Origin: Variovorax boronicumulans NBRC 103145
GTDB taxonomy: Bacteria; Pseudomonadota; Gammaproteobacteria; Burkholderiales; Burkholderiaceae_C
NCBI RefSeq assembly: GCF_001591345.1
Contig: NZ_BCUS01000006.1
Coordinates: forward strand, 1 to 64,000
DNA length: 64,000 nucleotides
Direction of reading: 5' to 3'
Positions 1 to 64,000 of the stretch are shown here, in pieces (position 1 is the first letter of the stretch; every line of letters starts with the position of its first letter). Below the pieces are notes generated by a model, which was given only the letters and a program-made list of their open reading frames with translations, had not been told where the DNA came from and did not search any database. A program made the position numbers and the translations under genes.

Positions 1-443
1 ACGGTGCCGCCGTCGATCAGCGGCACGCCCCAGCGGCGGCAGAACACGCCGAACACCGCGTCGTCGTCGGCCACGCGCAGGTCGGCCAGCAGCGCGAGTT
101 CGAGCCCGCCCGCGACCGCGTAGCCGTTCACCGCTGCGATCAGCGGCTTGGACAGCGGCATGCGCGTCGGGCCCATCGGGCCGGCGCCCCCGCCCTCGGG
201 GTCGAGCTCGTTGCGGCGCGCGGGGTCGCCGACCGCGCCCAGGTCGGCGCCCGCGCAGAAATGGCCGCCCGCGCCCGTCAACACGGCCACGCGCAGCGCG
301 TCGTCGGCCTCGAAGCGTTCGAAGGCCGCGCGCAACGCGGCGGCCACCACGCCGTCCACGGCGTTGCGTTTGTCGGGACGGTTCAGCGTGAGCGTGCAGA
401 CGGGGCCGTCCGCTTCGAAGGTCACGCAGGGTGGGGTGGACAT
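1..443 (-). CDS. Crotonase/enoyl-CoA hydratase family protein (C-terminus beyond window)
   Basis: The N-terminal 147 residues are visible; the gene runs off the left edge. Crotonase oxyanion-hole elements are clear: CAGADL at about residues 63-68 and AVAGGLELAL at about 109-118. Crotonases stabilise enolate anions of acyl-CoA thioesters. The Glu in GGLEL fits the first catalytic Glu of enoyl-CoA hydratase, but the following FGVFCRRWGVP segment seems to lack the second (FGxPE in true hydratases). It may therefore be an isomerase, lyase or diverged hydratase. It lies 82 bp downstream of an acyl-CoA ligase on the same strand and probably belongs to that operon. Family is sure; reaction is not. 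Confidence 0.85.
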   Translation of the reverse strand, partial: MSTPPCVTFEADGPVCTLTLNRPDKRNAVDGVVAAALRAAFERFEADDALRVAVLTGAGGHFCAGADLGAVGDPARRNELDPEGGGAGPMGPTRMPLSKPLIAAVNGYAVAGGLELALLADLRVADDDAVFGVFCRRWGVPLIDGGT

Positions 444-525
444 GGGCGGCGTCTCCGGGAAGTTGAAATGGCGGGTGGCCCGGCCATCGTAGAAAACATT
501 CCCGGGTTCTCCAACCCCGCCGCGT

Positions 526-2334
526 TCAGGTGGCGCGGATCACGTCCGCATCGCCCGGCGTCGGCGCATGCAGCCGCGCCACCTCGGTCGCGCGCCGCGT
601 GAGCACCGCGCGCTGGTTGATGTAGCCCTTGTCGGTGATCTCGCCCGCGTCGAGGCTGGGCGGTTCGGCCAGCACCAGCGCGCAGGCTGGGCATTGCGAC
701 GAGCCCGCACCTTCGTCGCGCAGGGCGCGCAGCACCCCGGCGATGCGCGCGGCCAGGGCTTCGGGCGCGAGGGCGGCGCCTTGCGGGCTGGCGAACACCA
801 GCATGCCGATCGCGTCGCGGTCGTGGCCCGTGAGCACGATGTCCTGCACATGCGGCGCCAGCAGCGACACCAGCTTCACGCGCAGCGTGCCCACCGACAC
901 CCAGGTGCCGGTCGAGAGCTTGAAGTCTTCCGCCACGCGGCCGTTGAAGATCACGCCCCGCGTCGGATCGCCGGGGTTCGCGAGGTAGCCCGCGTCGCCG
1001 ATGCGGTAGTAGCCCTCGGCGTCGAAGGCACTGGCGGTCTCGCGCGGTGCGTCGCGGTAGCCGGGGAACACCGAGACGCCCTTGACGCGCATCTCCAGCT
1101 TCTCGCCGTTGGGCACGAACTTCAGTTCCAGCCCCGGCAGCGGCGCGCCGATGCAGCCGGCGCCGTCGAGCTGCCAGTGCGCCGAGGTGATGGCGGGCGA
1201 GGTCTCGGTGGCGCCCCACGAGGTCGTGAGCCACAGCGGGCGCGCGGGTCGCACGCGCCGCGCCACCGCTTCGAGGCGCTGCCAGGTCGAAGGCGCGAGC
1301 GCCGCCGCCGCGTAGAAGGCCAGGCGCAGCCGCGAGAACACCTCGGCGGCGAGTGCGTCGTCGGCTTCGAGGAACGGCAGCAGCATGTCGAAGCCGCGCG
1401 GCACGTTGAACAGCAGCGTGGGCTTCACCTCGCGCAGGTTGCGCACCGTCTTCTCGATCAGGCCCGGCGCGGGCCGACCCTCGTCGATGTAGAGCGCGCC
1501 GCCGTGGCACAGCACCATGTGCAGGTTGTGGTTCGCGCCGAAGGTGTGGCTCCACGGCAGCCAGTCGACCAGCACGGGCTTTTCCTGCGCGAGGAAGCGC
1601 CAGGTCTGCGCCATCATCTGCTGGTTGGCGCACAGCATGCGGTGCGTGTTGATCACCACCTTGGGCTGGCCGGTGGAGCCGGAGGTCAGCAGGTACTTGG
1701 CGTGCGTGTCGGGGCCCACGGCGGCGAAGGCCTGCATGACGGCGGGCGTTTCCTTCGCGTCGAGCAGTTGGTCGAAAGCCAGCGCGCCCGGATGCGTGTC
1801 GGCATTGCGGCTGAACACGGTGACTGCCTCGATGTCGCTGCCTGCGAGCGATGCGCCGTACACCTTCGCGTCGGAGGCGTAGATCAGCCCGGGCTGCAGC
1901 GCCTTCAACATGCCGTGCAGTCGCGACGGGTCTTTCGCCATGCGTGAGTACGCGCTCGACAGCGAACAGGCCGTGCGGCCGATGTGCATCGTCGCGAGCA
2001 TCAGCACGGCATGGTCGATGGCGTTGTCCGAGAGGATCACGACCGGGCGGCCTGCGGGCAGGTCCAGGTCGAGCAGGCCTTGCGCCACGGCACCGACGGC
2101 GGCGCGCAGCGCGCGGTAGTCGAGCGTGCGCCAGCCTTCGCCCGTCTCATCGCGCTCGGCAAAGGCCAGCGCGTCGGGCGTCTCGCGCGCCCAGCGCTCG
2201 ATCCATTCGCCGATGCAGCGCGCATACGGCTGCAGCGCCGTCGGCGAGCGCAGCACGAACGAGCCGTCGTCGAAGTCGATGCGCACCGTGCGGGGCGGCG
2301 CGACCAGGGTGTCGTCGAGAAGGAAGTCGGTCAT
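526..2334 (-). CDS. Feruloyl-CoA synthase-like AMP-forming acyl-CoA ligase
   Basis: This 602-residue protein is an ANL-superfamily adenylating enzyme, which makes an acyl-CoA from a carboxylic acid, ATP and CoA. The P-loop-like A3 motif LLTSGSTGQPK is at about 215-225. TSWGATETSPA near 375 and YYRIGDAGYL near 445 are later core motifs. The C-terminus has ITDKGYINQRAVL, where the catalytic Lys is expected. Length and the AFAERD and DWLPWSHTFGANHN segments fit the feruloyl-CoA synthase family. Its stop is 82 bp from the crotonase start, and the next upstream dehydrogenase ends 1 bp before its start, so it sits inside a five-gene operon. The substrate is probably an aromatic or branched acid; ferulate itself is not established because no vanillin genes are present. 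Confidence 0.85.
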   Translation of the reverse strand: MTDFLLDDTLVAPPRTVRIDFDDGSFVLRSPTALQPYARCIGEWIERWARETPDALAFAERDETGEGWRTLDYRALRAAVGAVAQGLLDLDLPAGRPVVILSDNAIDHAVLMLATMHIGRTACSLSSAYSRMAKDPSRLHGMLKALQPGLIYASDAKVYGASLAGSDIEAVTVFSRNADTHPGALAFDQLLDAKETPAVMQAFAAVGPDTHAKYLLTSGSTGQPKVVINTHRMLCANQQMMAQTWRFLAQEKPVLVDWLPWSHTFGANHNLHMVLCHGGALYIDEGRPAPGLIEKTVRNLREVKPTLLFNVPRGFDMLLPFLEADDALAAEVFSRLRLAFYAAAALAPSTWQRLEAVARRVRPARPLWLTTSWGATETSPAITSAHWQLDGAGCIGAPLPGLELKFVPNGEKLEMRVKGVSVFPGYRDAPRETASAFDAEGYYRIGDAGYLANPGDPTRGVIFNGRVAEDFKLSTGTWVSVGTLRVKLVSLLAPHVQDIVLTGHDRDAIGMLVFASPQGAALAPEALAARIAGVLRALRDEGAGSSQCPACALVLAEPPSLDAGEITDKGYINQRAVLTRRATEVARLHAPTPGDADVIRAT

Positions 2335-2335
2335 G

Positions 2336-3283
2336 TCAATCCAGCGTACCCGTCTCGGCCTTGGCGCGAATCAGGTTCAACAGCAGGGTGTCGCGCGCGG
2401 CTTGGAGGTCGGCGGTGTGGCGCGTGCCCAGGGCGTCGTCCACGCCTTGCACCACCTGCTGCTTCAACGCGTCCGTCATCGACGGCGCGCCCAGGTCCTT
2501 CCACCAGTCTTCGATGGGCCCGCCCAGGTGCGCGAGCAAATGCTCGATGCCGCCCGCGCCGCCCGAGAGGTGCAGGTTCATGAACGGCCCCATCACGGCC
2601 CAGCGCAGGCCGGGGCCGTGCGCGATGGCGGTGTCGATGTCGGCCACGCTCGCCACGCCTTCGTTGACGAGATGAAACGCTTCGCGCCACAGCGCGGCCT
2701 GCAGCCGGTTCGCGATGTGGCCTTTCACCTCGCGCTTCACGTGGATCGGCCGCTTGCCGATGGCCGCGTAGAAGGCCATCGTGCGGGCGATGGTATCGGG
2801 TGAGGTCTGCTCGCCGCCGATCACCTCCACCAGCGGAATCAGGTGCGGCGGGTTGAACGGATGCCCCAGCACCACGCGCTGCGGGTGCGCGCAGCCCGAC
2901 TGCACGCCGCTGATCGCCAGGCCCGACGAGCTCGACGCGAGGATGGTCTCGGGCGGCGCGGCCGCGTCCATGCGGCGGAACAGGTCGATCTTGAAGTCCA
3001 TGCGCTCGGGGCCGTTCTCCTGCACGAAGTCGGCCACGGCCACCGCGTCTTCCAGGCTGTCGTGAAAGCGCAGGCGGTCGACCGAGGCGCCCTCGGCGAG
3101 GCCGAAGCGCGCCAGCGTCGGCCAGTGCTGCGCCACGGCGGCGCGCAGCCGGTCTTCGGCGCCGGGCGAGGGGTCGGTCGCGTTCACGTCGAGCCCGTGC
3201 GCGAGGAAGTGCGCGGCCCAGCTCGCGCCGATCACGCCGGTGCCGACGACGGCGACGCGCTTCACGTCGGTGGTGAGGTTCAT
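2336..3283 (-). CDS. 3-hydroxyacyl-CoA dehydrogenase family protein (L-carnitine dehydrogenase-like)
   Basis: A 315-residue NAD-dependent dehydrogenase. The Rossmann motif GTGVIG is at about 14-19, the SSSSGLAISG segment lines the active site, and HPFNPPHLIPLVEV and the C-terminal helical domain (KGHIANRLQAAL near 185) are typical of the 3HCDH family. The single-module length and sequence style suit the subgroup that includes L-carnitine dehydrogenase, which acts on free 3-hydroxy acids. The ATG overlaps the stop of the upstream binding-protein gene by 4 bp. A BKACE enzyme in the same operon suggests the product is a 3-keto acid cleaved with acetyl-CoA. Carnitine, 3-hydroxybutyryl-CoA or another 3-hydroxy acid are all possible substrates. 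Confidence 0.85.
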   Translation of the reverse strand: MNLTTDVKRVAVVGTGVIGASWAAHFLAHGLDVNATDPSPGAEDRLRAAVAQHWPTLARFGLAEGASVDRLRFHDSLEDAVAVADFVQENGPERMDFKIDLFRRMDAAAPPETILASSSSGLAISGVQSGCAHPQRVVLGHPFNPPHLIPLVEVIGGEQTSPDTIARTMAFYAAIGKRPIHVKREVKGHIANRLQAALWREAFHLVNEGVASVADIDTAIAHGPGLRWAVMGPFMNLHLSGGAGGIEHLLAHLGGPIEDWWKDLGAPSMTDALKQQVVQGVDDALGTRHTADLQAARDTLLLNLIRAKAETGTLD

Positions 3284-4488
3284 GCCGATTTCCACCGCGC
3301 GCAGCGGCTCTCCGTCTTGGTGGTCCACGCGGCTTCGCCGGGGATGTTCTCGATCACCTTGTAATAGTCCCACGGCTCCTTCGATTCGGCCGGCGCCTTC
3401 ACCTGCATGAGGTGCATGTCGTGCACCATGAGGCCGTCGTCGCGCAGCCAGCCGCCCTTGACGAACATGTCGTTGAACTTGGTCTTGCGCAGCTGCGCCA
3501 TCACCTTGTCGGCGTCGTCGCTGCCCGCGGCCTTCACGGCCTGCAGGTACTGCAGCGCGGCCGAGTAGTCGCCGGCATGGAAGGAGGAGGGCATGCGCTT
3601 GTGCTTGTCGAAGAAGCGCCGCGCCCAGGCGCGCGACTCGGGGCTCTGGTTCCAGTACCAGCTGTCGGTGAGGTACATGCCCTGCGAGGCCTTCAGGCCC
3701 AGCGCGTGCACGTCGTTGATGGTGATGATCATGCCGGCGAGTTTCATGTGCTTGCTGATGCCGAACTCCGCCGCCGACTTGATGGCGTTCACCGTGTCGC
3801 CGCCTGCGTTGGCCAGGGCCAGCACCTGCGCCTTCGAGCTCTGCGCCTGCAGCATGAACGACGAGAAGTCGCTCGCGCCCAGCGGGTGCTTGACCGAACC
3901 CGCCACCGTGCCGCCGCTGGCCTGCACGGTCTTGGTGGCGTCGCCTTGCAGCGCGGCGCCGAAGGCGTAGTCGGCGGCCACGAAGTACCAGCTCTTGCCG
4001 CCGGCCTTGACCACCGCGCTCGCGGTGCCGCGCGCCATGGCCACCGTGTCGTAGGCGTAGTGCACGGTGTAGGGCGAGCAGTACTCGTTGGTGAGGCTCG
4101 ACGCGCCCGAGCCCACCACGAAGTACGGCTTCTTCTTGTCGGCCGCCACGCCGGCCATGGCAATGGCCGCGCCCGAGTTCACGCCGCCGATCAGCATGTC
4201 GACCTTGTTCACGTCGAACCATTCGCGCGCCTTGGCGGCGGCGATGTCGGGCTTGTTCTGGTGGTCGGCCGTGACCAGCTCGATCTTCTTGCCGTCGATG
4301 GCGCCGCCCATGTCGGCGATGGCCATGCGGATCGCTTCGGCGCCGGCCGGGCCGTCGTAGTCGCGGTACAGGCCCGACATGTCGCTGATGAAGCCGATGC
4401 GGATGGTGTCGTCGGACACCTGGGCGAAGGCGCTCGATGAGAAGAGGGCGCCGAGTGCGAGAGCCAGGGCGGTGCGGGGAATGTTCAT
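3280..4488 (-). CDS. ABC transporter substrate-binding protein, branched-chain amino acid type
   Basis: A 402-residue periplasmic binding protein with a Sec signal peptide (hydrophobic 5-20, likely cleavage after SSAFA at residue 22). The mature part begins DTIRIGFISDMSGLY, the usual LivJ/LivK peripla_BP_6 opening. LIGGVNSGAAIAMAGVA and the WYWNQSPESRAWARRF region fit the subgroup found with aromatic-acid and acyl-CoA operons. It would bind the operon substrate outside the inner membrane. No permease or ATPase is next to it; the nearest Liv permeases, 9 kb away, have their own LivK. It is translationally coupled to the dehydrogenase (ATGA overlap). Ligand unknown. Confidence 0.9.
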   Translation of the reverse strand: MNIPRTALALALGALFSSSAFAQVSDDTIRIGFISDMSGLYRDYDGPAGAEAIRMAIADMGGAIDGKKIELVTADHQNKPDIAAAKAREWFDVNKVDMLIGGVNSGAAIAMAGVAADKKKPYFVVGSGASSLTNEYCSPYTVHYAYDTVAMARGTASAVVKAGGKSWYFVAADYAFGAALQGDATKTVQASGGTVAGSVKHPLGASDFSSFMLQAQSSKAQVLALANAGGDTVNAIKSAAEFGISKHMKLAGMIITINDVHALGLKASQGMYLTDSWYWNQSPESRAWARRFFDKHKRMPSSFHAGDYSAALQYLQAVKAAGSDDADKVMAQLRKTKFNDMFVKGGWLRDDGLMVHDMHLMQVKAPAESKEPWDYYKVIENIPGEAAWTTKTESRCARWKSA

Positions 4489-4521
4489 GTGCGTGTCTCC
4501 GTTCGTTGTTCTCGTGCGTCG

Positions 4522-5442
4522 TCAGCCCAGCGCGAACTCGGGCCGCGGGCCGCCTACGCGCGGCAGGCCCATGATCTGGCGCGCCTCGGCCGGCGTCGCC
4601 ACTTCCATGTCGAGCTCGCGGATCACGCGCACGATGCGCTCGGTGAGCTGCACGTTGGTGGCCAGCTCGCCGTGGCGGAAGTAGAGGTTGTCTTCCAGCC
4701 CCACGCGCGCATGTCCGCCCAGCAGCAGCGCCGCCACGTTGGCTTCGAGCTGCGACATGCCGATGCCGCTCACGCCGAAGATGGCGCCCTTGGGCAGCGT
4801 GTCGACCATCATCTGCAGGTTGCGCGGCGAGTACGGCATCGCGTTCTGGAAGTTGCGGTGCACGTTCATCACCAGGTTGACGAAGTAGGGCTCGTCGTCA
4901 TGGCCTTCCTCGATCAGCGTGGTCGTGTCCTGCAGGATGTGCGTGGGGCTGAACACCTCCCACTCGGGCTTGATGCCGCGCGCCTTCATGCCGGCGGCGA
5001 GCTCGCGCCCGCGCGTGATGGGCGTGTCCATCAGGATCTGCTTGCCTTCGAAGCTCAGGTTGAGCGTGGTGGCGTCCAGCGTGCACATCTCGGCGCCGGC
5101 GTCCATGCCCTTGATGCGCTCTTCCCACGCGATCTCCCAGCGATCGCCGGCCAGCGGCTTCACCATGTCGCCGTGCACGCCGCCGCCGGTGGAGTTGTTC
5201 AGCACGATGTCGCAGCCGGCCGCACGGATGCGGCTGTTGATGTCGCGGTACACCTCGGCGTTGCAGGTGGCGCCGTCGTCGGGGCGGCGCGCGTGGATCG
5301 CGACCACGCTGGCGCCGGCGTTCCAGCAGCGCAGCACGTCGGCGGCGATCTCGGCGGGCTGGGTGGGGAGGTGGGGGTTCTGCGACTTGTGCGCCATGCC
5401 GCCGGTGGGGGCGATGGTCACGATCACTTTGCGCTTCGACAT
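4522..5442 (-). CDS. BKACE family beta-keto acid cleavage enzyme
   Basis: A 306-residue TIM-barrel protein of the 3-keto-5-aminohexanoate cleavage family, which converts a 3-keto acid plus acetyl-CoA to acetoacetate plus a new acyl-CoA. Family signatures are IVTIAPTGG at the N-terminus, VLNNSTGGG near 140 and [10 protein letters not shown] near 265, whose Glu is a zinc ligand. In the usual first zinc motif HxH the first His is replaced: here it reads [12 protein letters not shown], leaving only His50. It appears to be the first gene of the minus-strand operon, 33 bp upstream of the binding-protein gene. With the carnitine-dehydrogenase-like gene it suggests oxidation and cleavage of a 3-hydroxy acid. 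Confidence 0.85.
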
Positions 5443-5611
5443 GCTCGGGGCTCCTGGGGTCGGTCGTTCGGTCAGTCAGTCAGGGGGGCGCGCCATTATT
5501 TTTTGTGATGCGTTCGTACTCAGTCATCGCGACGACATTCAGGGGCAGGGTTTACGCGGCGCCAGCCGCTAAAGTCGCCCCTGCGCCGTTGCGCACACAA
5601 GGAACCTCTCC

Positions 5612-5992
5612 ATGAAATTTCTGCCCATCGTGCTGGCCGCCGCGGCCGCGTTCACCGCCCTCGGTGCTGCCGCGCAACCCGCCGGCCCCGCCACCTGCGA
5701 CGCCAAGCGCGAAGCCATCGGCCGCGACATCGACATGGCCAAGTCCAAGGGCCAGAAGCAGCGGGTTCGCGGGCTCGAAACCGCGTTGGCGGAAGTGAAC
5801 CGCCATTGCACCGACGCCAAGCTGGCGGCCGAGCACCAGAAGCGCATCCGCGCCCAGGAGCGCAAGGTGGCCGAGCGCGAACGTGACCTGCGCGCAGCCC
5901 AGGAGAAGGGCCGTGCCAGCAAGATCGCCGACCGCGAGAAGAAGCTGCACGAGGCGCAAGCCGAGCTGCAGCAGCTCAAGGGCGCGCAGTAA
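5612..5992 (+). CDS. DUF1090 family periplasmic protein
   Basis: A 126-residue protein with a Sec signal peptide (MKFLPIVLAAAAAFTALGAAA, cleavage near residue 21). A charged, strongly helical body follows, with CDAKREAIGRDID and later long Lys/Glu/Arg heptad-like stretches (about 70-122) that should form a coiled coil. Two Cys (CDAKR and the RHC segment) could form a disulfide. This matches DUF1090, small exported proteins of unknown role. The start has a good Shine-Dalgarno (AAGGAACC) upstream. It lies 15 bp ahead of a Crp-type regulator, so the two may be co-transcribed. Confidence 0.85.
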   Translation: MKFLPIVLAAAAAFTALGAAAQPAGPATCDAKREAIGRDIDMAKSKGQKQRVRGLETALAEVNRHCTDAKLAAEHQKRIRAQERKVAERERDLRAAQEKGRASKIADREKKLHEAQAELQQLKGAQ

Positions 5993-6006
5993 ACAAAAAA
6001 GACAGC

Positions 6007-6717
6007 ATGCCCTCGACCAAGCCGGCGATCCCCGCGGCCTCCCTGACCATTCCCCAGCTGCTGCAGGGCTCGGCCTGGTTCCCGCTGCTCGACGTGGGCG
6101 CAGGAGAGCGCGTGCTCGACGAGATGCGCGAGGTCGAGGTGGCCGCCGGCGCCGCGCTGTGCCGGCGCGGCGACACGCCGCTGCACTGGTACGGCACCCT
6201 CGAAGGGCTGCTCAAGTGGTCGATCACCTCCAGCGACGGCCGCTCGGTCACGCTGGGCGGACTGTCGGTGGGCAGCTGGTTCGGCGAAGGCACGCTGCTG
6301 CGCGCCGTGCCGCGCTCGGCCGACATCATCGCGCTGCGGCCCAGCCGTGTGGCGCAGCTGCCGCTGGAGACCTTCGAGTGGCTGCACCGCACGCAGCGCG
6401 GCTTCGATCACTTTTTGCTGCAGCAGATCAACGAGCGGCTGCACTGGTTCATGGGCAGCTACGCCGCGCACCGGCTGCTCGACGCCGACAGCCAGGTGGC
6501 GCGCGCGCTGGCCGGCCTGTTCCACCCCTGGCTGCACCCGGGCAGCGAGCCGCACCTGCAGACCTCGCAAGAAGAAATCGCCAACCTGTCGGGCGTGTCG
6601 CGCCAGCGCTGCAACGCGGCGCTCAACCGGCTGAAGGAGGCCGGGTTCCTGCACATCGAGTACGGCGGTATCACCGTGACCGACCTCGAAGGCTTGCGGC
6701 GCTTCATCCAGGAGTGA
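6007..6717 (+). CDS. Crp/Fnr family transcriptional regulator
   Basis: A 236-residue regulator with an N-terminal cyclic-nucleotide-binding-like barrel (about 30-145; GGLSVGSWFGEGTLLRAVPR resembles the cNMP loop) and a C-terminal winged helix (about 165-230). The recognition region is SQEEIANLSGVSRQRCNAALNRL. It lacks the N-terminal Cys cluster of FNR, so it is not an oxygen-sensing Fe-S form. The ligand is unknown. It follows the DUF1090 gene closely and converges on the flavin monooxygenase across a perfect hairpin. Targets cannot be read from the sequence. Confidence 0.88.
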   Translation: MPSTKPAIPAASLTIPQLLQGSAWFPLLDVGAGERVLDEMREVEVAAGAALCRRGDTPLHWYGTLEGLLKWSITSSDGRSVTLGGLSVGSWFGEGTLLRAVPRSADIIALRPSRVAQLPLETFEWLHRTQRGFDHFLLQQINERLHWFMGSYAAHRLLDADSQVARALAGLFHPWLHPGSEPHLQTSQEEIANLSGVSRQRCNAALNRLKEAGFLHIEYGGITVTDLEGLRRFIQE

Positions 6718-6724
6718 ACGACTC

Positions 6725-6744
6725 CCTCTCCCCGAGGGGAGAGG
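6725..6744. terminator. Hairpin between convergent genes, possible bidirectional terminator
   Basis: A perfect inverted repeat, CCTCTCCC-CGAG-GGGAGAGG in practice, lies 7 bp after the Crp-family stop and 12 bp before the end of the convergent monooxygenase gene. There is no U-run on either side, so intrinsic termination is uncertain. It may instead be an extragenic hairpin of the REP kind. Confidence 0.5.
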
Positions 6745-6756
6745 AAACCGGGCCGC

Positions 6757-8559
6757 TCAGCGCTTGTGGTGCGACGCCGCCAGCTCGTACACCGGCGTGT
6801 CGATCCCTTCCATGCGCGCCTTCAGCTGCAGCGCCAAAAATTGCGAGTAGTGGCGCGACTGGTGCAGGTTGCCGCCGTGGAACCACAGCTGCGGCACCTG
6901 CGTCGGCTTCCACATGTTGCGCAGCTCGCCTTCCCACGGCCCCGGGTCCTTCGGCGTGTCGGAGCCCAGGCCCCAGCACTTGCCGACCTTGTCGGCGATC
7001 TCGGGCGAGATCAGGTCGGCCAGCCAGCCGTTCATCGAGCCGTAGCCCGTGGCGTACACCAGCAGGTCGGCCGGCAGCTCGGTGCCGTCGGTGAGCGTGA
7101 CCGAGCGTTCGTTCACGCGCTCGATGTTCACGCCGCTCTTGAGGTGGATGCTGCCGTTGGCCACCAGCTCCGAGGCGCCCACGTCGATGTAGTAGCCCGA
7201 GCCGCGCCGCAGGTACTTCATGAACAGGCCCGAGCCGTCCACGCCGAAGTCGAGCAGGAAGCCGGCCTTCTCCAGCCGCGCGTACAGGTCGGCGTCGCGC
7301 TTCTTCATCTCCTCGTACACCGGGATGTGGAAGGTGTGCATGATCTTGTAGGGCACCGAGGCGAAGATCAGGTCGCCCTTGTGATGGTCGATGCCGCTCT
7401 TCACCGCCTGCTCGGAATACAGCCCGCCCAGCGCCAGCTCCATGAGCGACTGCGACGGCGCGATGTGCGTGGACGAGCGCTGCACCATCGTCACGTCGGC
7501 ACCGTGCTCCCACAGCGCCGCGCAGATGTCGTGCGCCGAGTTGTTCGAGCCCAGCACCACGCACTTCTTGCCCGCGTAGGCCTCGGGCCCCGGGTGCTGG
7601 CTGGAGTGGTGCTGGTCGCCCAGGAAGTTCTCGGCGCCCGCCACCTTCGGCACGTTCGGGTAGCCCGACACGCCGAGCGCGAACACCAGCTGCTTCGGGC
7701 GCAGCGTCACCGGCTTGCCCTCGCGCTCCACCTGCACCTCCCAGCGCTGCGCGGCCTCGTCGAAGCGCGCCTTGGTCGCGTTGGTGGAACTCCAGTAGTT
7801 GAGCTCCATGATCTTCGTGTACATCTCGAGCCAGTCGCCGATCTTGTCCTTGGGCGCGAACACCGGCCAGTCGTCGGGGAAGGGCATGTAGGGCAGGTGG
7901 TCGTACCAGACCGGGTCGTGCAGGCACAGCGACTTGTAGCGCTTGCGCCAGGAGTCGCCGGCCTTGGCGTTGCGCTCCACGATGATCGTCGGCACGCCCA
8001 GCCGACGCAGCCGCGCCCCCAGCGCGATGCCGCCCTGGCCGCCGCCGATGATCACCACCTCGGGCTGCTCGGTGTAGCCCAGCGCGGCCTCTTCGTCGCG
8101 GCGCTTCTCGAGCCAGTTCTTGCGGCCCTTGTGCACGCCGTGCTCCGCGCCCTTGATGCGGTTGTCGCCGGTCTTTTCCTCGAAGCCCTTCAGCTCCGTC
8201 ATGGTGGTGAGCAGCGTCCAGGCCTTGCCATTGCGCAAGCGAAGGTGGCCGCGCCCGCGTGCCACGCGCGTCTCGAAGCCGAACCACGCATCGACCACGC
8301 CGTCGGCCTCGGTCGCCTCGCCTTCGAGCGCAAAGGCCGTGGGCTGCGTGTCGGCCAGGCGCGCCTGCAGCATCGCGCGGATGGCGCCCGCGCCTTCCTG
8401 CGTGCGGATGTTCCAGGTGAAGGCGACAAGGTCGCGCCAGTAGCTGTCGGCCTCGAACAGCGAGACGGCCGCATCGATGTCGCCGCGTGCGAGCGCGGCG
8501 GCGAAGTCGGCCAGCCATTGGGCGGCGGCCCGGGTGGGGCCGGTGGTCGGGTCTGTCAT
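6757..8559 (-). CDS. FAD/NAD(P)-dependent monooxygenase with N-terminal NTF2-like domain
   Basis: A 600-residue protein. Residues 1-125 look like an NTF2/SnoaL-type fold (ALARGDIDAAVSLFEADSYWRD at the front, with one Trp/Arg-rich sheet). The rest is a flavin-containing monooxygenase. The FAD site GGGQGG is at 172-177, a second dinucleotide site VVLGSNNSAHDIC lies near 335-350, and ATGYGS near 530 is the FMO C-terminal signature. The ATG at 8559 was chosen because it starts the NTF2 domain; the frame stays open upstream for 72 codons of arginine-rich sequence without domain character. Expected reaction: NADPH- and O2-dependent oxygenation of a small nucleophilic or carbonyl substrate. Substrate unknown; no pathway partners are adjacent. 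Confidence 0.88.
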   Translation of the reverse strand: MTDPTTGPTRAAAQWLADFAAALARGDIDAAVSLFEADSYWRDLVAFTWNIRTQEGAGAIRAMLQARLADTQPTAFALEGEATEADGVVDAWFGFETRVARGRGHLRLRNGKAWTLLTTMTELKGFEEKTGDNRIKGAEHGVHKGRKNWLEKRRDEEAALGYTEQPEVVIIGGGQGGIALGARLRRLGVPTIIVERNAKAGDSWRKRYKSLCLHDPVWYDHLPYMPFPDDWPVFAPKDKIGDWLEMYTKIMELNYWSSTNATKARFDEAAQRWEVQVEREGKPVTLRPKQLVFALGVSGYPNVPKVAGAENFLGDQHHSSQHPGPEAYAGKKCVVLGSNNSAHDICAALWEHGADVTMVQRSSTHIAPSQSLMELALGGLYSEQAVKSGIDHHKGDLIFASVPYKIMHTFHIPVYEEMKKRDADLYARLEKAGFLLDFGVDGSGLFMKYLRRGSGYYIDVGASELVANGSIHLKSGVNIERVNERSVTLTDGTELPADLLVYATGYGSMNGWLADLISPEIADKVGKCWGLGSDTPKDPGPWEGELRNMWKPTQVPQLWFHGGNLHQSRHYSQFLALQLKARMEGIDTPVYELAASHHKR

Positions 8560-8963
8560 TGCATGTCTCCGTGTGTCGTTGAACGAATCGAATCGAATCG
8601 CGGCGCGGCAAGGCGCACGCGGGAGTCGTGGCGCAGCTTTCGTGCCGTGCGGAGGGCGACGAGGAATCAAGGACTTAGATGTGTTTTTGTTGCACGCCGT
8701 GTCGCAATGTCTCTGTGATGTCGCTCGCGTGCTGCGACGCCTTGGAGCCTTTGGGAGGCAGCCGTGGCCGCACAAGATTCAATTCGAAAACTTTCGAATT
8801 AATTCCATTCGCGGCTATCTGGAGCAAGCCTGAAAAGTGTGGCGCGCGGACGACTGCTTCATATGCACCTATCTATGAAAACCAATGTTCTCGTTACATT
8901 TTCAGAGGCTCGCTGGCGTCGCCGGGGGGATGGTCGATCAATACAAATTCGAGAGGGACAGAG
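8560..8963. other. 404-bp divergent intergenic region with a near-perfect palindrome
   Basis: No gene is visible between the monooxygenase (leftward) and the lipoprotein gene (rightward). It is more A+T-rich than its surroundings. It holds AATTCGAAA-AC-TTTCGAATT at 8781-8800, a 9-bp inverted repeat with a 2-bp spacer, and three tandem AATCG units at 8586-8600. It probably contains both promoters. Confidence 0.5.
8781..8800. promoter_or_regulatory. Palindromic candidate operator
   Basis: AATTCGAAA and its exact complement TTTCGAATT are separated by AC. The position in a divergent promoter region suggests a dimeric repressor site. No regulator gene is adjacent, so the binding protein is unknown. 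Confidence 0.4.
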
Positions 8964-10367
8964 ATGAGGAGAAACGTCGAGACCGCATTCGCTGCGGCGT
9001 TGGTTCTGGGACTCGCCGGCTGCGGCGGCGGTGGTGGTGGGGGGGGCGGGGGCGGAGGAATGCCCATGCTGCCTGTTGCCATCACGCCAGCGCCGGAGCC
9101 CAGCCCGCCGCCCGCAACAGCAGCAGAGCTGAAATTGACGGTCGAAATCAATGGCAGCGCAGCCACACCGGACAGTTCTGGTCGCTATGTCGTGGTGCCC
9201 GGCCAGTTGGTTGCAGTCAAGACCAGCGAGGGGGACAGCGTCTCGTGGGTCGGCGGCATGGATAGTGCCAACGTGAGACGCACTGATGTCGACACGTCGT
9301 CCAAGCAATGGGTCTCTCGCTTTGACAATATCGGGCTGGGCGCGACCAGCTACAAGCTGGTGGCCAGCGCATCGGAGGGGCGTACCAAGGAGTTGAACTT
9401 CTGGGTCCAAACGGGCGACTACAGAAACGGTGACTACATCGTGTTCGCAGCCAACGGCTCGCGTCAGACACTCAACATGGACTTCAACAAGTTCACCTAC
9501 ACCGTGACGGATGCGTCTGGAAATGCGAGTTCCGGCACGATGACACCGGGCGTGTCGCCCACCAGCGATTGGCTTGTGCAGAGCGATCGCATCACCGGCG
9601 TCCCCGCCGCCGCGTTGCGTTTGCGTGGCTTGCGCGACAACGTCGTCGGTGCGCTTCCATTCAGCGTGCCTTACGCGGGATCCCCGACGTACGGTGCATT
9701 TCCCTTTGTAGCGTCGCGGGCGTTGCTTATCACGCAGAGCAAGTTGGACGGCACTTACGACCGCGCGCGTATCGAGGTCTCGGCCGCTGGTGGTGAGTCG
9801 GCCATTGCGCAGATCCAGATTTCCGGGGGCGGTACGATCATGAAGCAGTGTGTCGATCCGGTCATTTACCGCATCGAGAACTGCCCCGCGGCAAACGTGG
9901 TCACCAGCAATGTCGAAGCTGATACACAACCTGGCACTTGGTTGCTGAAAAACCAGACCACTGGTGCGTTGCTCGGTCGCTTTGGGATCGCCGATGTTGA
10001 AGGCGACAAGACCTACCTGAGTGCCGGCACGTCACCCGCCAACGGCAACCAAGTGTTCGCCATTGGCGTTCCGGCCGCACAGGGCTATGAGGACTTCATC
10101 AGCACGGGCTGGTCGACCAAAGGCACCATCGATCTGTCGAAGGTCGCCGCGTCGACATACACCTTCTCCATGAGCCTTCCGGGAAGTGGTACTTCAGCCG
10201 ACCTCGCGCTCTCCGCTGGTCCTTCCACGTCACCGGCTGGCATCCGTGCCGCAGTAGTCGGCAGCGACGTTTATTTTGCGATGCGTTCGAAGCGCCTTGA
10301 GGTGCTGATTGGCGCACGCAGCCCGTCGCCAAAGGCTGGTTTCCTGCATCTGGGCATCATCTACTGA
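8964..10367 (+). CDS. Putative lipoprotein with poly-glycine N-terminal linker
   Basis: A 467-residue protein of unknown function. The start at 8964 has GAGAGGGACAG just upstream and yields a classic lipoprotein signal peptide, with lipobox LAGC and Cys20. Twelve consecutive glycines follow Cys20, then a Pro-rich spacer. The rest looks like an extracellular beta-rich protein (many Ser/Thr/Gly, segments such as LNFWVQTGDYRNGDYIVF). The glycine tract contains a run of eight G (9039-9046). G+C is lower and codon choice more relaxed than in neighbouring metabolic genes. Likely tethered to the outer membrane. A terminator follows. I recognise no enzyme motif. Confidence 0.85.
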   Translation: MRRNVETAFAAALVLGLAGCGGGGGGGGGGGGMPMLPVAITPAPEPSPPPATAAELKLTVEINGSAATPDSSGRYVVVPGQLVAVKTSEGDSVSWVGGMDSANVRRTDVDTSSKQWVSRFDNIGLGATSYKLVASASEGRTKELNFWVQTGDYRNGDYIVFAANGSRQTLNMDFNKFTYTVTDASGNASSGTMTPGVSPTSDWLVQSDRITGVPAAALRLRGLRDNVVGALPFSVPYAGSPTYGAFPFVASRALLITQSKLDGTYDRARIEVSAAGGESAIAQIQISGGGTIMKQCVDPVIYRIENCPAANVVTSNVEADTQPGTWLLKNQTTGALLGRFGIADVEGDKTYLSAGTSPANGNQVFAIGVPAAQGYEDFISTGWSTKGTIDLSKVAASTYTFSMSLPGSGTSADLALSAGPSTSPAGIRAAVVGSDVYFAMRSKRLEVLIGARSPSPKAGFLHLGIIY

Positions 10368-10389
10368 GCGAGACGTCAGTGCGACGGAG

Positions 10390-10422
10390 CCCGCATGCCC
10401 TGAACAGGGCTGCGGGTTTTTT
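10390..10422 (+). terminator. Intrinsic terminator
   Basis: The stem pairs CCCGCA..GCCCTG with CAGGGC..TGCGGG and is followed by six T. It lies 23 bp after the lipoprotein stop and ends at the stop of the convergent sigma-54 activator gene. Confidence 0.85.
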
Positions 10423-12392
10423 CATGGGCGCCGGCCGCGTTGCGGTGGCGTGATGGCGTGGCGCTTCATGTGCCGATACAGCGTGGCGCGGCAGATGCCC
10501 AGTTCCTGTGCTGCACGAGACACATGCCAGCGATGGCGTTGCAGCGCTTCGAGTAACTGCGCCCCATAAGCTTCGTCTTTCGTGGTTGCATCGTGGCGTT
10601 CCTTTCGAGCCGTCGATGCATCGATGGCTGAGATTGCGCGGGGCGTTGCCAGCTGCAATTCGTCAGCGGTTACGAACGCCGATGCACACAACGCCAGCGC
10701 CAGCCGCAGCACATTGCGCAACTCGCGCAGGTTGCCCGGCCAGTCGTGCGCCATCAGCCGCAGCATCGCCGCCTCCGACAGCCGCGCCGCCGAGCCCATC
10801 GCCGCCGCCTCTTCATGGAACATCGCCTCGATCAGGTAGCGCCGGTCGCGCCGCGCGCGCAGCGGCGGCAGCTTCAGCACCGCGCCGCACAGCCGGTAGT
10901 ACAGGTCCTCGCGAAAACGCCCGGCCGCGACCAGTGCCGACAGGTCGCGGTGCGTGGCCGCCACCACCGCGAGGTCCACGCGCTGCGGCGACTCGGCGCC
11001 CAGCGGCAGCACCTCGCCTTCGGACAGCACGCGCAGCAGCCGCGTCTGCAGTGCCATCGGCATGTCGCCGATCTCGTCGAGAAACAGCGTGCCACGGTCG
11101 GCCTGCGCGATCAGCCCTTTCATGCCCTTGGCGCGGCCGCCCGTGAAGCTGCCGGGCGTGTAGCCGAAGAGCTCGCTTTCGATCAGCGAATCGGGAATGG
11201 CCGCGCAGTTCACCGCCACGAAGGGCAGCGCCGCGCGCCGGCTCGCGCCATGCAGCGCGCGCGCCAGCACCTCCTTGCCGCTGCCGGTCTCGCCCTCGAC
11301 CAGCACATGGATGCCGCGGTCCACGAGCCGGCGCGCCTGCGCGATCAGCTGCTGCATGGCGGGGTCGTCGTCGCCCGCGATGCGCTCGAGCGGCGGCAGA
11401 CGGTCCGAAGGTTGGGGTGCCGGCGATGAGGGCGCGGTGACCGGCGAGCGGCGCAGCCGCGGTGCGATCAGCGAGGCGTGGTACTCGCCGCCGCCGGGCA
11501 GCAGCACCGTGTGCGCAAAGGGCAGGGCCGACGCGCCGCCGTTGCCCAGGCGCCAGATCGCGTCCATCGGCAGGTGCAGCAGCTCCGACACCGCACCACC
11601 CAGAAGTTGTTGCTGCGGCCCCGAAAAGACCTCGCGCGCGCCCCCGTTGGCGCCCACCACCGTGCCGCCCTCGTCGAAGGCCAGCATCACCTCGCCCGCC
11701 ACGTCGACCAGCCCGAAGGCACTGCCCAGCCGCAGGATCCAGTGGCCGCGAAAGTGCCGCAGGAAGTCGGCATCCTCGATCATCCGCGCGTAGATCGACA
11801 CCAGGTGCCGCACCAGGTGCTGGCTCTCGCGCGCCTCGGGCGAGCGCAGCGCCGACACGTCGAGGATCGCCGTGAGCTTGCCGCTGTGGTCGAACAGCGG
11901 CGCCGTCGTGCAGGTGAGCGCGATGTGCGTGGCGTCGAAGTGCTCGGTCTGGTGGCAGGTCATCGGCTGGCGCTCGATGAGGCAGGTGCCCACGCCGCAG
12001 GTGCCGGCGTGCGCCTCGTTCCAGTCGGCGCCCAGGTACAGGCCGGCGCGGCGCAGCTGGTCGTCCCAGGCCGGGTTGCCGATGTAGTCCACCGTGATGC
12101 CCTCGGCGTCGGTCAGCAGCACCATGTAGCCCAGCTCGGCCACGCGGCGGTAGATGTCTTCCATGCCCGCGCGCGCGGCGCGCAGGAAGTGCTCGAGCTG
12201 CTGCTGGTGTACGCGCACCTCCTGCGCCGGCAGGATGCGCGCGGGCGTCGGCCGCGACGGATCGAGCCCGTGGTCGCGCACGCAGCGCGCCCACGACTTG
12301 TGCACCAGGCTCGCCGCCGGATCGGCCCGCAGCGCCGTGCCGGTGGCGATCGAATAGACGTTGTCGATGTGGCGCGATTGCAGGGACGTCAT
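10422..12392 (-). CDS. Sigma-54-dependent Fis family activator, AcoR-like
   Basis: A 656-residue enhancer-binding protein. The N-terminal GAF-like sensor (about 70-200; AGTCGVGTCLIERQPMTCHQ) resembles AcoR/AcxR-type regulators. The AAA+ domain has Walker A GETGSGKE at 367-374, Walker B GTLFLDEIGD at 434-443, and the sigma-54 contact loop as GSFTGG at 414-419 rather than canonical GAFTGA. A Fis-type HTH closes the protein (SRAAQELGICRATLYRHMKR, about 620-645). The start gives the usual N-terminus of this family; longer frames add only low-complexity residues. No sigma-54 promoter or cognate dehydrogenase operon is next to it, so its target lies elsewhere or outside the window. Confidence 0.9.
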   Translation of the reverse strand: MTSLQSRHIDNVYSIATGTALRADPAASLVHKSWARCVRDHGLDPSRPTPARILPAQEVRVHQQQLEHFLRAARAGMEDIYRRVAELGYMVLLTDAEGITVDYIGNPAWDDQLRRAGLYLGADWNEAHAGTCGVGTCLIERQPMTCHQTEHFDATHIALTCTTAPLFDHSGKLTAILDVSALRSPEARESQHLVRHLVSIYARMIEDADFLRHFRGHWILRLGSAFGLVDVAGEVMLAFDEGGTVVGANGGAREVFSGPQQQLLGGAVSELLHLPMDAIWRLGNGGASALPFAHTVLLPGGGEYHASLIAPRLRRSPVTAPSSPAPQPSDRLPPLERIAGDDDPAMQQLIAQARRLVDRGIHVLVEGETGSGKEVLARALHGASRRAALPFVAVNCAAIPDSLIESELFGYTPGSFTGGRAKGMKGLIAQADRGTLFLDEIGDMPMALQTRLLRVLSEGEVLPLGAESPQRVDLAVVAATHRDLSALVAAGRFREDLYYRLCGAVLKLPPLRARRDRRYLIEAMFHEEAAAMGSAARLSEAAMLRLMAHDWPGNLRELRNVLRLALALCASAFVTADELQLATPRAISAIDASTARKERHDATTKDEAYGAQLLEALQRHRWHVSRAAQELGICRATLYRHMKRHAITPPQRGRRP

Positions 12393-12623
12393 GCGCAGCC
12401 TCGTGCGTGGGTGGGCGCGGCACGGGGAGGGGCTGCGCAGCCGGACATGATTCGGCTGTCGCGCTGTCGCAGGACAGAGGTGAAACCCGGTGGGTTGAGT
12501 TGATCTGTCCGCTTTTCGCTTGCTCAAGAAGAAATTTTCTCAACTTAAGACAGCACGTCGTCGCCAAGATATGGCTTGCTACAAACTGTAGAAAAGTAAC
12601 CCTATCAATTCTCGAGGCGCAGG

Positions 12624-13709
12624 ATGAAGCTGTCGGACTTCATATTTCAGTTCCCTATTGGCATCGCTCATACGAGGCAAGGCCTTTGTCGCGTCCGCAC
12701 GTTCTTTGCTCCTCAAAGTGGCGTCACCGCGCTTCTGACGGATATCGGTGAGTTTGCTGTGGGGTCGTCGATAACGAACTCCGTTGAACACATTCACCAA
12801 GCACTGCTACTGCGCGGAATGATTCCGCCCGACGCGCGTGTCGTTGAGCACTACGAGAGGCCCGATAGCGACGGGGGATCGTTCTCGCGGGTCAGCTTTG
12901 GACCCACGGGCGATCCGTCGTGGACGCGGATGTCCATGCAAGACGCGCTGTCGACTCTTTCTTGTGATTCAAGCGAGTTCAAAAGCTCGACAGCGATGAG
13001 CCTGCGGTTGGTCGCGGAAATCGAACGTCTGCGAAATGCGATCGATCCCTTTGCTGATGCGCCATGGTTGGAAGAACCCGAGATCGTCAACCGACGGGAA
13101 ACCATAGAAAGCGGAATGATCTCCAAAGCCATGCTTTCTCAGCTTGTCAATGCGGGCGCAACGGAACGACAGCTTCAGGAATTGTTGAAGCAAGACCCTT
13201 CCTTCTTTGGGGAGGTCTACGGAGATCCCCATGAGGAGTACATCGTCCTTGCCGAGTATCCGCTGGCCGATGGATTCATTGATTTCGTTGTCTTCACGGG
13301 GCGCTCACGGATGGAGGTCGTGCTGATAGAGATCAAAGGAGCGGATTTCTTTCTGGTAAACGACGACAGCTATGCCGAGTTCTCGCACAAGGTCAACCAA
13401 GCGGCGGGCCAGATACGACGTCGGATCGGGGCCATCTACAGAGACATGTCGACGTTCCGGCGCTACGCCCACAAAGTACGGCACGCGGTCGAATCAGGCG
13501 CTGCTCGTCACGGTGCCTTCATGGGGCCGCATCCGAAGTTGTTGGTCGACCCCGACAAGGACATCGAGATTCGCTCGGTGGTTATCGGCGGCCGGACACG
13601 CGACGACTTCTCCGAGAGCAAGAAACGGCACGATTTCGAGCACGGCATGTCGCCGCCCATACGCATCGAGTCATGGGACACATGGATTCGGAAACTTCAG
13701 CGTCAGTGA
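12624..13709 (+). CDS. Shedu-type (SduA/DUF4263) putative anti-phage nuclease
   Basis: A 361-residue protein. The C-terminal half (about 180-355) has the DUF4263 pattern of Shedu immunity proteins: LLKQDPSFFGE near 187, then a PD-(D/E)XK-like core with Asp220 (DGFIDFVVF), Glu236-x-Lys238 (VVLIEIKGAD) and Gln263 (AAGQIRRR). Single-gene Shedu systems cleave DNA during phage infection. Residues 1-115 form a separate domain that I cannot name, and about 120-140 is helical. G+C is visibly lower than in flanking genes, with many A/T third positions, suggesting transfer. No partner gene is adjacent: an AcoR-like gene diverges and livF converges. Start: GAGG about 6 bp upstream of the ATG. Confidence 0.8.
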   Translation: MKLSDFIFQFPIGIAHTRQGLCRVRTFFAPQSGVTALLTDIGEFAVGSSITNSVEHIHQALLLRGMIPPDARVVEHYERPDSDGGSFSRVSFGPTGDPSWTRMSMQDALSTLSCDSSEFKSSTAMSLRLVAEIERLRNAIDPFADAPWLEEPEIVNRRETIESGMISKAMLSQLVNAGATERQLQELLKQDPSFFGEVYGDPHEEYIVLAEYPLADGFIDFVVFTGRSRMEVVLIEIKGADFFLVNDDSYAEFSHKVNQAAGQIRRRIGAIYRDMSTFRRYAHKVRHAVESGAARHGAFMGPHPKLLVDPDKDIEIRSVVIGGRTRDDFSESKKRHDFEHGMSPPIRIESWDTWIRKLQRQ

Positions 13710-13795
13710 AGTCCCTCCATCACAGGCCGCTTGAAACCTGCCTGTAGACAGTTGGAAGCGGCGGGCCGTAGCGTTGCGCATGGCCCTGTGGACCT

Positions 13796-14497
13796 TCAAA
13801 CGCCCAGCAGCTCCTCCAGCACCTGCGGCTGCCCCAGCAATTCCGCCGACGCCCCATGCCGCACGATCTGCCCCTTCTCCATCACCACCGCCAGGTCCGT
13901 GTGCGCGAGCACCTTGCGGTAGTCGCGGTCGACGATCAGCGTGGCGATGCCCGTCGCGCGGATCTCGCTGATCACGCGCCAGATCTCGGCCACGATCAGC
14001 GGCGCGAGGCCTTCGGTCGCTTCGTCGAGGATCAAGAGGCGCGGGTTGGTCATGAGCGCGCGGCCGATGGAGAGCATCTGCTGCTCGCCGCCCGACAGCT
14101 GCTGGCCGCCGTGCGAGAGCCGTTCTGACAGGCGCGGGAAGGTGGCCATCACGCGGTCGAAGGTCCAGGCGCGCTGGCCGTCGATGCCGGCGCGTTCGCT
14201 CATCACGAGGTTCTCGCGCACCGACAGGTTCGGGAAGATGCCGCGCCCCTCGGGCACGTAGCCGATGCCCAGGCGCGCCATCTTCTCGGGCGGCAGGCCG
14301 GTGACGGTGCGGCCGTCGACCTGCACTTCGCCGGAGGCCGGGCGCACGTAGCCCATGATGGTGCGGATCAGCGTGGTCTTGCCCATGCCGTTGCGCCCGA
14401 GCAGGCCGACCGAGGTCGCCGCCGGAATGCCGGCGTGCACGCCGCGCAGGATGTGGCTGTTGCCGTAGTAGGTGTTGAGGTCGCGAACGATCAGCAT
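13796..14497 (-). CDS. livF: LivF-type ABC transporter ATP-binding protein
   Basis: A 233-residue ATPase, the shorter of the two Liv ATPases. It has Walker A GRNGMGKTT near 33-41, signature LSGGEQQML near 135 and Walker B RLLILDEATEGLAP near 155. It powers branched-chain-type import with LivG. Its ATG shares one base with the livG stop, and it ends the nine-gene box/liv operon. The segment after Walker B reads TLIVDRDYRKVLAHTDL instead of the usual VEQN, a mild deviation. In this operon the transporter is expected to import benzoate or a related aromatic acid. Confidence 0.92.
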   Translation of the reverse strand: MLIVRDLNTYYGNSHILRGVHAGIPAATSVGLLGRNGMGKTTLIRTIMGYVRPASGEVQVDGRTVTGLPPEKMARLGIGYVPEGRGIFPNLSVRENLVMSERAGIDGQRAWTFDRVMATFPRLSERLSHGGQQLSGGEQQMLSIGRALMTNPRLLILDEATEGLAPLIVAEIWRVISEIRATGIATLIVDRDYRKVLAHTDLAVVMEKGQIVRHGASAELLGQPQVLEELLGV

Positions 14498-15249
14498 CAG
14501 TGTTGCTCCTCGCCGAGGTAGGCCGTGCGGACCTCGGGGTTCTCGCGAATTTCTTGTGGGTTGCCCGTGGCGATGACAGTGCCGTTCACCATCACGGTGA
14601 TGCGGTCGGCGATGCGGAACACGGCGTCCATGTCGTGCTCCACCAGCAGGATGGCGTGCGTGGCTTTCAGCCGCGCGAGCAGCGTGAGCATGCGGTCGGT
14701 TTCTTCGGCGCCCATGCCGGCGAGTGGCTCGTCGAGCAGCAGCACGCGCGGGTGGGTGGCCAGGCACATCGCCACTTCGAGCTGGCGTTGCGCGCCGTGG
14801 CTCAGCGTGCCGGCGACGCGCCGGGCCTCTGCCGTGAGGCCGGCGGCTTCGAGCGCGGCATCGGCCGAGGCGTTGCTGGTGGCGCAGCGCTGCGACGACT
14901 GCCAGATCGCCCAGGGCTTCGCGGTGGCGGCCTGCGCGGCGAGGCGGCAGTTCTCGTGCACCGTGAACTCCGGGAAGATGGTGGTGCGCTGGTAGCTGCG
15001 GCCCACGCCGTCGCGGGCGCGGCGCGATTGCGCGCGCGCGGTGATGTCGACGCCGTCCAGCGCAATGCGGCCTTCGGAGGCCTCGATCTCGCCCGAGAGC
15101 ATGTTGATGAGCGTCGACTTGCCGGCGCCGTTGGTGCCGATCACCGCATGCACCTCGCCGATGTGCAGGTCGAGCGTGACGGCGTTGACGGCGGTGAGGC
15201 CACCGAAGCGGCGCGTGAGCTTGTCCACGGACAGCAGTGCGGCGGTCAT
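14497..15249 (-). CDS. livG: LivG-type ABC transporter ATP-binding protein
   Basis: A 250-residue ATPase with Walker A GTNGAGKST at 38-46, signature LSHGAQRQLE near 149, Walker B VLLLDEPLAGM near 170 and the Liv-type C-terminal tail ending NPEVRTAYLGEE. It pairs with LivF on the cytoplasmic face. It overlaps livM by 4 bp (ATGA) and livF by 1 bp, so expression is coupled. Chosen start: the ATG at 15249 giving the usual N-terminus (LLSVDKLTRRFGG). Confidence 0.92.
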   Translation of the reverse strand: MTAALLSVDKLTRRFGGLTAVNAVTLDLHIGEVHAVIGTNGAGKSTLINMLSGEIEASEGRIALDGVDITARAQSRRARDGVGRSYQRTTIFPEFTVHENCRLAAQAATAKPWAIWQSSQRCATSNASADAALEAAGLTAEARRVAGTLSHGAQRQLEVAMCLATHPRVLLLDEPLAGMGAEETDRMLTLLARLKATHAILLVEHDMDAVFRIADRITVMVNGTVIATGNPQEIRENPEVRTAYLGEEQH

Positions 15250-16229
15250 GCGCCTCCCTTCGGCGACATGCGCTGCACCAGGCCGATCAGGCCCTTGGGC
15301 AGCAGCGCCACGAACACGATGATGGCAATACCCAGCGTGAGCTGCCAGTGGTCGGCCAGCGGGCCCATCACGGCGTGGGTGGAGAAGATTTCCTTGAGCA
15401 GCGTGAAGGCCACGGCACCGATCACCGCGCCGCGCAGGTGGCCCAGGCCGCCCAGGATCACCATCAGCAGCACCTCGCCCGAGTTGTGCCAGGCCATCAG
15501 CTCGGGGTTGACCACGCCGTCGCGCGAGGCCAGCAGGAAGCCCGCGAGCCCGGCCAGCGCGCCCGCGAGCACGAAGGCCGCGAGCTTGTAGCCGTACACC
15601 GCGAAGCCCGCTGCGCGCATGCGCTGCTCGTTCACGCGGATGCCCGCGAGCGCCGCGCCGAAGCGCGAACGGCGGATGAGTGCCAGCAGGCCGTAGGTGA
15701 ACACCAGCGCCGCCAGCACCACGTAGAACAGCACCGTGCGGTTCTCCATGTCGAGCGCGCCGAGGGCCGGGCGCACGTACAGGTAGATGCCGTCGCTGCC
15801 GCCGCCGACCTTGGTGTCGTGGAACACGAAGAACGCCATCTGCGCGAAGGCCAGTGTGACCATGATGAAGTACACGCCGCGCGTGCGCAGGCTCAGCGCG
15901 CCCACGAACAGCGCATACAGCGCCGCCGCGCCCATCGACAGCACCAGCAGCACTGCGAAGTTGCCGCCCTCGTTGCCCGAGGCCAGCACGGTGACGTACG
16001 CACCGATGCCGTAGAAGGCCGCGTGGCCCAGGCTCACGAGCCCGGTCATGCCCACGAGCAGCTCCAGGCTGAGCGCGAAGATCGACAGGATCATCACCTT
16101 GACGATGAAGTCCGATGCGTAGTTGCCCAGCAGCGGGCCGGCCACGCCGAGCGCGATGGCGCACAGCACGGGCACGATGAAGGCACCGCGCCGCGGCGAC
16201 GAAGGTGCGGACGCAACCACGGGGCTCAT
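15246..16229 (-). CDS. livM: LivM-type ABC transporter permease
   Basis: A 327-residue inner-membrane permease with about eight to ten hydrophobic segments. The LivM motif GMTGLVSLGHAAFYGIGAY is at about 60-78, and the conserved cytoplasmic loop GAALAGIRVNEQRMRAAGF at about 191-209 contacts the ATPases. The start at 16229 overlaps the livH stop by 4 bp. Part of the importer encoded with the benzoate genes. Confidence 0.93.
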   Translation of the reverse strand: MSPVVASAPSSPRRGAFIVPVLCAIALGVAGPLLGNYASDFIVKVMILSIFALSLELLVGMTGLVSLGHAAFYGIGAYVTVLASGNEGGNFAVLLVLSMGAAALYALFVGALSLRTRGVYFIMVTLAFAQMAFFVFHDTKVGGGSDGIYLYVRPALGALDMENRTVLFYVVLAALVFTYGLLALIRRSRFGAALAGIRVNEQRMRAAGFAVYGYKLAAFVLAGALAGLAGFLLASRDGVVNPELMAWHNSGEVLLMVILGGLGHLRGAVIGAVAFTLLKEIFSTHAVMGPLADHWQLTLGIAIIVFVALLPKGLIGLVQRMSPKGGA

Positions 16230-17098
16230 GGCCGCCTCCCCATCAAGCCTTCGGGCTTCCAGATCAGCACGATGGCCATCAGGAGGTAGATGCCGATGCC
16301 CGCCAGGTCGGCGAAGAACACCTTGCCGAAGGTGTCGACGAAGCCCACCAGCAGCGAGGCGACGAGCGCCCCCGTGATCGAGCCGATGCCGCCGATCACC
16401 ACCAGCACGAAGCAGATGATGAGCACGCTCGCACCCATGTTGGGGTACACCGAGGACATCGGCGCGGCGATCATGCCGGCCAGCGCCGCCAGCGCCACGC
16501 CTGCCGCGAACACGATGCGGTACAGCCGTTTCACGTCGATGCCCAGGCCGCGCACCATGTCGCGGTTGCTCGCGCCGGCGCGGATCATCATGCCCAGGCG
16601 CGTGCGGTTCACCACGTAGTACAGGCCCACGGCCAGCACGATGCAGGCGGCCGAGGCAAACAGGCGATACCACGGGTAGCTCATGACGTTGCCCAGCGCG
16701 AAGCTGCCGTCCAGCCACGCGGGCACCTTCACGCCGTGCACGTCGTTGCCCACGAAGATGGAGCGCAGTTCCTCGAACACCAGGATGAGCCCGTAGGTCA
16801 TGAGCACCTGCTGCAGGTGGTCGCGCTGGTAGAGGTAGCTGAAGAAGGCCCACTCCAGCACGTAGCCGAAGATCGCGGCCAGCACCACGCCGGCCACCAG
16901 CATCAGCAGGAACTGGTCGCCGAACAGCGGCGCCAGCGAGAACGCCATGTAGGCGCCGATCATGTAGAAGCTCCCGTGGGCGAGGTTGATGACGCCCATG
17001 ATCCCGAAGATCAGCGTCAGCCCCGAGGCCACGAGAAAGAGCAGCAGGCCGTACTGAACGGAGTTCAGGCACTGCACGAGAAAGGTTCCGAAATCCAC
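16226..17098 (-). CDS. livH: LivH-type ABC transporter permease
   Basis: A 290-residue permease, partner of LivM. The N-terminal segment SGLTLIFGIMGVINLAHGSF and the loop GASNRDMVRGLGIDVKRLYR are typical of LivH. It is separated from livK by 106 bp, the longest gap in the operon. That gap holds a small GCCGC/GCGGC hairpin near 17124-17137, which might tune the ratio of binding protein to membrane subunits. No terminator U-run is seen there. Confidence 0.93.
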   Translation of the reverse strand: MDFGTFLVQCLNSVQYGLLLFLVASGLTLIFGIMGVINLAHGSFYMIGAYMAFSLAPLFGDQFLLMLVAGVVLAAIFGYVLEWAFFSYLYQRDHLQQVLMTYGLILVFEELRSIFVGNDVHGVKVPAWLDGSFALGNVMSYPWYRLFASAACIVLAVGLYYVVNRTRLGMMIRAGASNRDMVRGLGIDVKRLYRIVFAAGVALAALAGMIAAPMSSVYPNMGASVLIICFVLVVIGGIGSITGALVASLLVGFVDTFGKVFFADLAGIGIYLLMAIVLIWKPEGLMGRRP

Positions 17099-17204
17099 CG
17101 TGAGATCCCAGTTGAGTGTGGTTGCCGCAAGGCGGCTCGCAGCCCCGTGAACTTGATCGGGGGCCGCGAGGGAACGAGAGAGAACCGAAGGCCCGTGGCC
17201 CTGC

Positions 17205-18380
17205 TTACATCCGGCAGCCGCGAGCCGGATCGGACAGGCCCTTGATGGCCGTGCTGACCAGCTTGTTTTCCTTGCCCTCGACCTTGCGCAGGTAGATGTC
17301 CTGCACCGGGTTGTGCGACTTGCTCACCGTGAAGGTGCCGCGCGGGCTGTCGATCTTGGCCTTCTCGATCGCGCCCGTGAACTCGGCCTTCTTCGAGATG
17401 TCGCCCTTGGTGGCATTCAGGCCCACGCCCAGCATCTGCGCGGCGTCGTAGCCCTGCACCGCGTACACGTCGGGCTGCAGCTTGAACGACTTGGCATAGG
17501 CCACGCGGAAGGCGTTGTCGCGCGGGGTGTTCAGGCCGTCGGCGTAGTGCAGCGTGGTGAGCATGCCTTGCGCCGACTCGCCCTGTGCGTCGAGCGTGCC
17601 GTCGGTCAGGAAGCCGGGGCCGTACAGCGGGATGGTCTTGTTCAGGCCGGCGGCCTGGTAGTCCTTGACGAACTTCACCGCGCCGCCGCCCGCGAAGAAG
17701 GCGTACACCGCATCGGGCTTGGCCGCGGCGATCTCGGTCAGCAGGGCCTGGAACTCCACGTTGGGGAAGGGCAGGGTGAGCTGCTTGTCGACCTTGCCGC
17801 CGTTCTTCTCGAAGCCTTCCTTGAAGCCGTTGACCGACTCTTCGCCGGCCGCGTACTTCCAGGTGATGGTCATGACCTTCTTCTTGCCCTGCTGCTTGGC
17901 CGCCACCTCGCCCATGGCGTAGGCCGGCTGCCAGTTGCTGAACGAGCTGCGGAAGATGTTGGGCGCGCACATGGGGCCCGTGACCGCGTCGGCGCCGGCG
18001 TTGGGCACGATGAGCACGGTGCCGCTTTCCTTGGCGGCCTTGGCCATGGCCATCGCCACGCCCGAGTGCACGGTGCCCACGATCACGTCGACGTTGTCGC
18101 GCTTGATGAGCTTGTTGACGTTGTCGGTGGCCTTGGCGGGGTCGGACTCGTCGTCGACCTTGAAGTATTCGATCTCGCGGCCGGCCAGCTTGCCGCCCTG
18201 CTGTTCCACGTAGAGCTTGAAGCCGTTTTCAATGGCCACGCCCAGGGCGGTGTAGGTACCGCTGTAGGGCAGCATGAGGCCGACCTTGAGCTTTGCCGTG
18301 CCCTGTGCGCCGGCCGCGGAGGCCAGGGCGGCGAGGGCGATGGCCGTGAGCGCCAGGCGCGCGGTGCGAAGGTTCGTCAT
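17205..18380 (-). CDS. livK: LivK-type substrate-binding protein of the benzoate operon
   Basis: A 391-residue periplasmic protein with a Sec signal peptide (cleavage near AGAQG, residue 26). The mature start KLKVGLMLPYSGTYTALGVAIENG is the standard peripla_BP_6 opening, and VGTVHSGVAMAMAKAAKESG forms the first ligand-binding segment. The start at 18380 has a good SD (CAGGAGACAGACACC) and overlaps the stop of the alpha/beta hydrolase by 4 bp. Position downstream of benzoate-CoA ligase suggests that it binds benzoate or a close analogue rather than leucine. The ligand is inferred from context only. Confidence 0.9.
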   Translation of the reverse strand: MTNLRTARLALTAIALAALASAAGAQGTAKLKVGLMLPYSGTYTALGVAIENGFKLYVEQQGGKLAGREIEYFKVDDESDPAKATDNVNKLIKRDNVDVIVGTVHSGVAMAMAKAAKESGTVLIVPNAGADAVTGPMCAPNIFRSSFSNWQPAYAMGEVAAKQQGKKKVMTITWKYAAGEESVNGFKEGFEKNGGKVDKQLTLPFPNVEFQALLTEIAAAKPDAVYAFFAGGGAVKFVKDYQAAGLNKTIPLYGPGFLTDGTLDAQGESAQGMLTTLHYADGLNTPRDNAFRVAYAKSFKLQPDVYAVQGYDAAQMLGVGLNATKGDISKKAEFTGAIEKAKIDSPRGTFTVSKSHNPVQDIYLRKVEGKENKLVSTAIKGLSDPARGCRM

Positions 18381-19201
18381 GGTGTCTGTCTCCTGTTGTT
18401 GGTGATGAAAGAAGCGGTCGCGACGATGACACGATCCGGCTGATCGCGATGCGGGGAATGCCCGCATTCAGGGATTTCGAGCAGCTCGCATGTCCCCGCC
18501 ACGCGCGGGGCGATGTCGCGGATCTGCGCGAGCGTGCCGTACTCGTCGTCGATGCCCTGCACCGCGAGCACGGGGCAGCGGATGGTGGCCAGCTCGGCTT
18601 CGATGTTCCAGTCGCGAAAGGGCGGGTGCAGCCAGATGCGGTTCCAGCCCCAGAAGGCCGAGTCGGCGCTGTCGTGGTAGCGGCCGAGCTTGGCGGGCAG
18701 GTCGGTGCTGCGGTAGGCGGTGCGCGCGATCTCGATGTTCGCGACGGTCTTGTCCTCCACGAAGATGTGCGGCGCGAGCACCACGAGGCCCGCGACCCTG
18801 TCCGAAAAGCGCGAGGCGTACAGCAGCGAGATCGAGCCGCCGTCGCTGTGGCCGAAGAGCCAGGGCTTCTCGTCGCCGAGCTTCAGCGCGGCGAACAGCG
18901 CGGGCAGCACCTCGTGCGCCTGGCGGTGCATGAAGTCGACGTCCCAGATCTCGTCTTCGGCGCGCGGCGTGGAGCGGCCGTAGCCGGGGCGCGAGAACAC
19001 GAGGCCGCGCGCACCGGCGGCCTCGCACACTTGGGCGGGGAAGTCCTTCCACATCGCGACGGAGCCGAGGCCTTCGTGGAGGAAGACGATGAGCGGGGTG
19101 TCGGCGCCGCGCTCGGGGGCGATCCATTGGCACTCGATGCGCACGGTGCGCCCGCGCCAGTCGATGGTGGCGAAGTCGGTGGCAACCGTCGGCGTGCTCA
19201 T
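18377..19201 (-). CDS. Alpha/beta hydrolase of the benzoate operon
   Basis: A 274-residue alpha/beta hydrolase. It has an oxyanion HEGLGS-type motif near 43, nucleophile elbow GHSDGGS near 117, catalytic Asp in QGIDDEYG near 217 and His in PECGHSPHRDQ near 247. It is tightly coupled to the ligase upstream and livK downstream (4-bp overlaps). Box clusters in other betaproteobacteria also carry a lactonase- or hydrolase-like gene, which could hydrolyse a ring-cleavage by-product or a dead-end CoA ester. The actual substrate is not known. Confidence 0.88.
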   Translation of the reverse strand: MSTPTVATDFATIDWRGRTVRIECQWIAPERGADTPLIVFLHEGLGSVAMWKDFPAQVCEAAGARGLVFSRPGYGRSTPRAEDEIWDVDFMHRQAHEVLPALFAALKLGDEKPWLFGHSDGGSISLLYASRFSDRVAGLVVLAPHIFVEDKTVANIEIARTAYRSTDLPAKLGRYHDSADSAFWGWNRIWLHPPFRDWNIEAELATIRCPVLAVQGIDDEYGTLAQIRDIAPRVAGTCELLEIPECGHSPHRDQPDRVIVATASFITNNRRQTP

Positions 19202-20751
19202 GCCTGCTTCTCGCGTTCGCGCAGCCGGAAGCGCTGGATCTTGCCGGTGGCCGTCTTCGGCAGCTCACTCACGAACTCCAGGAAGCGCGGGTACTTGTAG
19301 GGCGCCAGGCGCTCCTTCACGAAGGCCTTGAGCTCGTCCTCGGTGGCGGCGGCGCCGTCCTTCAGCACCACGAAGGCCTTGGTCTTCGTGAGCCCGTCGG
19401 CGTCGTCCTTGCCGATGACGGCGGCCTCGAGCACGGCGGGGTGTTGCATCAGCGTGGCCTCGACCTCGAAGGGCGAGACGTAGATGCCGCTGACCTTGAG
19501 CATGTCGTCGCTGCGCCCGGCGTACGTGAAGTAGCCGTCGGCGTCGCGCGTGTACTTGTCGCCGCTCTTGGTCCAGCCGCCCTGGAAGGTGTCGCGCGAC
19601 TTCTCGCGGTTGCACCAGTACATGAGCGCCGAGCTCGGGCCGCGGATGTACAGGTCGCCCACCTCGCCGTCGGGCACGGGGCGGCCGTCTTCGCCGCGCA
19701 GCTCGACCTCGTAGCCGTCCACCGGCTTGCCCGTGGTGCCGTAGCGCACGTCGCCGGGCCGGTTGGAGATGAAGATGTGCAGCATCTCGGTGGAGCCGAT
19801 GCCGTCGATGATCTCGCAGCCGAAGTGCGCCTTGAAACGCTGCGCGATCTCGCCGGGCAGCGCCTCGCCGGCCGACGAGCACATGCGCAGCGCCACGGCT
19901 TCGCGCGCGGGCAGCTTCGGCGAGGCGAGCATGCCCGCGAAGCCGGTGGGCGCGCCGAAGAACACGGTGGGCTTGTGCTCGGTCCAGCGGCGGAAGGTCG
20001 CATCGGGCGTGGGCCGCTCGGCCATCAGCACCACGGTGGCGCCGACCGACAGCGGGAAGGTCAGCGCATTGCCCAGGCCGTACGCGAAGTACATCTTGGC
20101 GGCCGAGAAGCACACGTCGTCCTCGGTGAGGCCGAGCACGGGCTTGCCGTAGAGCTCGGCGGTCCACCACAGGTTGGCGTGCGTGTGCACCGTGCCCTTG
20201 GGCTTGCCGGTGGAGCCGGAGGAATAGAGCCAGAAGCCCGGGTCGTCCGACGCGGTGAGCGCGGGTGCGGGCAGGGGCTCGGCGGCGGCGAGCGCAGCTT
20301 CGAACTCCTGCGCGCCTTGGGGCAATGCGCCCGTCGGTTGCGACACGAACAGCGTCTGCACTTCATGGCCGCCGCGCGCCATCGCATCTTGCAAGGTCGG
20401 CAGCAGCGCGCCCGACACCAGCACCGCCTGCGCGCGGCTGTGGTCGAGCATGTAGGCGTAGTCGTCGGGCGTGAGCAGCGTGTTCACGGCCACGGGCACG
20501 ATGCCCGCGTAGAGGCAGCCCAGGAAGCTCACGGGCCAGTCGTTGCCGTCGAGCATGAGCAGCAGCACGCGCTCTTCGCGGCGGATGCCCGCGGCCTTCA
20601 GCGCGGCGGCCAGGCGGCGCGCGCGGTCTTCGAGCTGGCCGTAGCCCAGCGTGCCGCGGTCGTCGATGTAGGCGGTGCGTGCGGCGCGGCCGCGGTTGAG
20701 GGCGAACAGGTGTTCGGCAAAGTTGAATCGTGCGGGCAGGCTGCTGTTCAT
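19198..20751 (-). CDS. bclA: Benzoate-CoA ligase
   Basis: A 517-residue AMP-forming ligase that activates benzoate to benzoyl-CoA, the entry step of the box pathway. The N-terminus (FNFAEHLFALNRGRAARTAYID) is typical of the benzoate-CoA ligase family. Core motifs are YSSGSTGKPKGTVH (about 167-180), GIGSTEMLHIFISN near 320, YTRDADGYFTYAGRSDDMLK near 400 and the C-terminal PKTATGKIQRFRL with the catalytic Lys. It follows boxD after 30 bp and overlaps the hydrolase by 4 bp. Close analogues such as 4-hydroxybenzoate ligase cannot be excluded by eye, but the box context makes benzoate much the likeliest. Confidence 0.93.
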   Translation of the reverse strand: MNSSLPARFNFAEHLFALNRGRAARTAYIDDRGTLGYGQLEDRARRLAAALKAAGIRREERVLLLMLDGNDWPVSFLGCLYAGIVPVAVNTLLTPDDYAYMLDHSRAQAVLVSGALLPTLQDAMARGGHEVQTLFVSQPTGALPQGAQEFEAALAAAEPLPAPALTASDDPGFWLYSSGSTGKPKGTVHTHANLWWTAELYGKPVLGLTEDDVCFSAAKMYFAYGLGNALTFPLSVGATVVLMAERPTPDATFRRWTEHKPTVFFGAPTGFAGMLASPKLPAREAVALRMCSSAGEALPGEIAQRFKAHFGCEIIDGIGSTEMLHIFISNRPGDVRYGTTGKPVDGYEVELRGEDGRPVPDGEVGDLYIRGPSSALMYWCNREKSRDTFQGGWTKSGDKYTRDADGYFTYAGRSDDMLKVSGIYVSPFEVEATLMQHPAVLEAAVIGKDDADGLTKTKAFVVLKDGAAATEDELKAFVKERLAPYKYPRFLEFVSELPKTATGKIQRFRLREREKQA

Positions 20752-20781
20752 CGTGTGTCTCCTTGGGGCCTGTGCGTGGCG

Positions 20782-22332
20782 CTAGAGGCCGAGAGCGGCG
20801 AGCACGCCGGGGCTCGCCTGCACCGCGCTCCTGCGGTGATAGAAATCGAGCGCGCGCAGGCCGCCCAGCTCGGCGCCGCCGCCCGCGCGGCCGGGGCCGC
20901 CGTGCAGCGACATCGGCATCACGTTGCCGTGGCCGGTGTGGGCCTGCGCCACCTCGGGCGTGATGACGTGCACGCGGCCATGGCTCGGCGCGACCGACAG
21001 CGCAGCCTGGGCGAGCGCGGCATCGTCGCTGCCATACAGCGAGGTGACGAGCGAACCCTGGCCACGGTGCGCGAGCGCGATGCCGTGTGCCAGGTCGTTG
21101 TAGGGCAGCAGCGTGGCGACGGGGCCGAACACTTCGACGTCGTGCACGCGCTGCGCCGCGTCGGCGTCGCGCGCGCCCAGCAGCACGGGGCCGATGCAGG
21201 CGGCCACGGCGGGGTCGGCGTCGATGAGGGGCTTGTTGCAGCTGTCGTGCAGCACGGTGGTCTGCGCGGCCAGCGCGTCGAGGCCGTCGCGCACCGCGTT
21301 CAGCTGAGCGCGGCTCACGAGGGAGCCCATGCGCACGCCCTCGTTGCGCGGGTTGCCGACCGTGACGCCCGCGAGCTTCGCGCCGATGGCTTCGGCGGCG
21401 GCGTCGTACACCTCGGCCGGCACGAGGATGCGGCGGATGGCGGTGCACTTCTGGCCCGACTTCACCGTCATCTCGCGCACCACTTCGCGCACGAGCAGGT
21501 TGAAGGCCTCGCTGCCGGGCGCGGCGCCGGGCAGCAGCAGGGCGCTGTTGAGGCTGTCGGCCTCGATGTTCACGCGCACCGAGCGCGCGGCCATGGCCGG
21601 GTGCGAACGGATCACGGCGGCCGTCTCGGCCGAGCCGGTGAACGAGACCACGTCGAAGGGCTGCAGCTGGTCCATCAGGCCGGCCGAGCTGCCGCAGATG
21701 ACCGACAGCGCGCCGGCCGGCAGCACGCCCGCATCGACCACGTCTTTCACCATGCGCTGCGTGAGCCAGGCGGTGGCCGTGGCGGGCTTGACGATCACGG
21801 GCACGCCCGACAGCAGCGCGGGCGCGGCCTTTTCCCACAGGCCCCACGAGGGGAAGTTGAAGGCGTTGATGAACAGCGCCACGCCGTGCGTCGGCACCTG
21901 CAGGTGCTGCGACTGGAACACGGGCTCCTTGCCGAGCTTCACGGCCTCGCCGTCGCGCAGCGCGCGCACGTCGCCGAGCGCATCGCCCCACTTGGCGTAC
22001 TGGCCGAGCGTGAAGATCGCGCCGTCGATGTCGACGGCCGAGTCGTTCTTCACCGTGCCGCAGTTCGCGGTGGCGATCTCGTAGTACGCGTCGCGGTTCG
22101 CCTGCAGCACCTTCACGAGGGCGGCGAGCAGGCCGGCGCGCTGGCGGTAGGTGAGGGCGCGCAGCGCGCGGCCGCCTTGCTCGCGCGCAAAGGCGAAGGC
22201 TTCGGGCAGGTCGAGGCCGGTGGCGTCGACGCGCGCGAGTTCGGTGCCGAGCACCGGGTCGAACAGGGGCGTGCCGGCGCCCGTGCCGCTTTGCCAGCGG
22301 CCGGCGACGTGGTTGGCGAGAAGGTCGGTCAT
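20782..22332 (-). CDS. boxD: 3,4-dehydroadipyl-CoA semialdehyde dehydrogenase (BoxD)
   Basis: A 516-residue aldehyde dehydrogenase. The nicotinamide-site motif FTGSAETAAVIRSHP, catalytic Glu in VNIEADSLNSALLLPG and Cys in VKSGQKCTAIRRI are all present. HGVALFINAFNFPSWGLWEK is the signature of the PaaN/BoxD phenylacetate-benzoate branch. It oxidises the semialdehyde released by BoxC to 3,4-dehydroadipyl-CoA with NADP+. The true start is the ATG at 22332, overlapping the DUF4863 stop by 4 bp; the frame stays open far upstream but those residues are not ALDH-like. Confidence 0.93.
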   Translation of the reverse strand: MTDLLANHVAGRWQSGTGAGTPLFDPVLGTELARVDATGLDLPEAFAFAREQGGRALRALTYRQRAGLLAALVKVLQANRDAYYEIATANCGTVKNDSAVDIDGAIFTLGQYAKWGDALGDVRALRDGEAVKLGKEPVFQSQHLQVPTHGVALFINAFNFPSWGLWEKAAPALLSGVPVIVKPATATAWLTQRMVKDVVDAGVLPAGALSVICGSSAGLMDQLQPFDVVSFTGSAETAAVIRSHPAMAARSVRVNIEADSLNSALLLPGAAPGSEAFNLLVREVVREMTVKSGQKCTAIRRILVPAEVYDAAAEAIGAKLAGVTVGNPRNEGVRMGSLVSRAQLNAVRDGLDALAAQTTVLHDSCNKPLIDADPAVAACIGPVLLGARDADAAQRVHDVEVFGPVATLLPYNDLAHGIALAHRGQGSLVTSLYGSDDAALAQAALSVAPSHGRVHVITPEVAQAHTGHGNVMPMSLHGGPGRAGGGAELGGLRALDFYHRRSAVQASPGVLAALGL

Positions 22333-22823
22333 GGAGTGAACTTGATCTGCCCTTCGGGCAGCAAATAAAGGACGAGCGCGCGGCCCTGGGCCACGGTCGG
22401 GCGGTGTGCGGTGCCGGGCCCGTAGACGCACCAGCCCGCGGGCCGTCCGTCGAAGGTGGCGGCGGGGGTGTCGTCCAGCGGCATGATCAGGTCGATCTCG
22501 CCGTTGGGGTGCGTGTGGTGCGGGCCGGCGAGGTCCTGCATGTCGACCACGTCGACCGAGAAGCGATGCAGCGCGTCCTCGGCCTTGAAGACGCGGCCGT
22601 ACTTGATGCCGCCGCCTTCGCGGTCGCACAGCCAGCCTTCGGCGACGCCGCCGATGCAGGCCTGGCGCAGTTGCGCAAAACGGGCGCTGCCGGCGCCGTG
22701 GGTGGCGTTGAGCCACTGGTCGAGCGTGGCGTCCAGCGGCTGGCCGGCGATCTCGGCGGTCAGGTCGGCGATCAGCTGGTGAAATGCCGCCTTGCCGGTG
22801 GCGGGCGTGGGGGTGTCGGACAT
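22329..22823 (-). CDS. DUF4863 (PnbB/4-hydroxylaminobenzoate lyase-like) protein of the box operon
   Basis: A 164-residue cupin-like protein and first gene of the minus-strand benzoate operon. It shows HHTHPNGEIDLIMPL near 100-115 and a second His in VYGPGTAHRP near 135, which could bind a metal as in cupins. From memory, the DUF4863 family includes 4-hydroxylaminobenzoate lyase, which forms protocatechuate and ammonia. Its constant company here with benzoyl-CoA genes suggests an accessory or detoxifying role on a benzoate derivative, which is inference. It overlaps boxD by 4 bp and is preceded by a consensus-like promoter flanked by BoxR-type sites. Confidence 0.82.
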   Translation of the reverse strand: MSDTPTPATGKAAFHQLIADLTAEIAGQPLDATLDQWLNATHGAGSARFAQLRQACIGGVAEGWLCDREGGGIKYGRVFKAEDALHRFSVDVVDMQDLAGPHHTHPNGEIDLIMPLDDTPAATFDGRPAGWCVYGPGTAHRPTVAQGRALVLYLLPEGQIKFTP

Positions 22824-22873
22824 CGTGGGCCTCGAACGGATGAACTATCGTCTTCTTGCAGGAAGTCTGCGTG

Positions 22874-22887
22874 TGCAGTATCTTGCG
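22874..22887. promoter_or_regulatory. Candidate BoxR operator, downstream of the DUF4863-operon promoter
   Basis: TGCA-N6-TGCG lies just downstream of the predicted transcription start of the minus-strand operon. It matches the paired TGCA half-sites with 6-bp spacer remembered for BzdR/BoxR operators, with one mismatch in the second half-site. Binding here could block initiation. Confidence 0.5.
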
Positions 22888-22896
22888 TGTGATCGA

Positions 22897-22925
22897 ACAA
22901 TAAGCAGCGAGACAACAGGTGTCAA
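22897..22925 (-). promoter_or_regulatory. Sigma-70 promoter of the DUF4863-boxD-bclA-liv operon
   Basis: On the minus strand, TTGACA (22925-22920) and TATTGT (22902-22897) are separated by exactly 17 bp. This is the strongest promoter match seen in the box region, and the leader to the ATG at 22823 would be about 65 nt. Candidate BoxR sites flank it on both sides. Confidence 0.7.
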
Positions 22926-22938
22926 GCAATATAGTGCA
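22925..22938. promoter_or_regulatory. Candidate BoxR operator, upstream edge of the promoter
   Basis: AGCA-N6-TGCA overlaps the last base of the -35 element of the minus-strand operon and lies between it and boxR. One mismatch from TGCA-N6-TGCA. It could also serve boxR autoregulation. Confidence 0.45.
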
Positions 22939-22991
22939 TCTATGGTGTTTACCCTGAGCGCGCACAATCCCGGCGAAGAACGAGGAATGGC

Positions 22992-23936
22992 ATGAACGAG
23001 CATGTAGACGCGGTGCTGGCCACCGCGCCCGAGGGCGGCACCGGCAACCACGGCGCCGCCGTGGCCGGGGAGGCCAAGAACCCATTGCTGGTGGCACTGG
23101 GCGACCGCGTGCGCAACCTGCGCGCGCAGCGCGGCCTCACGCGCAAGGCGGTGGCCCTGTCGGCCGACGTGTCGGAGCGCCACCTGGCGAACCTGGAATA
23201 CGGCATCGGCAACGCATCGATCCTGGTGCTGCAGCAGGTGGCCGGGGCGCTGCACTGCTCGCTGGCCGAGCTGGTGGGCGACGTGACGACCAGCTCGCCC
23301 GAGTGGCTGCTGATCCGCGAACTGCTGGAGCACCGCAGCGAGGCCGACCTGCGCCGCGTGCGCGTGGCGCTCGGCGAGATGCTGGGCACGGCTTCGGTCG
23401 ACCCGGCGCGGCACCGGCGCATCGCGCTCGTGGGGCTGCGCGGCGCGGGCAAGTCGACGCTGGGGCAGATGCTGGCCGAGGACCTCGAAATTCCATTCAT
23501 CGAGCTGAGCCGCGAGATCGAGAAGCTCGCGGGCTGCAGCGTGCGCGAAATCCACGACCTGTACGGCACCAACGCCTACCGCCGCTACGAGCGCCGCGCG
23601 CTGGAAGAGGCGGTGCAGATCTACAGCGAGGTGGTCATTGCCACGCCCGGCGGCATCGTGTCCGACCCGGCCACCTTCAACGAGCTGCTCGCCCACTGCA
23701 CCACCGTGTGGCTGCAGGCCGCGCCCGAGGAGCACATGGGCCGCGTGGCCGCGCAGGGCGACACCCGCCCGATGGCCGCCAGCAAGGAGGCCATGGAAGA
23801 CCTGCGCCGCATCCTGAACGGGCGCGCCGCTTTCTATTCGAAGGCCGATCTGTCGGTCGATACCAGTGGGAAGACGTTGCCGCAGAGCTTCCAGGCCTTG
23901 CGCGCGGTTGCTCGGCAGTCGATGGGGTTGGCCTGA
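22992..23936 (+). CDS. boxR: BoxR, benzoyl-CoA-responsive regulator (HTH plus shikimate kinase-like domain)
   Basis: A 314-residue protein. An XRE-type HTH (about 35-92; RNLRAQRGLTRKAVALSADV then SERHLANLEYGIGNAS) is joined to a shikimate-kinase-like domain from about 140, with P-loop GLRGAGKST at 148-156 and IELSREIEKLAG after it. This architecture is diagnostic of BoxR/BzdR regulators, whose kinase-like domain senses benzoyl-CoA and releases repression. The SD is GAGGAA upstream of ATG 22992. It sits between the two divergent benzoate operons, and TGCA-type sites occur at both promoters. Some long N-terminal residues (1-30) are low complexity. Confidence 0.93.
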   Translation: MNEHVDAVLATAPEGGTGNHGAAVAGEAKNPLLVALGDRVRNLRAQRGLTRKAVALSADVSERHLANLEYGIGNASILVLQQVAGALHCSLAELVGDVTTSSPEWLLIRELLEHRSEADLRRVRVALGEMLGTASVDPARHRRIALVGLRGAGKSTLGQMLAEDLEIPFIELSREIEKLAGCSVREIHDLYGTNAYRRYERRALEEAVQIYSEVVIATPGGIVSDPATFNELLAHCTTVWLQAAPEEHMGRVAAQGDTRPMAASKEAMEDLRRILNGRAAFYSKADLSVDTSGKTLPQSFQALRAVARQSMGLA

Positions 23937-23965
23937 GTTTCTGCTTGCTGGCGTTGGCGGCGTCG

Positions 23966-24215
23966 TTCAGGGCGACGCTCCCGCCGACGGGGTACCTTGC
24001 TCCGCGAATGTCCTCCGGCCTGCGGCCTCCCCCTTAATTTCGCTGCGCAAGGCACCCCATCGGCGTGAGCGTTTTCAGAGCCGTTGTTGATCGGCTGTGA
24101 CCCGACCGCGTGCCCCCGTGCGCAGGGCACTGGGTGCTTCCCGCAGCGAAATTAAGGAGGAGGGCGAAGCCCGGGGGACATTCGCGGAGGGAAGTACCCG
24201 GTGTCCTGCGCACAC
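23966..24215. repeat. 250-bp composite inverted-repeat element, copy 1
   Basis: Two arms of about 70 bp (23989-24060 and 24131-24199) are imperfect reverse complements, each containing CCGCGAATGTCC and TTAATTTCGCTGCG blocks. They are separated by a variable core of about 70 bp. The same 250-bp unit occurs in the opposite orientation at 63373-63622. It has no coding content and lies between boxR and the boxC promoter. Either a MITE-like or another dispersed extragenic repeat. Confidence 0.8.
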
Positions 24216-24285
24216 CCCCTGATCCGTCGTGCGCCCCGCACAAGCCCTGCCCGATCCTGAAATCTGAAAAAAAGCACAACAGGCA

Positions 24286-24317
24286 TTGACTTGCCTGTTT
24301 GCATGCAGCATGATGCA
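24286..24317 (+). promoter_or_regulatory. boxC promoter with overlapping BoxR operator
   Basis: TTGACT (24286-24291), 17-bp spacer, CATGAT (24309-24314). A perfect TGCA-N6-TGCA at 24304-24317 covers the -10 region, so a bound repressor would block polymerase. The leader to boxC would be about 70 nt. Confidence 0.65.
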
Positions 24318-24392
24318 TGTTATCGGAACAAGGAAGTGCATTATTATTCCTGTTCACGGTTTTCTGAACACAGCCCCACAGGAGACTTCCGC

Positions 24393-26066
24393 ATGACCGA
24401 CACCACGCTCCAGGCGCCCCAGCGCGTCGACTACCGCATCGAACCCGCCCAGTACCGCCACTGGTCGCTGAGCTTCGACGGCGCCATTGCGCGCCTCACG
24501 CTCGACATCGCGGAAGACGGCGGCATCCGCCCCGGCTACAAGCTCAAGCTCAACAGCTACGACCTGGGCGTGGACATCGAGCTGAACGACGCGCTCAACC
24601 GCATCCGCTTCGAGCACCCCGAAGTGCGCAGCGTGATCGTCACCAGCGGCAAGGACCGCATCTTCTGCTCCGGCGCCAACATCTTCATGCTGGGCGTTTC
24701 CAGCCACGCCTGGAAGGTGAACTTCTGCAAGTTCACCAACGAGACGCGCAATGGCATGGAAGACACCTCCAAGCACTCGGGCCTGAAGTTCCTCGCGGCC
24801 GTGAACGGCGCCTGCGCCGGCGGCGGCTACGAGCTGGCACTGGCCTGCGACGAAATCCTGCTGGTCGACGACCGCTCCTCGTCCGTCTCGCTGCCCGAAG
24901 TGCCGCTGCTCGGCGTGCTGCCCGGCACCGGCGGCCTGACCCGCGTGACCGACAAGCGCCACGTGCGCCACGACCTCGCCGACATCTTCTGCACCAGCGT
25001 CGAAGGCGTGCGCGGCCAGCGCGCGGTCGACTGGCGCCTGGTCGATGCCGTGGCCAAGCCCGCGCAGTTCCCCGCTGCCGTGCAGGAACGCGCCACGCAA
25101 CTCGCCGCCGGCAGCGACCGCCCCGCCGGCGCCAAGGGCGTGGCCCTGACCCGCGTCGAGCGCACCGACAGCGCCGACGGCATCGCGTACGCCAACGTCA
25201 ACGTGCAGATCGACCGCAGCAAGCGCACCGCGACGATCACCGTGAAGGCGCCCACCGGCGCGCAGCCGGCCGACATCGCCGCCATCGAAGCCGCGGGCGC
25301 CGCCTGGTGGCCGCTGGCCGTGTGCCGCGAGCTCGACGACGCCATCCTGAACCTGCGCACCAACGAGCTCGACGTCGGCACCTGGCTGCTCAAGACCGAA
25401 GGCGACGCCGCCGCCGTGCTCGCCTCCGATGCCGTGATGTTCGCCAACAAGGACCACTGGCTGGTGCGCGAAACCATCGGCGCGCTGCGCCGCACGCTGG
25501 CGCGCCTGGATGTGTCGTCGCGCAGCCTCTTCGCGCTGGTCGAGGCCGGCTCGTGCTTCGCCGGCACGCTGGCCGAGCTGGCCTTCGCGGCCGACCGCAC
25601 CTACATGCTCGCGCTGCCCGACGATGCCGCGCGCGCCCCGAAGCTCACGCTCAACGAATTCAACTTCGGCTTCTTCCCGATGGTGAACGACCAGAGCCGC
25701 CTGCAGCGCCGCTTCTATGAAGAGGCCGCCCCGCTCGAAGCCGCGCGCGCCGCCGCCGGGCAGGCGCTCGACGCCGACGAAGCCGTGAAGCTCGGCCTCG
25801 TGACCGCTGCGCCCGACGACATCGACTGGGACGACGAGATCCGCATCGCCATCGAAGAGCGCGCCGCCATGTCGCCCGACGCACTCACCGGCCTCGAAGC
25901 CAACCTGCGCTTCGCCAGCAAGGAGAACATGGCCACCCGCATCTTCGGCCGCCTCACGGCCTGGCAGAACTGGATCTTCAACCGCCCCAACGCCGTCGGC
26001 GAGAAGGGCGCGCTGAAGGTCTACGGCACCGGTCAAAAAGCCGGCTTCGACCTGAACCGCGTTTGA
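24393..26066 (+). CDS. boxC: Benzoyl-CoA-dihydrodiol (2,3-epoxide) lyase BoxC
   Basis: A 557-residue double-length crotonase-superfamily enzyme that hydrolytically opens 2,3-epoxybenzoyl-CoA to 3,4-dehydroadipyl-CoA semialdehyde and formate. Motifs are IFCSGANIFMLGVSSHAWKV near 90-108 and GACAGGGYELALACDE near 140-155; the second half has LFALVEAGSCFAGTLAEL. Length matches BoxC, unlike the roughly 260-residue ordinary crotonases. Start: ATG 24393 with CAGGAGAC upstream. First gene of the boxCBA-maoC operon; boxB begins 34 bp after its stop. Confidence 0.95.
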   Translation: MTDTTLQAPQRVDYRIEPAQYRHWSLSFDGAIARLTLDIAEDGGIRPGYKLKLNSYDLGVDIELNDALNRIRFEHPEVRSVIVTSGKDRIFCSGANIFMLGVSSHAWKVNFCKFTNETRNGMEDTSKHSGLKFLAAVNGACAGGGYELALACDEILLVDDRSSSVSLPEVPLLGVLPGTGGLTRVTDKRHVRHDLADIFCTSVEGVRGQRAVDWRLVDAVAKPAQFPAAVQERATQLAAGSDRPAGAKGVALTRVERTDSADGIAYANVNVQIDRSKRTATITVKAPTGAQPADIAAIEAAGAAWWPLAVCRELDDAILNLRTNELDVGTWLLKTEGDAAAVLASDAVMFANKDHWLVRETIGALRRTLARLDVSSRSLFALVEAGSCFAGTLAELAFAADRTYMLALPDDAARAPKLTLNEFNFGFFPMVNDQSRLQRRFYEEAAPLEAARAAAGQALDADEAVKLGLVTAAPDDIDWDDEIRIAIEERAAMSPDALTGLEANLRFASKENMATRIFGRLTAWQNWIFNRPNAVGEKGALKVYGTGQKAGFDLNRV

Positions 26067-26100
26067 GCACCCAGCAGTCCGCACAACCCAAGGAACAACG

Positions 26101-27528
26101 ATGAGCACGATCAACTACAGCGAGAAGATCCCCAACAACGTCAACCTCGGCGAAGACCGCACGCTGCAGCGCGCGCTCGAAGGCTGGCAGCCCAACTTCA
26201 TCAACTGGTGGGACGACGTGGGCCCCGAAGGCTCCACCAACCACGAGGTGTACCTGCGCACGGCCGTGAGCGTCGATCCGCAGGGCTGGGCGCAGTTCGG
26301 CCACGTGAAGATGCGCGACTACCGCTGGGGCATCTTCCTGAACCCGGGCGATGCCAACCGTGAAGTGCACTTCGGCGACCACAAGGGCGAGAAGGTCTGG
26401 CAGGACGTGCCCGGCGAACACCGCGCCAACCTGCGCCGCATCATCGTCACGCAGGGCGACACCGAGCCCGCGTCGGTCGAGCAGCAGCGCCACCTGGGCC
26501 TCACGGCGCCGTCGATGTACGACCTGCGCAACCTGTTCCAGATCAACGTCGAAGAAGGCCGCCACCTGTGGGCCATGGTCTACCTGCTGCAGAAGCACTT
26601 CGGCCGTGACGGTCGCGAAGAGGCCGACGCGCTGCTGCAGCGCACCTCGGGCGACGCCAACAACCCGCGCATCCTGGGCGCCTTCAACGAGAAGACGCCC
26701 GACTGGCTCGCGTTCTTCATGTTCACCTACTTCACCGACCGCGACGGCAAGTTCCAGCTGGCCGCGCTGGCCGAGAGCGCGTTCGACCCGCTGGCGCGCA
26801 CCACGAAGTTCATGCTGACCGAAGAGGCGCACCACATGTTCGTGGGCGAGAGCGGCGTGTCACGCGTCATCGCGCGCACCGCGCAGGTCATGAACGAGCT
26901 CAAGACCGACGACGCGCAGAAGATCCGCGCCGCCGGCTGCATCGACCTGGGCACCATCCAGCGCTACCTGAACTTCCACTACTCGGTGACCATCGACCTG
27001 TTCGGCGCCGACCAGTCGAGCAACGCCGCCATCTTCTACAGCTCGGGCCTGAAGGGCCGCTACGAAGAAGGCAAGCGCGACGACGACCACGTGCTCAAGG
27101 GCCAGACCTACAAGGTGCTCGAGGTCAAGGACGGCCAGCTCGTCGAGAAGGACGTGCCGATGCTCAACGCCCTGAACGAAGTGCTGCGCGATGACTTCAT
27201 CAAGGACTCGGTGGCCGGCGTCGGCCGCTGGAACAAGGTGCTCGAGAAGGCCGGCATTCCCACCCGCCTGGTCGTGCCGCACAAGGCCTTCAACCGCCAG
27301 ATCGGCGCACTCGCCGGCATCAAGATGTCGCCCGAGGGCCGCGTGGTGAACGACATCGAATGGGCCGCCAAGCGCGACGAATGGCTGCCGAGTTCCGAAG
27401 ACTTCGCTTTCGTGGCATCGTTGATGGGCCGCGTGATCGAGCCGGGCAAATTCGCAGGCTGGATCTCGCCGCCGGTGATGGGCATCAACCGCCAGCCTGT
27501 CGACTTTGAATACGTGCGTTTCGGCTGA
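26101..27528 (+). CDS. boxB: Benzoyl-CoA 2,3-epoxidase subunit BoxB
   Basis: The 475-residue oxygenase component, which with BoxA epoxidises benzoyl-CoA using O2. It is a class I di-iron protein: EEAHH at 241-245 supplies the second Glu and His ligands, and other acidic and His ligands lie in the surrounding helices. The opening INYSEKIPNNVNL and the WQPNFINWWDD segment are family signatures. A good SD (AAGGAACAACG) precedes the ATG. It lies 34 bp after boxC and about 50 bp before boxA. Confidence 0.95.
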   Translation: MSTINYSEKIPNNVNLGEDRTLQRALEGWQPNFINWWDDVGPEGSTNHEVYLRTAVSVDPQGWAQFGHVKMRDYRWGIFLNPGDANREVHFGDHKGEKVWQDVPGEHRANLRRIIVTQGDTEPASVEQQRHLGLTAPSMYDLRNLFQINVEEGRHLWAMVYLLQKHFGRDGREEADALLQRTSGDANNPRILGAFNEKTPDWLAFFMFTYFTDRDGKFQLAALAESAFDPLARTTKFMLTEEAHHMFVGESGVSRVIARTAQVMNELKTDDAQKIRAAGCIDLGTIQRYLNFHYSVTIDLFGADQSSNAAIFYSSGLKGRYEEGKRDDDHVLKGQTYKVLEVKDGQLVEKDVPMLNALNEVLRDDFIKDSVAGVGRWNKVLEKAGIPTRLVVPHKAFNRQIGALAGIKMSPEGRVVNDIEWAAKRDEWLPSSEDFAFVASLMGRVIEPGKFAGWISPPVMGINRQPVDFEYVRFG

Positions 27529-27543
27529 GCACCTGGATATGAA

Positions 27544-27566
27544 GCCCTCGTCCCCACGGCGAGGGC
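27544..27566 (+). other. Intercistronic hairpin between boxB and boxA
   Basis: GCCCTCG pairs with CGAGGGC around a short loop. It ends just upstream of the boxA SD. It may stabilise the boxCB message or adjust boxA translation. No U-run, so not a terminator. Confidence 0.4.
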
Positions 27567-27578
27567 ATGGAGAACAAC

Positions 27579-28859
27579 ATGGACATGGTCGTTGAAGCCG
27601 GGGTCATCAAGCAGCACCTGATCGACCCCGAGATCTGCATCCGCTGCAACACCTGCGAGGCGACCTGCCCCGTGAACGCGATCACGCACGACGACAACAA
27701 CTATGTCGTTCGCGCGGACGTCTGCAATGGCTGCATGGCCTGCATCTCGCCGTGCCCCACGGGCTCGATCGACAACTGGCGCACCATGCCGCTGGTGCGC
27801 GCGTACACCATCGAAGAGCAGCTCACGTGGGAAGAACTCCCCGCCGAGCTCTCGCCCGAGGAACTCGAGGCGGCGGGCGTGTCCGGCGCCGCCGCCGAGG
27901 CCGCGGAAGTGCCTGCCCAGACGCAGGCCCAGGCCGCCGTGCAGGGCACCGAGCCCGCCTTCAATTCCGCGCAGTACGGCGCCAGCGTGCCGCCCTGGTC
28001 GGCCGCGCACGCCTACACCAACCTCTTTCCGCCGAAGACGCCGACCACCGCCACCGTGGTGGGCAACTTCAACTGCACCGAGGCCGGCTTCGACAGCGAG
28101 ACCCACCACATCGTGCTCGACTTCGGCGTGGTGCCGTTCCCCGTGCTCGAAGGCCAGTCGATCGGCATCGTGCCGCCGGGCGTCGATGCCATCGGCAAGC
28201 GCCACCATGCGCGCCAGTACTCGGTGGCCAGCCCGCGCAACGGCGAACGGCCCGGCTACAACAACGTCTCGCTCACCGTGAAGCGCGTCACCGAGGACCA
28301 CGAGGGCGACCCCGTGCGCGGCGTGTGCTCCAACTACGTGTGCGACCTCAAGGTGGGCGACACCGTGCAGGTGGTGGGGCCCTTCGGTGCGTCGTTCCTG
28401 ATGCCGAACCACCCCAAGTCGCACATCGTGATGATCTGCACCGGCACCGGCAGCGCCCCCATGCGCGCCATGACCGAATGGCGTCGGCGCCTGCGCAAGA
28501 GCGGCAAGTTCGAAGGCGGCAAGCTCATGCTGTTCTTCGGCGCGCGCACGCAGCAGGAGCTGCCGTACTTCGGCCCGCTGCAGTCGCTGCCGAAAGACTT
28601 CATCGACATCAACTTCGCGTTCTCGCGCACGCCGGGCCAACCCAAGCGCTACGTGCAGGACCTGATGCGCGAACGCGCCGCCGACCTGGCCGCGCTGCTG
28701 AAGGACGGCGCCAGCCACTTCTATGTGTGCGGCCTCAAGAGCATGGAAGAGGGCGTGGTGCTCGCACTGCGCGACGTGGCGAAGGAAGCGGGGCTCGACT
28801 GGGACACCGTCGGTGCGCAACTCAAGCGCGAAGGCCGCCTGCACCTCGAAACGTACTAA
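27579..28859 (+). CDS. boxA: Benzoyl-CoA 2,3-epoxidase reductase subunit BoxA
   Basis: A 426-residue reductase that passes electrons from NADPH to BoxB. The N-terminus has two [4Fe-4S] ferredoxin motifs ([12 protein letters not shown] at 20-31, then [12 protein letters not shown] to about 60), followed by an Ala/Glu-rich linker. The rest is a ferredoxin-NADP reductase module (FAD site [15 protein letters not shown] site [15 protein letters not shown]-terminal aromatic Tyr). Two upstream ATGs are in frame. The one at 27579 has GGAGA with 5-bp spacing, whereas 27567 has no usable SD spacing, so 27579 is preferred. Confidence 0.94.
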
Positions 28860-28869
28860 GCTGCGGCGG

Positions 28870-29316
28870 ATGCAGTTCGCCGACTTCCACGCAGGCCAGG
28901 TCATCGAGGCCGGGCCTTACGTGCTCACCGAAGCCGAACTCGTGCAGTTCGCGCGGGCCTACGACCCGCAGTGGTTCCACACCGATGCCGAGGCGGCGGC
29001 AGGCAGCCCCTTCGGCGGGCTCATCGCGAGCGGCTGGCACACCTGCTCGATCGCGATGCGGCTGGTGGTCGAGGCGGCGCTGGCCGGTTCCGAATCGTTC
29101 GCGTCGCCCGGGCTCGAGCACGTGCGCTGGCCGAACCCCGTGCGCCCCGGCGATGCGCTGCGGCTCGTGGCCGATGTGATCGAGGTGCGCCGCTCCGAGA
29201 AGCGCCCCACGCTCGGTATCCTGCGTTGGCGCTGGCGGCTGTTCAACCAGCGCGCGCTGGTGGTGCTCGACACCGAAGTCACCAGCCTCTTCAAGCTGCC
29301 CGCCCCCGACCTCTGA
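28870..29316 (+). CDS. MaoC-family (hotdog) dehydratase/hydratase
   Basis: A 148-residue single-hotdog protein starting 10 bp after the boxA stop. It shows the MaoC/R-hydratase motif: YDPQWFHTDAEAA with Asp, PFGGLIASGWHTCSIAMRL with the catalytic His, and an HVRWPNPVRPGDALRL segment. Such proteins hydrate enoyl-CoA or act as acyl-CoA dehydratases. As the last gene of the boxCBA operon it could hydrate an unsaturated acyl-CoA formed after BoxC/BoxD. That assignment is inference. A terminator follows. Confidence 0.86.
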   Translation: MQFADFHAGQVIEAGPYVLTEAELVQFARAYDPQWFHTDAEAAAGSPFGGLIASGWHTCSIAMRLVVEAALAGSESFASPGLEHVRWPNPVRPGDALRLVADVIEVRRSEKRPTLGILRWRWRLFNQRALVVLDTEVTSLFKLPAPDL

Positions 29317-29323
29317 ACGACAC

Positions 29324-29354
29324 AAGCCCGCAACGCTTTAGCGCTGCGGGCTTG
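29324..29354 (+). terminator. Terminator of the boxCBA-maoC operon
   Basis: AAGCCCGCA pairs perfectly with TGCGGGCTT (9 bp), followed by only a weak T-containing tail (GATTACTT). Placed 7 bp after the last stop of the operon. Confidence 0.75.
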
Positions 29355-29418
29355 ATTACTTGCGGAGCGATGCGCTGCAACAGCCGCGTCCGGCCGCTGC
29401 AACCATGCGGCGTGCGAC

Positions 29419-29895
29419 TTACTTCTTGTGCAGGTCGACCGCGCCCGAGCCCTGGGCCTTGCCGCTCGCCTTGGCGCCGGCCGTGGCCGGTTTCACGGCG
29501 CCGCCCACGGCGCCCGCGGCACCGGTCGCGCTGTTCACGGTGCTGCCCACGGTGTTGGTCACACCGCCGACGGCTTGCGTCGCGCCGCCCACGGCGCCGG
29601 TGGCACCGCCGACCGCACCCGTGGCCGTGCCGAGCACGCCACCGACGGCATTGCCCACGCCGCCGGTCGCGCCGGAGGTGGAGGTGTCCGCATTGGCATC
29701 GGCCGACGCACCGGTCTGCGCGCGTGCACCTGCTGCGCCGCCTTGTGGCGTCGCGCCGGTGCTGCCCGAGGCCTTCACATCGGCGTTGACCCCCACGCCG
29801 ACCCCGACGCCTTGCGCCTGGGCCGTCCCGCCGAGGGCCAGCAGGCCCGCCAGCATGGCGCCGATGAAGATGCGGTTGGTTGCATGTGTAGTCAT
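29419..29895 (-). CDS. Exported Gly/Ala/Val/Thr-rich repeat protein
   Basis: A 158-residue protein of unknown function. A Sec signal peptide (cleavage after AQA near residue 28) is followed by short GVGV repeats. The middle is Ala/Gly/Ser/Thr-rich, and about 75-135 has degenerate seven-residue GAVGGAT-type repeats (ATGAVGG, ATQAVGG, VTNTVGS). A Lys-rich tail ends in HKK. The pattern suggests an amyloid-like or cell-envelope filler protein. The SD AAGGAACTGTCACTC precedes the ATG at 29895. Alone on its strand between two terminators or gaps. Confidence 0.75.
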   Translation of the reverse strand: MTTHATNRIFIGAMLAGLLALGGTAQAQGVGVGVGVNADVKASGSTGATPQGGAAGARAQTGASADANADTSTSGATGGVGNAVGGVLGTATGAVGGATGAVGGATQAVGGVTNTVGSTVNSATGAAGAVGGAVKPATAGAKASGKAQGSGAVDLHKK

Positions 29896-30055
29896 GAGTG
29901 ACAGTTCCTTTCGTTGCTGAGTCACGGTTTGCAGAACCGACCGGGGTTCGATCGATTCGGGGGCAACCATGACGGGCCGGCAGGTTGTCGCCATGTGCGG
30001 CGCGTTCGCTCGACGCTGTGGGAATCGGCCGTCGGCGGAATGAAGGGGTCGTGCG

Positions 30056-31114
30056 TTAGGGCGGCGCTGCCATGTCTGCGGATCGGGGCGGCGGCAGATG
30101 CGCGCTGAAGAAGGCCGTTGTCTTGCGGTTCACCTCGGGCAGGACGCCCGCGCGGTCGAAGCCCGGCGGGTCGTTCAGCATGTCGCCGATCAGGCCCGAG
30201 AGGTTCGGTGGCGGCGGCGACAGCAGCGCACCGTGGCCGCCGGTCGGCATGTCCGCAATCAGTTCGCAGCGCGGCAGGCAGGCCGCGAGGACCCGGTCGC
30301 TGTGAAAGCGCGGGACCAGCCAGCGGTCTTGCTGCGCAGTGATCAGGCCCAGCGGCACGTGGGGCGTGGCCAGTGAGGCCATGTCGAAATCGGCTGACGA
30401 GGGCACGCCCGCCACGATGGCGGCGATGCGCGGGTCGATGTGCAGGCGCCACGTGGCGTCGTTGAAGCGATGGCGGATGACGAGCCGTGCAACCCACTTC
30501 TTGAGGCCGTCGAACGGCCCGCCCGTGAGCCGCGTGACCAGGCCCACGCACGACTGGAAGTCGTCCACCAGGTTCGCCTCGCAGTGCTGCTTGAATCCGG
30601 CCGGCGACCAACGCCCGCCCGCGAGGCTCAGCGCGGTGTGACCCCCCGCCGACATGCCGTACATGCCGACTTTGTCGAACTGCAGCAGCGGCGCAAAGCG
30701 TGCATCGCGAGCCACCGCATCGATGGCGCGCGACACCTCGGCTGGGCGCATCGTCCAGCTGTCGGGGCCAGGGTTGCTGTCGTCCTTGTGGTTGTCGGCC
30801 CTGTGCTCGGGCATGGCGACGACGAAGCCCGCGTCGACCAGGCTGCGCGCCAGGTTCGCATGCACCCACGGCGCGCCGCCCGAGCCGTGCGAGATCACGA
30901 CCAGCCGGCCGTTGCCGCGCACGGGTGCTCCCTGCGCCGCCACGTCGAGCGTGAAGCGCGCACGCCGTGTCGGCTGGGGCGGATCGCTGGAGGGATAGAA
31001 CACGGTGACAGGGCCGTCGCCGGTAGCCGCGGGAATTTCCGCCAGCCCCATCGCGGCGTGCACCCAGCCGGACCCCAGCGCCAGCAGGCAGATCAAATAC
31101 AGACGTCTTCGCAT
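30056..31114 (-). CDS. Secreted alpha/beta hydrolase, dienelactone hydrolase/lipase-like
   Basis: A 352-residue protein with a signal peptide (MRRRLYLICLLALGSGWVHA). Catalytic elements are oxyanion HGSGG near 77, nucleophile YGMSAGGHTAL near 155, an acidic residue in ITAQQDRW near 260 and His in PTGGHGALL near 300. It resembles predicted dienelactone hydrolases and PET-hydrolase-like esterases with an exported N-terminus. The start at 31114 has AAGGAG four bases upstream. No operon partner; substrate unknown. Confidence 0.85.
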   Translation of the reverse strand: MRRRLYLICLLALGSGWVHAAMGLAEIPAATGDGPVTVFYPSSDPPQPTRRARFTLDVAAQGAPVRGNGRLVVISHGSGGAPWVHANLARSLVDAGFVVAMPEHRADNHKDDSNPGPDSWTMRPAEVSRAIDAVARDARFAPLLQFDKVGMYGMSAGGHTALSLAGGRWSPAGFKQHCEANLVDDFQSCVGLVTRLTGGPFDGLKKWVARLVIRHRFNDATWRLHIDPRIAAIVAGVPSSADFDMASLATPHVPLGLITAQQDRWLVPRFHSDRVLAACLPRCELIADMPTGGHGALLSPPPPNLSGLIGDMLNDPPGFDRAGVLPEVNRKTTAFFSAHLPPPRSADMAAPP

Positions 31115-31221
31115 CGAACTCCTTGTCATCGAAGGCCCATGCCCTCGGCGACATGGACGATGCCGCGCGGCAGTGTCCGCGTCTGGCCGAAACCCGCAAG
31201 CGCGGCTTTCGGCCAGAGATT

Positions 31222-32394
31222 TCAGGATTCAGCCAGCTTCTGTTTGCGGAATTCGGTGGGCGTGAGGCCCGTGGCAGCCTTGAAGGCGCGGTTGAAGGGG
31301 CCGATCGACTGGAAGCCGGCGGTCAGCGCGAGGGTCAGCACGGGCAGCTCGCGCTTCGACGGATTGGCCAGTGCTGCCATCGCCTCGGCCAGCCGGAAGC
31401 CGTTGACGAAGGCGTTGAAGTTGCGGTGCCCGAGCCGCTGGTTGATGACGCGGCGCAGCCGGTATTCGGGGACGGACAACTGGGCGGCGAGGCTGGCGAT
31501 GCTCAGATCTTCGCGGCGGTAGACGCGGTCGACGGCCATGGCGTGCTGGAGGGCTTCGGCGAGGCGGTCTTCGGCGGGGTCGGCGTCAGGGGCGGGTTCA
31601 GGTGGCGGAGGCGGCTCGGCTGCTGCCGGCGGCGGCGGTGCTTCGACCGGCGCCGGTGCGAACGCTTCTTCTTTCAGTGGCGCTTCTGGCGTCATGGCTG
31701 GCATCGTGACCGGCGCCTGCGCAGCCGGAAACAGCTCCGAACCCGCCAGCCGCAGCATCCGCCACGCCACCACCGCGACGATCAGCAGCAGCATCGCCAC
31801 GTCCGCGGTCGCCGACAGGTCCGACAGCTGTCCGCGCGGTGAGGCCAGACGAACCGCCAGCATCCCGACGCTATAGCCGACGCCCGTCACCACGATGAAC
31901 ACACGCAGCCGGCGCCGTCCTTCCACCAGGTCGGCGCGCCACTGCGAAGCCGCCGCCATCGCGGCCAGCACCGCGAACACCAGCGGCACCGCGCGCTGCA
32001 CACCCATCGTGAGCGGCGCAAGCACCGAGGCGCTGCCCGCCACCAGCGCGCAATTCAGCGCCGCCACCGCGGCCACCGCCAACCAAGTGACGACATGCAG
32101 CGGCCGCAGCACGAAGTCGTCGTCGAACAAAGCCTGCACGAACACCCAGAACAGCACGCCGTTGCCGACGGACACCGCGACAAACGGTGCCTGCCACCCG
32201 CGCGGCACGAGCGCTTCGAACAGCGGCGTGGCGCCGATGACCTGCACGCACAGGCCGAGCGCGAGCAGCGCACCCGCACGCGCGGCCGGCAGGCGAGGGC
32301 GGTCGCGCCCGAGGACCAACGCGAGCACGAGCAGCAAGGCCAGTAGCACGCCGCGCAGGGCGGTGTCGAACAGGGTGGTCGGGGTGGGCGTCAT
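31222..32394 (-). CDS. Membrane-anchored AraC-family regulator
   Basis: A 390-residue protein. Residues 1-220 hold about seven hydrophobic helices (for example VLLALLLVLALVLG and LLLIVAVVAWRMLRL). A Pro/Ala/Glu-rich linker (about 225-275) leads to a C-terminal AraC HTH pair: EDLSIASLAAQLSVPEYRLR, then AGFQSIGPFNRAFKAATGLT. DNA binding from the inner membrane is implied. A similar seven-helix plus AraC layout occurs in regulators that respond to envelope or extracellular signals. The start ATG at 32394 begins the first helix. It diverges from the rrf2 gene, so it may regulate that pair or itself. Confidence 0.87.
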   Translation of the reverse strand: MTPTPTTLFDTALRGVLLALLLVLALVLGRDRPRLPAARAGALLALGLCVQVIGATPLFEALVPRGWQAPFVAVSVGNGVLFWVFVQALFDDDFVLRPLHVVTWLAVAAVAALNCALVAGSASVLAPLTMGVQRAVPLVFAVLAAMAAASQWRADLVEGRRRLRVFIVVTGVGYSVGMLAVRLASPRGQLSDLSATADVAMLLLIVAVVAWRMLRLAGSELFPAAQAPVTMPAMTPEAPLKEEAFAPAPVEAPPPPAAAEPPPPPEPAPDADPAEDRLAEALQHAMAVDRVYRREDLSIASLAAQLSVPEYRLRRVINQRLGHRNFNAFVNGFRLAEAMAALANPSKRELPVLTLALTAGFQSIGPFNRAFKAATGLTPTEFRKQKLAES

Positions 32395-32500
32395 GGCGAG
32401 GCCGATTCTCGTGCCTGCGCCGCGGCAAGCGGACGCGGAGTGCCGGGCACCGAAAGACCCTTCGGCGTGCCGTGAAAAGTCATGCAACAAATAATGTTGC

Positions 32501-32962
32501 ATGAAACGAGACAGCAAGCTTTCCGGCGTGCTCCACGTGCTGCTGCACATGGCCGAGCTGAACGCCCCCATCACCTCCGAGGCGCTCGCCGCGGCGATGC
32601 AGACCAACCCCGTGGTCGTGCGCCGGCTCATGGCGGGGCTGCGGCAGGCCGGCTTCGTCAGCTCGGCCAAGGGGCATGGCGGCGGCTGGGTGCTGTCGTG
32701 TTCGTTGAGTTCGGTGACGCTGGGCGACATCCACAACGCCGTCGGCGCGCCTGCGTTGCTGGCCATGGGCAACCGCACCGAGAGCCCGGGCTGCATCGTC
32801 GAGCAGGCGGTGAACGCGGCGCTCGACGGCGCCTGCCAGGAGGCCGAGGCGCTGCTGTTGCGGCGGCTCAACGGGATCACGCTGGCCGATCTCTCCAGGG
32901 ACTTTCATCGCCGCATGACGGGTGGCGGCTTCACCGCGAAGGACATCGCACATGCGCCATGA
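32501..32962 (+). CDS. Rrf2 family transcriptional regulator
   Basis: A 153-residue winged-helix regulator. The HTH spans about 10-60 (NAPITSEALAAAMQTNPVVV, then RRLMAGLRQAGFV) and the wing SAKGHGGGWVLS is the family hallmark. It lacks the three-Cys cluster of IscR/NsrR, having scattered Cys only, so it is probably a thiol or non-Fe-S sensor of the YwnA type. It overlaps the next gene by 11 bp and probably controls that pair in response to oxidative or electrophile stress (inference). Confidence 0.9.
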   Translation: MKRDSKLSGVLHVLLHMAELNAPITSEALAAAMQTNPVVVRRLMAGLRQAGFVSSAKGHGGGWVLSCSLSSVTLGDIHNAVGAPALLAMGNRTESPGCIVEQAVNAALDGACQEAEALLLRRLNGITLADLSRDFHRRMTGGGFTAKDIAHAP

Positions 32963-33854
32963 CGCACTCATCGTGGGCGGCAGCTTTGCCGGCCTCTCCG
33001 CCGCCATGCAACTGGCGCGCGCACGCAGGAAGGTCTGCGTGGTCGACGCGGGCGCGCCGCGCAACCGCTTCGCCGCCGCCTCGCACGGCTTCTTCGGGCA
33101 GGACGGCATGCCGCCGCTGCAGATGATTGCCGATGCGCGCGACAAGCTGCTCGCCTATCCGTCCGTCACCTTCGTCGAAGGCACGGTGACTGCGGCAACG
33201 GCCGATGGCGCGGAGGGCTTCACGGTTTCGTTGAACAACGGGGAACAGTTGTCGACGCGCAAGCTGCTGCTGGCCTTCGGCGTGCAGGACGGCCTGCCGG
33301 ACATCGCGGGCCTCGGCGAGCGCTGGGGAAAGAGCGTGCTGCACTGTCCTTATTGCCACGGCTACGAGTTCGGCGACCGTCCGCTGGGCGTGCTCTTTCA
33401 CAGCGCGCACCCGCCGGACCACGCGCTGCTGATCGCCGAGTGGGGCCCGACCACGCTCTTCCTGAATGGCGACGCAGGGCCGGATGCCGAGGCACGCGTC
33501 CGGCTGCAATCACGCGGCGTGGCCGTGGAGCCCGGGCGCATCGCCGGCCTCGAAGGGCAGGGGACGGACCTCGCGGCCGTGCGCCTGGACAACGGCCGGC
33601 GCGTGCCGATCGAGGCGCTGTTCGTGGCGCCGCACACGCGGCCGACCAGTCCGCTGGCCGAGCAACTGGGCTGCGCGTTCGACGACGGCCCCACGGGCCC
33701 GGTGCTGCGCGTCGATGCGATGAAGACGACCACGGTGCCCGGCGTGTACGCGGCGGGCGATGTGGCGATGGCTTTTTCCAACGCCACGCTGGCCTCGGCC
33801 GACGGGCTGTTCGCCGGGGTGTCGATGCACCGCGCGCTGGTGTTCGGCGCCTGA
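32952..33854 (+). CDS. Thioredoxin reductase-like FAD oxidoreductase
   Basis: A 300-residue protein with FAD motif GGSFAGLSAA at 9-18, redox pair CPYC at 132-135 (HCPYCHGYEFG) and the late FAD motif VYAAGDVA near 270. The fold and length are those of thioredoxin reductase-like class II oxidoreductases. The canonical NADPH motif GxGxxA is degenerate (GVLFHSAHPPDHA). This is seen in the group that acts with unusual reductants or makes disulfides in small molecules. The start overlaps the rrf2 gene, so the two are co-transcribed. Confidence 0.87.
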   Translation: MRHDALIVGGSFAGLSAAMQLARARRKVCVVDAGAPRNRFAAASHGFFGQDGMPPLQMIADARDKLLAYPSVTFVEGTVTAATADGAEGFTVSLNNGEQLSTRKLLLAFGVQDGLPDIAGLGERWGKSVLHCPYCHGYEFGDRPLGVLFHSAHPPDHALLIAEWGPTTLFLNGDAGPDAEARVRLQSRGVAVEPGRIAGLEGQGTDLAAVRLDNGRRVPIEALFVAPHTRPTSPLAEQLGCAFDDGPTGPVLRVDAMKTTTVPGVYAAGDVAMAFSNATLASADGLFAGVSMHRALVFGA

Positions 33855-33900
33855 TTTCAAATTTTTTCGGGGGAAGATGGCAAACCGCCTCAAACCACCC

Positions 33901-33906
33901 TATAAT
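33901..33906 (+). promoter_or_regulatory. -10 element of the tRNA-Gly promoter
   Basis: A perfect TATAAT starts 17 bp before the tRNA 5' end. The -35 region is poor (TGGCAA-like near 33877). A GC-rich discriminator between the -10 and the tRNA fits stringent control. Confidence 0.6.
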
Positions 33907-33917
33907 CTGAGGCTCAC

Positions 33918-33993
33918 GCGGGAATAGCTCAGTTGGTAGAGCGCAACCTTGCCAAGGTTGAGGTCGAGAGTTCGAGACTCTTTTCCCGCTCCA
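33918..33993 (+). tRNA. tRNA-Gly (anticodon GCC)
   Basis: A complete 76-nt cloverleaf. Acceptor GCGGGAA pairs with TTCCCGC, the D-loop is AGCTCAGTTGGTAGAGC, the anticodon stem-loop CAACCTTGCCAAGGTTG presents GCC, the T-arm contains GTTCGA, and CCA is encoded at the 3' end. No integrated element is seen at its 3' end; a terminator follows 9 bp later. Confidence 0.97.
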
Positions 33994-34002
33994 AATCGCA
34001 TG

Positions 34003-34032
34003 AAAAAGGCCACCTCACCAGGTGGCCTTTTT
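34003..34032 (+). terminator. Bidirectional terminator after tRNA-Gly
   Basis: AAAAAGGCCACC pairs with GGTGGCCTTTTT around a 6-nt loop. Runs of A and T on either side allow it to end both the tRNA transcript and the converging fahA operon. Confidence 0.92.
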
Positions 34033-34048
34033 CATTGGCGCGTCGCTT

Positions 34049-35371
34049 TCAACCTCGCGCCGGCAGCACGGTCCCCCGGCTCTCGCCGAAACCGATGCGC
34101 GCATGGCCGGGCTTCTCGCACCAGCCGCGCAGCAGCACCGCATCCCCGTCTTCCAGGAAACCGCGCGTCTCGCCGTTGGCCAGCGTCACCGGGGTTTGGG
34201 CCGCGCGCGTCAGCTCGATGATCGCGCCGGCCTCGCCCTCGCCGGGGCCCGAGATGGTGCCGCTCCCGAACAGGTCGCCCGGGTTCAGGCTGCAGCCGCC
34301 GACCGTGTGGTGCGCCACCATCTGCGCAATGCTCCAGTACTGGTGCCGGAAGCTCGTGCCCGACAGGCGCGACGGCCCGGTCTTCTGCTCGCGCGCCTTT
34401 TCGCTTTCGAGCCACACCTCGAGCCGGATGTCGAGCGCGCCGCCTTCGCGGTTCGCGCTGCTTTCCAGGTACGGCAGCGGTTGCGGCTCGTTCGCGGGCC
34501 GCGTCCACGCCTGACGGTAGGGCGCGAGCGCTTCCATCGTCACGATCCACGGCGAGATCGTGGTGGCGAAGTTCTTCGCGAGGAAGGGGCCGAGCGGCGC
34601 CATTTCCCAGAACTGGATGTCGCGCGCCGACCAGTCGTTGAGCAGGCAGAGACCGAAGATGTGCTCTTCCGCGCGCGCGAGCGGAATCGCCTCGCCCTGC
34701 GCATTGCCCTGGCCGATCCACACGCCCAGCTCCAGCTCGTAGTCGAGCCGCGCGCAGGCCTGGTAGGTCGGCGCCTTCGCGCCCGGCGCCATGGCCTGGC
34801 CCATCGGCCGGTGAAAGCGCTGGCCGCTCACGCCGATGGTCGACACGCGCCCGTGGTACGCGGTCGGCACCCAACGGAAGTTGGGCGTGACGTCGCCGTC
34901 GGGGTTCATCAGGCGGCTGATGTTCAGCGCGTGGTCGATCGAGGTGTAGAAGTCGGTGTAGTCGCCGATGCGCGCGGGCACGGTGTATTCGACCTCGGCC
35001 TGCGGCACGAGGCAGCCGCGCAGGTCGTCCGCGGTCGCGGCCGGCGCATCGCTGTGCAGCAGCGCGAAGACTGCGTGGCGCAGCGCCTGCCAGGCGGGCG
35101 GGCCGAGCGCGAAGAAATCGTTCAGCGCGGGCAGGGCAGCGGCGCGTGCTGCATCGAGTGCGAGGCCGTCGACGTGCGAGCCCGCGGCCAGCGCCGCGAG
35201 GTCGAGCACCTGGTCGCCGATGGCCACGCCGCCGCGAAACGGCTCGGGGCTGCCCGTGCGGCGGAACATCGCATACGGCAGGTTCTGGATCGGAAAGTCG
35301 CTGCCCGCGGCGTTGGCCGATGCAACCCAGCTGCGGGCGCCAGCGTCGTGCGTGTGGTTGAGTTCGATCAT
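34049..35371 (-). CDS. fahA: Fumarylacetoacetase
   Basis: A 440-residue enzyme hydrolysing fumarylacetoacetate to fumarate and acetoacetate. Hallmarks are DYTDFYTSIDHALN (metal Asp), AYHGRVSTIGVSG (catalytic His), RLDYELELGVWIG (metal Glu pair), LLNDWSARDIQFWE (metal Asp) and FLAKNFATTISPW (Lys). Length fits the family. It starts 3 bp from the end of the cyclase-family gene, as last gene of a TetR-ABC-cyclase operon. No homogentisate dioxygenase or isomerase is in the window. The divergent acetoacetate-CoA ligase could use its product. Confidence 0.94.
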   Translation of the reverse strand: MIELNHTHDAGARSWVASANAAGSDFPIQNLPYAMFRRTGSPEPFRGGVAIGDQVLDLAALAAGSHVDGLALDAARAAALPALNDFFALGPPAWQALRHAVFALLHSDAPAATADDLRGCLVPQAEVEYTVPARIGDYTDFYTSIDHALNISRLMNPDGDVTPNFRWVPTAYHGRVSTIGVSGQRFHRPMGQAMAPGAKAPTYQACARLDYELELGVWIGQGNAQGEAIPLARAEEHIFGLCLLNDWSARDIQFWEMAPLGPFLAKNFATTISPWIVTMEALAPYRQAWTRPANEPQPLPYLESSANREGGALDIRLEVWLESEKAREQKTGPSRLSGTSFRHQYWSIAQMVAHHTVGGCSLNPGDLFGSGTISGPGEGEAGAIIELTRAAQTPVTLANGETRGFLEDGDAVLLRGWCEKPGHARIGFGESRGTVLPARG

Positions 35372-35373
35372 GT

Positions 35374-36180
35374 TCACACCGACGCCATCAGCGCGTCGTC
35401 GAAGATCGCCACCGCGCGCGTCCAGCCCGCCGACGCGCCGCGGATCTTGTGCGGAAAGCAGCTGATGAAAAAGCCCGTGGGCGGCAGCACCTCGAGGTTG
35501 TGCAGCTTCTCGATGTGGCAGTAGCCGATGTCGCGCCCGGCCTTGTGGCCTTCCCAGATCAGCGAGGCGTCGTGCGTCTCGCCGTACTTCTTGGCGGTGT
35601 GCACGAAGGGCGCGTCCCAGCTCCAGGCGTCGGTGCCCGTGAGGCGCACGCCGCGCTCCAGCAGGTACATGGTGGCTTCGTAGCCCATGCCCGCGCCGGC
35701 CGACACGTAGTCGGGGTTGCCGTAGCGCGAGCCGGCGCGCGTGTTGACCACCACGATCTCCAACGGGCTCAGCGTGTGGTTGATGCGCTTCAGTTCTGCC
35801 TCGACGTCGGCAGCCGTGACCACATAGCCGTCGGCGAAGTGGCGAAAGTCGAGCTTCACGCCGGGCTGGAAGCACCATTCGAGCGGCACGTCGTGGATCG
35901 CGATGGCGGGCTTCTTCTCGCCCAGCGCCTTGTCCATCGTCGAGTGAAAGTGATAGGGCGCATCGAGGTGCGTGCCGTTGTGCGTGGACAGCTGCACCAG
36001 CTCCACCGCCCAGCCTTCGCCGTCGGGCAGGTCTTCCTTCTTCAGCCCGGGAAAGAAGGGCTCGATCTGCTCGAAGGTGTTGTCGTGCGTGAAGTACTGG
36101 ATCTTCGGCGCAAAGGCCGGCGGATCGGACAGCACGTCGTTTTCGAGAAAGATCGACAGGTCGACGAACTTGCGTGGCAT
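35374..36180 (-). CDS. Cyclase family protein (kynurenine formamidase-like hydrolase)
   Basis: A 268-residue metal-dependent hydrolase of the cyclase family. The metal motif STHNGTHLDAPYHF is at about 68-81, and the acid/His pair expected at the C-terminal part is present (HNLEVLPPTG). Members hydrolyse formamides, amides or lactam rings. It sits between an ABC importer and fumarylacetoacetase, with 40 bp before and 2 bp after, so it probably opens or deacylates the imported compound. The exact substrate is unknown; true kynurenine formamidase is shorter (about 210 residues). Confidence 0.86.
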   Translation of the reverse strand: MPRKFVDLSIFLENDVLSDPPAFAPKIQYFTHDNTFEQIEPFFPGLKKEDLPDGEGWAVELVQLSTHNGTHLDAPYHFHSTMDKALGEKKPAIAIHDVPLEWCFQPGVKLDFRHFADGYVVTAADVEAELKRINHTLSPLEIVVVNTRAGSRYGNPDYVSAGAGMGYEATMYLLERGVRLTGTDAWSWDAPFVHTAKKYGETHDASLIWEGHKAGRDIGYCHIEKLHNLEVLPPTGFFISCFPHKIRGASAGWTRAVAIFDDALMASV

Positions 36181-36220
36181 GGCGAGGCTCCTTGTGGGGT
36201 GTTGGGTTTGATGGAATTGG

Positions 36221-37012
36221 TCAGGGCTGCTGCCACCGCAGCAGGCGCTTTTCTGCAAAGGCCAGCAGCGCGTTGCTCACGAAACCGATGAGCCCCAGCA
36301 GCACGATGCCGGCGAACAGGTCGCTGGCGCGGAAGGCACGTGCCGCCAGCAGGATGGCCTGGCCCAGGCCGCTTTGCGAGGCGATCATTTCGCCCACCAC
36401 CGCGACGATCAGCGCGATGGTCAGCGCCAGCCGCATGCCGGCCAGGATGTCGGGCATGGCGTTGGGCAAGCCCATCTTCCAGATGTACGCGGCGCGCGAC
36501 ATCTGCAGGCAGCGCGCCACTTCCGACAGGCGCGGCTCCACGGCCGCGAAGCCGTGCACCGTGGCCAGCAGCACCGGCCACATCGCGCCGAAGGCGACCA
36601 CGAACAGCACCATGCCGGGGTTCAGCCCGAAGATCGAAATGGCCAGCGGCAGCAGCGCCGACGCAGGCAGCGGGCGGATGAATTCCAGCGTCGGCTGCAC
36701 CCACGCGCGCACCGCGGGCGACACGCCGATGGCCGCGCCCAGCAGCACGCCGAAGAGCGACGCCAGCAGCCAGCCTTCGACCATGCGGCCCACCGTGGCC
36801 TGCGTGAAGGCGAGCAGTTCGCCGTTGCCATCGTTGCCCGAAGAGAGATTGAGCCCTTCGAGCAGGCTCGCGAAGGTGGCCTGCGGCGTCGGCAAAAACA
36901 CGCGGCTGACCCAGCCCGCGTTGCTCGCCACCCACCACAGCGCGACCAGCGCGAGCAGCACGGCCACGGAGCCCAGCCACCCCAGACCCAGTCGGTCGTT
37001 GCGGTGGTTCAT
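36221..37012 (-). CDS. ABC transporter permease (SsuC/TauC/ThiX type), second copy
   Basis: A 263-residue BPD_transp_1 permease with about six helices. The EAA-like loop is VEPRLSEVARCLQMSRAAYIW. It overlaps the other permease gene by 4 bp. Two different permeases with one ATPase and one binding protein indicate a heterodimeric channel. The system imports an organic solute of the nitrate/taurine/pyrimidine-precursor class. Confidence 0.9.
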   Translation of the reverse strand: MNHRNDRLGLGWLGSVAVLLALVALWWVASNAGWVSRVFLPTPQATFASLLEGLNLSSGNDGNGELLAFTQATVGRMVEGWLLASLFGVLLGAAIGVSPAVRAWVQPTLEFIRPLPASALLPLAISIFGLNPGMVLFVVAFGAMWPVLLATVHGFAAVEPRLSEVARCLQMSRAAYIWKMGLPNAMPDILAGMRLALTIALIVAVVGEMIASQSGLGQAILLAARAFRASDLFAGIVLLGLIGFVSNALLAFAEKRLLRWQQP

Positions 37013-37779
37013 GGCTGCACCCCCATGCGTCGCGCGACGAGGGCCTGCAGGCGCACCATGCCCGCGTTGACCGCGAAGCCCACCACGCCGATCCAGCCCA
37101 GCCACGCGAGCATCAGCGCGGGGTCGAAGCTCTGCTGCGCGATCATCATCGCGTAGCCCATGCCGTGCGGATTGGCGGCGATCTCGACCGTCACGGCCAC
37201 CACCAGCGCCACCGCCACACCGAGGCGCAGCGCGACGAACAGGCGAGGCACGATGGCCGGCAGCACGATCTTGAAGGCGCGTTCGCGCGCCGACAGCCCG
37301 AGCACGCGGCTCACCTCGAGCAGCCGGGGCTCGATCTGCTGCACCGCCGACTGCACCAGCACCAGCAGCGGCCAGAAGGTGGCGAAGGCGACGATGGCCA
37401 CCTCCATGCGCACGCCGAAACCGAAGCCCAGCATCGCGAGCGGGATCAGCGCGACCGAAGGCACGGGGCGCAGCACCTCGATGGAGACGGCGCCCAGCTG
37501 CGCCGCACGGCGCGAGAGCCCGAGCACCAGCCCCAGCGCAATGCCGAGCACCGCACCCAGCAGCAGGCCCAGCGCCGCCGTGCCGAGCGTGAAGCCCGTG
37601 GCCTGCCAGAGCGAGCCGTCCATCGCCGCGCCGACGAAGGCCTTGGCCGCCGCGCTCGGTGGCGCGAGTGCATCGCTGCCCAGCGCCGCCGCGCGCCGCG
37701 CGTACCATTCGAAGGCGCCGACCAGCAGCGCGGGAAACACCCACGGCCGCAGCCAGCGAAGGAGGCGGCCTTCAGTCAT
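37009..37779 (-). CDS. ABC transporter permease (SsuC/TauC/ThiX type), first copy
   Basis: A 256-residue permease paired with the gene downstream. The loop IEPRLLEVSRVLGLSARERA is the EAA motif that docks on the ATPase. The ATG at 37779 overlaps the ATPase stop by 8 bp and has GGAG-like sequence on the coding strand; a longer start would add only a Ser-rich stretch. Part of the fahA operon. Confidence 0.9.
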   Translation of the reverse strand: MTEGRLLRWLRPWVFPALLVGAFEWYARRAAALGSDALAPPSAAAKAFVGAAMDGSLWQATGFTLGTAALGLLLGAVLGIALGLVLGLSRRAAQLGAVSIEVLRPVPSVALIPLAMLGFGFGVRMEVAIVAFATFWPLLVLVQSAVQQIEPRLLEVSRVLGLSARERAFKIVLPAIVPRLFVALRLGVAVALVVAVTVEIAANPHGMGYAMMIAQQSFDPALMLAWLGWIGVVGFAVNAGMVRLQALVARRMGVQP

Positions 37780-38557
37780 GGCCCTGCTCGATGAAGGCGA
37801 ACAGTTCACGCCGCAACTGCAGGTACTCCGGATGCTCCTTGGTCGTCAGCTGGTCGCGCGGGCGCGGGATCTTCACGTCGATCATCCGTGCCAGGCTCGG
37901 CCGCCCCGGCCCGGGGTTGGCCTGCAGCGCGATCACGCGGTCGCCGAGGTAGATGGCTTCTTCCAGGTCGTGCGTGACGAACAGCACCGTGAGCCCGTCG
38001 TCGCGCACCAGCCGCGCCAGCTCGTCCTGCAGGCTCTGGCGCGTGAGTGCGTCCAGCGCGCCGAAGGGCTCGTCCATCATCATCAGCTCGGGCTTCTGCG
38101 CGAGGCAGCGCGCAATCTGCGCGCGCTGCTGCATGCCGCCCGACAGCTGCACCGGAAACTTGTGCGCATGCTTGGCGAGCCCGACCTTGCCGAGCACGTC
38201 GGCGATGCGCGATGCGCGCTCGGCCGTGGGCACGCCGGCCGCTTCGAGCGCCAGGCTCACGTTGCCTTCCACCGTGCGCCACGGCAGCAGCGCGCGGCCG
38301 TAGTCCTGGAACACGAAGGCCACTTCGCGCGAGGGCGCCGTCATCGGCACGCCCTTGCGCCGCACCTCGCCGGCACTGGCCGTGACGAGGCCGCTGGCCG
38401 CGCGCAGCAGCGTGGTCTTGCCGCAGCCGCTCGGGCCGACGATGCAGACGAACTCGCCGCGCGCCACGTCGAACGAGGTGGGCGACAGGATCTCGCGCCC
38501 GCCGAGGCGGATGGTGACGCCATCGAAGCGCAGGAAGGAATCGGCGGCCGCGCTCAC
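37772..38557 (-). CDS. ABC transporter ATP-binding protein (SsuB/TauB type)
   Basis: A 261-residue ATPase with Walker A GPSGCGKTT at 41-49, signature LSGGMQQRAQIARCL at 138-152, Walker B LMMMDEPFGALDALTR at 158-173 and switch His in LFVTHDLEEAIYL. GTG is the likely start because it overlaps the binding-protein stop by 4 bp (GTGA) and gives the expected N-terminus. It energises the importer of the fahA operon. Confidence 0.9.
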   Translation of the reverse strand: MSAAADSFLRFDGVTIRLGGREILSPTSFDVARGEFVCIVGPSGCGKTTLLRAASGLVTASAGEVRRKGVPMTAPSREVAFVFQDYGRALLPWRTVEGNVSLALEAAGVPTAERASRIADVLGKVGLAKHAHKFPVQLSGGMQQRAQIARCLAQKPELMMMDEPFGALDALTRQSLQDELARLVRDDGLTVLFVTHDLEEAIYLGDRVIALQANPGPGRPSLARMIDVKIPRPRDQLTTKEHPEYLQLRRELFAFIEQGHD

Positions 38558-39501
38558 TTGGCGATCAGCTTCGCAACGTCGATGTTCGTCTTGAGCATGT
38601 CCTGCTCCTTCATGAGCCCGGTCCAATAGCCCAGCTGCTTGTCGGTGACGACGGGGCCGGGCGGAGAGACCTGCACCTTGGCCAGCACCTCGGGCGGCAG
38701 CTTGATGTACTTGCCGATGGCCGTGCGCACCTTCGCGTCGTTCTTCGCCTGCTGGATGAAGGCGCCGGCCTCGACCAGTGCCTCGCGGAAGGCGCGCGCG
38801 GTGGCGGGGTTCTTCGCCACCCACTCGCGCTTGGCCGCATGCACGATGGTCTGGTTGTTCTCGGGCAGGAAGGTCGAGTAGTACGAGGCCACGTAGCCCG
38901 CGCCGCTTTCGGTGATGCGGCTCATGAACGGGTCGGCCGACACCACCGCGTCGACCGAGCCGCCGCGCAGCAGGTCGGCATGCTGCGGGAACGCGGCCTC
39001 GATGAAGTTGACCTTGCGGTAGTCGACGCCGCTGTCCTTCAGCCACGCGCGGAAGGTCACGTGCAGGAAGGCACCGAGCCCCGGCACGCCGATCTTCTTG
39101 CCCACGCAGTCCTGCGCGCTCTTGATGCCCGAGCCCGCGCGCGCCACGAGGCCGAAGCCCGTGATCGTCTTCGAGGTGAGGCCGCCGCCGGCCACCAGCA
39201 CGAGGTCGAGCCCGCCGTCCACCGCCTGCAAAAACACCGAGGGCGTGGGGCCGCCGATCTGCAGCGAGTCGGACTGCAGCGCGGCGGGGATGGTGGAGTT
39301 CAGCGGAATGAACTTCAGCTCCACGTCGAGGCTGCGCTTCTTGAAGTAGCCCTCTTCGGCCGCCACGAAGACCGAGGCGAAGTCGGTCACCGCCGTGTAG
39401 CCGAACACGATCTTCGGGTGGGCCTGCTGTGCGCGCGAAGGCAACGAGGCGGTGGCCGATGCGGCCGCGAGCGCCGACAGCAGGGTGCGTCTTTTCATCA
39501 T
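38554..39501 (-). CDS. ABC transporter substrate-binding protein (NMT1/SsuA-like)
   Basis: A 315-residue periplasmic protein with signal peptide MMKRRTLLSALAAASATASL and cleavage near SRAQ. The mature part KIVFGYTAVTDFASVFVAAEEGYF is the NMT1/SsuA opening, used for sulfonates, nitrate, thiamin precursors and aromatic acids. The first of two adjacent ATGs is preferred by SD spacing (GGAG, 9 bp). It overlaps the TetR gene stop by 4 bp. Ligand unknown; the downstream enzymes suggest a cyclic or aromatic compound. Confidence 0.9.
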   Translation of the reverse strand: MMKRRTLLSALAAASATASLPSRAQQAHPKIVFGYTAVTDFASVFVAAEEGYFKKRSLDVELKFIPLNSTIPAALQSDSLQIGGPTPSVFLQAVDGGLDLVLVAGGGLTSKTITGFGLVARAGSGIKSAQDCVGKKIGVPGLGAFLHVTFRAWLKDSGVDYRKVNFIEAAFPQHADLLRGGSVDAVVSADPFMSRITESGAGYVASYYSTFLPENNQTIVHAAKREWVAKNPATARAFREALVEAGAFIQQAKNDAKVRTAIGKYIKLPPEVLAKVQVSPPGPVVTDKQLGYWTGLMKEQDMLKTNIDVAKLIAK

Positions 39502-40277
39502 GGCTGGGGTCTCCTGGGGATGGTCTTTTTCGTGCGTGAGGACTTGGCGGCGGGGGCCTTCGACGTCGCCTTCGGTTTCGGCAGCGCGGCGCGCAGGCCG
39601 CCGGCGATGAAGTTCACGAGCATCGGCGCCACGGCCGGGTCGGCGCGTGTGTTCTCGCCGCGCGAGAGCCGTTCGATGCGGCTGTCGGTCAGGTGGTGCA
39701 GCAGCGCGCCCAGCGCGAACTGGTAGCCCCATGCGACCTGGCTGCGCGTGGCATGCGGCAGTGCCACATGCAGTGCGTCGATGTAGGCCTCGGCCAGCGG
39801 GTCGAAGTAGCCGCGCAGCACGCGGTCGGCTTCCTCGGTGGCGTGGTACAGCTCGCGCGCCACCAGCAGCGCGTAGTACTCGCCCTCGGTGCTCGCGCGC
39901 AGCGCCAGCACGGGCGCGGTGAAGGCCTCGATGATGCGCGGCAGCGTGCGCGCGTCGTCGGGGTCGATGGTCACGGCCGCCAGGCGCGCCAGCCGCTCGT
40001 CGATGCTGTGGCTCCAGTGTTCGAAGATCGCGTGGAACAGCTCGTGCTTCGGGCCGAAGTAGTAGCCCACGAGCGCGAGCGGCACGCCGGCTTCTTCGGC
40101 GATCTGGCGGATCGTCACGGCGTGGTAGCCGTGCTGCGCGAAGAGCTTCTCGGCCGCCAGCAGGATCGCCTGGCGGCGGTCGGGCCGCGCGGGCTCGGGC
40201 GCGACGGTCGGGGCGCCTGAGGTGCCTGAGCCTCGAGAGGCGCTGCGTTTGCGGGCCGGCGGTGTGCGAGCGTTCAT
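39498..40277 (-). CDS. TetR/AcrR family regulator of the fahA-ABC operon
   Basis: A 259-residue TetR protein, first gene of the operon. The HTH spans about 37-85 (AILLAAEKLFAQHGYHAVTI then RQIAEEAGVPLALVGYYFGP). The C-terminal ligand domain has many small helices, and the protein ends with a Lys/Pro-rich tail (SKAPAAKSSRTKKTIPRRP) that may add DNA affinity. It diverges from the acetoacetate-CoA ligase gene across 100 bp containing two GTACAAA repeats, so it probably represses both sides. The start at 40277 was preferred over an upstream Cys-rich extension. Confidence 0.9.
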   Translation of the reverse strand: MNARTPPARKRSASRGSGTSGAPTVAPEPARPDRRQAILLAAEKLFAQHGYHAVTIRQIAEEAGVPLALVGYYFGPKHELFHAIFEHWSHSIDERLARLAAVTIDPDDARTLPRIIEAFTAPVLALRASTEGEYYALLVARELYHATEEADRVLRGYFDPLAEAYIDALHVALPHATRSQVAWGYQFALGALLHHLTDSRIERLSRGENTRADPAVAPMLVNFIAGGLRAALPKPKATSKAPAAKSSRTKKTIPRRPQP

Positions 40278-40296
40278 GGGGGCGTATTGAACGGCT

Positions 40297-40324
40297 GTAC
40301 AAAAATGTTGAACACACGTACAAA
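40297..40324. promoter_or_regulatory. Candidate TetR operator (two GTACAAA repeats)
   Basis: GTACAAA occurs at 40297-40303 and 40318-40324, 21 bp apart, which is two helical turns. Each includes a palindromic GTAC core. It lies in the divergent region between the TetR gene and the acetoacetate-CoA ligase gene. Confidence 0.4.
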
Positions 40325-40377
40325 CCCTGAGGTCAACCCTCATTGAGCACGACCGTTCGCGGCGCTACGCTCGTGGC

Positions 40378-42372
40378 ATGCCCGCTCCCAACATCCCCCA
40401 GATCCGTCTTTATCAGAACTGGCTGCGCGACACGCGCGGCCAGGCCTTCGACAGCTACGACGCGCTGTGGCGCTGGTCCGTCACCGACCTCGATGCCTTC
40501 TGGCAGAGCATCTGGGACTACGCCGGCCTGCGCTCGCCCACGCCGCACACAGCGGTGCTCGCCGAACGCCGCATGCCCGGCGCGCGCTGGTTTCCCGGCG
40601 CGCAGGTCAACTACACGCGCGAGGTGCTGCGCCACGCCGATGCGGCCCATGCGGCCGGCCTGCCCGCCATCGTCAGCGACAACGAACGCGGCGAGGTGCG
40701 CGAGCTGTCGTGGCCCGAGCTGCGCCGGCAGGTGGCCTCGGTGGCGCTCACGCTGAAGTCGCTCGGCGTGCGCCGCGGCGACCGCGTGGCCGCCTACATG
40801 CCGAACGTGCCCGAGACCATGGTGGCGTTCCTCGCGTGCTCCAGCATCGGCGCGGTGTGGAGCGTGTGCGCGCCCGACATGGGCACGGCCGCCGTGGCCG
40901 ACCGCTTCCGCCAGATCGAACCCACGCTGCTGATCGCGGTCGACGGCGTGCACTACGGCGGCAAGCCGCTGGACCGCAGCACCGTGCTGCAGGAGCTGCG
41001 CGGTCAGCTGCCGAGTGTGCAGAAGCTGCTGCTCGTGCAGTCGCCCTTCGCTGCGAACGCGGTGGCGCATGACGTCGAATGGCAGCAGGCCATCGCGCGC
41101 GACGACGCGCAGGTCGCAGCCTTCGAGCCCGAGTGGCTGCCCTTCGACCACCCGATCTGGATCGTCTATTCGAGCGGCACCACCGGCCTGCCCAAGCCCA
41201 TCGTGCACGGGCAGGGCGGCATCCTGCTGACCATGCACGCCTGCGGCCTGCACAACGACGTGGGCGCGAGCTACGGCGCCAACAACTTCGGCGAGCGCTA
41301 CCACTGGTACAGCTCCACGGGCTGGGTGATGTGGAACTCGCAGCTCTCGGGCCTGGCCTTCGGCGCCACCATCTGCATCTACGACGGCAACCCGGCGGGC
41401 AGCAAGGACAAGCCCGACTGGGGCGTGCTGTGGCGCTTCGTCGCCAAGCACCGCGTCACCTTCTTCGGCGCGGGCGCGGCCTACTTCACCAACTGCATGA
41501 AGGCGGGGCTCGTCGCGAAAGATTGCGGCGACCTGTCGCGCGTGCGCGCGCTCGGCAGCACCGGCTCGCCGCTGCCCGACGAGGTGCAGCGCTGGGGCTC
41601 GCAGCAGATCCTCGACGCGGGCTCGAAAGAGGTGTGGTGGTGCAACATCTCCGGCGGCACCGACTTCTGCGGCGCCTTCGTCGGCGGCAACCGCGAGCTG
41701 CCCGAAGTGCCGGGCCAGATGCAGTGCCGCGAACTCGGCCACGCGGTCGAAGCCTGGAACGAGCAGGGCCAGCCGGTCATCGGCGAGGTCGGCGAGTTGG
41801 TGTGCACGCAGCCCATTCCGTCGATGCCGCTGTACTTCTGGGGCGACGAAGGCAATGCGCGCTATGTGTCGAGCTACTTCGACACCTACCCGGGCGTGTG
41901 GCGCCATGGCGACTGGATCAAGGTCGGCAGCGACGGCGGCTGCATCATCTACGGCCGCAGCGATGCCACCATCAACCGCCAGGGCCTGCGCATGGGCACC
42001 AGCGAAATCTACAGTGCGGTCGAAGGCCTGCCCGAGGTGCTCGACTCGATGGTGGTCGACCTCGAATACCTGGGCCGCGACAGCTACATGCCGCTGTTCG
42101 TGGTGCTGCGTCCCGGCGTGGCGCTCGACGAGGCCATGCGCACGCGCATCCACAACGCGATCAAGACCTCGCTGTCGCCGCGCTTCGTGCCCAACGACAT
42201 CTTCCAGGTCGCCGAGATTCCGCGCACGCTGTCGGGCAAGAAGCAGGAGCTGCCGATCAAGAAGCTGCTGCTGGGCCAGCCTATCGAGAAGGTCGTGAAC
42301 CGCGAGGCGATGGCAAACCCCGGCAGCCTGGACTGGTATGTGGCTTTCGCCGCACAGCGGGCCTCCGCATAA
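40378..42372 (+). CDS. aacS: Acetoacetate-CoA ligase
   Basis: A 664-residue AMP-forming ligase converting acetoacetate to acetoacetyl-CoA. N-terminal family marks are QNWLRDTRGQAFDSYDALWRW and ARWFPGAQVNYTREVL; core motif YSSGTTGLPKP is at 264-274, and the C-terminal PRTLSGKKQELPIKKLL carries the acetylation-prone Lys. Length fits AacS rather than acetyl-CoA synthetase. It diverges from the fahA operon. Acetoacetate from fumarylacetoacetase would feed it, and acetoacetate from the BKACE enzyme at 5 kb could as well (inference). Confidence 0.92.
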   Translation: MPAPNIPQIRLYQNWLRDTRGQAFDSYDALWRWSVTDLDAFWQSIWDYAGLRSPTPHTAVLAERRMPGARWFPGAQVNYTREVLRHADAAHAAGLPAIVSDNERGEVRELSWPELRRQVASVALTLKSLGVRRGDRVAAYMPNVPETMVAFLACSSIGAVWSVCAPDMGTAAVADRFRQIEPTLLIAVDGVHYGGKPLDRSTVLQELRGQLPSVQKLLLVQSPFAANAVAHDVEWQQAIARDDAQVAAFEPEWLPFDHPIWIVYSSGTTGLPKPIVHGQGGILLTMHACGLHNDVGASYGANNFGERYHWYSSTGWVMWNSQLSGLAFGATICIYDGNPAGSKDKPDWGVLWRFVAKHRVTFFGAGAAYFTNCMKAGLVAKDCGDLSRVRALGSTGSPLPDEVQRWGSQQILDAGSKEVWWCNISGGTDFCGAFVGGNRELPEVPGQMQCRELGHAVEAWNEQGQPVIGEVGELVCTQPIPSMPLYFWGDEGNARYVSSYFDTYPGVWRHGDWIKVGSDGGCIIYGRSDATINRQGLRMGTSEIYSAVEGLPEVLDSMVVDLEYLGRDSYMPLFVVLRPGVALDEAMRTRIHNAIKTSLSPRFVPNDIFQVAEIPRTLSGKKQELPIKKLLLGQPIEKVVNREAMANPGSLDWYVAFAAQRASA

Positions 42373-42379
42373 TGGGGCG

Positions 42380-42847
42380 ATGAAAAGACGCACCAGCCTC
42401 CTCATGCTCTCCGCCGTTGCCGGCGCCTCCGTCCTGAGCGCCTGCGCGGGCGGCTCGCCCGGCACGCCGGCCCAACCCGCCGCCGCACCGCTGCGCGTGA
42501 CGGGCACCGTGGCCTACCGCGAGCGCATCGCGCTCGACCCCGCGGCCGAAGTGCGCGTGCAACTGCTCGACGTGTCGCGCATGGACGCGCCCTCGGTCGT
42601 GCTCGCCGAGCAGCGCATTCCCGCCAACGGCAAGCAGCCGCCCTTCGCTTTCGAACTGAGCGTGGATGCCGCACGCATCGACCCGCGCATGCGCTACGCC
42701 GTGGCGGCGCGCATCACGCGCGGCGAGCAGCTGCTGTTCATCAACGACACGCAGTATTCGGTGCTCACGCAGGGCAACGGCACCACCGCCAACCTGATGC
42801 TGGTGCGCGTGGCCACGCCACCGCCGCCGCCGCGCCCCTCGCGCTGA
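42380..42847 (+). CDS. YbaY family lipoprotein
   Basis: A 155-residue lipoprotein with lipobox LSAC at about residues 18-21 and a Gly/Pro/Ala spacer. A YbaY-type beta domain follows, with TGTVAYRERIALDPAAEVRV, the hallmark VQLLDVSRMDAPS and AARITRGEQLLFINDT. YbaY-like proteins are outer-membrane lipoproteins, some linked to glycan or metallo-chaperone domains; role unclear. It starts only 7 bp after the acetoacetate-CoA ligase stop and so may be co-transcribed. A Pro tail ends the protein. Confidence 0.88.
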   Translation: MKRRTSLLMLSAVAGASVLSACAGGSPGTPAQPAAAPLRVTGTVAYRERIALDPAAEVRVQLLDVSRMDAPSVVLAEQRIPANGKQPPFAFELSVDAARIDPRMRYAVAARITRGEQLLFINDTQYSVLTQGNGTTANLMLVRVATPPPPPRPSR

Positions 42848-42856
42848 TCGACCGAC

Positions 42857-42877
42857 CCGCGCGACAGGCTCGCGCGG
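42857..42877. terminator. Hairpin between convergent lipoprotein and cyclase genes
   Basis: CCGCGCGA pairs with TCGCGCGG around a 5-nt loop, just before the stop of the leftward cyclase gene. No U-run, so termination is uncertain. Confidence 0.4.
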
Positions 42878-42878
42878 A

Positions 42879-44843
42879 TCAGGTCAGCAGTTCGTGGAGC
42901 ACCATGCGCGTCTGTCGGCCGCGCAGCTCCACCAGCTCTTCGATGCGCCGCGTGGCCAGCCGGCCGTTCAGGGCCGCGTAGGTGACTTCCGAGATCAGCA
43001 TGCGCGTGCCCAGCTGGCGGTTCGCGCCTTCGATGCGGCTGGCCACGTTCACCACGTCGCCGAACGCCGTGTACGACAGCCGGTCGTTCGAGCCCAGCAC
43101 CCCCGCCACCACCACGCCCGTGTGAATGCCGATGTGCGTGCGGAACTCGGGCAGGCCCTGTTCGGCCCACTGCCGGTTGAGCTGGTGCATCTCGGCGTGC
43201 AGCTCGAGTGCGGCGCAGCAGGCCTTGTACTCGGCGTCTTCCAGGTCGGCCGGCGCGCCCCACAGCACCATGATGCCGTCGCCGATGAACTTGTCGATCA
43301 CGCCGCCGTGGCGCGCGAACACCGCGGCCGCGAGGTTGAAGTACTCGGTCAGCTGGCGCACCAGCACATCGGCCGCGATCGATTCGGAGATCGACGTGAA
43401 GCCTTCCACATCGGTGAACATCACCGTCACCTGGCGCGGCGAGCCGTTGGGCGCGAGCGCGTGGCCCTGCGCCACCAGCTGGTTGATCACGTCCACCGGC
43501 ACGAACTTGCTGAAGGCCTTGAGGCTGCGCGCCGAATCGTCGAGCGCCTGGTCCAGGTGCTGGATCTCGAGCACTCGGCTGGGCTCGCGCGGCAGGTCGT
43601 CGAGCTCGAGGCGGCCGATGCGGTGCGCGATGCGCGAGAGGTTCTCGACCGGCGCCGTCACCAGCTTCGAGAGCTTGAGCGACATGTACAGCGCCAGACC
43701 CAGGAACACCAGCGCCAGCAGCAGCGACCACGCCACCGCGCGACGCAGGCCACCCAGCAGCACGTCTTCGGGCACCCAGCTGACCAGCTGCCAGCCGGTG
43801 GCGGGAATGCGCGAGGCCTGCACCAGGTAGCGCCGCCCCTCGTGGCTGAAGGCGAAGGCCTTGTCGCTGCCGCTGCCGGCGATGCCGTCGGCCACCATCT
43901 GCGCGTTCAGTGCGCCGAGCGCGCCCGTGGGCGCTTCGAGCGTGTGCAGCACGCCCGGCATGTCGCTGCGCGCGAGCACCTTGTGGTCGGCGCTCAGCAG
44001 CGCGCTGTTGCCATTGCCGTTGCGGCTGAACAGGCGCACGAACTCCGACAGCCGGCCCAGCGACACGTCGCCCGCCACCACCATCGCCTGCGGGCTGCCC
44101 TCGGCCTGGCGGCGCTGGCTGGGCAGCGCGTAGGTCACGCCCAGCTCCTGCGCGGCGGCGAACACATAGGGGACGGTCCAGACCGGACCCTGCGTCTTGC
44201 GCGCCTGCACGAACCAGCTGCGCTGCGTCGGGTTGTAGTTGCTGCGGTAGGCCTCCACGCGCTGCGTGGCAAAGCGCTGCTGCACGTCGGCCTCGGAACC
44301 CAGCGGCAGCTTGTACTGCCAGGTCTCGGTGGTGAAGCCGTCGCCGCGCGCGATGTGGCGGATCGCCGGCACCGGGTAGCGCAGCGCCATCAGCATCTTG
44401 CCCTCGACGTTCGCCACGTAGACGCTGTCGAGCTCGGGCGATTGCTGCAGCAGCGTCCACAGGAGCTCGGCCGTGCGGTCCACGTTCTCGCCCGCGGGCG
44501 TGAGGCTGGGCGAGCTGCCGATCGCGCCGACCGCCGATTCGGCCTTGGCCAGGAAGGCCAGCACCTTGTCTTCCGTGCGGTCGTGGTTCGACTTGTGCGC
44601 CGAGGTGCCGATCGTCGTCACCAGCCGCTGCGACCCCCAGTAGCCCAGCGTGACCAGCAGCAGCGACTGCGCGAGCGCCACGGCACTGACGATGGAGCCG
44701 ACATCGACCCGGAAGCGACGCGGGCGTCGGGGCGGTGGGATTTCAGCGGAAGAGGGTGACGGAGACGGTGGCAACGGCGTGGTGACGTGCGCGAAAGACG
44801 GGCGACCCGCCGCATCCGGAGGCCCGGACGATTCCTTGTACAT
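42879..44843 (-). CDS. Membrane adenylate/guanylate cyclase with periplasmic sensor domain
   Basis: A 654-residue receptor cyclase. TM1 lies near 45-65 (VSAVALAQSLLLVTLGYW), a periplasmic dCache-like domain spans about 70-370 (SVYVANVEGKMLMALRYPVP, SWVPEDVLLGG), and TM2 is at about 370-395. A HAMP-like segment (SKLVTAPVENLSRIAHRIGR) and a class III cyclase domain (about 450-640) follow. The catalytic metal Asp is in VMFTDVEGFTSISE, the second in KFIGDGIMVLWG, and the transition-state Asn/Arg are in GDVVNVASRIEG. The adenine-type Lys favours cAMP. Start: ATG 44843 with GGGAG four bases upstream. Confidence 0.9.
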   Translation of the reverse strand: MYKESSGPPDAAGRPSFAHVTTPLPPSPSPSSAEIPPPRRPRRFRVDVGSIVSAVALAQSLLLVTLGYWGSQRLVTTIGTSAHKSNHDRTEDKVLAFLAKAESAVGAIGSSPSLTPAGENVDRTAELLWTLLQQSPELDSVYVANVEGKMLMALRYPVPAIRHIARGDGFTTETWQYKLPLGSEADVQQRFATQRVEAYRSNYNPTQRSWFVQARKTQGPVWTVPYVFAAAQELGVTYALPSQRRQAEGSPQAMVVAGDVSLGRLSEFVRLFSRNGNGNSALLSADHKVLARSDMPGVLHTLEAPTGALGALNAQMVADGIAGSGSDKAFAFSHEGRRYLVQASRIPATGWQLVSWVPEDVLLGGLRRAVAWSLLLALVFLGLALYMSLKLSKLVTAPVENLSRIAHRIGRLELDDLPREPSRVLEIQHLDQALDDSARSLKAFSKFVPVDVINQLVAQGHALAPNGSPRQVTVMFTDVEGFTSISESIAADVLVRQLTEYFNLAAAVFARHGGVIDKFIGDGIMVLWGAPADLEDAEYKACCAALELHAEMHQLNRQWAEQGLPEFRTHIGIHTGVVVAGVLGSNDRLSYTAFGDVVNVASRIEGANRQLGTRMLISEVTYAALNGRLATRRIEELVELRGRQTRMVLHELLT

Positions 44844-45069
44844 ACAGCTCCCTGACGACAACTCGGAACGGACCCCGGCTCCTCCTCACGAGGTCGTGGT
44901 CCGGCGTCCGGAGGGTGTTGCGGGGCCGATCGTGTGCGCCGGCCATCCTGGCAATCCCCCGGATGCGCGCGGGATTTTCGCCTGTATTTGGTACATGTGT
45001 GCAACTTTGCACGCTTGGTGCGATGTTGCTGCGCCCGAGGGCTTGATTGCGAACGGACGTTCGTTCTAT

Positions 45070-45783
45070 TCAGTGCGCGTCGTGAAAGATCAGGCCCAGC
45101 GTGTGGCGCTGTCCGCTGCGCACGCGGCTCACGCCGTGGCGCATCGTCACGCGGTAGCTGCCGCGCGTGCCCGCCACCGGCCGCTGGTTCACCGCGAAGA
45201 CCACGGCCTCGCCCTGCGCGAGCGACACCACCTCGGCGCGCGACTGCATGCGCGGGCGCTGCTCGGTCAGCACGAACTCGCCACCCGTGAAGTCTTCGCC
45301 GGGCCGGCTCAGCAGCACCGTGAGCTGCAGCGGAAATTGCAGGTCGCCGTACAGGTCCTGGTGCAGGCAGTTGTAGTCGCCCTCGCCGTAGCGCAGCAGC
45401 AGCGGAGTGGGGCGCAGCTGGCCCGCCGCATGGCAGCGCGCGAGGTAGGCCGCGTGGTCCGGCGGGTAGTTGGCCGGCTGGCCCATGGCCGCAGCCCAGG
45501 CATTGGCCAGCGGCGCGAGGCGTTCGTACAGCGCGCTGCGAAACGCCACGAGCCTGGACGGCAGCGGGTTCGCGAAGTACTGGTACTCGCCCTGGCCGAA
45601 GCCGTGGCGCTGCATGACCACGCGGCTGCGAAAGCGCGCGCCTTCGTCGTACATGGTCGTGAGCGCGGCGCATTCCGCGGGCGTGAACAACGCCCCGGTG
45701 ACGGCACAGCCGCGCGCGGCGAGGTCGGCATCGATGCGGGGCCAGTCGAGGGCGTGGATGCGGGCGGCGACGGAAGAGCTCAT
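45070..45783 (-). CDS. 2OG-Fe(II) oxygenase
   Basis: A 237-residue iron- and 2-oxoglutarate-dependent oxygenase. The facial triad is visible: His141 and Asp143 in CLHQDLYGD, then His216 in RVTMRHGVSRVRSGQR, with Arg226 for 2OG binding. Residues 1-120 form the usual N-terminal helices. It resembles a prolyl-hydroxylase-like/Fe2OG group with unknown substrate. The ATG at 45783 was chosen by domain start. It diverges from the GFA gene and has no operon partner. Confidence 0.9.
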   Translation of the reverse strand: MSSSVAARIHALDWPRIDADLAARGCAVTGALFTPAECAALTTMYDEGARFRSRVVMQRHGFGQGEYQYFANPLPSRLVAFRSALYERLAPLANAWAAAMGQPANYPPDHAAYLARCHAAGQLRPTPLLLRYGEGDYNCLHQDLYGDLQFPLQLTVLLSRPGEDFTGGEFVLTEQRPRMQSRAEVVSLAQGEAVVFAVNQRPVAGTRGSYRVTMRHGVSRVRSGQRHTLGLIFHDAH

Positions 45784-45903
45784 GCGGGCAGTGTCGCGCG
45801 GCGGTCGGATGCGGGCTCGCCGTTTTCGGACGCGGGTTTCGGTGGGGCAGGGCCCGGCGTGAGCGATCATCCCGGAGACCCAGCCTGAAAGCATTCACAT
45901 TCA

Positions 45904-46410
45904 ATGAGCACCCAGAACCACACCCCCCAAGACACCGCCAACGACTGGCAACTCCCCTGGACCGGCGGCTGCCGCTGCGGCCAGGTGCGCCTGCGGATCA
46001 CTGCGCCGCCGCTGCTGGCCATGGCCTGCCACTGCACCGGCTGCCAGCGCATGAGCGCCAGTGCGTTCTCGCTGTCATTGGCGATCCCCACGCCGGGCTT
46101 CGAAGTGGTGTCGGGCGAACCCGTCATCGGCGGGTTGCACGGCGAGGAGTCGCACCACTTCTTCTGCCCGCATTGCAAGAGCTGGATGTTCACGCGCACC
46201 GAGGGCATGGACTATTTCGTCAACCTGCGCGCCACCATGCTCGACCGGCACGAATGGGTCGCGCCCTTTGCGGAAACCTGGACCGACGAGAAATTGCCGT
46301 GGGCCACGACGCCCGCGAAGCACAGCTTCGGCACCTTGCCTGCGATGGACGCCTTTCCGGCGATGATCGAAGCCTATGCGCGGGAAGGCGCCCGGCCCGC
46401 GAAGGGCTGA
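45904..46410 (+). CDS. GFA family zinc protein (Gfa/CENP-V-like)
   Basis: A 168-residue protein with the GFA zinc fold. Cys pairs GGCRCG (23, 25), CHCTGC (42, 44, 47) and FFCPHC (about 89, 92) bind two zinc ions. The family is named for a putative glutathione-dependent formaldehyde-activating activity but its role is largely unproven. It has a good match in length. It converges on the AraC/GyrI regulator. Confidence 0.9.
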   Translation: MSTQNHTPQDTANDWQLPWTGGCRCGQVRLRITAPPLLAMACHCTGCQRMSASAFSLSLAIPTPGFEVVSGEPVIGGLHGEESHHFFCPHCKSWMFTRTEGMDYFVNLRATMLDRHEWVAPFAETWTDEKLPWATTPAKHSFGTLPAMDAFPAMIEAYAREGARPAKG

Positions 46411-46445
46411 TCGCGCTGCGCCAGCCAGTTGCCGGCCCGCGCCTT

Positions 46446-47378
46446 TCAGAGCGGCGCGATCGGAATGCAGATGTCGCATTCGAACGCACTCGTCTTCTCG
46501 TCGAAGGCCATGTCGGGCGCGTAGTACTCGAACGCGGGCCGGCTGTCGAACTGGAAGCCGCTCGCGGGCAGCCAGTCGCGCATGAGGCGCGTCCATGCGT
46601 CGTTGATCTCTTCGGGCAGGCCCTGGAACCGCAGCGCGGCATAGCGTCCGCCCGGCAGCACCGTTTTCTGGAAGCCGCCATCGGGCACGAAATCGTCGGG
46701 CACTTCCACGCAGGCGTCGTAGCGCGAGTGCTCGGGCGCGGTGATGCTCGGGTCGTCGTGGCTGATGCCGTAGCGGGCATGCGACCACAGCTTGTGCGCG
46801 CCGATCCAGGGCGCGGCCTTCTCGGCCCAGAACGCGCCCACCGGCGCGCCGAACGGACCGGTGTAGCGCAGGTAGGCGATGGTGACGGGAGAGCGGGTGA
46901 TCAGTTGGACATTCACGGGTGGCTCCTGATGATGCGCGGCGTTGCGCGATGGAGATCCATTCTTCGTGAAGCCGTGCAGGGCGATCTGATCAGGATTGCT
47001 CTTGCGTGCGGGATCGTCGCAGGGCAGCGCCCAGTCGTGCGATGCACGCCACGCGCTGGGCGCGCTGCCGAAATGCGCGCGGAACGCGCGGGTGAACGCC
47101 TCGCCTGAACCGAAGCCCACCGACACTGCCGCTTCGAGCACCGACAGGCGCGGCTGTGTCGCGAGCCGCAGCGCACCCACCTCCACGCGGCGGCGCCGGA
47201 TGTAGTCGCCCAGCGTCTCGCCGGCCCAGGCTGCGAAGAGGCGATGAAAGTGGTACGCCGAGAAATGCGCCACGTCGGCCAGCGCCGCGAGATCGAGTGC
47301 CTCGTCCAGGTGGTCGTCGATGTGCGTCAGCACCTTGTGCATGCGCCATTCGTACTCGGAGCGGCTGTCGCGCGGCAT
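46446..47378 (-). CDS. AraC family regulator with GyrI-like effector domain
   Basis: A 310-residue protein. The AraC HTH pair is at the front (LDLAALADVAHFSAYHFHRL then SVGFGSGEAFTRAFRAHFGS; about 25-120). A GyrI-like domain of about 155 residues follows (VQLITRSPVTIAYLRYTGPF, then WIGAHKLWSHARYG), which binds small hydrophobic ligands, as in Rob/MarA-related regulators. The start at 47378 is preferred; upstream codons are Arg-rich filler. Its 5' side is next to the left 63-bp repeat. Confidence 0.88.
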   Translation of the reverse strand: MPRDSRSEYEWRMHKVLTHIDDHLDEALDLAALADVAHFSAYHFHRLFAAWAGETLGDYIRRRRVEVGALRLATQPRLSVLEAAVSVGFGSGEAFTRAFRAHFGSAPSAWRASHDWALPCDDPARKSNPDQIALHGFTKNGSPSRNAAHHQEPPVNVQLITRSPVTIAYLRYTGPFGAPVGAFWAEKAAPWIGAHKLWSHARYGISHDDPSITAPEHSRYDACVEVPDDFVPDGGFQKTVLPGGRYAALRFQGLPEEINDAWTRLMRDWLPASGFQFDSRPAFEYYAPDMAFDEKTSAFECDICIPIAPL

Positions 47379-47389
47379 GGCGCGCATTC

Positions 47390-47452
47390 TCAACCTTCGC
47401 GCGCCTGCCCCAACAGCCAATCACTGAACAACTTCAGCAACGGCCGCTGGTC
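47390..47452. repeat. Left 63-bp direct repeat: orphan copy of the LysR (gcdR-like) 3' end
   Basis: Sixty of 63 bases match 48753-48815, which is the last 20 codons plus stop of the LysR gene. Read on the minus strand it encodes the same peptide ([19 protein letters not shown]), and all three differences are synonymous. No LysR gene is attached to this copy. It brackets the toxin-like module on the left. Confidence 0.9.
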
Positions 47453-47473
47453 GTACATCGCAGCGGGTGTCCC

Positions 47474-48202
47474 TCAAGTGCCGGGGTTGCGCTTCGCGCG
47501 TGGCGCTCGCGGCAGCAGGGCCTTGATGTGCTTGCGCAGCAAGGCCGGCGCGATCGCGGTCATCTGCAGCATGTGCATGCACCGCTCCATGCGTCCGGGC
47601 CGCGCCAGCAGCGCATCGGCGGCCTTCGCGAGATCGGCATCGATGCTGTCCCCGTAGGCGAGCCGCGCCTTGCCTGCCGCGCGCTGCAGCAGGGGCTTGC
47701 CGGGCTGCATCATGGCCAGGTCGATCAGGTCGCGGCTGAACACGCTGTCGTCGGCCCAGCGGTCGGAGTTGGCGAGCAGCTTGCTCGCCGCCATGTCCAG
47801 CGGCGTGAGGGTGGCGATGCCGTCGATGCGGTCTGCAGCGCCGGGGGCTTCGAGTGCGATGCGTGCCTCGAGGACGATCTCGAACTTGATGTCCGTCTCG
47901 CCCACGCGAACGGCACTTCGGATGCCGTATTGATCGGCGCGCACTTCGCGGGCCTGCTGCAGGCTCGCGCCTTCCCGGGCCAGCGCGCGCAGCCCCTCGC
48001 TGCCGGTGGCGAGCTGGCGCAGGCAGCGGTAGCCCGCCACATCGGACACGAGGAAGTCGATGTCCACCGACTCGCGGTATTCGCCATGGCGCAGCGCGAT
48101 GGCGGTGCCGCCGCCGAACAGGCAATGGTTGTCCGCCAGCAGGCGCGCATTCAGCGCCGCGAGCACCTCGGCCACCTGGCGATGGTGGGCGCGCTCAAAC
48201 AT
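47474..48202 (-). CDS. AbiEii/AbiGii-type nucleotidyltransferase, putative toxin
   Basis: A 242-residue protein with the minimal nucleotidyltransferase core: FGGGTAIALRHGEYRESVDI with GGGTAIAL at 30-37 and DIDF at 47-50 (metal Asp pair), a helical C-terminal half with SKLLANSDRW near 141 and the RDLIDLA motif near 156. This is the AbiEii/AbiGii toxin family, whose members modify nucleic acids such as tRNA using nucleotides. It overlaps an HTH gene by 8 bp, forming a probable toxin-antitoxin or abortive-infection module. The C-terminus is Arg-rich. Confidence 0.85.
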   Translation of the reverse strand: MFERAHHRQVAEVLAALNARLLADNHCLFGGGTAIALRHGEYRESVDIDFLVSDVAGYRCLRQLATGSEGLRALAREGASLQQAREVRADQYGIRSAVRVGETDIKFEIVLEARIALEAPGAADRIDGIATLTPLDMAASKLLANSDRWADDSVFSRDLIDLAMMQPGKPLLQRAAGKARLAYGDSIDADLAKAADALLARPGRMERCMHMLQMTAIAPALLRKHIKALLPRAPRAKRNPGT

Positions 48203-48689
48203 CGAGCGGCCTGCGGCCCAGCAGGCGGGCCAGCTCGGCCAGCAGCTGGCGTTCGTTGTCCTCGAGCGCAGACGGCTCGGCGTGGCGCCAGTTGCGTTCG
48301 TAGGTGCCCCAGGCCTCTTCGGGGGTGAGTTCCGCGTCCGCGGGCAACTGCCAGGCGAGGCGGCGCAACTGTGCGAAGTCGCCCACCCGGACGGTTTTCG
48401 TCGGCGTGAGCGAAGGCGCCGGCGCCAACATCTCCTTGGCGGAGCCTTCGACCGGCGCCGTCACTTCGACATCCAGACCCAGTGCCGCCAGGGCGTTCAT
48501 GTAGGCCCCCATCGTGACGGAGGGCTCGCCGCGTTCGATGCGATGCAGCGTCATGCGCGACATGCCCGCCGCCTCGGCGGCCGTGGTGGCGCTGATCCGG
48601 AGCGACTTCCGACGGGCATGGATATGCCGGCCGAACACTTCAAGGCGTCGGTTGGCTTTGTCTAAGGTCGGCGGGGCGGTGGGTGGCAT
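48195..48689 (-). CDS. XRE-type HTH protein, putative antitoxin
   Basis: A 164-residue protein. The HTH spans about 15-70 (LRISATTAAEAAGMSRMTLH, then RIERGEPSVTMGAYMNALAAL); the C-terminal 70 residues are acidic/helical and may neutralise the nucleotidyltransferase. The stop overlaps the start of that gene by 8 bp. An inverted repeat right upstream of the ATG suggests autoregulation. Together they resemble an AbiE-like type IV system, although classical AbiEi antitoxins are larger and differ in sequence. Confidence 0.82.
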   Translation of the reverse strand: MPPTAPPTLDKANRRLEVFGRHIHARRKSLRISATTAAEAAGMSRMTLHRIERGEPSVTMGAYMNALAALGLDVEVTAPVEGSAKEMLAPAPSLTPTKTVRVGDFAQLRRLAWQLPADAELTPEEAWGTYERNWRHAEPSALEDNERQLLAELARLLGRRPLDV

Positions 48690-48692
48690 ATG

Positions 48693-48740
48693 TGTATCTC
48701 ATATTAGGCAAAACTAATGAAATGTCTAGTACGAGATACA
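48693..48740. promoter_or_regulatory. Nested inverted repeats upstream of the HTH gene, candidate autoregulatory operator
   Basis: The outer arms are TGTATCTC (48693-48700) and GAGATACA (48733-48740). The inner arms are ATTAG (48703-48707) and CTAAT (48714-48718). The region is A+T-rich and starts 4 bp upstream of the ATG, so it probably holds promoter and operator together. Confidence 0.5.
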
Positions 48741-48752
48741 TCTTTGGCCACT

Positions 48753-48815
48753 TCAACCTTCGCGCGCCTGCCCCAGCAACCAATCACTGAACAGCTTCAG
48801 CAACGGCCGCTGGTC
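48753..48815. repeat. Right 63-bp direct repeat, 3' end of the LysR gene
   Basis: In-gene partner of the copy at 47390-47452 (60/63 identity). The 1300 bp between the two copies carry the HTH-nucleotidyltransferase module. Confidence 0.9.
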
Positions 48816-49655
48816 CGCCCGCTCCGGCGTCACCAGGTAGTAATTGCGCTCGCCCGACAAGGGCCGCGGGCAGGCCACCACCAGCTCGCCGCGCGCCAGC
48901 TCGTCGGCCACCAGCATGGTCGGCATCAGCGCCACGCCCAGGCCGTGCGAGGCGGCGGCGGCGAGGATCGAGAACAGCTCGTAGCGCGGGCCGCCGCGGG
49001 CGGTGGGCGCGTCGACCTGCTGCGCGTCGAACCACTGGCGCCAGCCGTCGGGGCGTGTGCTCTGCTGCAGCAGCGGCATCCGCGCGATGGCCGCGGGCGA
49101 CACGGCCTTGCCGTGGGGCAGCAGCGAAGGGCTGCACACGGGCACCACGTCTTCATGCATGAGCAGCAGCGCGCGCGTGCCGGCCCAGTTCTCGACCTGC
49201 GCGGGCGTGCCGGCGTACAGCGCGGCGTCGAACTCCGCGTCGGCAAAGAGGAAGGGGCGGGTGCGCGTCTCGATGTGCACCACCACGTCGGGCTGCAGCG
49301 CCGCAAAACCGCGCAGGCGCGGCACCAGCCAGCGCGTGGCGAAGGTGGGCACTGCGGCCAGCGACAGCGACCCGCCTTCGCCCTGGTGCGCCATGGCGTC
49401 GAGCGTGTCGCGTTCCATGGCTTCCAGGCGACGGGCGATCTGGCGCGCGTAGGCGGCGCCGCTGGCGGTGAGCGCCACGCCGTGCCGCGTGCGGCGAAAC
49501 AGCGCCACGCCCAGGAAGGCCTCGAGCGCCCCGACCTGGCGCGACACCGCGCTCTGCGTGAGCGCCAGTTCCTGCGCGGCGCGGGTGTAGCTCTCGTGGC
49601 GTGCGGCGGCGTCGAAGCACACGAGGGTTTGCAGGGGTGGAATCTTGCGGCGCAT
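48753..49655 (-). CDS. LysR family regulator, probable regulator of the glutaryl-CoA dehydrogenase operon
   Basis: A 300-residue LysR protein. Its HTH is at the N-terminus ([20 protein letters not shown] then [20 protein letters not shown]), followed by the usual two-lobe effector domain. GcvA-like features (LPPLQTL opening) are present. It diverges from gcdH across 185 bp, so it most likely controls the glutarate genes. Its last 63 bp are duplicated at 47390-47452 beyond the toxin-like module, which indicates a past insertion at its 3' end. Confidence 0.9.
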
Positions 49656-49840
49656 GTATGCCGGGAGTGTATGACTGGCGGATTGGTTTCACCAGTAAAT
49701 CAACAAGATGTATCTCTCAAGATGTGCGCCGGACGCATATCTGGGTGAGGATTCATCGTTTGCGCCGGGCCTCCTGCGTGGCTACGATCGACCGCATTCC
49801 CCCTTCTTTTGTTTCTTCTTCCTTTTCCGGAGACATCCAC

Positions 49841-51040
49841 ATGGCCGCCAAAGCGCAATTCCACTGGGACGACCCCCTTCTTCTCGACCAGCAGCTGACC
49901 GACGAAGAACGCATGATCCGCGACGCGGCCAACGCCTACTGCCAGGAGCGCCTGGCGCCCCGCGTCATCGAAGGTTTCCGCACCGGCGAAACCGACCCCG
50001 CGATCTTTCGCGAAATGGGCGCGCTCGGCCTGCTCGGCCCGACGATTCCCGAGCAGTACGGCGGCCCCGGGCTGAACTACGTGGCCTACGGCCTGATCGC
50101 CCGTGAAGTCGAGCGCGTCGATTCGGGCTACCGCTCGATGGCCAGCGTGCAGAGCTCGCTGGTGATGGTGCCGATCTTCGAATTCGGCACCGAAGCGCAA
50201 AAGCAGAAGTTCCTGCCCAAGCTCGCCACCGGCGAATGGATCGGCTGCTTCGGCCTGACCGAACCCGACCACGGCTCCGACCCCGGCAGCATGGCCACGC
50301 GCGCCAAGAAGGTGCCGGGCGGCTACTCGCTCAGCGGCTCGAAGATGTGGATCAGCAACTCGCCCATCGCCGACGTGTTCGTGGTGTGGGCCAAGGAAGT
50401 CAGCGAAAGCGGCACGGTCGGCCCGATCCGCGGCTTCGTGCTCGAAAAGGGCATGAAGGGCCTGACGGCTCCGGCCATCCACGGCAAGGTCGGCCTGCGC
50501 GCCAGCATCACCGGCGAAATCGTCATGGACGGCGTGTTCTGCCCTGAAGAAAACGCCTTCCCCGAAGTGCAAGGCCTCAAGGGCCCGTTCACCTGCCTGA
50601 ACAGCGCCCGCTACGGCATCTCGTGGGGCGCCATCGGTGCCGCCGAAGACTGCTGGCACCGCGCCCGCCAGTACACGCTGGACCGCAAGCAGTTCGGCCG
50701 CCCGCTCGCCGCCAACCAGCTCATTCAAAAGAAGCTGGCCGACATGCAGACCGAGATCACGCTGGGCCTGCAAGGCAGCCTGCGCCTGGGCCGCATGAAG
50801 GACGAAGGCATCGCCGCGGTCGAGATCACCTCGATCATGAAGCGCAACAACTGCGGCAAGTCGCTGGACATCGCCCGCATGGCGCGCGACATGATGGGCG
50901 GCAACGGCATCAGCGACGAGTTCGGCGTGGCGCGCCACCTGGTGAACCTCGAAGTGGTCAACACCTACGAAGGCACGCACGACATCCACGCGCTCATCCT
51001 CGGTCGCGCCATCACCGGCATCGCAGCTTTCGCCAACTGA
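49841..51040 (+). CDS. gcdH: Glutaryl-CoA dehydrogenase
   Basis: A 399-residue acyl-CoA dehydrogenase that dehydrogenates and decarboxylates glutaryl-CoA to crotonyl-CoA. The FAD site [17 protein letters not shown], the catalytic Glu in [18 protein letters not shown] and the start motif [18 protein letters not shown] are typical of GCDH rather than other ACADs. Start: ATG 49841 with CCGGAGACATCC upstream. It is followed 8 bp later by a CoA-transferase gene, giving an activate-then-oxidise operon for glutarate from lysine catabolism. Confidence 0.94.
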
Positions 51041-51048
51041 ACGAACGC

Positions 51049-52287
51049 ATGAGCACCAAGCCCGCAGCACTCGACGGCATCAAGGTCCTCGATCTGTCCC
51101 GCGTGCTCGCGGGCCCGTGGTGCACGCAGATCCTCGCGGACCTGGGCGCCGATGTCGTCAAGATCGAACGCCCCGGCGTCGGCGACGACACGCGCACCTG
51201 GGGTCCGCCCTTCGTGAAGGACGCGAACGGCCACGACACCGACCAGGCCAGCTACTTCACGTCCTGCAACCGCAACAAGCGTTCGGTCACCATCGACATG
51301 GCCACGCCCGAAGGGCAGGCGCTGCTGCAGCAGATGGCGGCGCAGGCCGACATCGTGGTCGAGAACTTCAAGACCGGCGGCCTCAAGCAGTACGGCCTCG
51401 ATCAGGAAAGCCTGCGCGCGGCCAACCCGCGCCTCATCTACTGCAGCGTGACCGGCTTCGGCCACGACGGCCCCTACGCCGAGCGCGCGGGCTACGACCT
51501 GATGATCCAGGCCATGACCGGCATGATGAGCATCACCGGCCGCCCCGATGGCGAGCCCGGCGGCGGCCCGCTGCGTGTGGGTGTGGCACTCACCGACCTG
51601 TTCACCGGCGTGTACGCCAGCACCGCCATCCTCGCGGCGCTGCAGGTGCGCGACCGCACCGGCGAAGGCCAGCACATCGACATGGCGCTGCTCGACGTGG
51701 GCATGGCCATCCTCGCCAACCAGGCGAGCGCTTTTCTCAACACCGGCAAGGCGCCGGGCCGCCAGGGCAACACGCACCCGAGCCTCGCGCCTTATCAAGA
51801 CTTTCCGACGCAGGACGGTTCGATGCTGCTGGCCATCGGCAACAACGGCCAGTTCGCGCGCTTCTGCGAAGCCGCCGGCCACGCCGAATGGGCCGCCGAC
51901 GAACGCTTTGCGACCAACACACTGCGCGTGAAACACCGCGGCGTGCTGATCCCGATGATGGAAGAGCTCACGCGCACCCGCACCACCGCCGACTGGGTCG
52001 CGCTGCTCGAAGACAAGGCCGTGCCCTGCGGCCCCATCAACGACATCGCGCAGGCCTTCGACGACGCGCAGGTCCAGGCGCGCGGCCTGGCCGTCACGCT
52101 GCCGCGCGATGCCGGCGACGGCATCGCCAGCATCACCGGCGTGGCGAGCCCGCTGCGCCTCACGGCCACGCCGCCGGTGCTGCGCCGCGCACCGCCCGCG
52201 CTCGGACAGCACACGCAGGAGGTGCTGGCCGAGATGGGCGTCGACGCCTCGCGCTTCGAGGCATTGCGCGCCGCCGGGGTGGTCTGA
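51049..52287 (+). CDS. CaiB/BaiF family CoA-transferase, probable glutarate CoA-transferase
   Basis: A 412-residue family III CoA-transferase. It opens IKVLDLSRVLAGPWCTQILA and has the catalytic Asp region ERAGYDLMIQAMTG near 145-158. The RVGVALTDLFTG segment and the C-terminal PVLRRAPPALGQHTQEVL are normal family features. Directly following gcdH, it most likely activates glutarate by transferring CoA from succinyl-CoA or another donor. The exact acid pair is inferred from context. Confidence 0.9.
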   Translation: MSTKPAALDGIKVLDLSRVLAGPWCTQILADLGADVVKIERPGVGDDTRTWGPPFVKDANGHDTDQASYFTSCNRNKRSVTIDMATPEGQALLQQMAAQADIVVENFKTGGLKQYGLDQESLRAANPRLIYCSVTGFGHDGPYAERAGYDLMIQAMTGMMSITGRPDGEPGGGPLRVGVALTDLFTGVYASTAILAALQVRDRTGEGQHIDMALLDVGMAILANQASAFLNTGKAPGRQGNTHPSLAPYQDFPTQDGSMLLAIGNNGQFARFCEAAGHAEWAADERFATNTLRVKHRGVLIPMMEELTRTRTTADWVALLEDKAVPCGPINDIAQAFDDAQVQARGLAVTLPRDAGDGIASITGVASPLRLTATPPVLRRAPPALGQHTQEVLAEMGVDASRFEALRAAGVV

Positions 52288-52300
52288 CACACTGGCGGGC

Positions 52301-52759
52301 ATGACGCGCCCGCCTGCTTCGTCTCCTGTTGCTTCCGCTGCCGATGCGGCCCCGTTCGCGGTGCTGCGCATCGACCATGTCGTGCTGCGCGTGCGCGACG
52401 CCGCGCGGTCCATGGCCTTCTACTGCGACGTGCTCGGCTGCACGTTAGAGAAGCGCCGCGACGACCTCGGCCTCGTGCACCTGCGCGCCGGCAGCAGCCT
52501 CATCGACCTCGTCACGCACGACGGCAAGCTCGGCAGCCAGGGCGGCGCGTTGGCCGGGCGCGAAGGCCGCAATGTCGATCACCTCTGCCTGCGCATCGAG
52601 CCTTTCGACGAAGCGGCGATCCGCGCGCGCATGGCGCGGCACGGTGTGCCGGTGCACGGCGAGGTGCAGAACAACTTCGGGGCCGAGGGCAACGGGCCTT
52701 CGATCTATCTCGAAGATCCCGATGGCAATGGCGTAGAGCTGAAGGGCCCTGCGGCCTAA
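52301..52759 (+). CDS. VOC family (glyoxalase-like) protein
   Basis: A 152-residue single VOC domain: IDHVVLRVRDAARSMAFYCD (first metal His at HVV), the LIDLVTH segment, VDHLCLRIEPFDEAAIRAR and YLEDPDGNGVELKG (metal Glu). It could be a lactoylglutathione lyase-like or fosfomycin-type metalloenzyme; substrate unknown. The start is 13 bp after the CoA-transferase stop, so it belongs to the same transcript. Its last codons overlap the convergent CopD-like gene by 4 bp. Confidence 0.88.
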   Translation: MTRPPASSPVASAADAAPFAVLRIDHVVLRVRDAARSMAFYCDVLGCTLEKRRDDLGLVHLRAGSSLIDLVTHDGKLGSQGGALAGREGRNVDHLCLRIEPFDEAAIRARMARHGVPVHGEVQNNFGAEGNGPSIYLEDPDGNGVELKGPAA

Positions 52760-53214
52760 GCGCCGCGCCCCATCACCGCCACCGCGAACACCACCACGCC
52801 CAGCGCGAGGTTCAGCGTCACCAGCTGGCGCACGGTATTGAGCCGCGCGGCCGCCACGGGCCAGGCGTTGTCGTCCACCGCGCGGCGCAGCGCGCGGAAC
52901 ACCGAGGCGCGGATGTAGACATAGACCGCTGCCATCACGAGCGCGATGCCCATCATGGCCTCGACGCGCCAGTGCACGGCGCGAAAGCCGCCGGTCGCGA
53001 GGATCATCGCGAAGCCGCTCACGAACAGCAGCGTGACCGACGCGTCCACCCCGATGAAGAAACGCCGCAGCGTCGCGGCCATCATGCGCAGGCGCAGCGG
53101 CGGCTCCAGCGTGGCGACGGCGGCAGGGCGCACCGCGAAGTGCATGACGGCCATGCCGCCGACCCAGAAGGCGGCGCACAGCAGGTGGACGAAGAGGGGA
53201 GCGAGGTAGGACAT
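52756..53214 (-). CDS. CopD-like/DUF membrane protein
   Basis: A 152-residue integral membrane protein with four predicted helices (for example PLFVHLLCAAFWVGGMAVMH and VTLNLALGVVVFAVAVMG). The first helix His/Trp and the AAFWVGGMAVMHF stretch resemble CopD or related heme/copper-associated four-helix membrane proteins. Small size supports a DUF2269/CopD-type assignment, but the role is unproven. It lies between convergent VOC and a LysR gene, on the LysR strand. Confidence 0.75.
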   Translation of the reverse strand: MSYLAPLFVHLLCAAFWVGGMAVMHFAVRPAAVATLEPPLRLRMMAATLRRFFIGVDASVTLLFVSGFAMILATGGFRAVHWRVEAMMGIALVMAAVYVYIRASVFRALRRAVDDNAWPVAAARLNTVRQLVTLNLALGVVVFAVAVMGRGA

Positions 53215-53270
53215 GGGCTCCGATCAGAACACCGAACCGGCCGCGCACGCAACGCAAGCCCCCATGGCCT

Positions 53271-54248
53271 TCAACCTGTCGCGCCGCGCCCGCGCGTGTT
53301 CGCGCGGGGCTTGCTGGTGCCCGTGCCCGCGATCGAATCGGCATAGCGCTTCATGTCCGCCACCACCTGCCGCAGCAGCGTCGCCGCGGCCGGCGGCAGC
53401 AGGCGGCCGTGGCGCGACACGATGTGCGAGCGCCCCTGCGACAGCAGCGGGTTCTTCATCGGCAGCTCGACCAGCGAGGGGTGGTCGGCGTTGGGCGTGA
53501 GCGAGATGCGCGTGCCCAGCGTGTAGCCCAGGCCCGCCGACACGAAGTGGCCCAGCGCGCTGAACGAGGTGGTGGTCAGCAGCGCGGGCAGCCGCACGCC
53601 CTCGCTGATCTCGGCCGCCTCGATGTGCTGGCGCACGCCGAAGTTGCGGTGCAGCGTGGCGCCGGGGTAGGGCAGCAGGTCGGCCAGCTTGAGCGGGCGA
53701 TCGAGCTGCGCGAGCGGGTGCGAGCCCAGCACCATGGCCTGGATCGGCTGCGCGTGCGACTGGTGCGAGGTGAGCCGCTCGTCCTTCGGCGGCTGGAACA
53801 GCATGCCGATGTGGGCACGTTCCTCGATCACGCGGCGCACGATCTCGTCGGTGCTGGCTACATCGAGGTTCACCGTGATCTTCGGGTGGCTGGCCATGAA
53901 GATGCGCAGGCTGTGCCGCATGAGCCAGTCGACATAGCCTTCGCCGGCCACGATGTCGATGTGGCCGCTCTCGATCTTGCGGATGCTGTCCATCTGCGCC
54001 AGCAGGTGCTGCTTCTGCCCCTGCTGTCTGCGCACGTAGCCGGCCAGCAGCTGGCCCGCGTCGGTGGGCACCACGCCGCGTCCGTGGCGCTCCAGCAGCG
54101 GCAGGCCGCACTCGGTCTCCAGGATGCCGATGGCGCGGCTCACGGCCGACGGGTCCATGTCGAGCACGTCGGCCGCGCCGCGCACCGAGCCGCTGTCGAG
54201 CACCTGCATGAAGTAGCGCACCCGGCGGGTGTCGAGCTTGTCGTCCAT
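53271..54248 (-). CDS. LysR family regulator divergent from the DUF3100 gene
   Basis: A 325-residue LysR protein with HTH at about 7-63 (VRYFMQVLDSGSVRGAADVL, then DMDPSAVSRAIGILE), followed by the substrate-binding lobes. The ATG at 54248 has CGGAG nine bases upstream and is preferred to an upstream ATG at 54272. It diverges from the DUF3100-M20 pair across about 120 bp and probably regulates them. The C-terminal tail is Arg-rich. Confidence 0.9.
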   Translation of the reverse strand: MDDKLDTRRVRYFMQVLDSGSVRGAADVLDMDPSAVSRAIGILETECGLPLLERHGRGVVPTDAGQLLAGYVRRQQGQKQHLLAQMDSIRKIESGHIDIVAGEGYVDWLMRHSLRIFMASHPKITVNLDVASTDEIVRRVIEERAHIGMLFQPPKDERLTSHQSHAQPIQAMVLGSHPLAQLDRPLKLADLLPYPGATLHRNFGVRQHIEAAEISEGVRLPALLTTTSFSALGHFVSAGLGYTLGTRISLTPNADHPSLVELPMKNPLLSQGRSHIVSRHGRLLPPAAATLLRQVVADMKRYADSIAGTGTSKPRANTRGRGATG

Positions 54249-54371
54249 GGCAGTCGTCTCCGAGTGTTGCATTCAATGCAACGAATATCCTTATTTGCGG
54301 TCATTGATGCAAGAGGCTCGCCGCCCGAAACTCGCCGGCACCCCTCGAAAACGCCCCATCCCGCCTCACCC

Positions 54372-55721
54372 ATGACCTCCGCCGCCTCCACGATTGCAGC
54401 CGTCGCGCCGTCCACCGCCGCCGGCAAACTCAAGCTCCTCGTCGTCACCCTGGTCCTCGTGGCCGTGGCCGAACTCATCGGCCCGACGCAGTTCAGCGTC
54501 GGCCCCGGCAAGGTGGTGCTGCTGCCGATGCTGTGGGCGCTGCTCATGGCCGCCGCCTGGGGCATCGCGCACCGGCGCGTGCCGGGCGTGGTGCGCGTGG
54601 CCACGGCGCAGCAGTCGCTGGCCGGCGGCCTGCTCAACGCGGGCCTGCTGCTGTTCGTGGTGAAGCTGGGCCTCACGGTCGGCGCCGCGCTGCCGCAGGT
54701 GAAGCAGGCCGGCTGGGCGCTGCTGTTCCAGGAGTTCGGCCATGCGCTGGGCACCCTGGCGCTGGGCCTGCCGCTGGCGCTGCTGCTGGGCATCAAGCGC
54801 GAGGCCGTGGGCGCCACCTTCTCGGTGGGCCGCGAGGGCAACCTCGTGATCATCGGAGAGAAGTACGGCATGGCCTCGCCCGAAGGTCGCGGCGTGCTGG
54901 CCGAGTACATCACCGGCACCGTGCTGGGCGCGCTGTTCATCGCGGTGCTGGCGGGCTTCATCGCCAGCCTGCACATCTTCGACCCGCGCTCGCTGGCCAT
55001 GGGCGCCGGCGTGGGCTCGGGCAGCCTGATGGCGGCGGCGCTGGGCGCCATCGCCGCGCAGAGCCCGCCCGAGATGCTGCCGCAGCTCACGGCGATTGCC
55101 GCCGCCTCGAACCTGCTGACCACCGTGGCCGGCTTCTACTTCACGCTGTTCCTGTCGCTGCCGCTGTGCTCGTGGCTCTACGGCAAGCTGGAGCCGGTGC
55201 TGGGCCGCTTCTCGAAGCATGGCGCCCAACAGGGCGCTGCCGTGGACGCGGGCGCGAACGTCTCGAGCGCCGACGTGGCCCACGCCGCGCCGACGTCGCT
55301 GCGCGACACGCTGCTGGCCTGGCTGGTGGTGGGCGGTGGCGTGCTCATCGGCAATGCCGTGACCTACAAGGTGCCGGTGCTGGTGTCGCTCGAAGGCGTG
55401 CTCGCCGTGGTGGCGATTGCCGGCGCCGTCGAAGCCATCAAGCGCTTCGCGCCGCGCCTGCCGATGGTGCTGGTGCTCTCGGTGGTGGCCACCGTGGTCG
55501 GCATCCCGGGCCTGTTCCCCTTCTCCGACGCGCTGATCGCGATCACCGCCAAGCTCAACTTCCTGGCCTTCACCACGCCGGTGCTGGCGCTGGCCGGCTT
55601 CTCGGTCGCGAAAGACCTGCCCGTGTTCCGCCGCCTCGGCTGGCGCATCGTGGTGGTGTCGCTCACCGCGACGGCCGGCACCTTCCTCGGCGCCACGTTC
55701 ATCGCCGAGTTCTTCCACTGA
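54372..55721 (+). CDS. DUF3100 family membrane protein, putative transporter
   Basis: A 449-residue polytopic protein with about ten to twelve helices in two halves, separated by a cytoplasmic loop near 285-320. The AGAGSG-type stretch MGAGVGSGSLMAAALGAIAA and helix VFRRLGWRIVVVSLTATAGT are seen near the middle and end. It matches DUF3100, an uncharacterised family resembling secondary transporters. The next gene is an M20 amidohydrolase 25 bp downstream, which suggests uptake of an N-acyl amino acid or small peptide. Function inferred only. Confidence 0.78.
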   Translation: MTSAASTIAAVAPSTAAGKLKLLVVTLVLVAVAELIGPTQFSVGPGKVVLLPMLWALLMAAAWGIAHRRVPGVVRVATAQQSLAGGLLNAGLLLFVVKLGLTVGAALPQVKQAGWALLFQEFGHALGTLALGLPLALLLGIKREAVGATFSVGREGNLVIIGEKYGMASPEGRGVLAEYITGTVLGALFIAVLAGFIASLHIFDPRSLAMGAGVGSGSLMAAALGAIAAQSPPEMLPQLTAIAAASNLLTTVAGFYFTLFLSLPLCSWLYGKLEPVLGRFSKHGAQQGAAVDAGANVSSADVAHAAPTSLRDTLLAWLVVGGGVLIGNAVTYKVPVLVSLEGVLAVVAIAGAVEAIKRFAPRLPMVLVLSVVATVVGIPGLFPFSDALIAITAKLNFLAFTTPVLALAGFSVAKDLPVFRRLGWRIVVVSLTATAGTFLGATFIAEFFH

Positions 55722-55746
55722 TTCCATCCCACGAGAGATTCACGCC

Positions 55747-56916
55747 ATGTACCGCGACCCCGAGATTGCCGAAGACACCCGCGCCCGCATGCTCAGCTGG
55801 CGCCGCGACATCCACGCCAACCCCGAGACCGCCTTCGAGGAACACCGCACCGCCAACGTGGTGGCCAACGCGCTGATGCTCATGGGCCTGCCCGTGCACC
55901 GCGGCCTGGCCGGCACCGGCGTGGTCGGCACGCTGAAGAACGGCGACGGCCCCAGCATCGCGCTGCGCGCCGACCTCGATGCGCTCAACATGCAGGAGCT
56001 CGGCACGCAGGCGCATGCCTCCAAATGCGTCGGCAAGATGCACGCCTGCGGCCACGACGGCCACACGGCGATGCTGCTGGGCGCGGCCGAGCACCTGTCG
56101 CGCCACAAGCCGTTCCAGGGCACGGTGCACTTCGTGTTCCAGCCCGCCGAGGAAAACGAAGGCGGCGGCCGCGTGATGGTGGAAGAGGGCCTGTTCGAGC
56201 AGTTCCCGGCCGACGCCGTCTACGGCATGCACAACTTTCCGAGCCTGCCGCGCGGGCGCTTCGCGATCCGCAAGGGCACCATGACGGCCTTTCTCGACAC
56301 CTTCGAGATCGTCATCACCGGCAAGGGCGCCCACGGCGCCATGCCCGAGACCGGCATCGACTCGGTCGTGATCTCGGCCCAGCTCATCAACGCGCTGCAG
56401 ACCATCGTGAGCCGGCGCACCGGCGCCACCGACGCGGCCGTGGTCAGCGTCACGCAGATCCACGGCGGCGACACCTGGAACGTCATTCCCGAGACCGTGG
56501 TGCTGCGCGGCACCGTGCGCACGCTCGACGCCGCCATCCAGGACAAGACCCAGGCGGCGATGCAGCAGATCTGCGACGGCGTGGCCGCCACGCACGGCGC
56601 CAAGGTGGCGCTGGAGTACCGACGCGGCTACCCCGGCGTGGTCAACACGCCGGCCGAGACCGACGCGGCCATCGCGGCGGCGGCCAGCCTGGTCGACATC
56701 GAGCAGGTGCACACCGACATTCCGCCCGCCATGGGCTCGGAAGACTTCGCCTTCATGCTGCAAAAGCGCCCCGGCGCCTACATCGGCATCGGCGCGGGCG
56801 AGGGCCCGAACGACCCGAACGTGCACAACCCGTACTACGACTTCAACGACAACATCCTGCCGCTCGGTGCGGCCTACTGGGTGGCGCTGGTCAAACAGCA
56901 GCTTCCGGCCGCATGA
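55747..56916 (+). CDS. M20 family amidohydrolase (aminoacylase/hippurate hydrolase-like)
   Basis: A 389-residue di-metal peptidase family M20D enzyme. Metal ligands are visible: [12 protein letters not shown] (Cys101 and His103, with D104), [12 protein letters not shown] (Glu135/Glu136) and a C-terminal [10 protein letters not shown], followed by the GAYIGIGAG segment. Such enzymes hydrolyse N-acyl amino acids, hippurate or indole-3-acetyl-amino acids. It forms a pair with the DUF3100 gene. Its stop is 7 bp before the sdaA ATG. Confidence 0.9.
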
Positions 56917-56923
56917 TGCGCTG

Positions 56924-58306
<1,383 letters not shown>

Positions 58307-58362
58307 GCCCGCTGCGTCAGAATGGCCGGCTCCCTGTCCTGAACACAGAAAGCCGAGGCCCC

Positions 58363-59193
58363 ATGACCCGCACCGTCGCCGACAAGCGCGCCGCCTTCCG
58401 CGCCCTCCACGAACAAGGCTGCTTCGTCATTCCGAACCCCTGGGACACGGGCAGCGCGCGCTATCTCGAAGGCCTGGGCTACCAGGCGCTGGCCACCACC
58501 AGCTCGGGCTTCGCGTGGTCGCAAGGCCATGCCGACGGCGCCCTGTCGCGCGACCAGATCCTCGCGCACCTGCGTGAACTCGTGGCCGCCACCGACCTGC
58601 CGGTGAACGCCGACTTCGAGAACGGCTTCGCCGCCGACGCGCAGGGCGTGGCCGAGAGCGTGCGCCTCGCGGTCGAGACCGGCGTGGCGGGCCTGTCGAT
58701 CGAGGATTCGACGGGCAACCCCGACGATCCGCTGTTCCCCATCGAGGTTGCGGTCGAGCGCCTGCGCGCCGCGCGCCGGGCCATCGACGCGGCGGGCGGC
58801 GACACGCTGCTCGTGGGCCGCGCCGAGAACTTCTTTGCCAACCGCCCCGACCTGGACGACACCATCGCACGCCTGCGTGCGTACGCCGAAGCCGGCGCCG
58901 ACTGCCTCTACGCGCCCGGCATCAAGACGCGCGAGCAGATCGCGGCCGTGGTGGCTGCCGTCGCGCCCAAGCCGGTCAACCTGCTGGTCGGCGCGACCAG
59001 CGATCTCACGATGGCGGACATCGCCGCGCTCGGCGTGCGCCGCGTGAGCGTGGGCGGCGGCATGGCGCGCGCGGCCTGGGGCGGCTTCATCCGCGCCGCA
59101 CGCACGCTTGCCGAAGAGGGCCGCTTCGACGGCTTTGCCGATGCCACGCCAGGCACCGAGCTGAACGCCTTCTTCCGTCCGTTCGCCGATTAG
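58363..59193 (+). CDS. Isocitrate lyase/PEP mutase family protein
   Basis: A 276-residue TIM-barrel protein of the ICL/PEPM superfamily. The Mg motif VNADFENGFA (Asp/Glu ligands) is at about 85-94, and SIEDSTGNPDDP and LLVGRAENFFANRPD are typical of methylisocitrate lyase or phosphonate-type oxaloacetate lyases. The KKCGH gating loop of true isocitrate lyases is absent; the length suits a small 2-methylisocitrate-lyase-like or oxaloacetate-decarboxylase-like enzyme. Substrate not decided. The start ATG has GCCGAGGC upstream; 56 bp after sdaA. Confidence 0.87.
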   Translation: MTRTVADKRAAFRALHEQGCFVIPNPWDTGSARYLEGLGYQALATTSSGFAWSQGHADGALSRDQILAHLRELVAATDLPVNADFENGFAADAQGVAESVRLAVETGVAGLSIEDSTGNPDDPLFPIEVAVERLRAARRAIDAAGGDTLLVGRAENFFANRPDLDDTIARLRAYAEAGADCLYAPGIKTREQIAAVVAAVAPKPVNLLVGATSDLTMADIAALGVRRVSVGGGMARAAWGGFIRAARTLAEEGRFDGFADATPGTELNAFFRPFAD

Positions 59194-59204
59194 TTTTCAG
59201 TACC

Positions 59205-59789
59205 GTGGATGCGCTGCTCGCCGAGATCCGCGCCTGCCGTGCGTGCGAGGCGCACCTGCCGCTCGGGCCGCGCCCGATCGTGCAGGCCAGTGCGAGCGCG
59301 CGGCTGCTGATCGTCGGCCAGGCGCCCAGCCTCACGGTGCACCAGACTGGCGTGCCGTGGAACGACAAGAGCGGCGACCAGCTGCGCCGCTGGCTCGGCA
59401 TCGACCGCGACGTGTTCTACGACGCGACGCGCATCGCGATCGCGCCGATGGGCTATTGCTACCCGGGCCGCGGCACCAGCGGCGACCTGCCGCCGCGCAA
59501 GGAGTGCGCGCCGCTGTGGCACGACCGCCTGCTGGCACAGATGCCGCACATCGCGCTGACCTTTCTCATCGGCCAGTACGCGCAGCGCCACTTCCTCGGC
59601 AAGACCGCGCGCGGCGGCGTGACGGAAACCGTCGAGGCCTTCGCCGACTACGCACCGCGCTTCGTCCCGCTGCCGCATCCGTCGCCGCGCAACACCGCGT
59701 GGTTCCAGCACCACCCGTGGTTCGAGCGCGACGTGTTGCCGGTGCTGCGCGAGCGCGTGCAGCAGGCGCTCAGCGCGCCTTCTTTTTAG
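59205..59789 (+). CDS. Uracil-DNA glycosylase family protein
   Basis: A 194-residue single-domain protein. GQAPSLTVHQTGVPWNDKSG is the A motif region, and PHPSPRN near 155 is the family H-x-S-x-R-type motif; several Cys near the N-terminus (CRACE, and the YCYPG) may bind a [4Fe-4S] cluster, as in family 4/5-like UDGs. Start codon is GTG (59205). It repairs uracil in DNA in typed members, although the exact subfamily is not set. The 3' end overlaps the convergent unknown gene by 20 bp. Confidence 0.87.
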   Translation: MDALLAEIRACRACEAHLPLGPRPIVQASASARLLIVGQAPSLTVHQTGVPWNDKSGDQLRRWLGIDRDVFYDATRIAIAPMGYCYPGRGTSGDLPPRKECAPLWHDRLLAQMPHIALTFLIGQYAQRHFLGKTARGGVTETVEAFADYAPRFVPLPHPSPRNTAWFQHHPWFERDVLPVLRERVQQALSAPSF

Positions 59790-61434
59790 GGGTCGACGGC
59801 CGCCTCGGCGGCTTCGCTTCGAGCACCAGCTCGGCCGGCAGCGCATCGTTCCACGACTCGGTGAAGTAGGCGCGGTCGCTCGGCACCAGCTGCGGCAGCA
59901 CCTCGCGCAGCTGGGCCAGCGAGTGCTCGGCCGCCTTCAGGTCGCCCGCATGCGCTGCGTACCACGCGTGCTCGAACAGCAGGCTGCCCTGCTGCAGTCC
60001 GGGGTAGCGGCGTCGCCCGGCCTGGTGGTCGGCCAGCCGCGCCTGCGCCACGTCGACCCAGCGTGCGGGCCAGTTCGCGGTGTCGAAGGCGTCGGCGAGC
60101 GGGCCCGCGAGCTTGGAGACCGCACCCGGGTCGAGCGGCTTCTGCGCGCGGAACTGCGCGAGCGTGGGTTGCGTGTCGGGCCGGCAGTGGCCGCGCGCGA
60201 TGCGCATCAGGTAGATCGCGTTCCATGCCGAGCGGCCCTGGCCGTCGGTGTGGCCGCACAGCCATTCGCTGAAGGCGATCCATTGCACCGCGCGGCGCGT
60301 GGTGTCGGCCCGGTGGCCGTCGTGCGCGAGCGCCGGCAGGTCGCCCAGGCCCACGCGGTCGAACAGCCACGCGGCCATGCCCATGTTGGCCGCCACGTGC
60401 TGCGCGGCGTCGAAGGAGTGCGACTCGAAGGCCGCGGCCAGCGCCTCGCCGAAGCGCTGCAGCGACTCTTCGGCGAGCGCGGCGGCGGCCGGGCGGTCGT
60501 CGGCGGCCAGCGCGAGGGCGCGCGAGCGGCAGGCCAGCGCCCACAGGTTGCACCACTCGAAGCGCACGTCGGGGTGGTGGCGCAGCACCAGCGCACGCGC
60601 CGGGTCTTGCGCCATGCCGCCCAGCAGCGACTGCGCCAGCGGCAGGTCGCGCGCCGTGTAGGCGCACCAGGCCGAGACGATGCACTCCATCGCGCCCAGG
60701 TAGTCGTTGCCCGCCACGTGGTGCGCAAGCCGCTGCTTCTTGAGCGCCTGCAGCCGGCGGCGCGCCTGTTCGTTGTCGCCGAGCCGGCGCCACAGCATGG
60801 CCTCGTTGAGCGTGACCAGCGCGCGCTGGAAGTCGCTGGCGGCCAGCGTGCCGGCCAGGCGGATGGCTTCGAGCGCGCTGCCGCCGGCTCCGCCCGCCAC
60901 CGGCGACATCAGCCGGCCCTGCCGCGCGGCCTGCTGCGAGGCGACCAGCTGTTTCCAGAAGGCGGCGTCCTGCAGGTGCACGGCGTCGGGCGGCGTGATC
61001 GCGCCGGCGGCCTGCGCCTTGCGGGCGCGCAGGCCGAGGAACGACGCCACCTCGGCGGCGGTGGCCGGGCGGTTGTCCACGAGCAGGCGCAGGCGCTTGG
61101 CTTGCGCGGCCGGCAGCCAGAACGGACCCTGGCTGCGCCGCTCGGCGTTGAGAAAGCGCGGCTCGCGCTGCAGGTCTTCGCCCCAGCCGACCTCCAGGCT
61201 CCAGGCCTTGAAGTCGCGGAACGCACGGCTCACGACCATGCGCAGCGTGCTGGCGTCGGACACCTCGCCGCGCAGGTCGGCCAGCCGCACGACACCGCTG
61301 CCGCCGCCGTGGGCATGGGCGTGCTGCATGCGCACCAGCAGCCACAGCGACTGGAAGGCCGCGCGCCGTCCGTCGACGGACTGCGGCGAGGTGAGTTCGA
61401 TGGAAAGAAGGGCAGGGGAGGCGGTGGAGGGCAC
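59770..61434 (-). CDS. Large uncharacterised protein, TPR-like
   Basis: A 554-residue protein I do not recognise. The N-terminal 60 residues contain SLWLLVRMQHAHAHGGGSGV and RMVVSRAFRDFKAWSLEVGWG, and resemble a winged-helix input region. About 170-540 is almost all helical with repeated Ala/Leu-Arg pairs every 30-40 residues (ALVTLNEAMLWRRLGDNEQA, LPLAQSLLGGMAQDPARALV, KAAEHSLAQLREVLPQLVP), consistent with a superhelical TPR/SEL1-type scaffold. A Lys/Pro-rich tail follows. No catalytic motif seen. Alone between convergent and divergent neighbours. Confidence 0.7.
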   Translation of the reverse strand: MPSTASPALLSIELTSPQSVDGRRAAFQSLWLLVRMQHAHAHGGGSGVVRLADLRGEVSDASTLRMVVSRAFRDFKAWSLEVGWGEDLQREPRFLNAERRSQGPFWLPAAQAKRLRLLVDNRPATAAEVASFLGLRARKAQAAGAITPPDAVHLQDAAFWKQLVASQQAARQGRLMSPVAGGAGGSALEAIRLAGTLAASDFQRALVTLNEAMLWRRLGDNEQARRRLQALKKQRLAHHVAGNDYLGAMECIVSAWCAYTARDLPLAQSLLGGMAQDPARALVLRHHPDVRFEWCNLWALACRSRALALAADDRPAAAALAEESLQRFGEALAAAFESHSFDAAQHVAANMGMAAWLFDRVGLGDLPALAHDGHRADTTRRAVQWIAFSEWLCGHTDGQGRSAWNAIYLMRIARGHCRPDTQPTLAQFRAQKPLDPGAVSKLAGPLADAFDTANWPARWVDVAQARLADHQAGRRRYPGLQQGSLLFEHAWYAAHAGDLKAAEHSLAQLREVLPQLVPSDRAYFTESWNDALPAELVLEAKPPRRPSTPKKKAR

Positions 61435-61498
61435 GCCCCGGATTGAACCTCAAATTGCCCGCGGCTTCCCGAAGAAACCGCAGGCGAGGTCCAGCGGG

Positions 61499-61693
61499 TC
61501 AGTAGCGGCTGCGGTCGACCAGCTCGGGCACTTCGCTGCGGCCGATGCCCAGGTCGCGCAGGTCGTGGTCGCTCATGCCGGCCAGCAGCAGCACGTCGTC
61601 GCGGGCGCGGCGGCGTGTCACGGCGCGGCGGCGCCAGTTGTGCAGGGCGTGCAGCAGGCGTTGATGAAAAGACGGTGGCTTCGGCGCGGTCAC
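61499..61693 (-). CDS. DUF1127 domain protein
   Basis: A 64-residue small basic protein. The C-terminal motif LLAGMSDHDLRDLGIGRSEV is the DUF1127 hallmark. Such proteins are often RNA- or phosphate-metabolism-linked small regulators in proteobacteria. An SD-like CAGGAGCC precedes the ATG, and the gene diverges from a LysR gene. Confidence 0.9.
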   Translation of the reverse strand: MTAPKPPSFHQRLLHALHNWRRRAVTRRRARDDVLLLAGMSDHDLRDLGIGRSEVPELVDRSRY

Positions 61694-61783
61694 GGTGGGC
61701 TCCTGGTAGGGGAGCGCTCATCTTCCGGCGGCGCGTGCTATTGTGGAAGTTGAGATTTCTGACACCTTCAATCAGCATTCCTG

Positions 61784-62674
61784 ATGCGACAGCTCAACCT
61801 CGACCAACTGCGCACCCTCATCGCCATCGCCGACCTGGGCACCTTCTCGGCGGCGGCGCAGGCGCTGCACCTGGCGCAGCCCACCGTGAGCCTGCACATC
61901 AGCGAGCTCGAATCGCGCCTGGGCGCGCAGCTGGTGGTGCGCGGCAACCGCCGCGTCACGCCCACCGCGGCCGGCGCGGCGCTGGTCGAGCGCGGGCGCA
62001 AGCTGCTGCGCGACACCGACGAGGCGGTGGAGGCCGTGAAGCGCCAGGCCGAGGGCCGCACGGGCCGCGTGCGGCTGGGCACCTCCACCGGCGTGGTGGT
62101 CGACCTGCTGCCGCAGGTGCTCGAGGCGCTGGGCGTGGGCCATGCGGGCATCGACGTCGAGGTGAGCATCCTCGGTTCGGCCGAGGCGATGGCGCGGCTG
62201 GCCGCGGGCACGCTCGACATCGGCCTGGTGGCGATGCCGCAGCCGCCGCAGCGCGACCTGGTGGTCACGCCCTGGCGCACGCAGCCCATGATGGCCTTCG
62301 TGCCGCCGCGCTGGAAGGCGCCCAAGCGCGCCACGCCGGCCTGGCTGGCGACGCAGCCGCTGATCTTCAACGACGCGACCACGCACATGTACCGGCTGTC
62401 GATGGAGTGGTTTGCCGCGGCCGGCTTTGCGCCGCGCGCGCGCATCGAGCTCAACTACGACGCGGCGATCCGCAGCCTGGTGGCGGCGGGCTATGGCGCG
62501 GCGCTGCTGCCGCTGCAGCAGACCACTGACGCGGCGCTCAACGAGCGCATGCAGATCGTGCCGGTCACGCCCAAGCTCACGCGCCGCCTGGGCATCGCGC
62601 ACCGCCCGCATGCCACGCTCGACGGCGCCACGCAGAGCGTGCTGAAGGTGCTGACGGCGTTCCGCCAGCTCTGA
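61784..62674 (+). CDS. LysR family transcriptional regulator
   Basis: A 296-residue LysR protein: NLDQLRTLIAIADLGTFSAA then QALHLAQPTVSLHISELESR is the HTH (about 4-60), followed by the effector lobes with WRTQPMMAFVPPRWK. It diverges from the DUF1127 gene, but its own target may lie elsewhere. Its 3' end is 6 bp before the stop of the convergent amiR gene. Confidence 0.9.
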   Translation: MRQLNLDQLRTLIAIADLGTFSAAAQALHLAQPTVSLHISELESRLGAQLVVRGNRRVTPTAAGAALVERGRKLLRDTDEAVEAVKRQAEGRTGRVRLGTSTGVVVDLLPQVLEALGVGHAGIDVEVSILGSAEAMARLAAGTLDIGLVAMPQPPQRDLVVTPWRTQPMMAFVPPRWKAPKRATPAWLATQPLIFNDATTHMYRLSMEWFAAAGFAPRARIELNYDAAIRSLVAAGYGAALLPLQQTTDAALNERMQIVPVTPKLTRRLGIAHRPHATLDGATQSVLKVLTAFRQL

Positions 62675-62680
62675 GCGCGT

Positions 62681-63334
62681 TCAGCCCGGCCCGGGCTTGT
62701 TACTGCGGGTGCCCAGCGAGAGGATCTCGTTGGCGTTGACGATGGCCGCGGCGATGTCTTCCATGGTGGTGCGCTTGCTCATGGCCTGTTCGCGGATCAG
62801 GTCGTGGGCCTGGCCTTCGGACACGTCGTGCGTCTTCATGAGGATGCTCTTGGCCTCGGCCAGCTGGCGCACGCCGAGCAGCTTGGCCTCGGTCTTGCGC
62901 AGGCGCCGCGCGAGCGAGCGGCTTTCCTTGTGGGCTTCGCGCGCGACCACCAGCGCCGACAGCAGGCCGAACGAGCGCACCGGCGACGGCAGCACGGCCT
63001 TGGCGCGGATCTCGAGCACGGCCTCGACGATGGTCGGGTTCTCGTAGGTCACGACGGCGATGACGGCGGGAGCGTCCTCGCTCTGGGTCCATTCGAAGCG
63101 CAGGTTGATGAAGTCGGGCTGCACGGCCATGAAGGCCACGTCGATGCCCTCGGGCAGGTGCTGCACAGGCGGCCAGAAGGCCTGCACCTGGCAGCCGATG
63201 CGCTGCAGTTGCTGGGTGAGCTGCCGGCCGTCTGCGTCGTCGGGGTGGATCACCGCGATCTTCAGCAGCCGCAGCTCCTTGAGCTGCGGTGGCGTCACCC
63301 GCAGGGTGTGTCGCTTGGGGGCTGTGCTGTCCAC
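62681..63334 (-). CDS. amiR: AmiR/NasT-family ANTAR antiterminator
   Basis: A 217-residue regulator. The pseudo-receiver N-terminal domain (about 17-130; LRLLKIAVIHPDDADGRQLT) lacks a clear phosphoacceptor Asp. The coiled coil and C-terminal ANTAR domain (about 145-205) show AEAKSILMKTHDVSEGQAHD then LIREQAMSKRTTMEDIAAAI. In Pseudomonas, AmiR prevents termination in the amidase leader and is kept inactive by AmiC without amide. The GTG at 63334 is preferred; longer frames extend into the repeat. The partner amiC lies upstream beyond a 250-bp repeat. Confidence 0.87.
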   Translation of the reverse strand: MDSTAPKRHTLRVTPPQLKELRLLKIAVIHPDDADGRQLTQQLQRIGCQVQAFWPPVQHLPEGIDVAFMAVQPDFINLRFEWTQSEDAPAVIAVVTYENPTIVEAVLEIRAKAVLPSPVRSFGLLSALVVAREAHKESRSLARRLRKTEAKLLGVRQLAEAKSILMKTHDVSEGQAHDLIREQAMSKRTTMEDIAAAIVNANEILSLGTRSNKPGPG

Positions 63335-63661
63335 GGTCAGCGCTTTCGTTGGGGGGTGCTGTTGTCCGGGGCGTGTGCACAGGCCACCGGGTACTTCCCT
63401 CCGCGAATGTCCCCCGCCCTTCGGGCTCCTCCTTGATTTCGCTGCGGGAAGCACCCAGCGTCCTGCGCACGATGGGCGCGGTCGTGGTGCGGGCCGATCA
63501 ACGACCGCACTACCCAACGCTCACGTCGATGGGGTGCCTTGCGCAGCGAAATCAAGGAGGAGGGCGAAGCCCGGGGGACATTCGCGGAGCAAGGTACCCC
63601 GTCGGCGGGAGTGCGCCCTGAAGCATTTTCTGCAACGCGGAAAAAGCAGCGCGACCTCATC
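63335..63661. other. 327-bp amiC-amiR intergenic region
   Basis: Mostly filled by the 250-bp composite repeat (copy 2). The remaining roughly 40-bp flanks show no gene. Elsewhere amiC and amiR are usually adjacent or nearly so, so the gap is unusual. Confidence 0.6.
63373..63622. repeat. 250-bp composite inverted-repeat element, copy 2
   Basis: Reverse-complement relative of 23966-24215, with the same outer ends and the same pair of inner inverted arms, each carrying CGCGAATGTCC and GATTTCGCTGCG (the other copy has AATTTCGCTGCG). The core between arms differs. It interrupts the stretch between amiC and amiR. No coding content. Confidence 0.8.
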
Positions 63662-64000
63662 CTAGAGCTCCAGCGCATCGAGTCGCGCCGTCCAGTCGCC
63701 CAGCGAGTGCGTGACGAGGTACGGGTCCGGGTACACCGGGCGCGTCGCCTGGCGCACGATGGTGAACTGCCCGTGCGCGTCGACGCGGCCGATGCGCGGG
63801 TACAGGCAGGTGTGGTGGTTGGTCGGATCGATCTTCACGCGGCCCTGCGGTGCATCGAACTCGCTGCCCAGGATGTGCGGCAGGATCTCCGCGATGCCGT
63901 CGGTGCCCGCCTGCCGGAAGGCGTTGGCGAAGATGTGCATCTGGAAGTACGAAGCCTCCCAGCACAGGTTGGGCACGCAGCCGTCGCCGAAGCGCGCGCG
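63662..64000 (-). CDS. amiC: AmiC-like amide/urea-binding regulator (N-terminus beyond window)
   Basis: The C-terminal 113 residues are visible; the gene continues past the right edge. DAPQGRVKIDPTNHHTCLYP and the end YPDPYLVTHSLGDWTARLDAL closely parallel Pseudomonas AmiC (APQGPVRVE.., RPDPYVVVHNLDDW). AmiC is a cytoplasmic periplasmic-binding-protein fold that senses short amides and controls AmiR. UrtA/FmdD-like transport proteins share this fold and end differently. The adjacent amiR supports AmiC. Confidence 0.85.
   Translation of the reverse strand, partial: RARFGDGCVPNLCWEASYFQMHIFANAFRQAGTDGIAEILPHILGSEFDAPQGRVKIDPTNHHTCLYPRIGRVDAHGQFTIVRQATRPVYPDPYLVTHSLGDWTARLDALEL

Follow-up and report, generated by a model that had tools for sequence, protein, structure and literature searches.

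Related repeat systems and the boxR-boxC unit

The repeat described here is closest in kind to REPINs and BIMEs, which are found with REP-associated tyrosine transposases. In the parts of the published accounts available to us, these are extragenic inverted doublets that occur in many copies and show compensatory changes; strand-specific recognition of their hairpins and the interpretation of singles as remnants are further points of likeness (PMC3116915, PMC8266576). The same accounts give REPIN hairpins of 20-50 nt with a GTAG or CGTC tag, whereas each hairpin here, a 25-pair outer stem plus a core, measures ~105 nt and ends in CGCCCYGAAC. Our repeat also differs from REPINs in its purine-rich core with a C-GNA-G minihairpin and in a conserved fold that consists of two hairpins, and we found no tie to a Y1 gene.

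Other known elements share fewer features. MITEs of DDE transposons are likewise short, lack a gene, carry inverted terminal tails and are, by inference, mobilised in trans. Our repeat differs from them in its covarying single-strand fold and may also lack target-site duplications, none of which was visible in 15 units inspected by eye, and a parent transposon, which did not appear in the loci that we read. Hairpins of IS200/IS605-type ends and integron attC sites act on one strand, and recognition of a folded single strand is in principle shared, but the two halves of our repeat are constrained on opposite strands. BRE (Beta-proteobacterial repeat element) is also short (~90 bp) and usually intergenic, and occurs in Bordetella and in Comamonadaceae including Polaromonas, Delftia and Acidovorax (PMC3110155). 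It is reported as tandem arrays, as opposed to the divergent pairs found here (PMC3110155); the two may or may not share their sequence.

Apart from BRE as a possible match, we found no description of the repeat in open-licence PMC literature. Rfam models detected only a tRNA in the window (the whole 64,000-nt stretch analysed); the best weak match on the unit had an E value of 0.035 and 24.5 bits against a cut-off of 90, and membership of an Rfam family was rejected since nothing exceeded the gathering score. The repeat would be REPIN-like in kind and itself apparently undescribed in that literature.

The unit lies between boxR (22992-23936) and boxC (24393-26066). The Pfam domains of the encoded proteins, HTH and shikimate-kinase-like upstream and enoyl-CoA hydratase family downstream, fit the gene names, as we take these to be the domains that BoxR and BoxC carry. 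The earlier note had described a 250-bp composite repeat in this gap, with two long inverted arms and conserved ends. All of this is borne out, with a slightly longer extent of ~259 bp: the arms (23987-24057 and 24132-24202) are 71 nt long and 83% complementary, and the ends are terminal tails, GTTCAGGGCG on the left and a degenerate inverse, ACCCCCTGAT, on the right. The features of the two window copies and the adjoining gap are:

23965-24223, no strand assigned: whole L-R unit, its L end facing the boxR stop codon
23965-23974, minus strand: left tail, GTTCAGGGCG on the plus strand and CGCCCTGAAC on the purine strand of L
23975-24072, minus strand: L hairpin, whose constrained purine-rich strand is the minus strand
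24009-24035, minus strand: L core, AAGGRGGAG-(C-GNA-G minihairpin)-GGRGGACA, in the G,A form
24073-24117, no strand assigned: spacer between the L and R hairpins, bearing the TTGATCGGC motif
24118-24213, plus strand: R hairpin, with an unbroken 25-pair outer stem and G.T/G.U wobbles on the plus strand
24154-24180, plus strand: R core, AAGGRGGAG-(C-GNA-G minihairpin)-GGRGGACA, in the A,G form
24214-24223, plus strand: right tail, a degenerate CGCCCTGAAC
24304-24317, plus strand: TGCA-N6-TGCA, outside the unit and intact (1.7 chance matches expected per whole window)
63364-63623, no strand assigned, reverse orientation: second window unit, with R on the minus strand (63370-63475) and L on the plus strand (63512-63618)

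An effect of the unit on boxC expression, which had been suggested from its placement, finds no support in the sequence. The TGCA-N6-TGCA spacing is the one reported for BoxR sites in the accessible part of the source (PMC6449761). Both this site and a promoter-like site at 24286-24314 lie downstream of the unit and, by reading, are largely retained in relatives with and without it. A GGCATTGACTTGCC block is present, with at most two changes, in 30 of 30 boxR-boxC loci, whether they contain the unit or not. The boxC promoter region beside the unit is intact, and we would expect the unit to have little effect on boxC.

Two hairpins constrained on opposite strands

It had also been proposed that the unit could fold into one large hairpin. 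As far as energy is concerned this stands, the long hairpin being thermodynamically favoured for the unit as a whole; folded as single-stranded DNA, the 250 nt reach -84.4 kcal/mol (z = -8.5; 0 of 200 shuffles were as good). However, the long hairpin is not the conserved fold. Stems inside the halves are paired at a frequency of 0.949 (124 units), and in 86 typed units the L and R arms are no more alike within a unit (identity 0.440) than between units (0.429), while their inner hairpins match in 9% of same-unit and 12% of different-unit comparisons. We therefore rejected the long hairpin as the conserved fold; the unit is two divergent hairpins, L and R, of ~105 nt each.

L and R have a common core but different stems. 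Read on its purine-rich strand, each half consists of an outer stem of ~25 pairs, a small GCA/GGA loop, a five-pair stem and then N-T-N-AAGGRGGAG, the minihairpin, GGRGGACA, a descending arm and the tail CGCCCYGAAC. Most units that we read end in the inverted tails GTTCRGGGCG and CGCCCYGAAC. As in a REPIN-type inverted doublet with regular spacing, adjacent halves less than 1 kb apart were divergent in 93 of 93 cases, with the purine strands pointing outwards, and the core-to-core gap was 110-129 nt in 82 of 92 pairs. For these and the following core counts, halves were distinct by exact sequence only, so that orthologues remain among them. In one locus (L080, about 1080-1366), an L hairpin with other stem letters lies inside an older unit, apparently nested.

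The core contains two purine (R) positions, and the search pattern admitted all four combinations. Among 239 halves, 205 had A,G, 28 had G,A, four had A,A and two had G,G, so that 233 carried exactly one A and one G; the G,A form was found in several genera. We propose that this purine.purine covariation reflects an A.G contact. While the minihairpin stem is variable, 200 of the 239 halves have a C[GNA]G loop (GAA 127, GCA 67, GTA 5, GGA 1); with a finder that favours short loops, no UUCG and a single GNRA tetraloop (GGAA) appeared. According to the available portion of one study, GNA loops form stable DNA minihairpins and GAA melts 6 C above GTA (PMC6479982), with which the excess of GAA over GTA agrees. 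Since C[GNA]G loops prevail and GNA is stable in DNA minihairpins, folding as single-stranded DNA is favoured. The four GG runs might also allow a G-quadruplex.

Covariation was scored in two alignments. The first, A1, comprises 40 halves of the host genome aligned with MAFFT and not fitted to a structure, and was scored against its own RNAalifold consensus. Paired columns held a pair in 99.2% of cells, and the covariation score was 0.281 compared to 0.125 after shuffling (0 of 500 shuffles reached 0.281) and at most 0.093 for slid structures; the number of further pair types (17) was not above that in shuffles (16.3). The second, A2, spans genera with 69 rows fitted to the model, including Variovorax rows and some opposite-strand matches, and scored 0.481 compared to 0.165 for shuffled and at most 0.080 for slid structures. 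The five-pair stem, which is GCGAA/TTCGC in Variovorax, covaries between genera (GCGAA/TTCGC, GCGAC/GTCGC and GCGGC/GCCGC). The stem of each half is thus kept by compensatory changes. In loci L231-L237, from other families (f13 and f21), the five-pair stem often reads GCGAAGT...ACATGAGC, where tandem G.A pairs could take the place of GCGAA/TTCGC.

The exceptions to Watson-Crick pairing reveal the strand. At the 24 inner positions of the outer stem (244 of 249 halves), we counted 5066 Watson-Crick pairs, 557 G.T, 25 A.C and 208 others on the purine strand. The excess of G.T over A.C held for L (232 to 7), R (225 to 12) and halves of uncertain type (100 to 6), and also in 65 halves less than 80% alike (148 to 10). 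Extending the arms and allowing gaps in the alignment lowered it (641 to 275), and it reverses just beyond the stem, where positions 25 and 26 show 20 and 74 A.C versus 5 and 24 G.T. Because the non-Watson-Crick pairs are mostly G.T and rarely A.C, each half is constrained as a single strand, with L and R on opposite DNA strands; one transcript therefore cannot explain both constraints. Folded as single-stranded DNA, the purine strand also reached lower z scores than its complement (R, -7.1 versus -4.1; L, -6.3 versus -4.1). We therefore take the purine strand to be the one that folds in each half. Wobbles concentrate at two positions of the outer stem: at position 7, G.T is the commonest pair (137 of 245 halves), and at position 13 it is T.G (103 of 245), just ahead of CG (102).

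Copies, carriers and orthologous sites

A covariance model found four halves, that is, two units, in the window, and a scan up to E = 1 added nothing except the same four on the opposite strand. The second unit, which confirms the reported reversed recurrence 39 kb away, is flanked by genes for a periplasmic binding protein and an AmiR/ANTAR protein, both of them on the minus strand. In the host genome (6.72 Mb, 287 contigs), the 250-bp query identified at least 40 distinct places. Of these, 18 are nearly full length and the other 22 partial, in some cases at contig edges; as 40 of 55 candidates were scored, the total is a floor. Copies within this genome are up to 99.1% identical (30 loci).

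The repeat extends well beyond this genome. BLAST detected it in 31 of 37 genomes of the same genus, including the host, and in one of 24 from other genera. Model R1 found it in at least 82 of 100 genomes of the genus (E 1e-5), at least 84 of 200 of the family (E 1e-3; 65 of 141 genera) and at least 13 of 300 of the order (E 1e-5), eight of them from two other families, where the divergent pair recurs. At least 118 stretches carry it. Among the 80 listed these are mostly Variovorax, with further carriers in Rhodoferax, Ramlibacter, Hydrogenophaga, Pseudorhodoferax, Xylophilus, Polaromonas, other members of Comamonadaceae or Burkholderiales, and one Stagnimonas MAG. Three plasmid records contain the repeat, all of them Variovorax replicons of ~1.2 Mb. 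Carriage by phages was rejected, as viral and phage sequences gave no match.

Occupancy of orthologous sites is polymorphic. A strong or nearly strong boxC match was present in 93 of 100 genomes, and in the best 30 places the boxR-boxC gap held the unit or part of it in 10 (the host included) and lacked it in 15; four contained a different repeat, and in one boxR was not next to boxC. The shared occupancy may go back to one old insertion followed by losses. The different, G+C-rich repeat, CCCCCAGGCT...CGCCAACCCCC..., lies at L074 1247-1287, L077 1248-1288, L081 1246-1286 and L082 1242-1282. A similar one is present at the L002 site in genome G032. This other repeat is possibly BRE, and it is our impression that the copies in the four loci may fit BRE better.

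We also compared 13 other sites, the second window unit and 12 more, with three close relatives, aligning 18 junctions. At 11 of the 13, at least one relative lacked an intact unit. One site (L005) is filled only in the host genome and empty in all three relatives, and the second window site has no unit in two of them. Six sites (L036, L004, L021, L006, L007 and L039) have no full unit in at least one relative, and three (L002, L008 and L027) show internal deletions or another repeat in at least one. Deletion derivatives include the L002 and L027 sites in G270 and the L008 site in G032, and footprints with end arms only remain at the L036 site in G032 and the L007 site in G270. At the L003 site in G270, 1.4 kb separate the flanks with no model match, which probably makes this the twelfth site without an intact unit; the L034 site is filled in all three relatives, judged from spacing only. 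Junctions with empty sites are ragged.

The earlier note had allowed that only these two copies might exist and that homologous loci might always contain them; neither is the case. Its suggestion of a family of non-autonomous mobile or structured elements is supported by the many copies, the polymorphic sites and the covarying hairpins. Given its dozens of places in this genome, its presence in many Variovorax and other related bacteria, and a shape that persists as the letters change, the repeat is probably a small mobile element that hitch-hikes. We think it more likely than not that the unit is a REPIN-like non-autonomous mobile repeat, moved in trans by a putative single-strand-specific enzyme. 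Each half would be recognized as a folded single strand ending in CGCCCYGAAC-3', one per DNA strand, and the enzyme, encoded elsewhere, would copy or move the unit to positions shortly after stop codons, at the ends of genes. We regard solo halves and the short footprints as sequence remnants, presumably formed by internal deletion.

We identified no transposase or other gene that mobilises the repeat, and in the loci that we read there was no autonomous copy with L and R around an enzyme gene. A composite transposon around a gene was considered for one case only and rejected: at L125 about 4566-5414 (= L051 1567-2415), L-side and R-side halves ~640 bp apart flank a complete gene for a small membrane protein, with no transposase. 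The TGA stop codon of that gene overlaps a TGATC like that of the spacer of the repeat.

Gene ends and candidate mobilisers

To relate units to genes, we drew on 86 units that had 450 bp of flank and whose L/R type was certain, taking one unit from each of 63 flank clusters, and used a simple ORF finder and unit ends estimated from the core. Of the 63, 30 had the stop codon of a long ORF within 160 bp of the L side alone and 10 of the R side alone; 13 had one on both sides and 10 had none. The preference for L is significant (p=0.002), with a median L-side stop distance of 12 bp. The two units of the window conform to this: L at 23965 follows the end of boxR by 28 bp, and L at 63623 follows the end of the periplasmic-binding-protein gene (stop codon 63662-63664, minus strand) by 38 bp. 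Insertion into the ends of transcribed genes could explain the preference, as could selection. In four R-only copies (L017, L018, L030 and L203), the upstream long ORF terminates at the TGA of the repeat's own TGATC.

Orientation was also biased. Between tandem genes, 52 units were concordant and 11 were not, counts that include orthologues, since halves were distinct by exact sequence only. Of the 123 units in this comparison, 37 were of uncertain or equal type. For R singles, the upstream gene within 300 bp reads towards the repeat in 10 cases and away in two; for L singles, the downstream gene reads towards it in eight and away in one, and the upstream gene towards in three and away in two. 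By the strands of the neighbouring genes alone (heuristic gene calls, with 11 elements falling inside a called gene), the context of 77 pairs was tandem in 50 cases, convergent in 19 and divergent in eight, compared to 322, 112 and 93 of 527 in the background. In G260 and G011 alone the numbers were 23, 6 and 6 of 35, which shows no avoidance of divergent gaps. Replication skew was weak, and orientation seems to follow the adjacent genes.

A more tentative reading goes further. The repeat could belong to a new class of paired-hairpin element, whose two ends, one on each DNA strand, are read as folded single strands by enzymes of a family so far without a link to repeats. Its fold would combine a conserved purine.purine contact with a C-GNA-G DNA minihairpin, and insertion would be linked to the ends of transcribed genes, with one orientation preferred.

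A role in mRNA would likewise agree with the orientation relative to genes. In that case the R hairpin, which is sense to the upstream gene, would act at mRNA 3' ends as a stabiliser or as a site for RNase III or a protein, and its RNA fold would be under selection. The preference of stop codons for the L side, the tandem-gene orientation and the R singles all accord with this, and R as RNA folds at -67.6 kcal/mol (z -8.2). Yet L, on the strand antisense to that mRNA, is equally strictly constrained; the loops are mainly C-GNA-G triloops and not the UUCG or GNRA type; and a simple pattern scan, covering loops of 3-8, found no terminator-like site at the hairpins, for which reason an intrinsic terminator was also rejected. 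We regard a role as an RNA element as doubtful.

The REPIN-like mobile repeat that we favour would need an enzyme, and the genome's own Y1 (RAYT/TnpA-REP-like) transposase is the obvious candidate from REPINs. The host genome has one Y1_Tnp gene, 96 of 100 genomes of the genus have Y1_Tnp, and an inverted doublet with singles as remnants is what the accessible REPIN literature describes (PMC3116915). However, RAYT genes flanked by their own repeats have no counterpart here, as no model match up to E = 1 lies within 1.7-1.9 kb of the sole Y1_Tnp gene (L009, L040), and by reading we saw no GTAG/CGTC tag. Nor is the occurrence of the repeat tied to that of the gene: all 18 repeat-negative genomes of the genus have Y1_Tnp, while four of the 82 repeat-positive genomes lack it (G018, G022, G035 and G310; completeness 89, 88, 99 and 69). 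Two genomes without Y1, G035 (one contig, 15 halves) and G080 (21 matches, 0 Y1 candidates), hold copies up to 95.9% and 97.3% identical, respectively (15 loci each). An old loss of the enzyme from such carriers is possible. We rejected a RAYT as the obligate mobiliser, given the absence of nearby copies and the mismatch in occurrence, and consider mobilisation by the genome's own Y1 enzyme unlikely.

An old, now immobile palindrome, spread by recombination and decaying by slippage, would account for the several deletion derivatives but is highly improbable given the L005 site filled only in the host among four relatives, the near-identical copies and the one-stranded wobble pattern.

Repeats of this kind shape intergenic DNA across a bacterial family. 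How such elements are recognised and inserted can be approached through three sharp, testable clues: the halves are constrained on opposite strands, the two R positions covary, and units lie behind stop codons in a preferred orientation. These features detach a REPIN-like life-style from RAYT, the enzyme it has been equated with.
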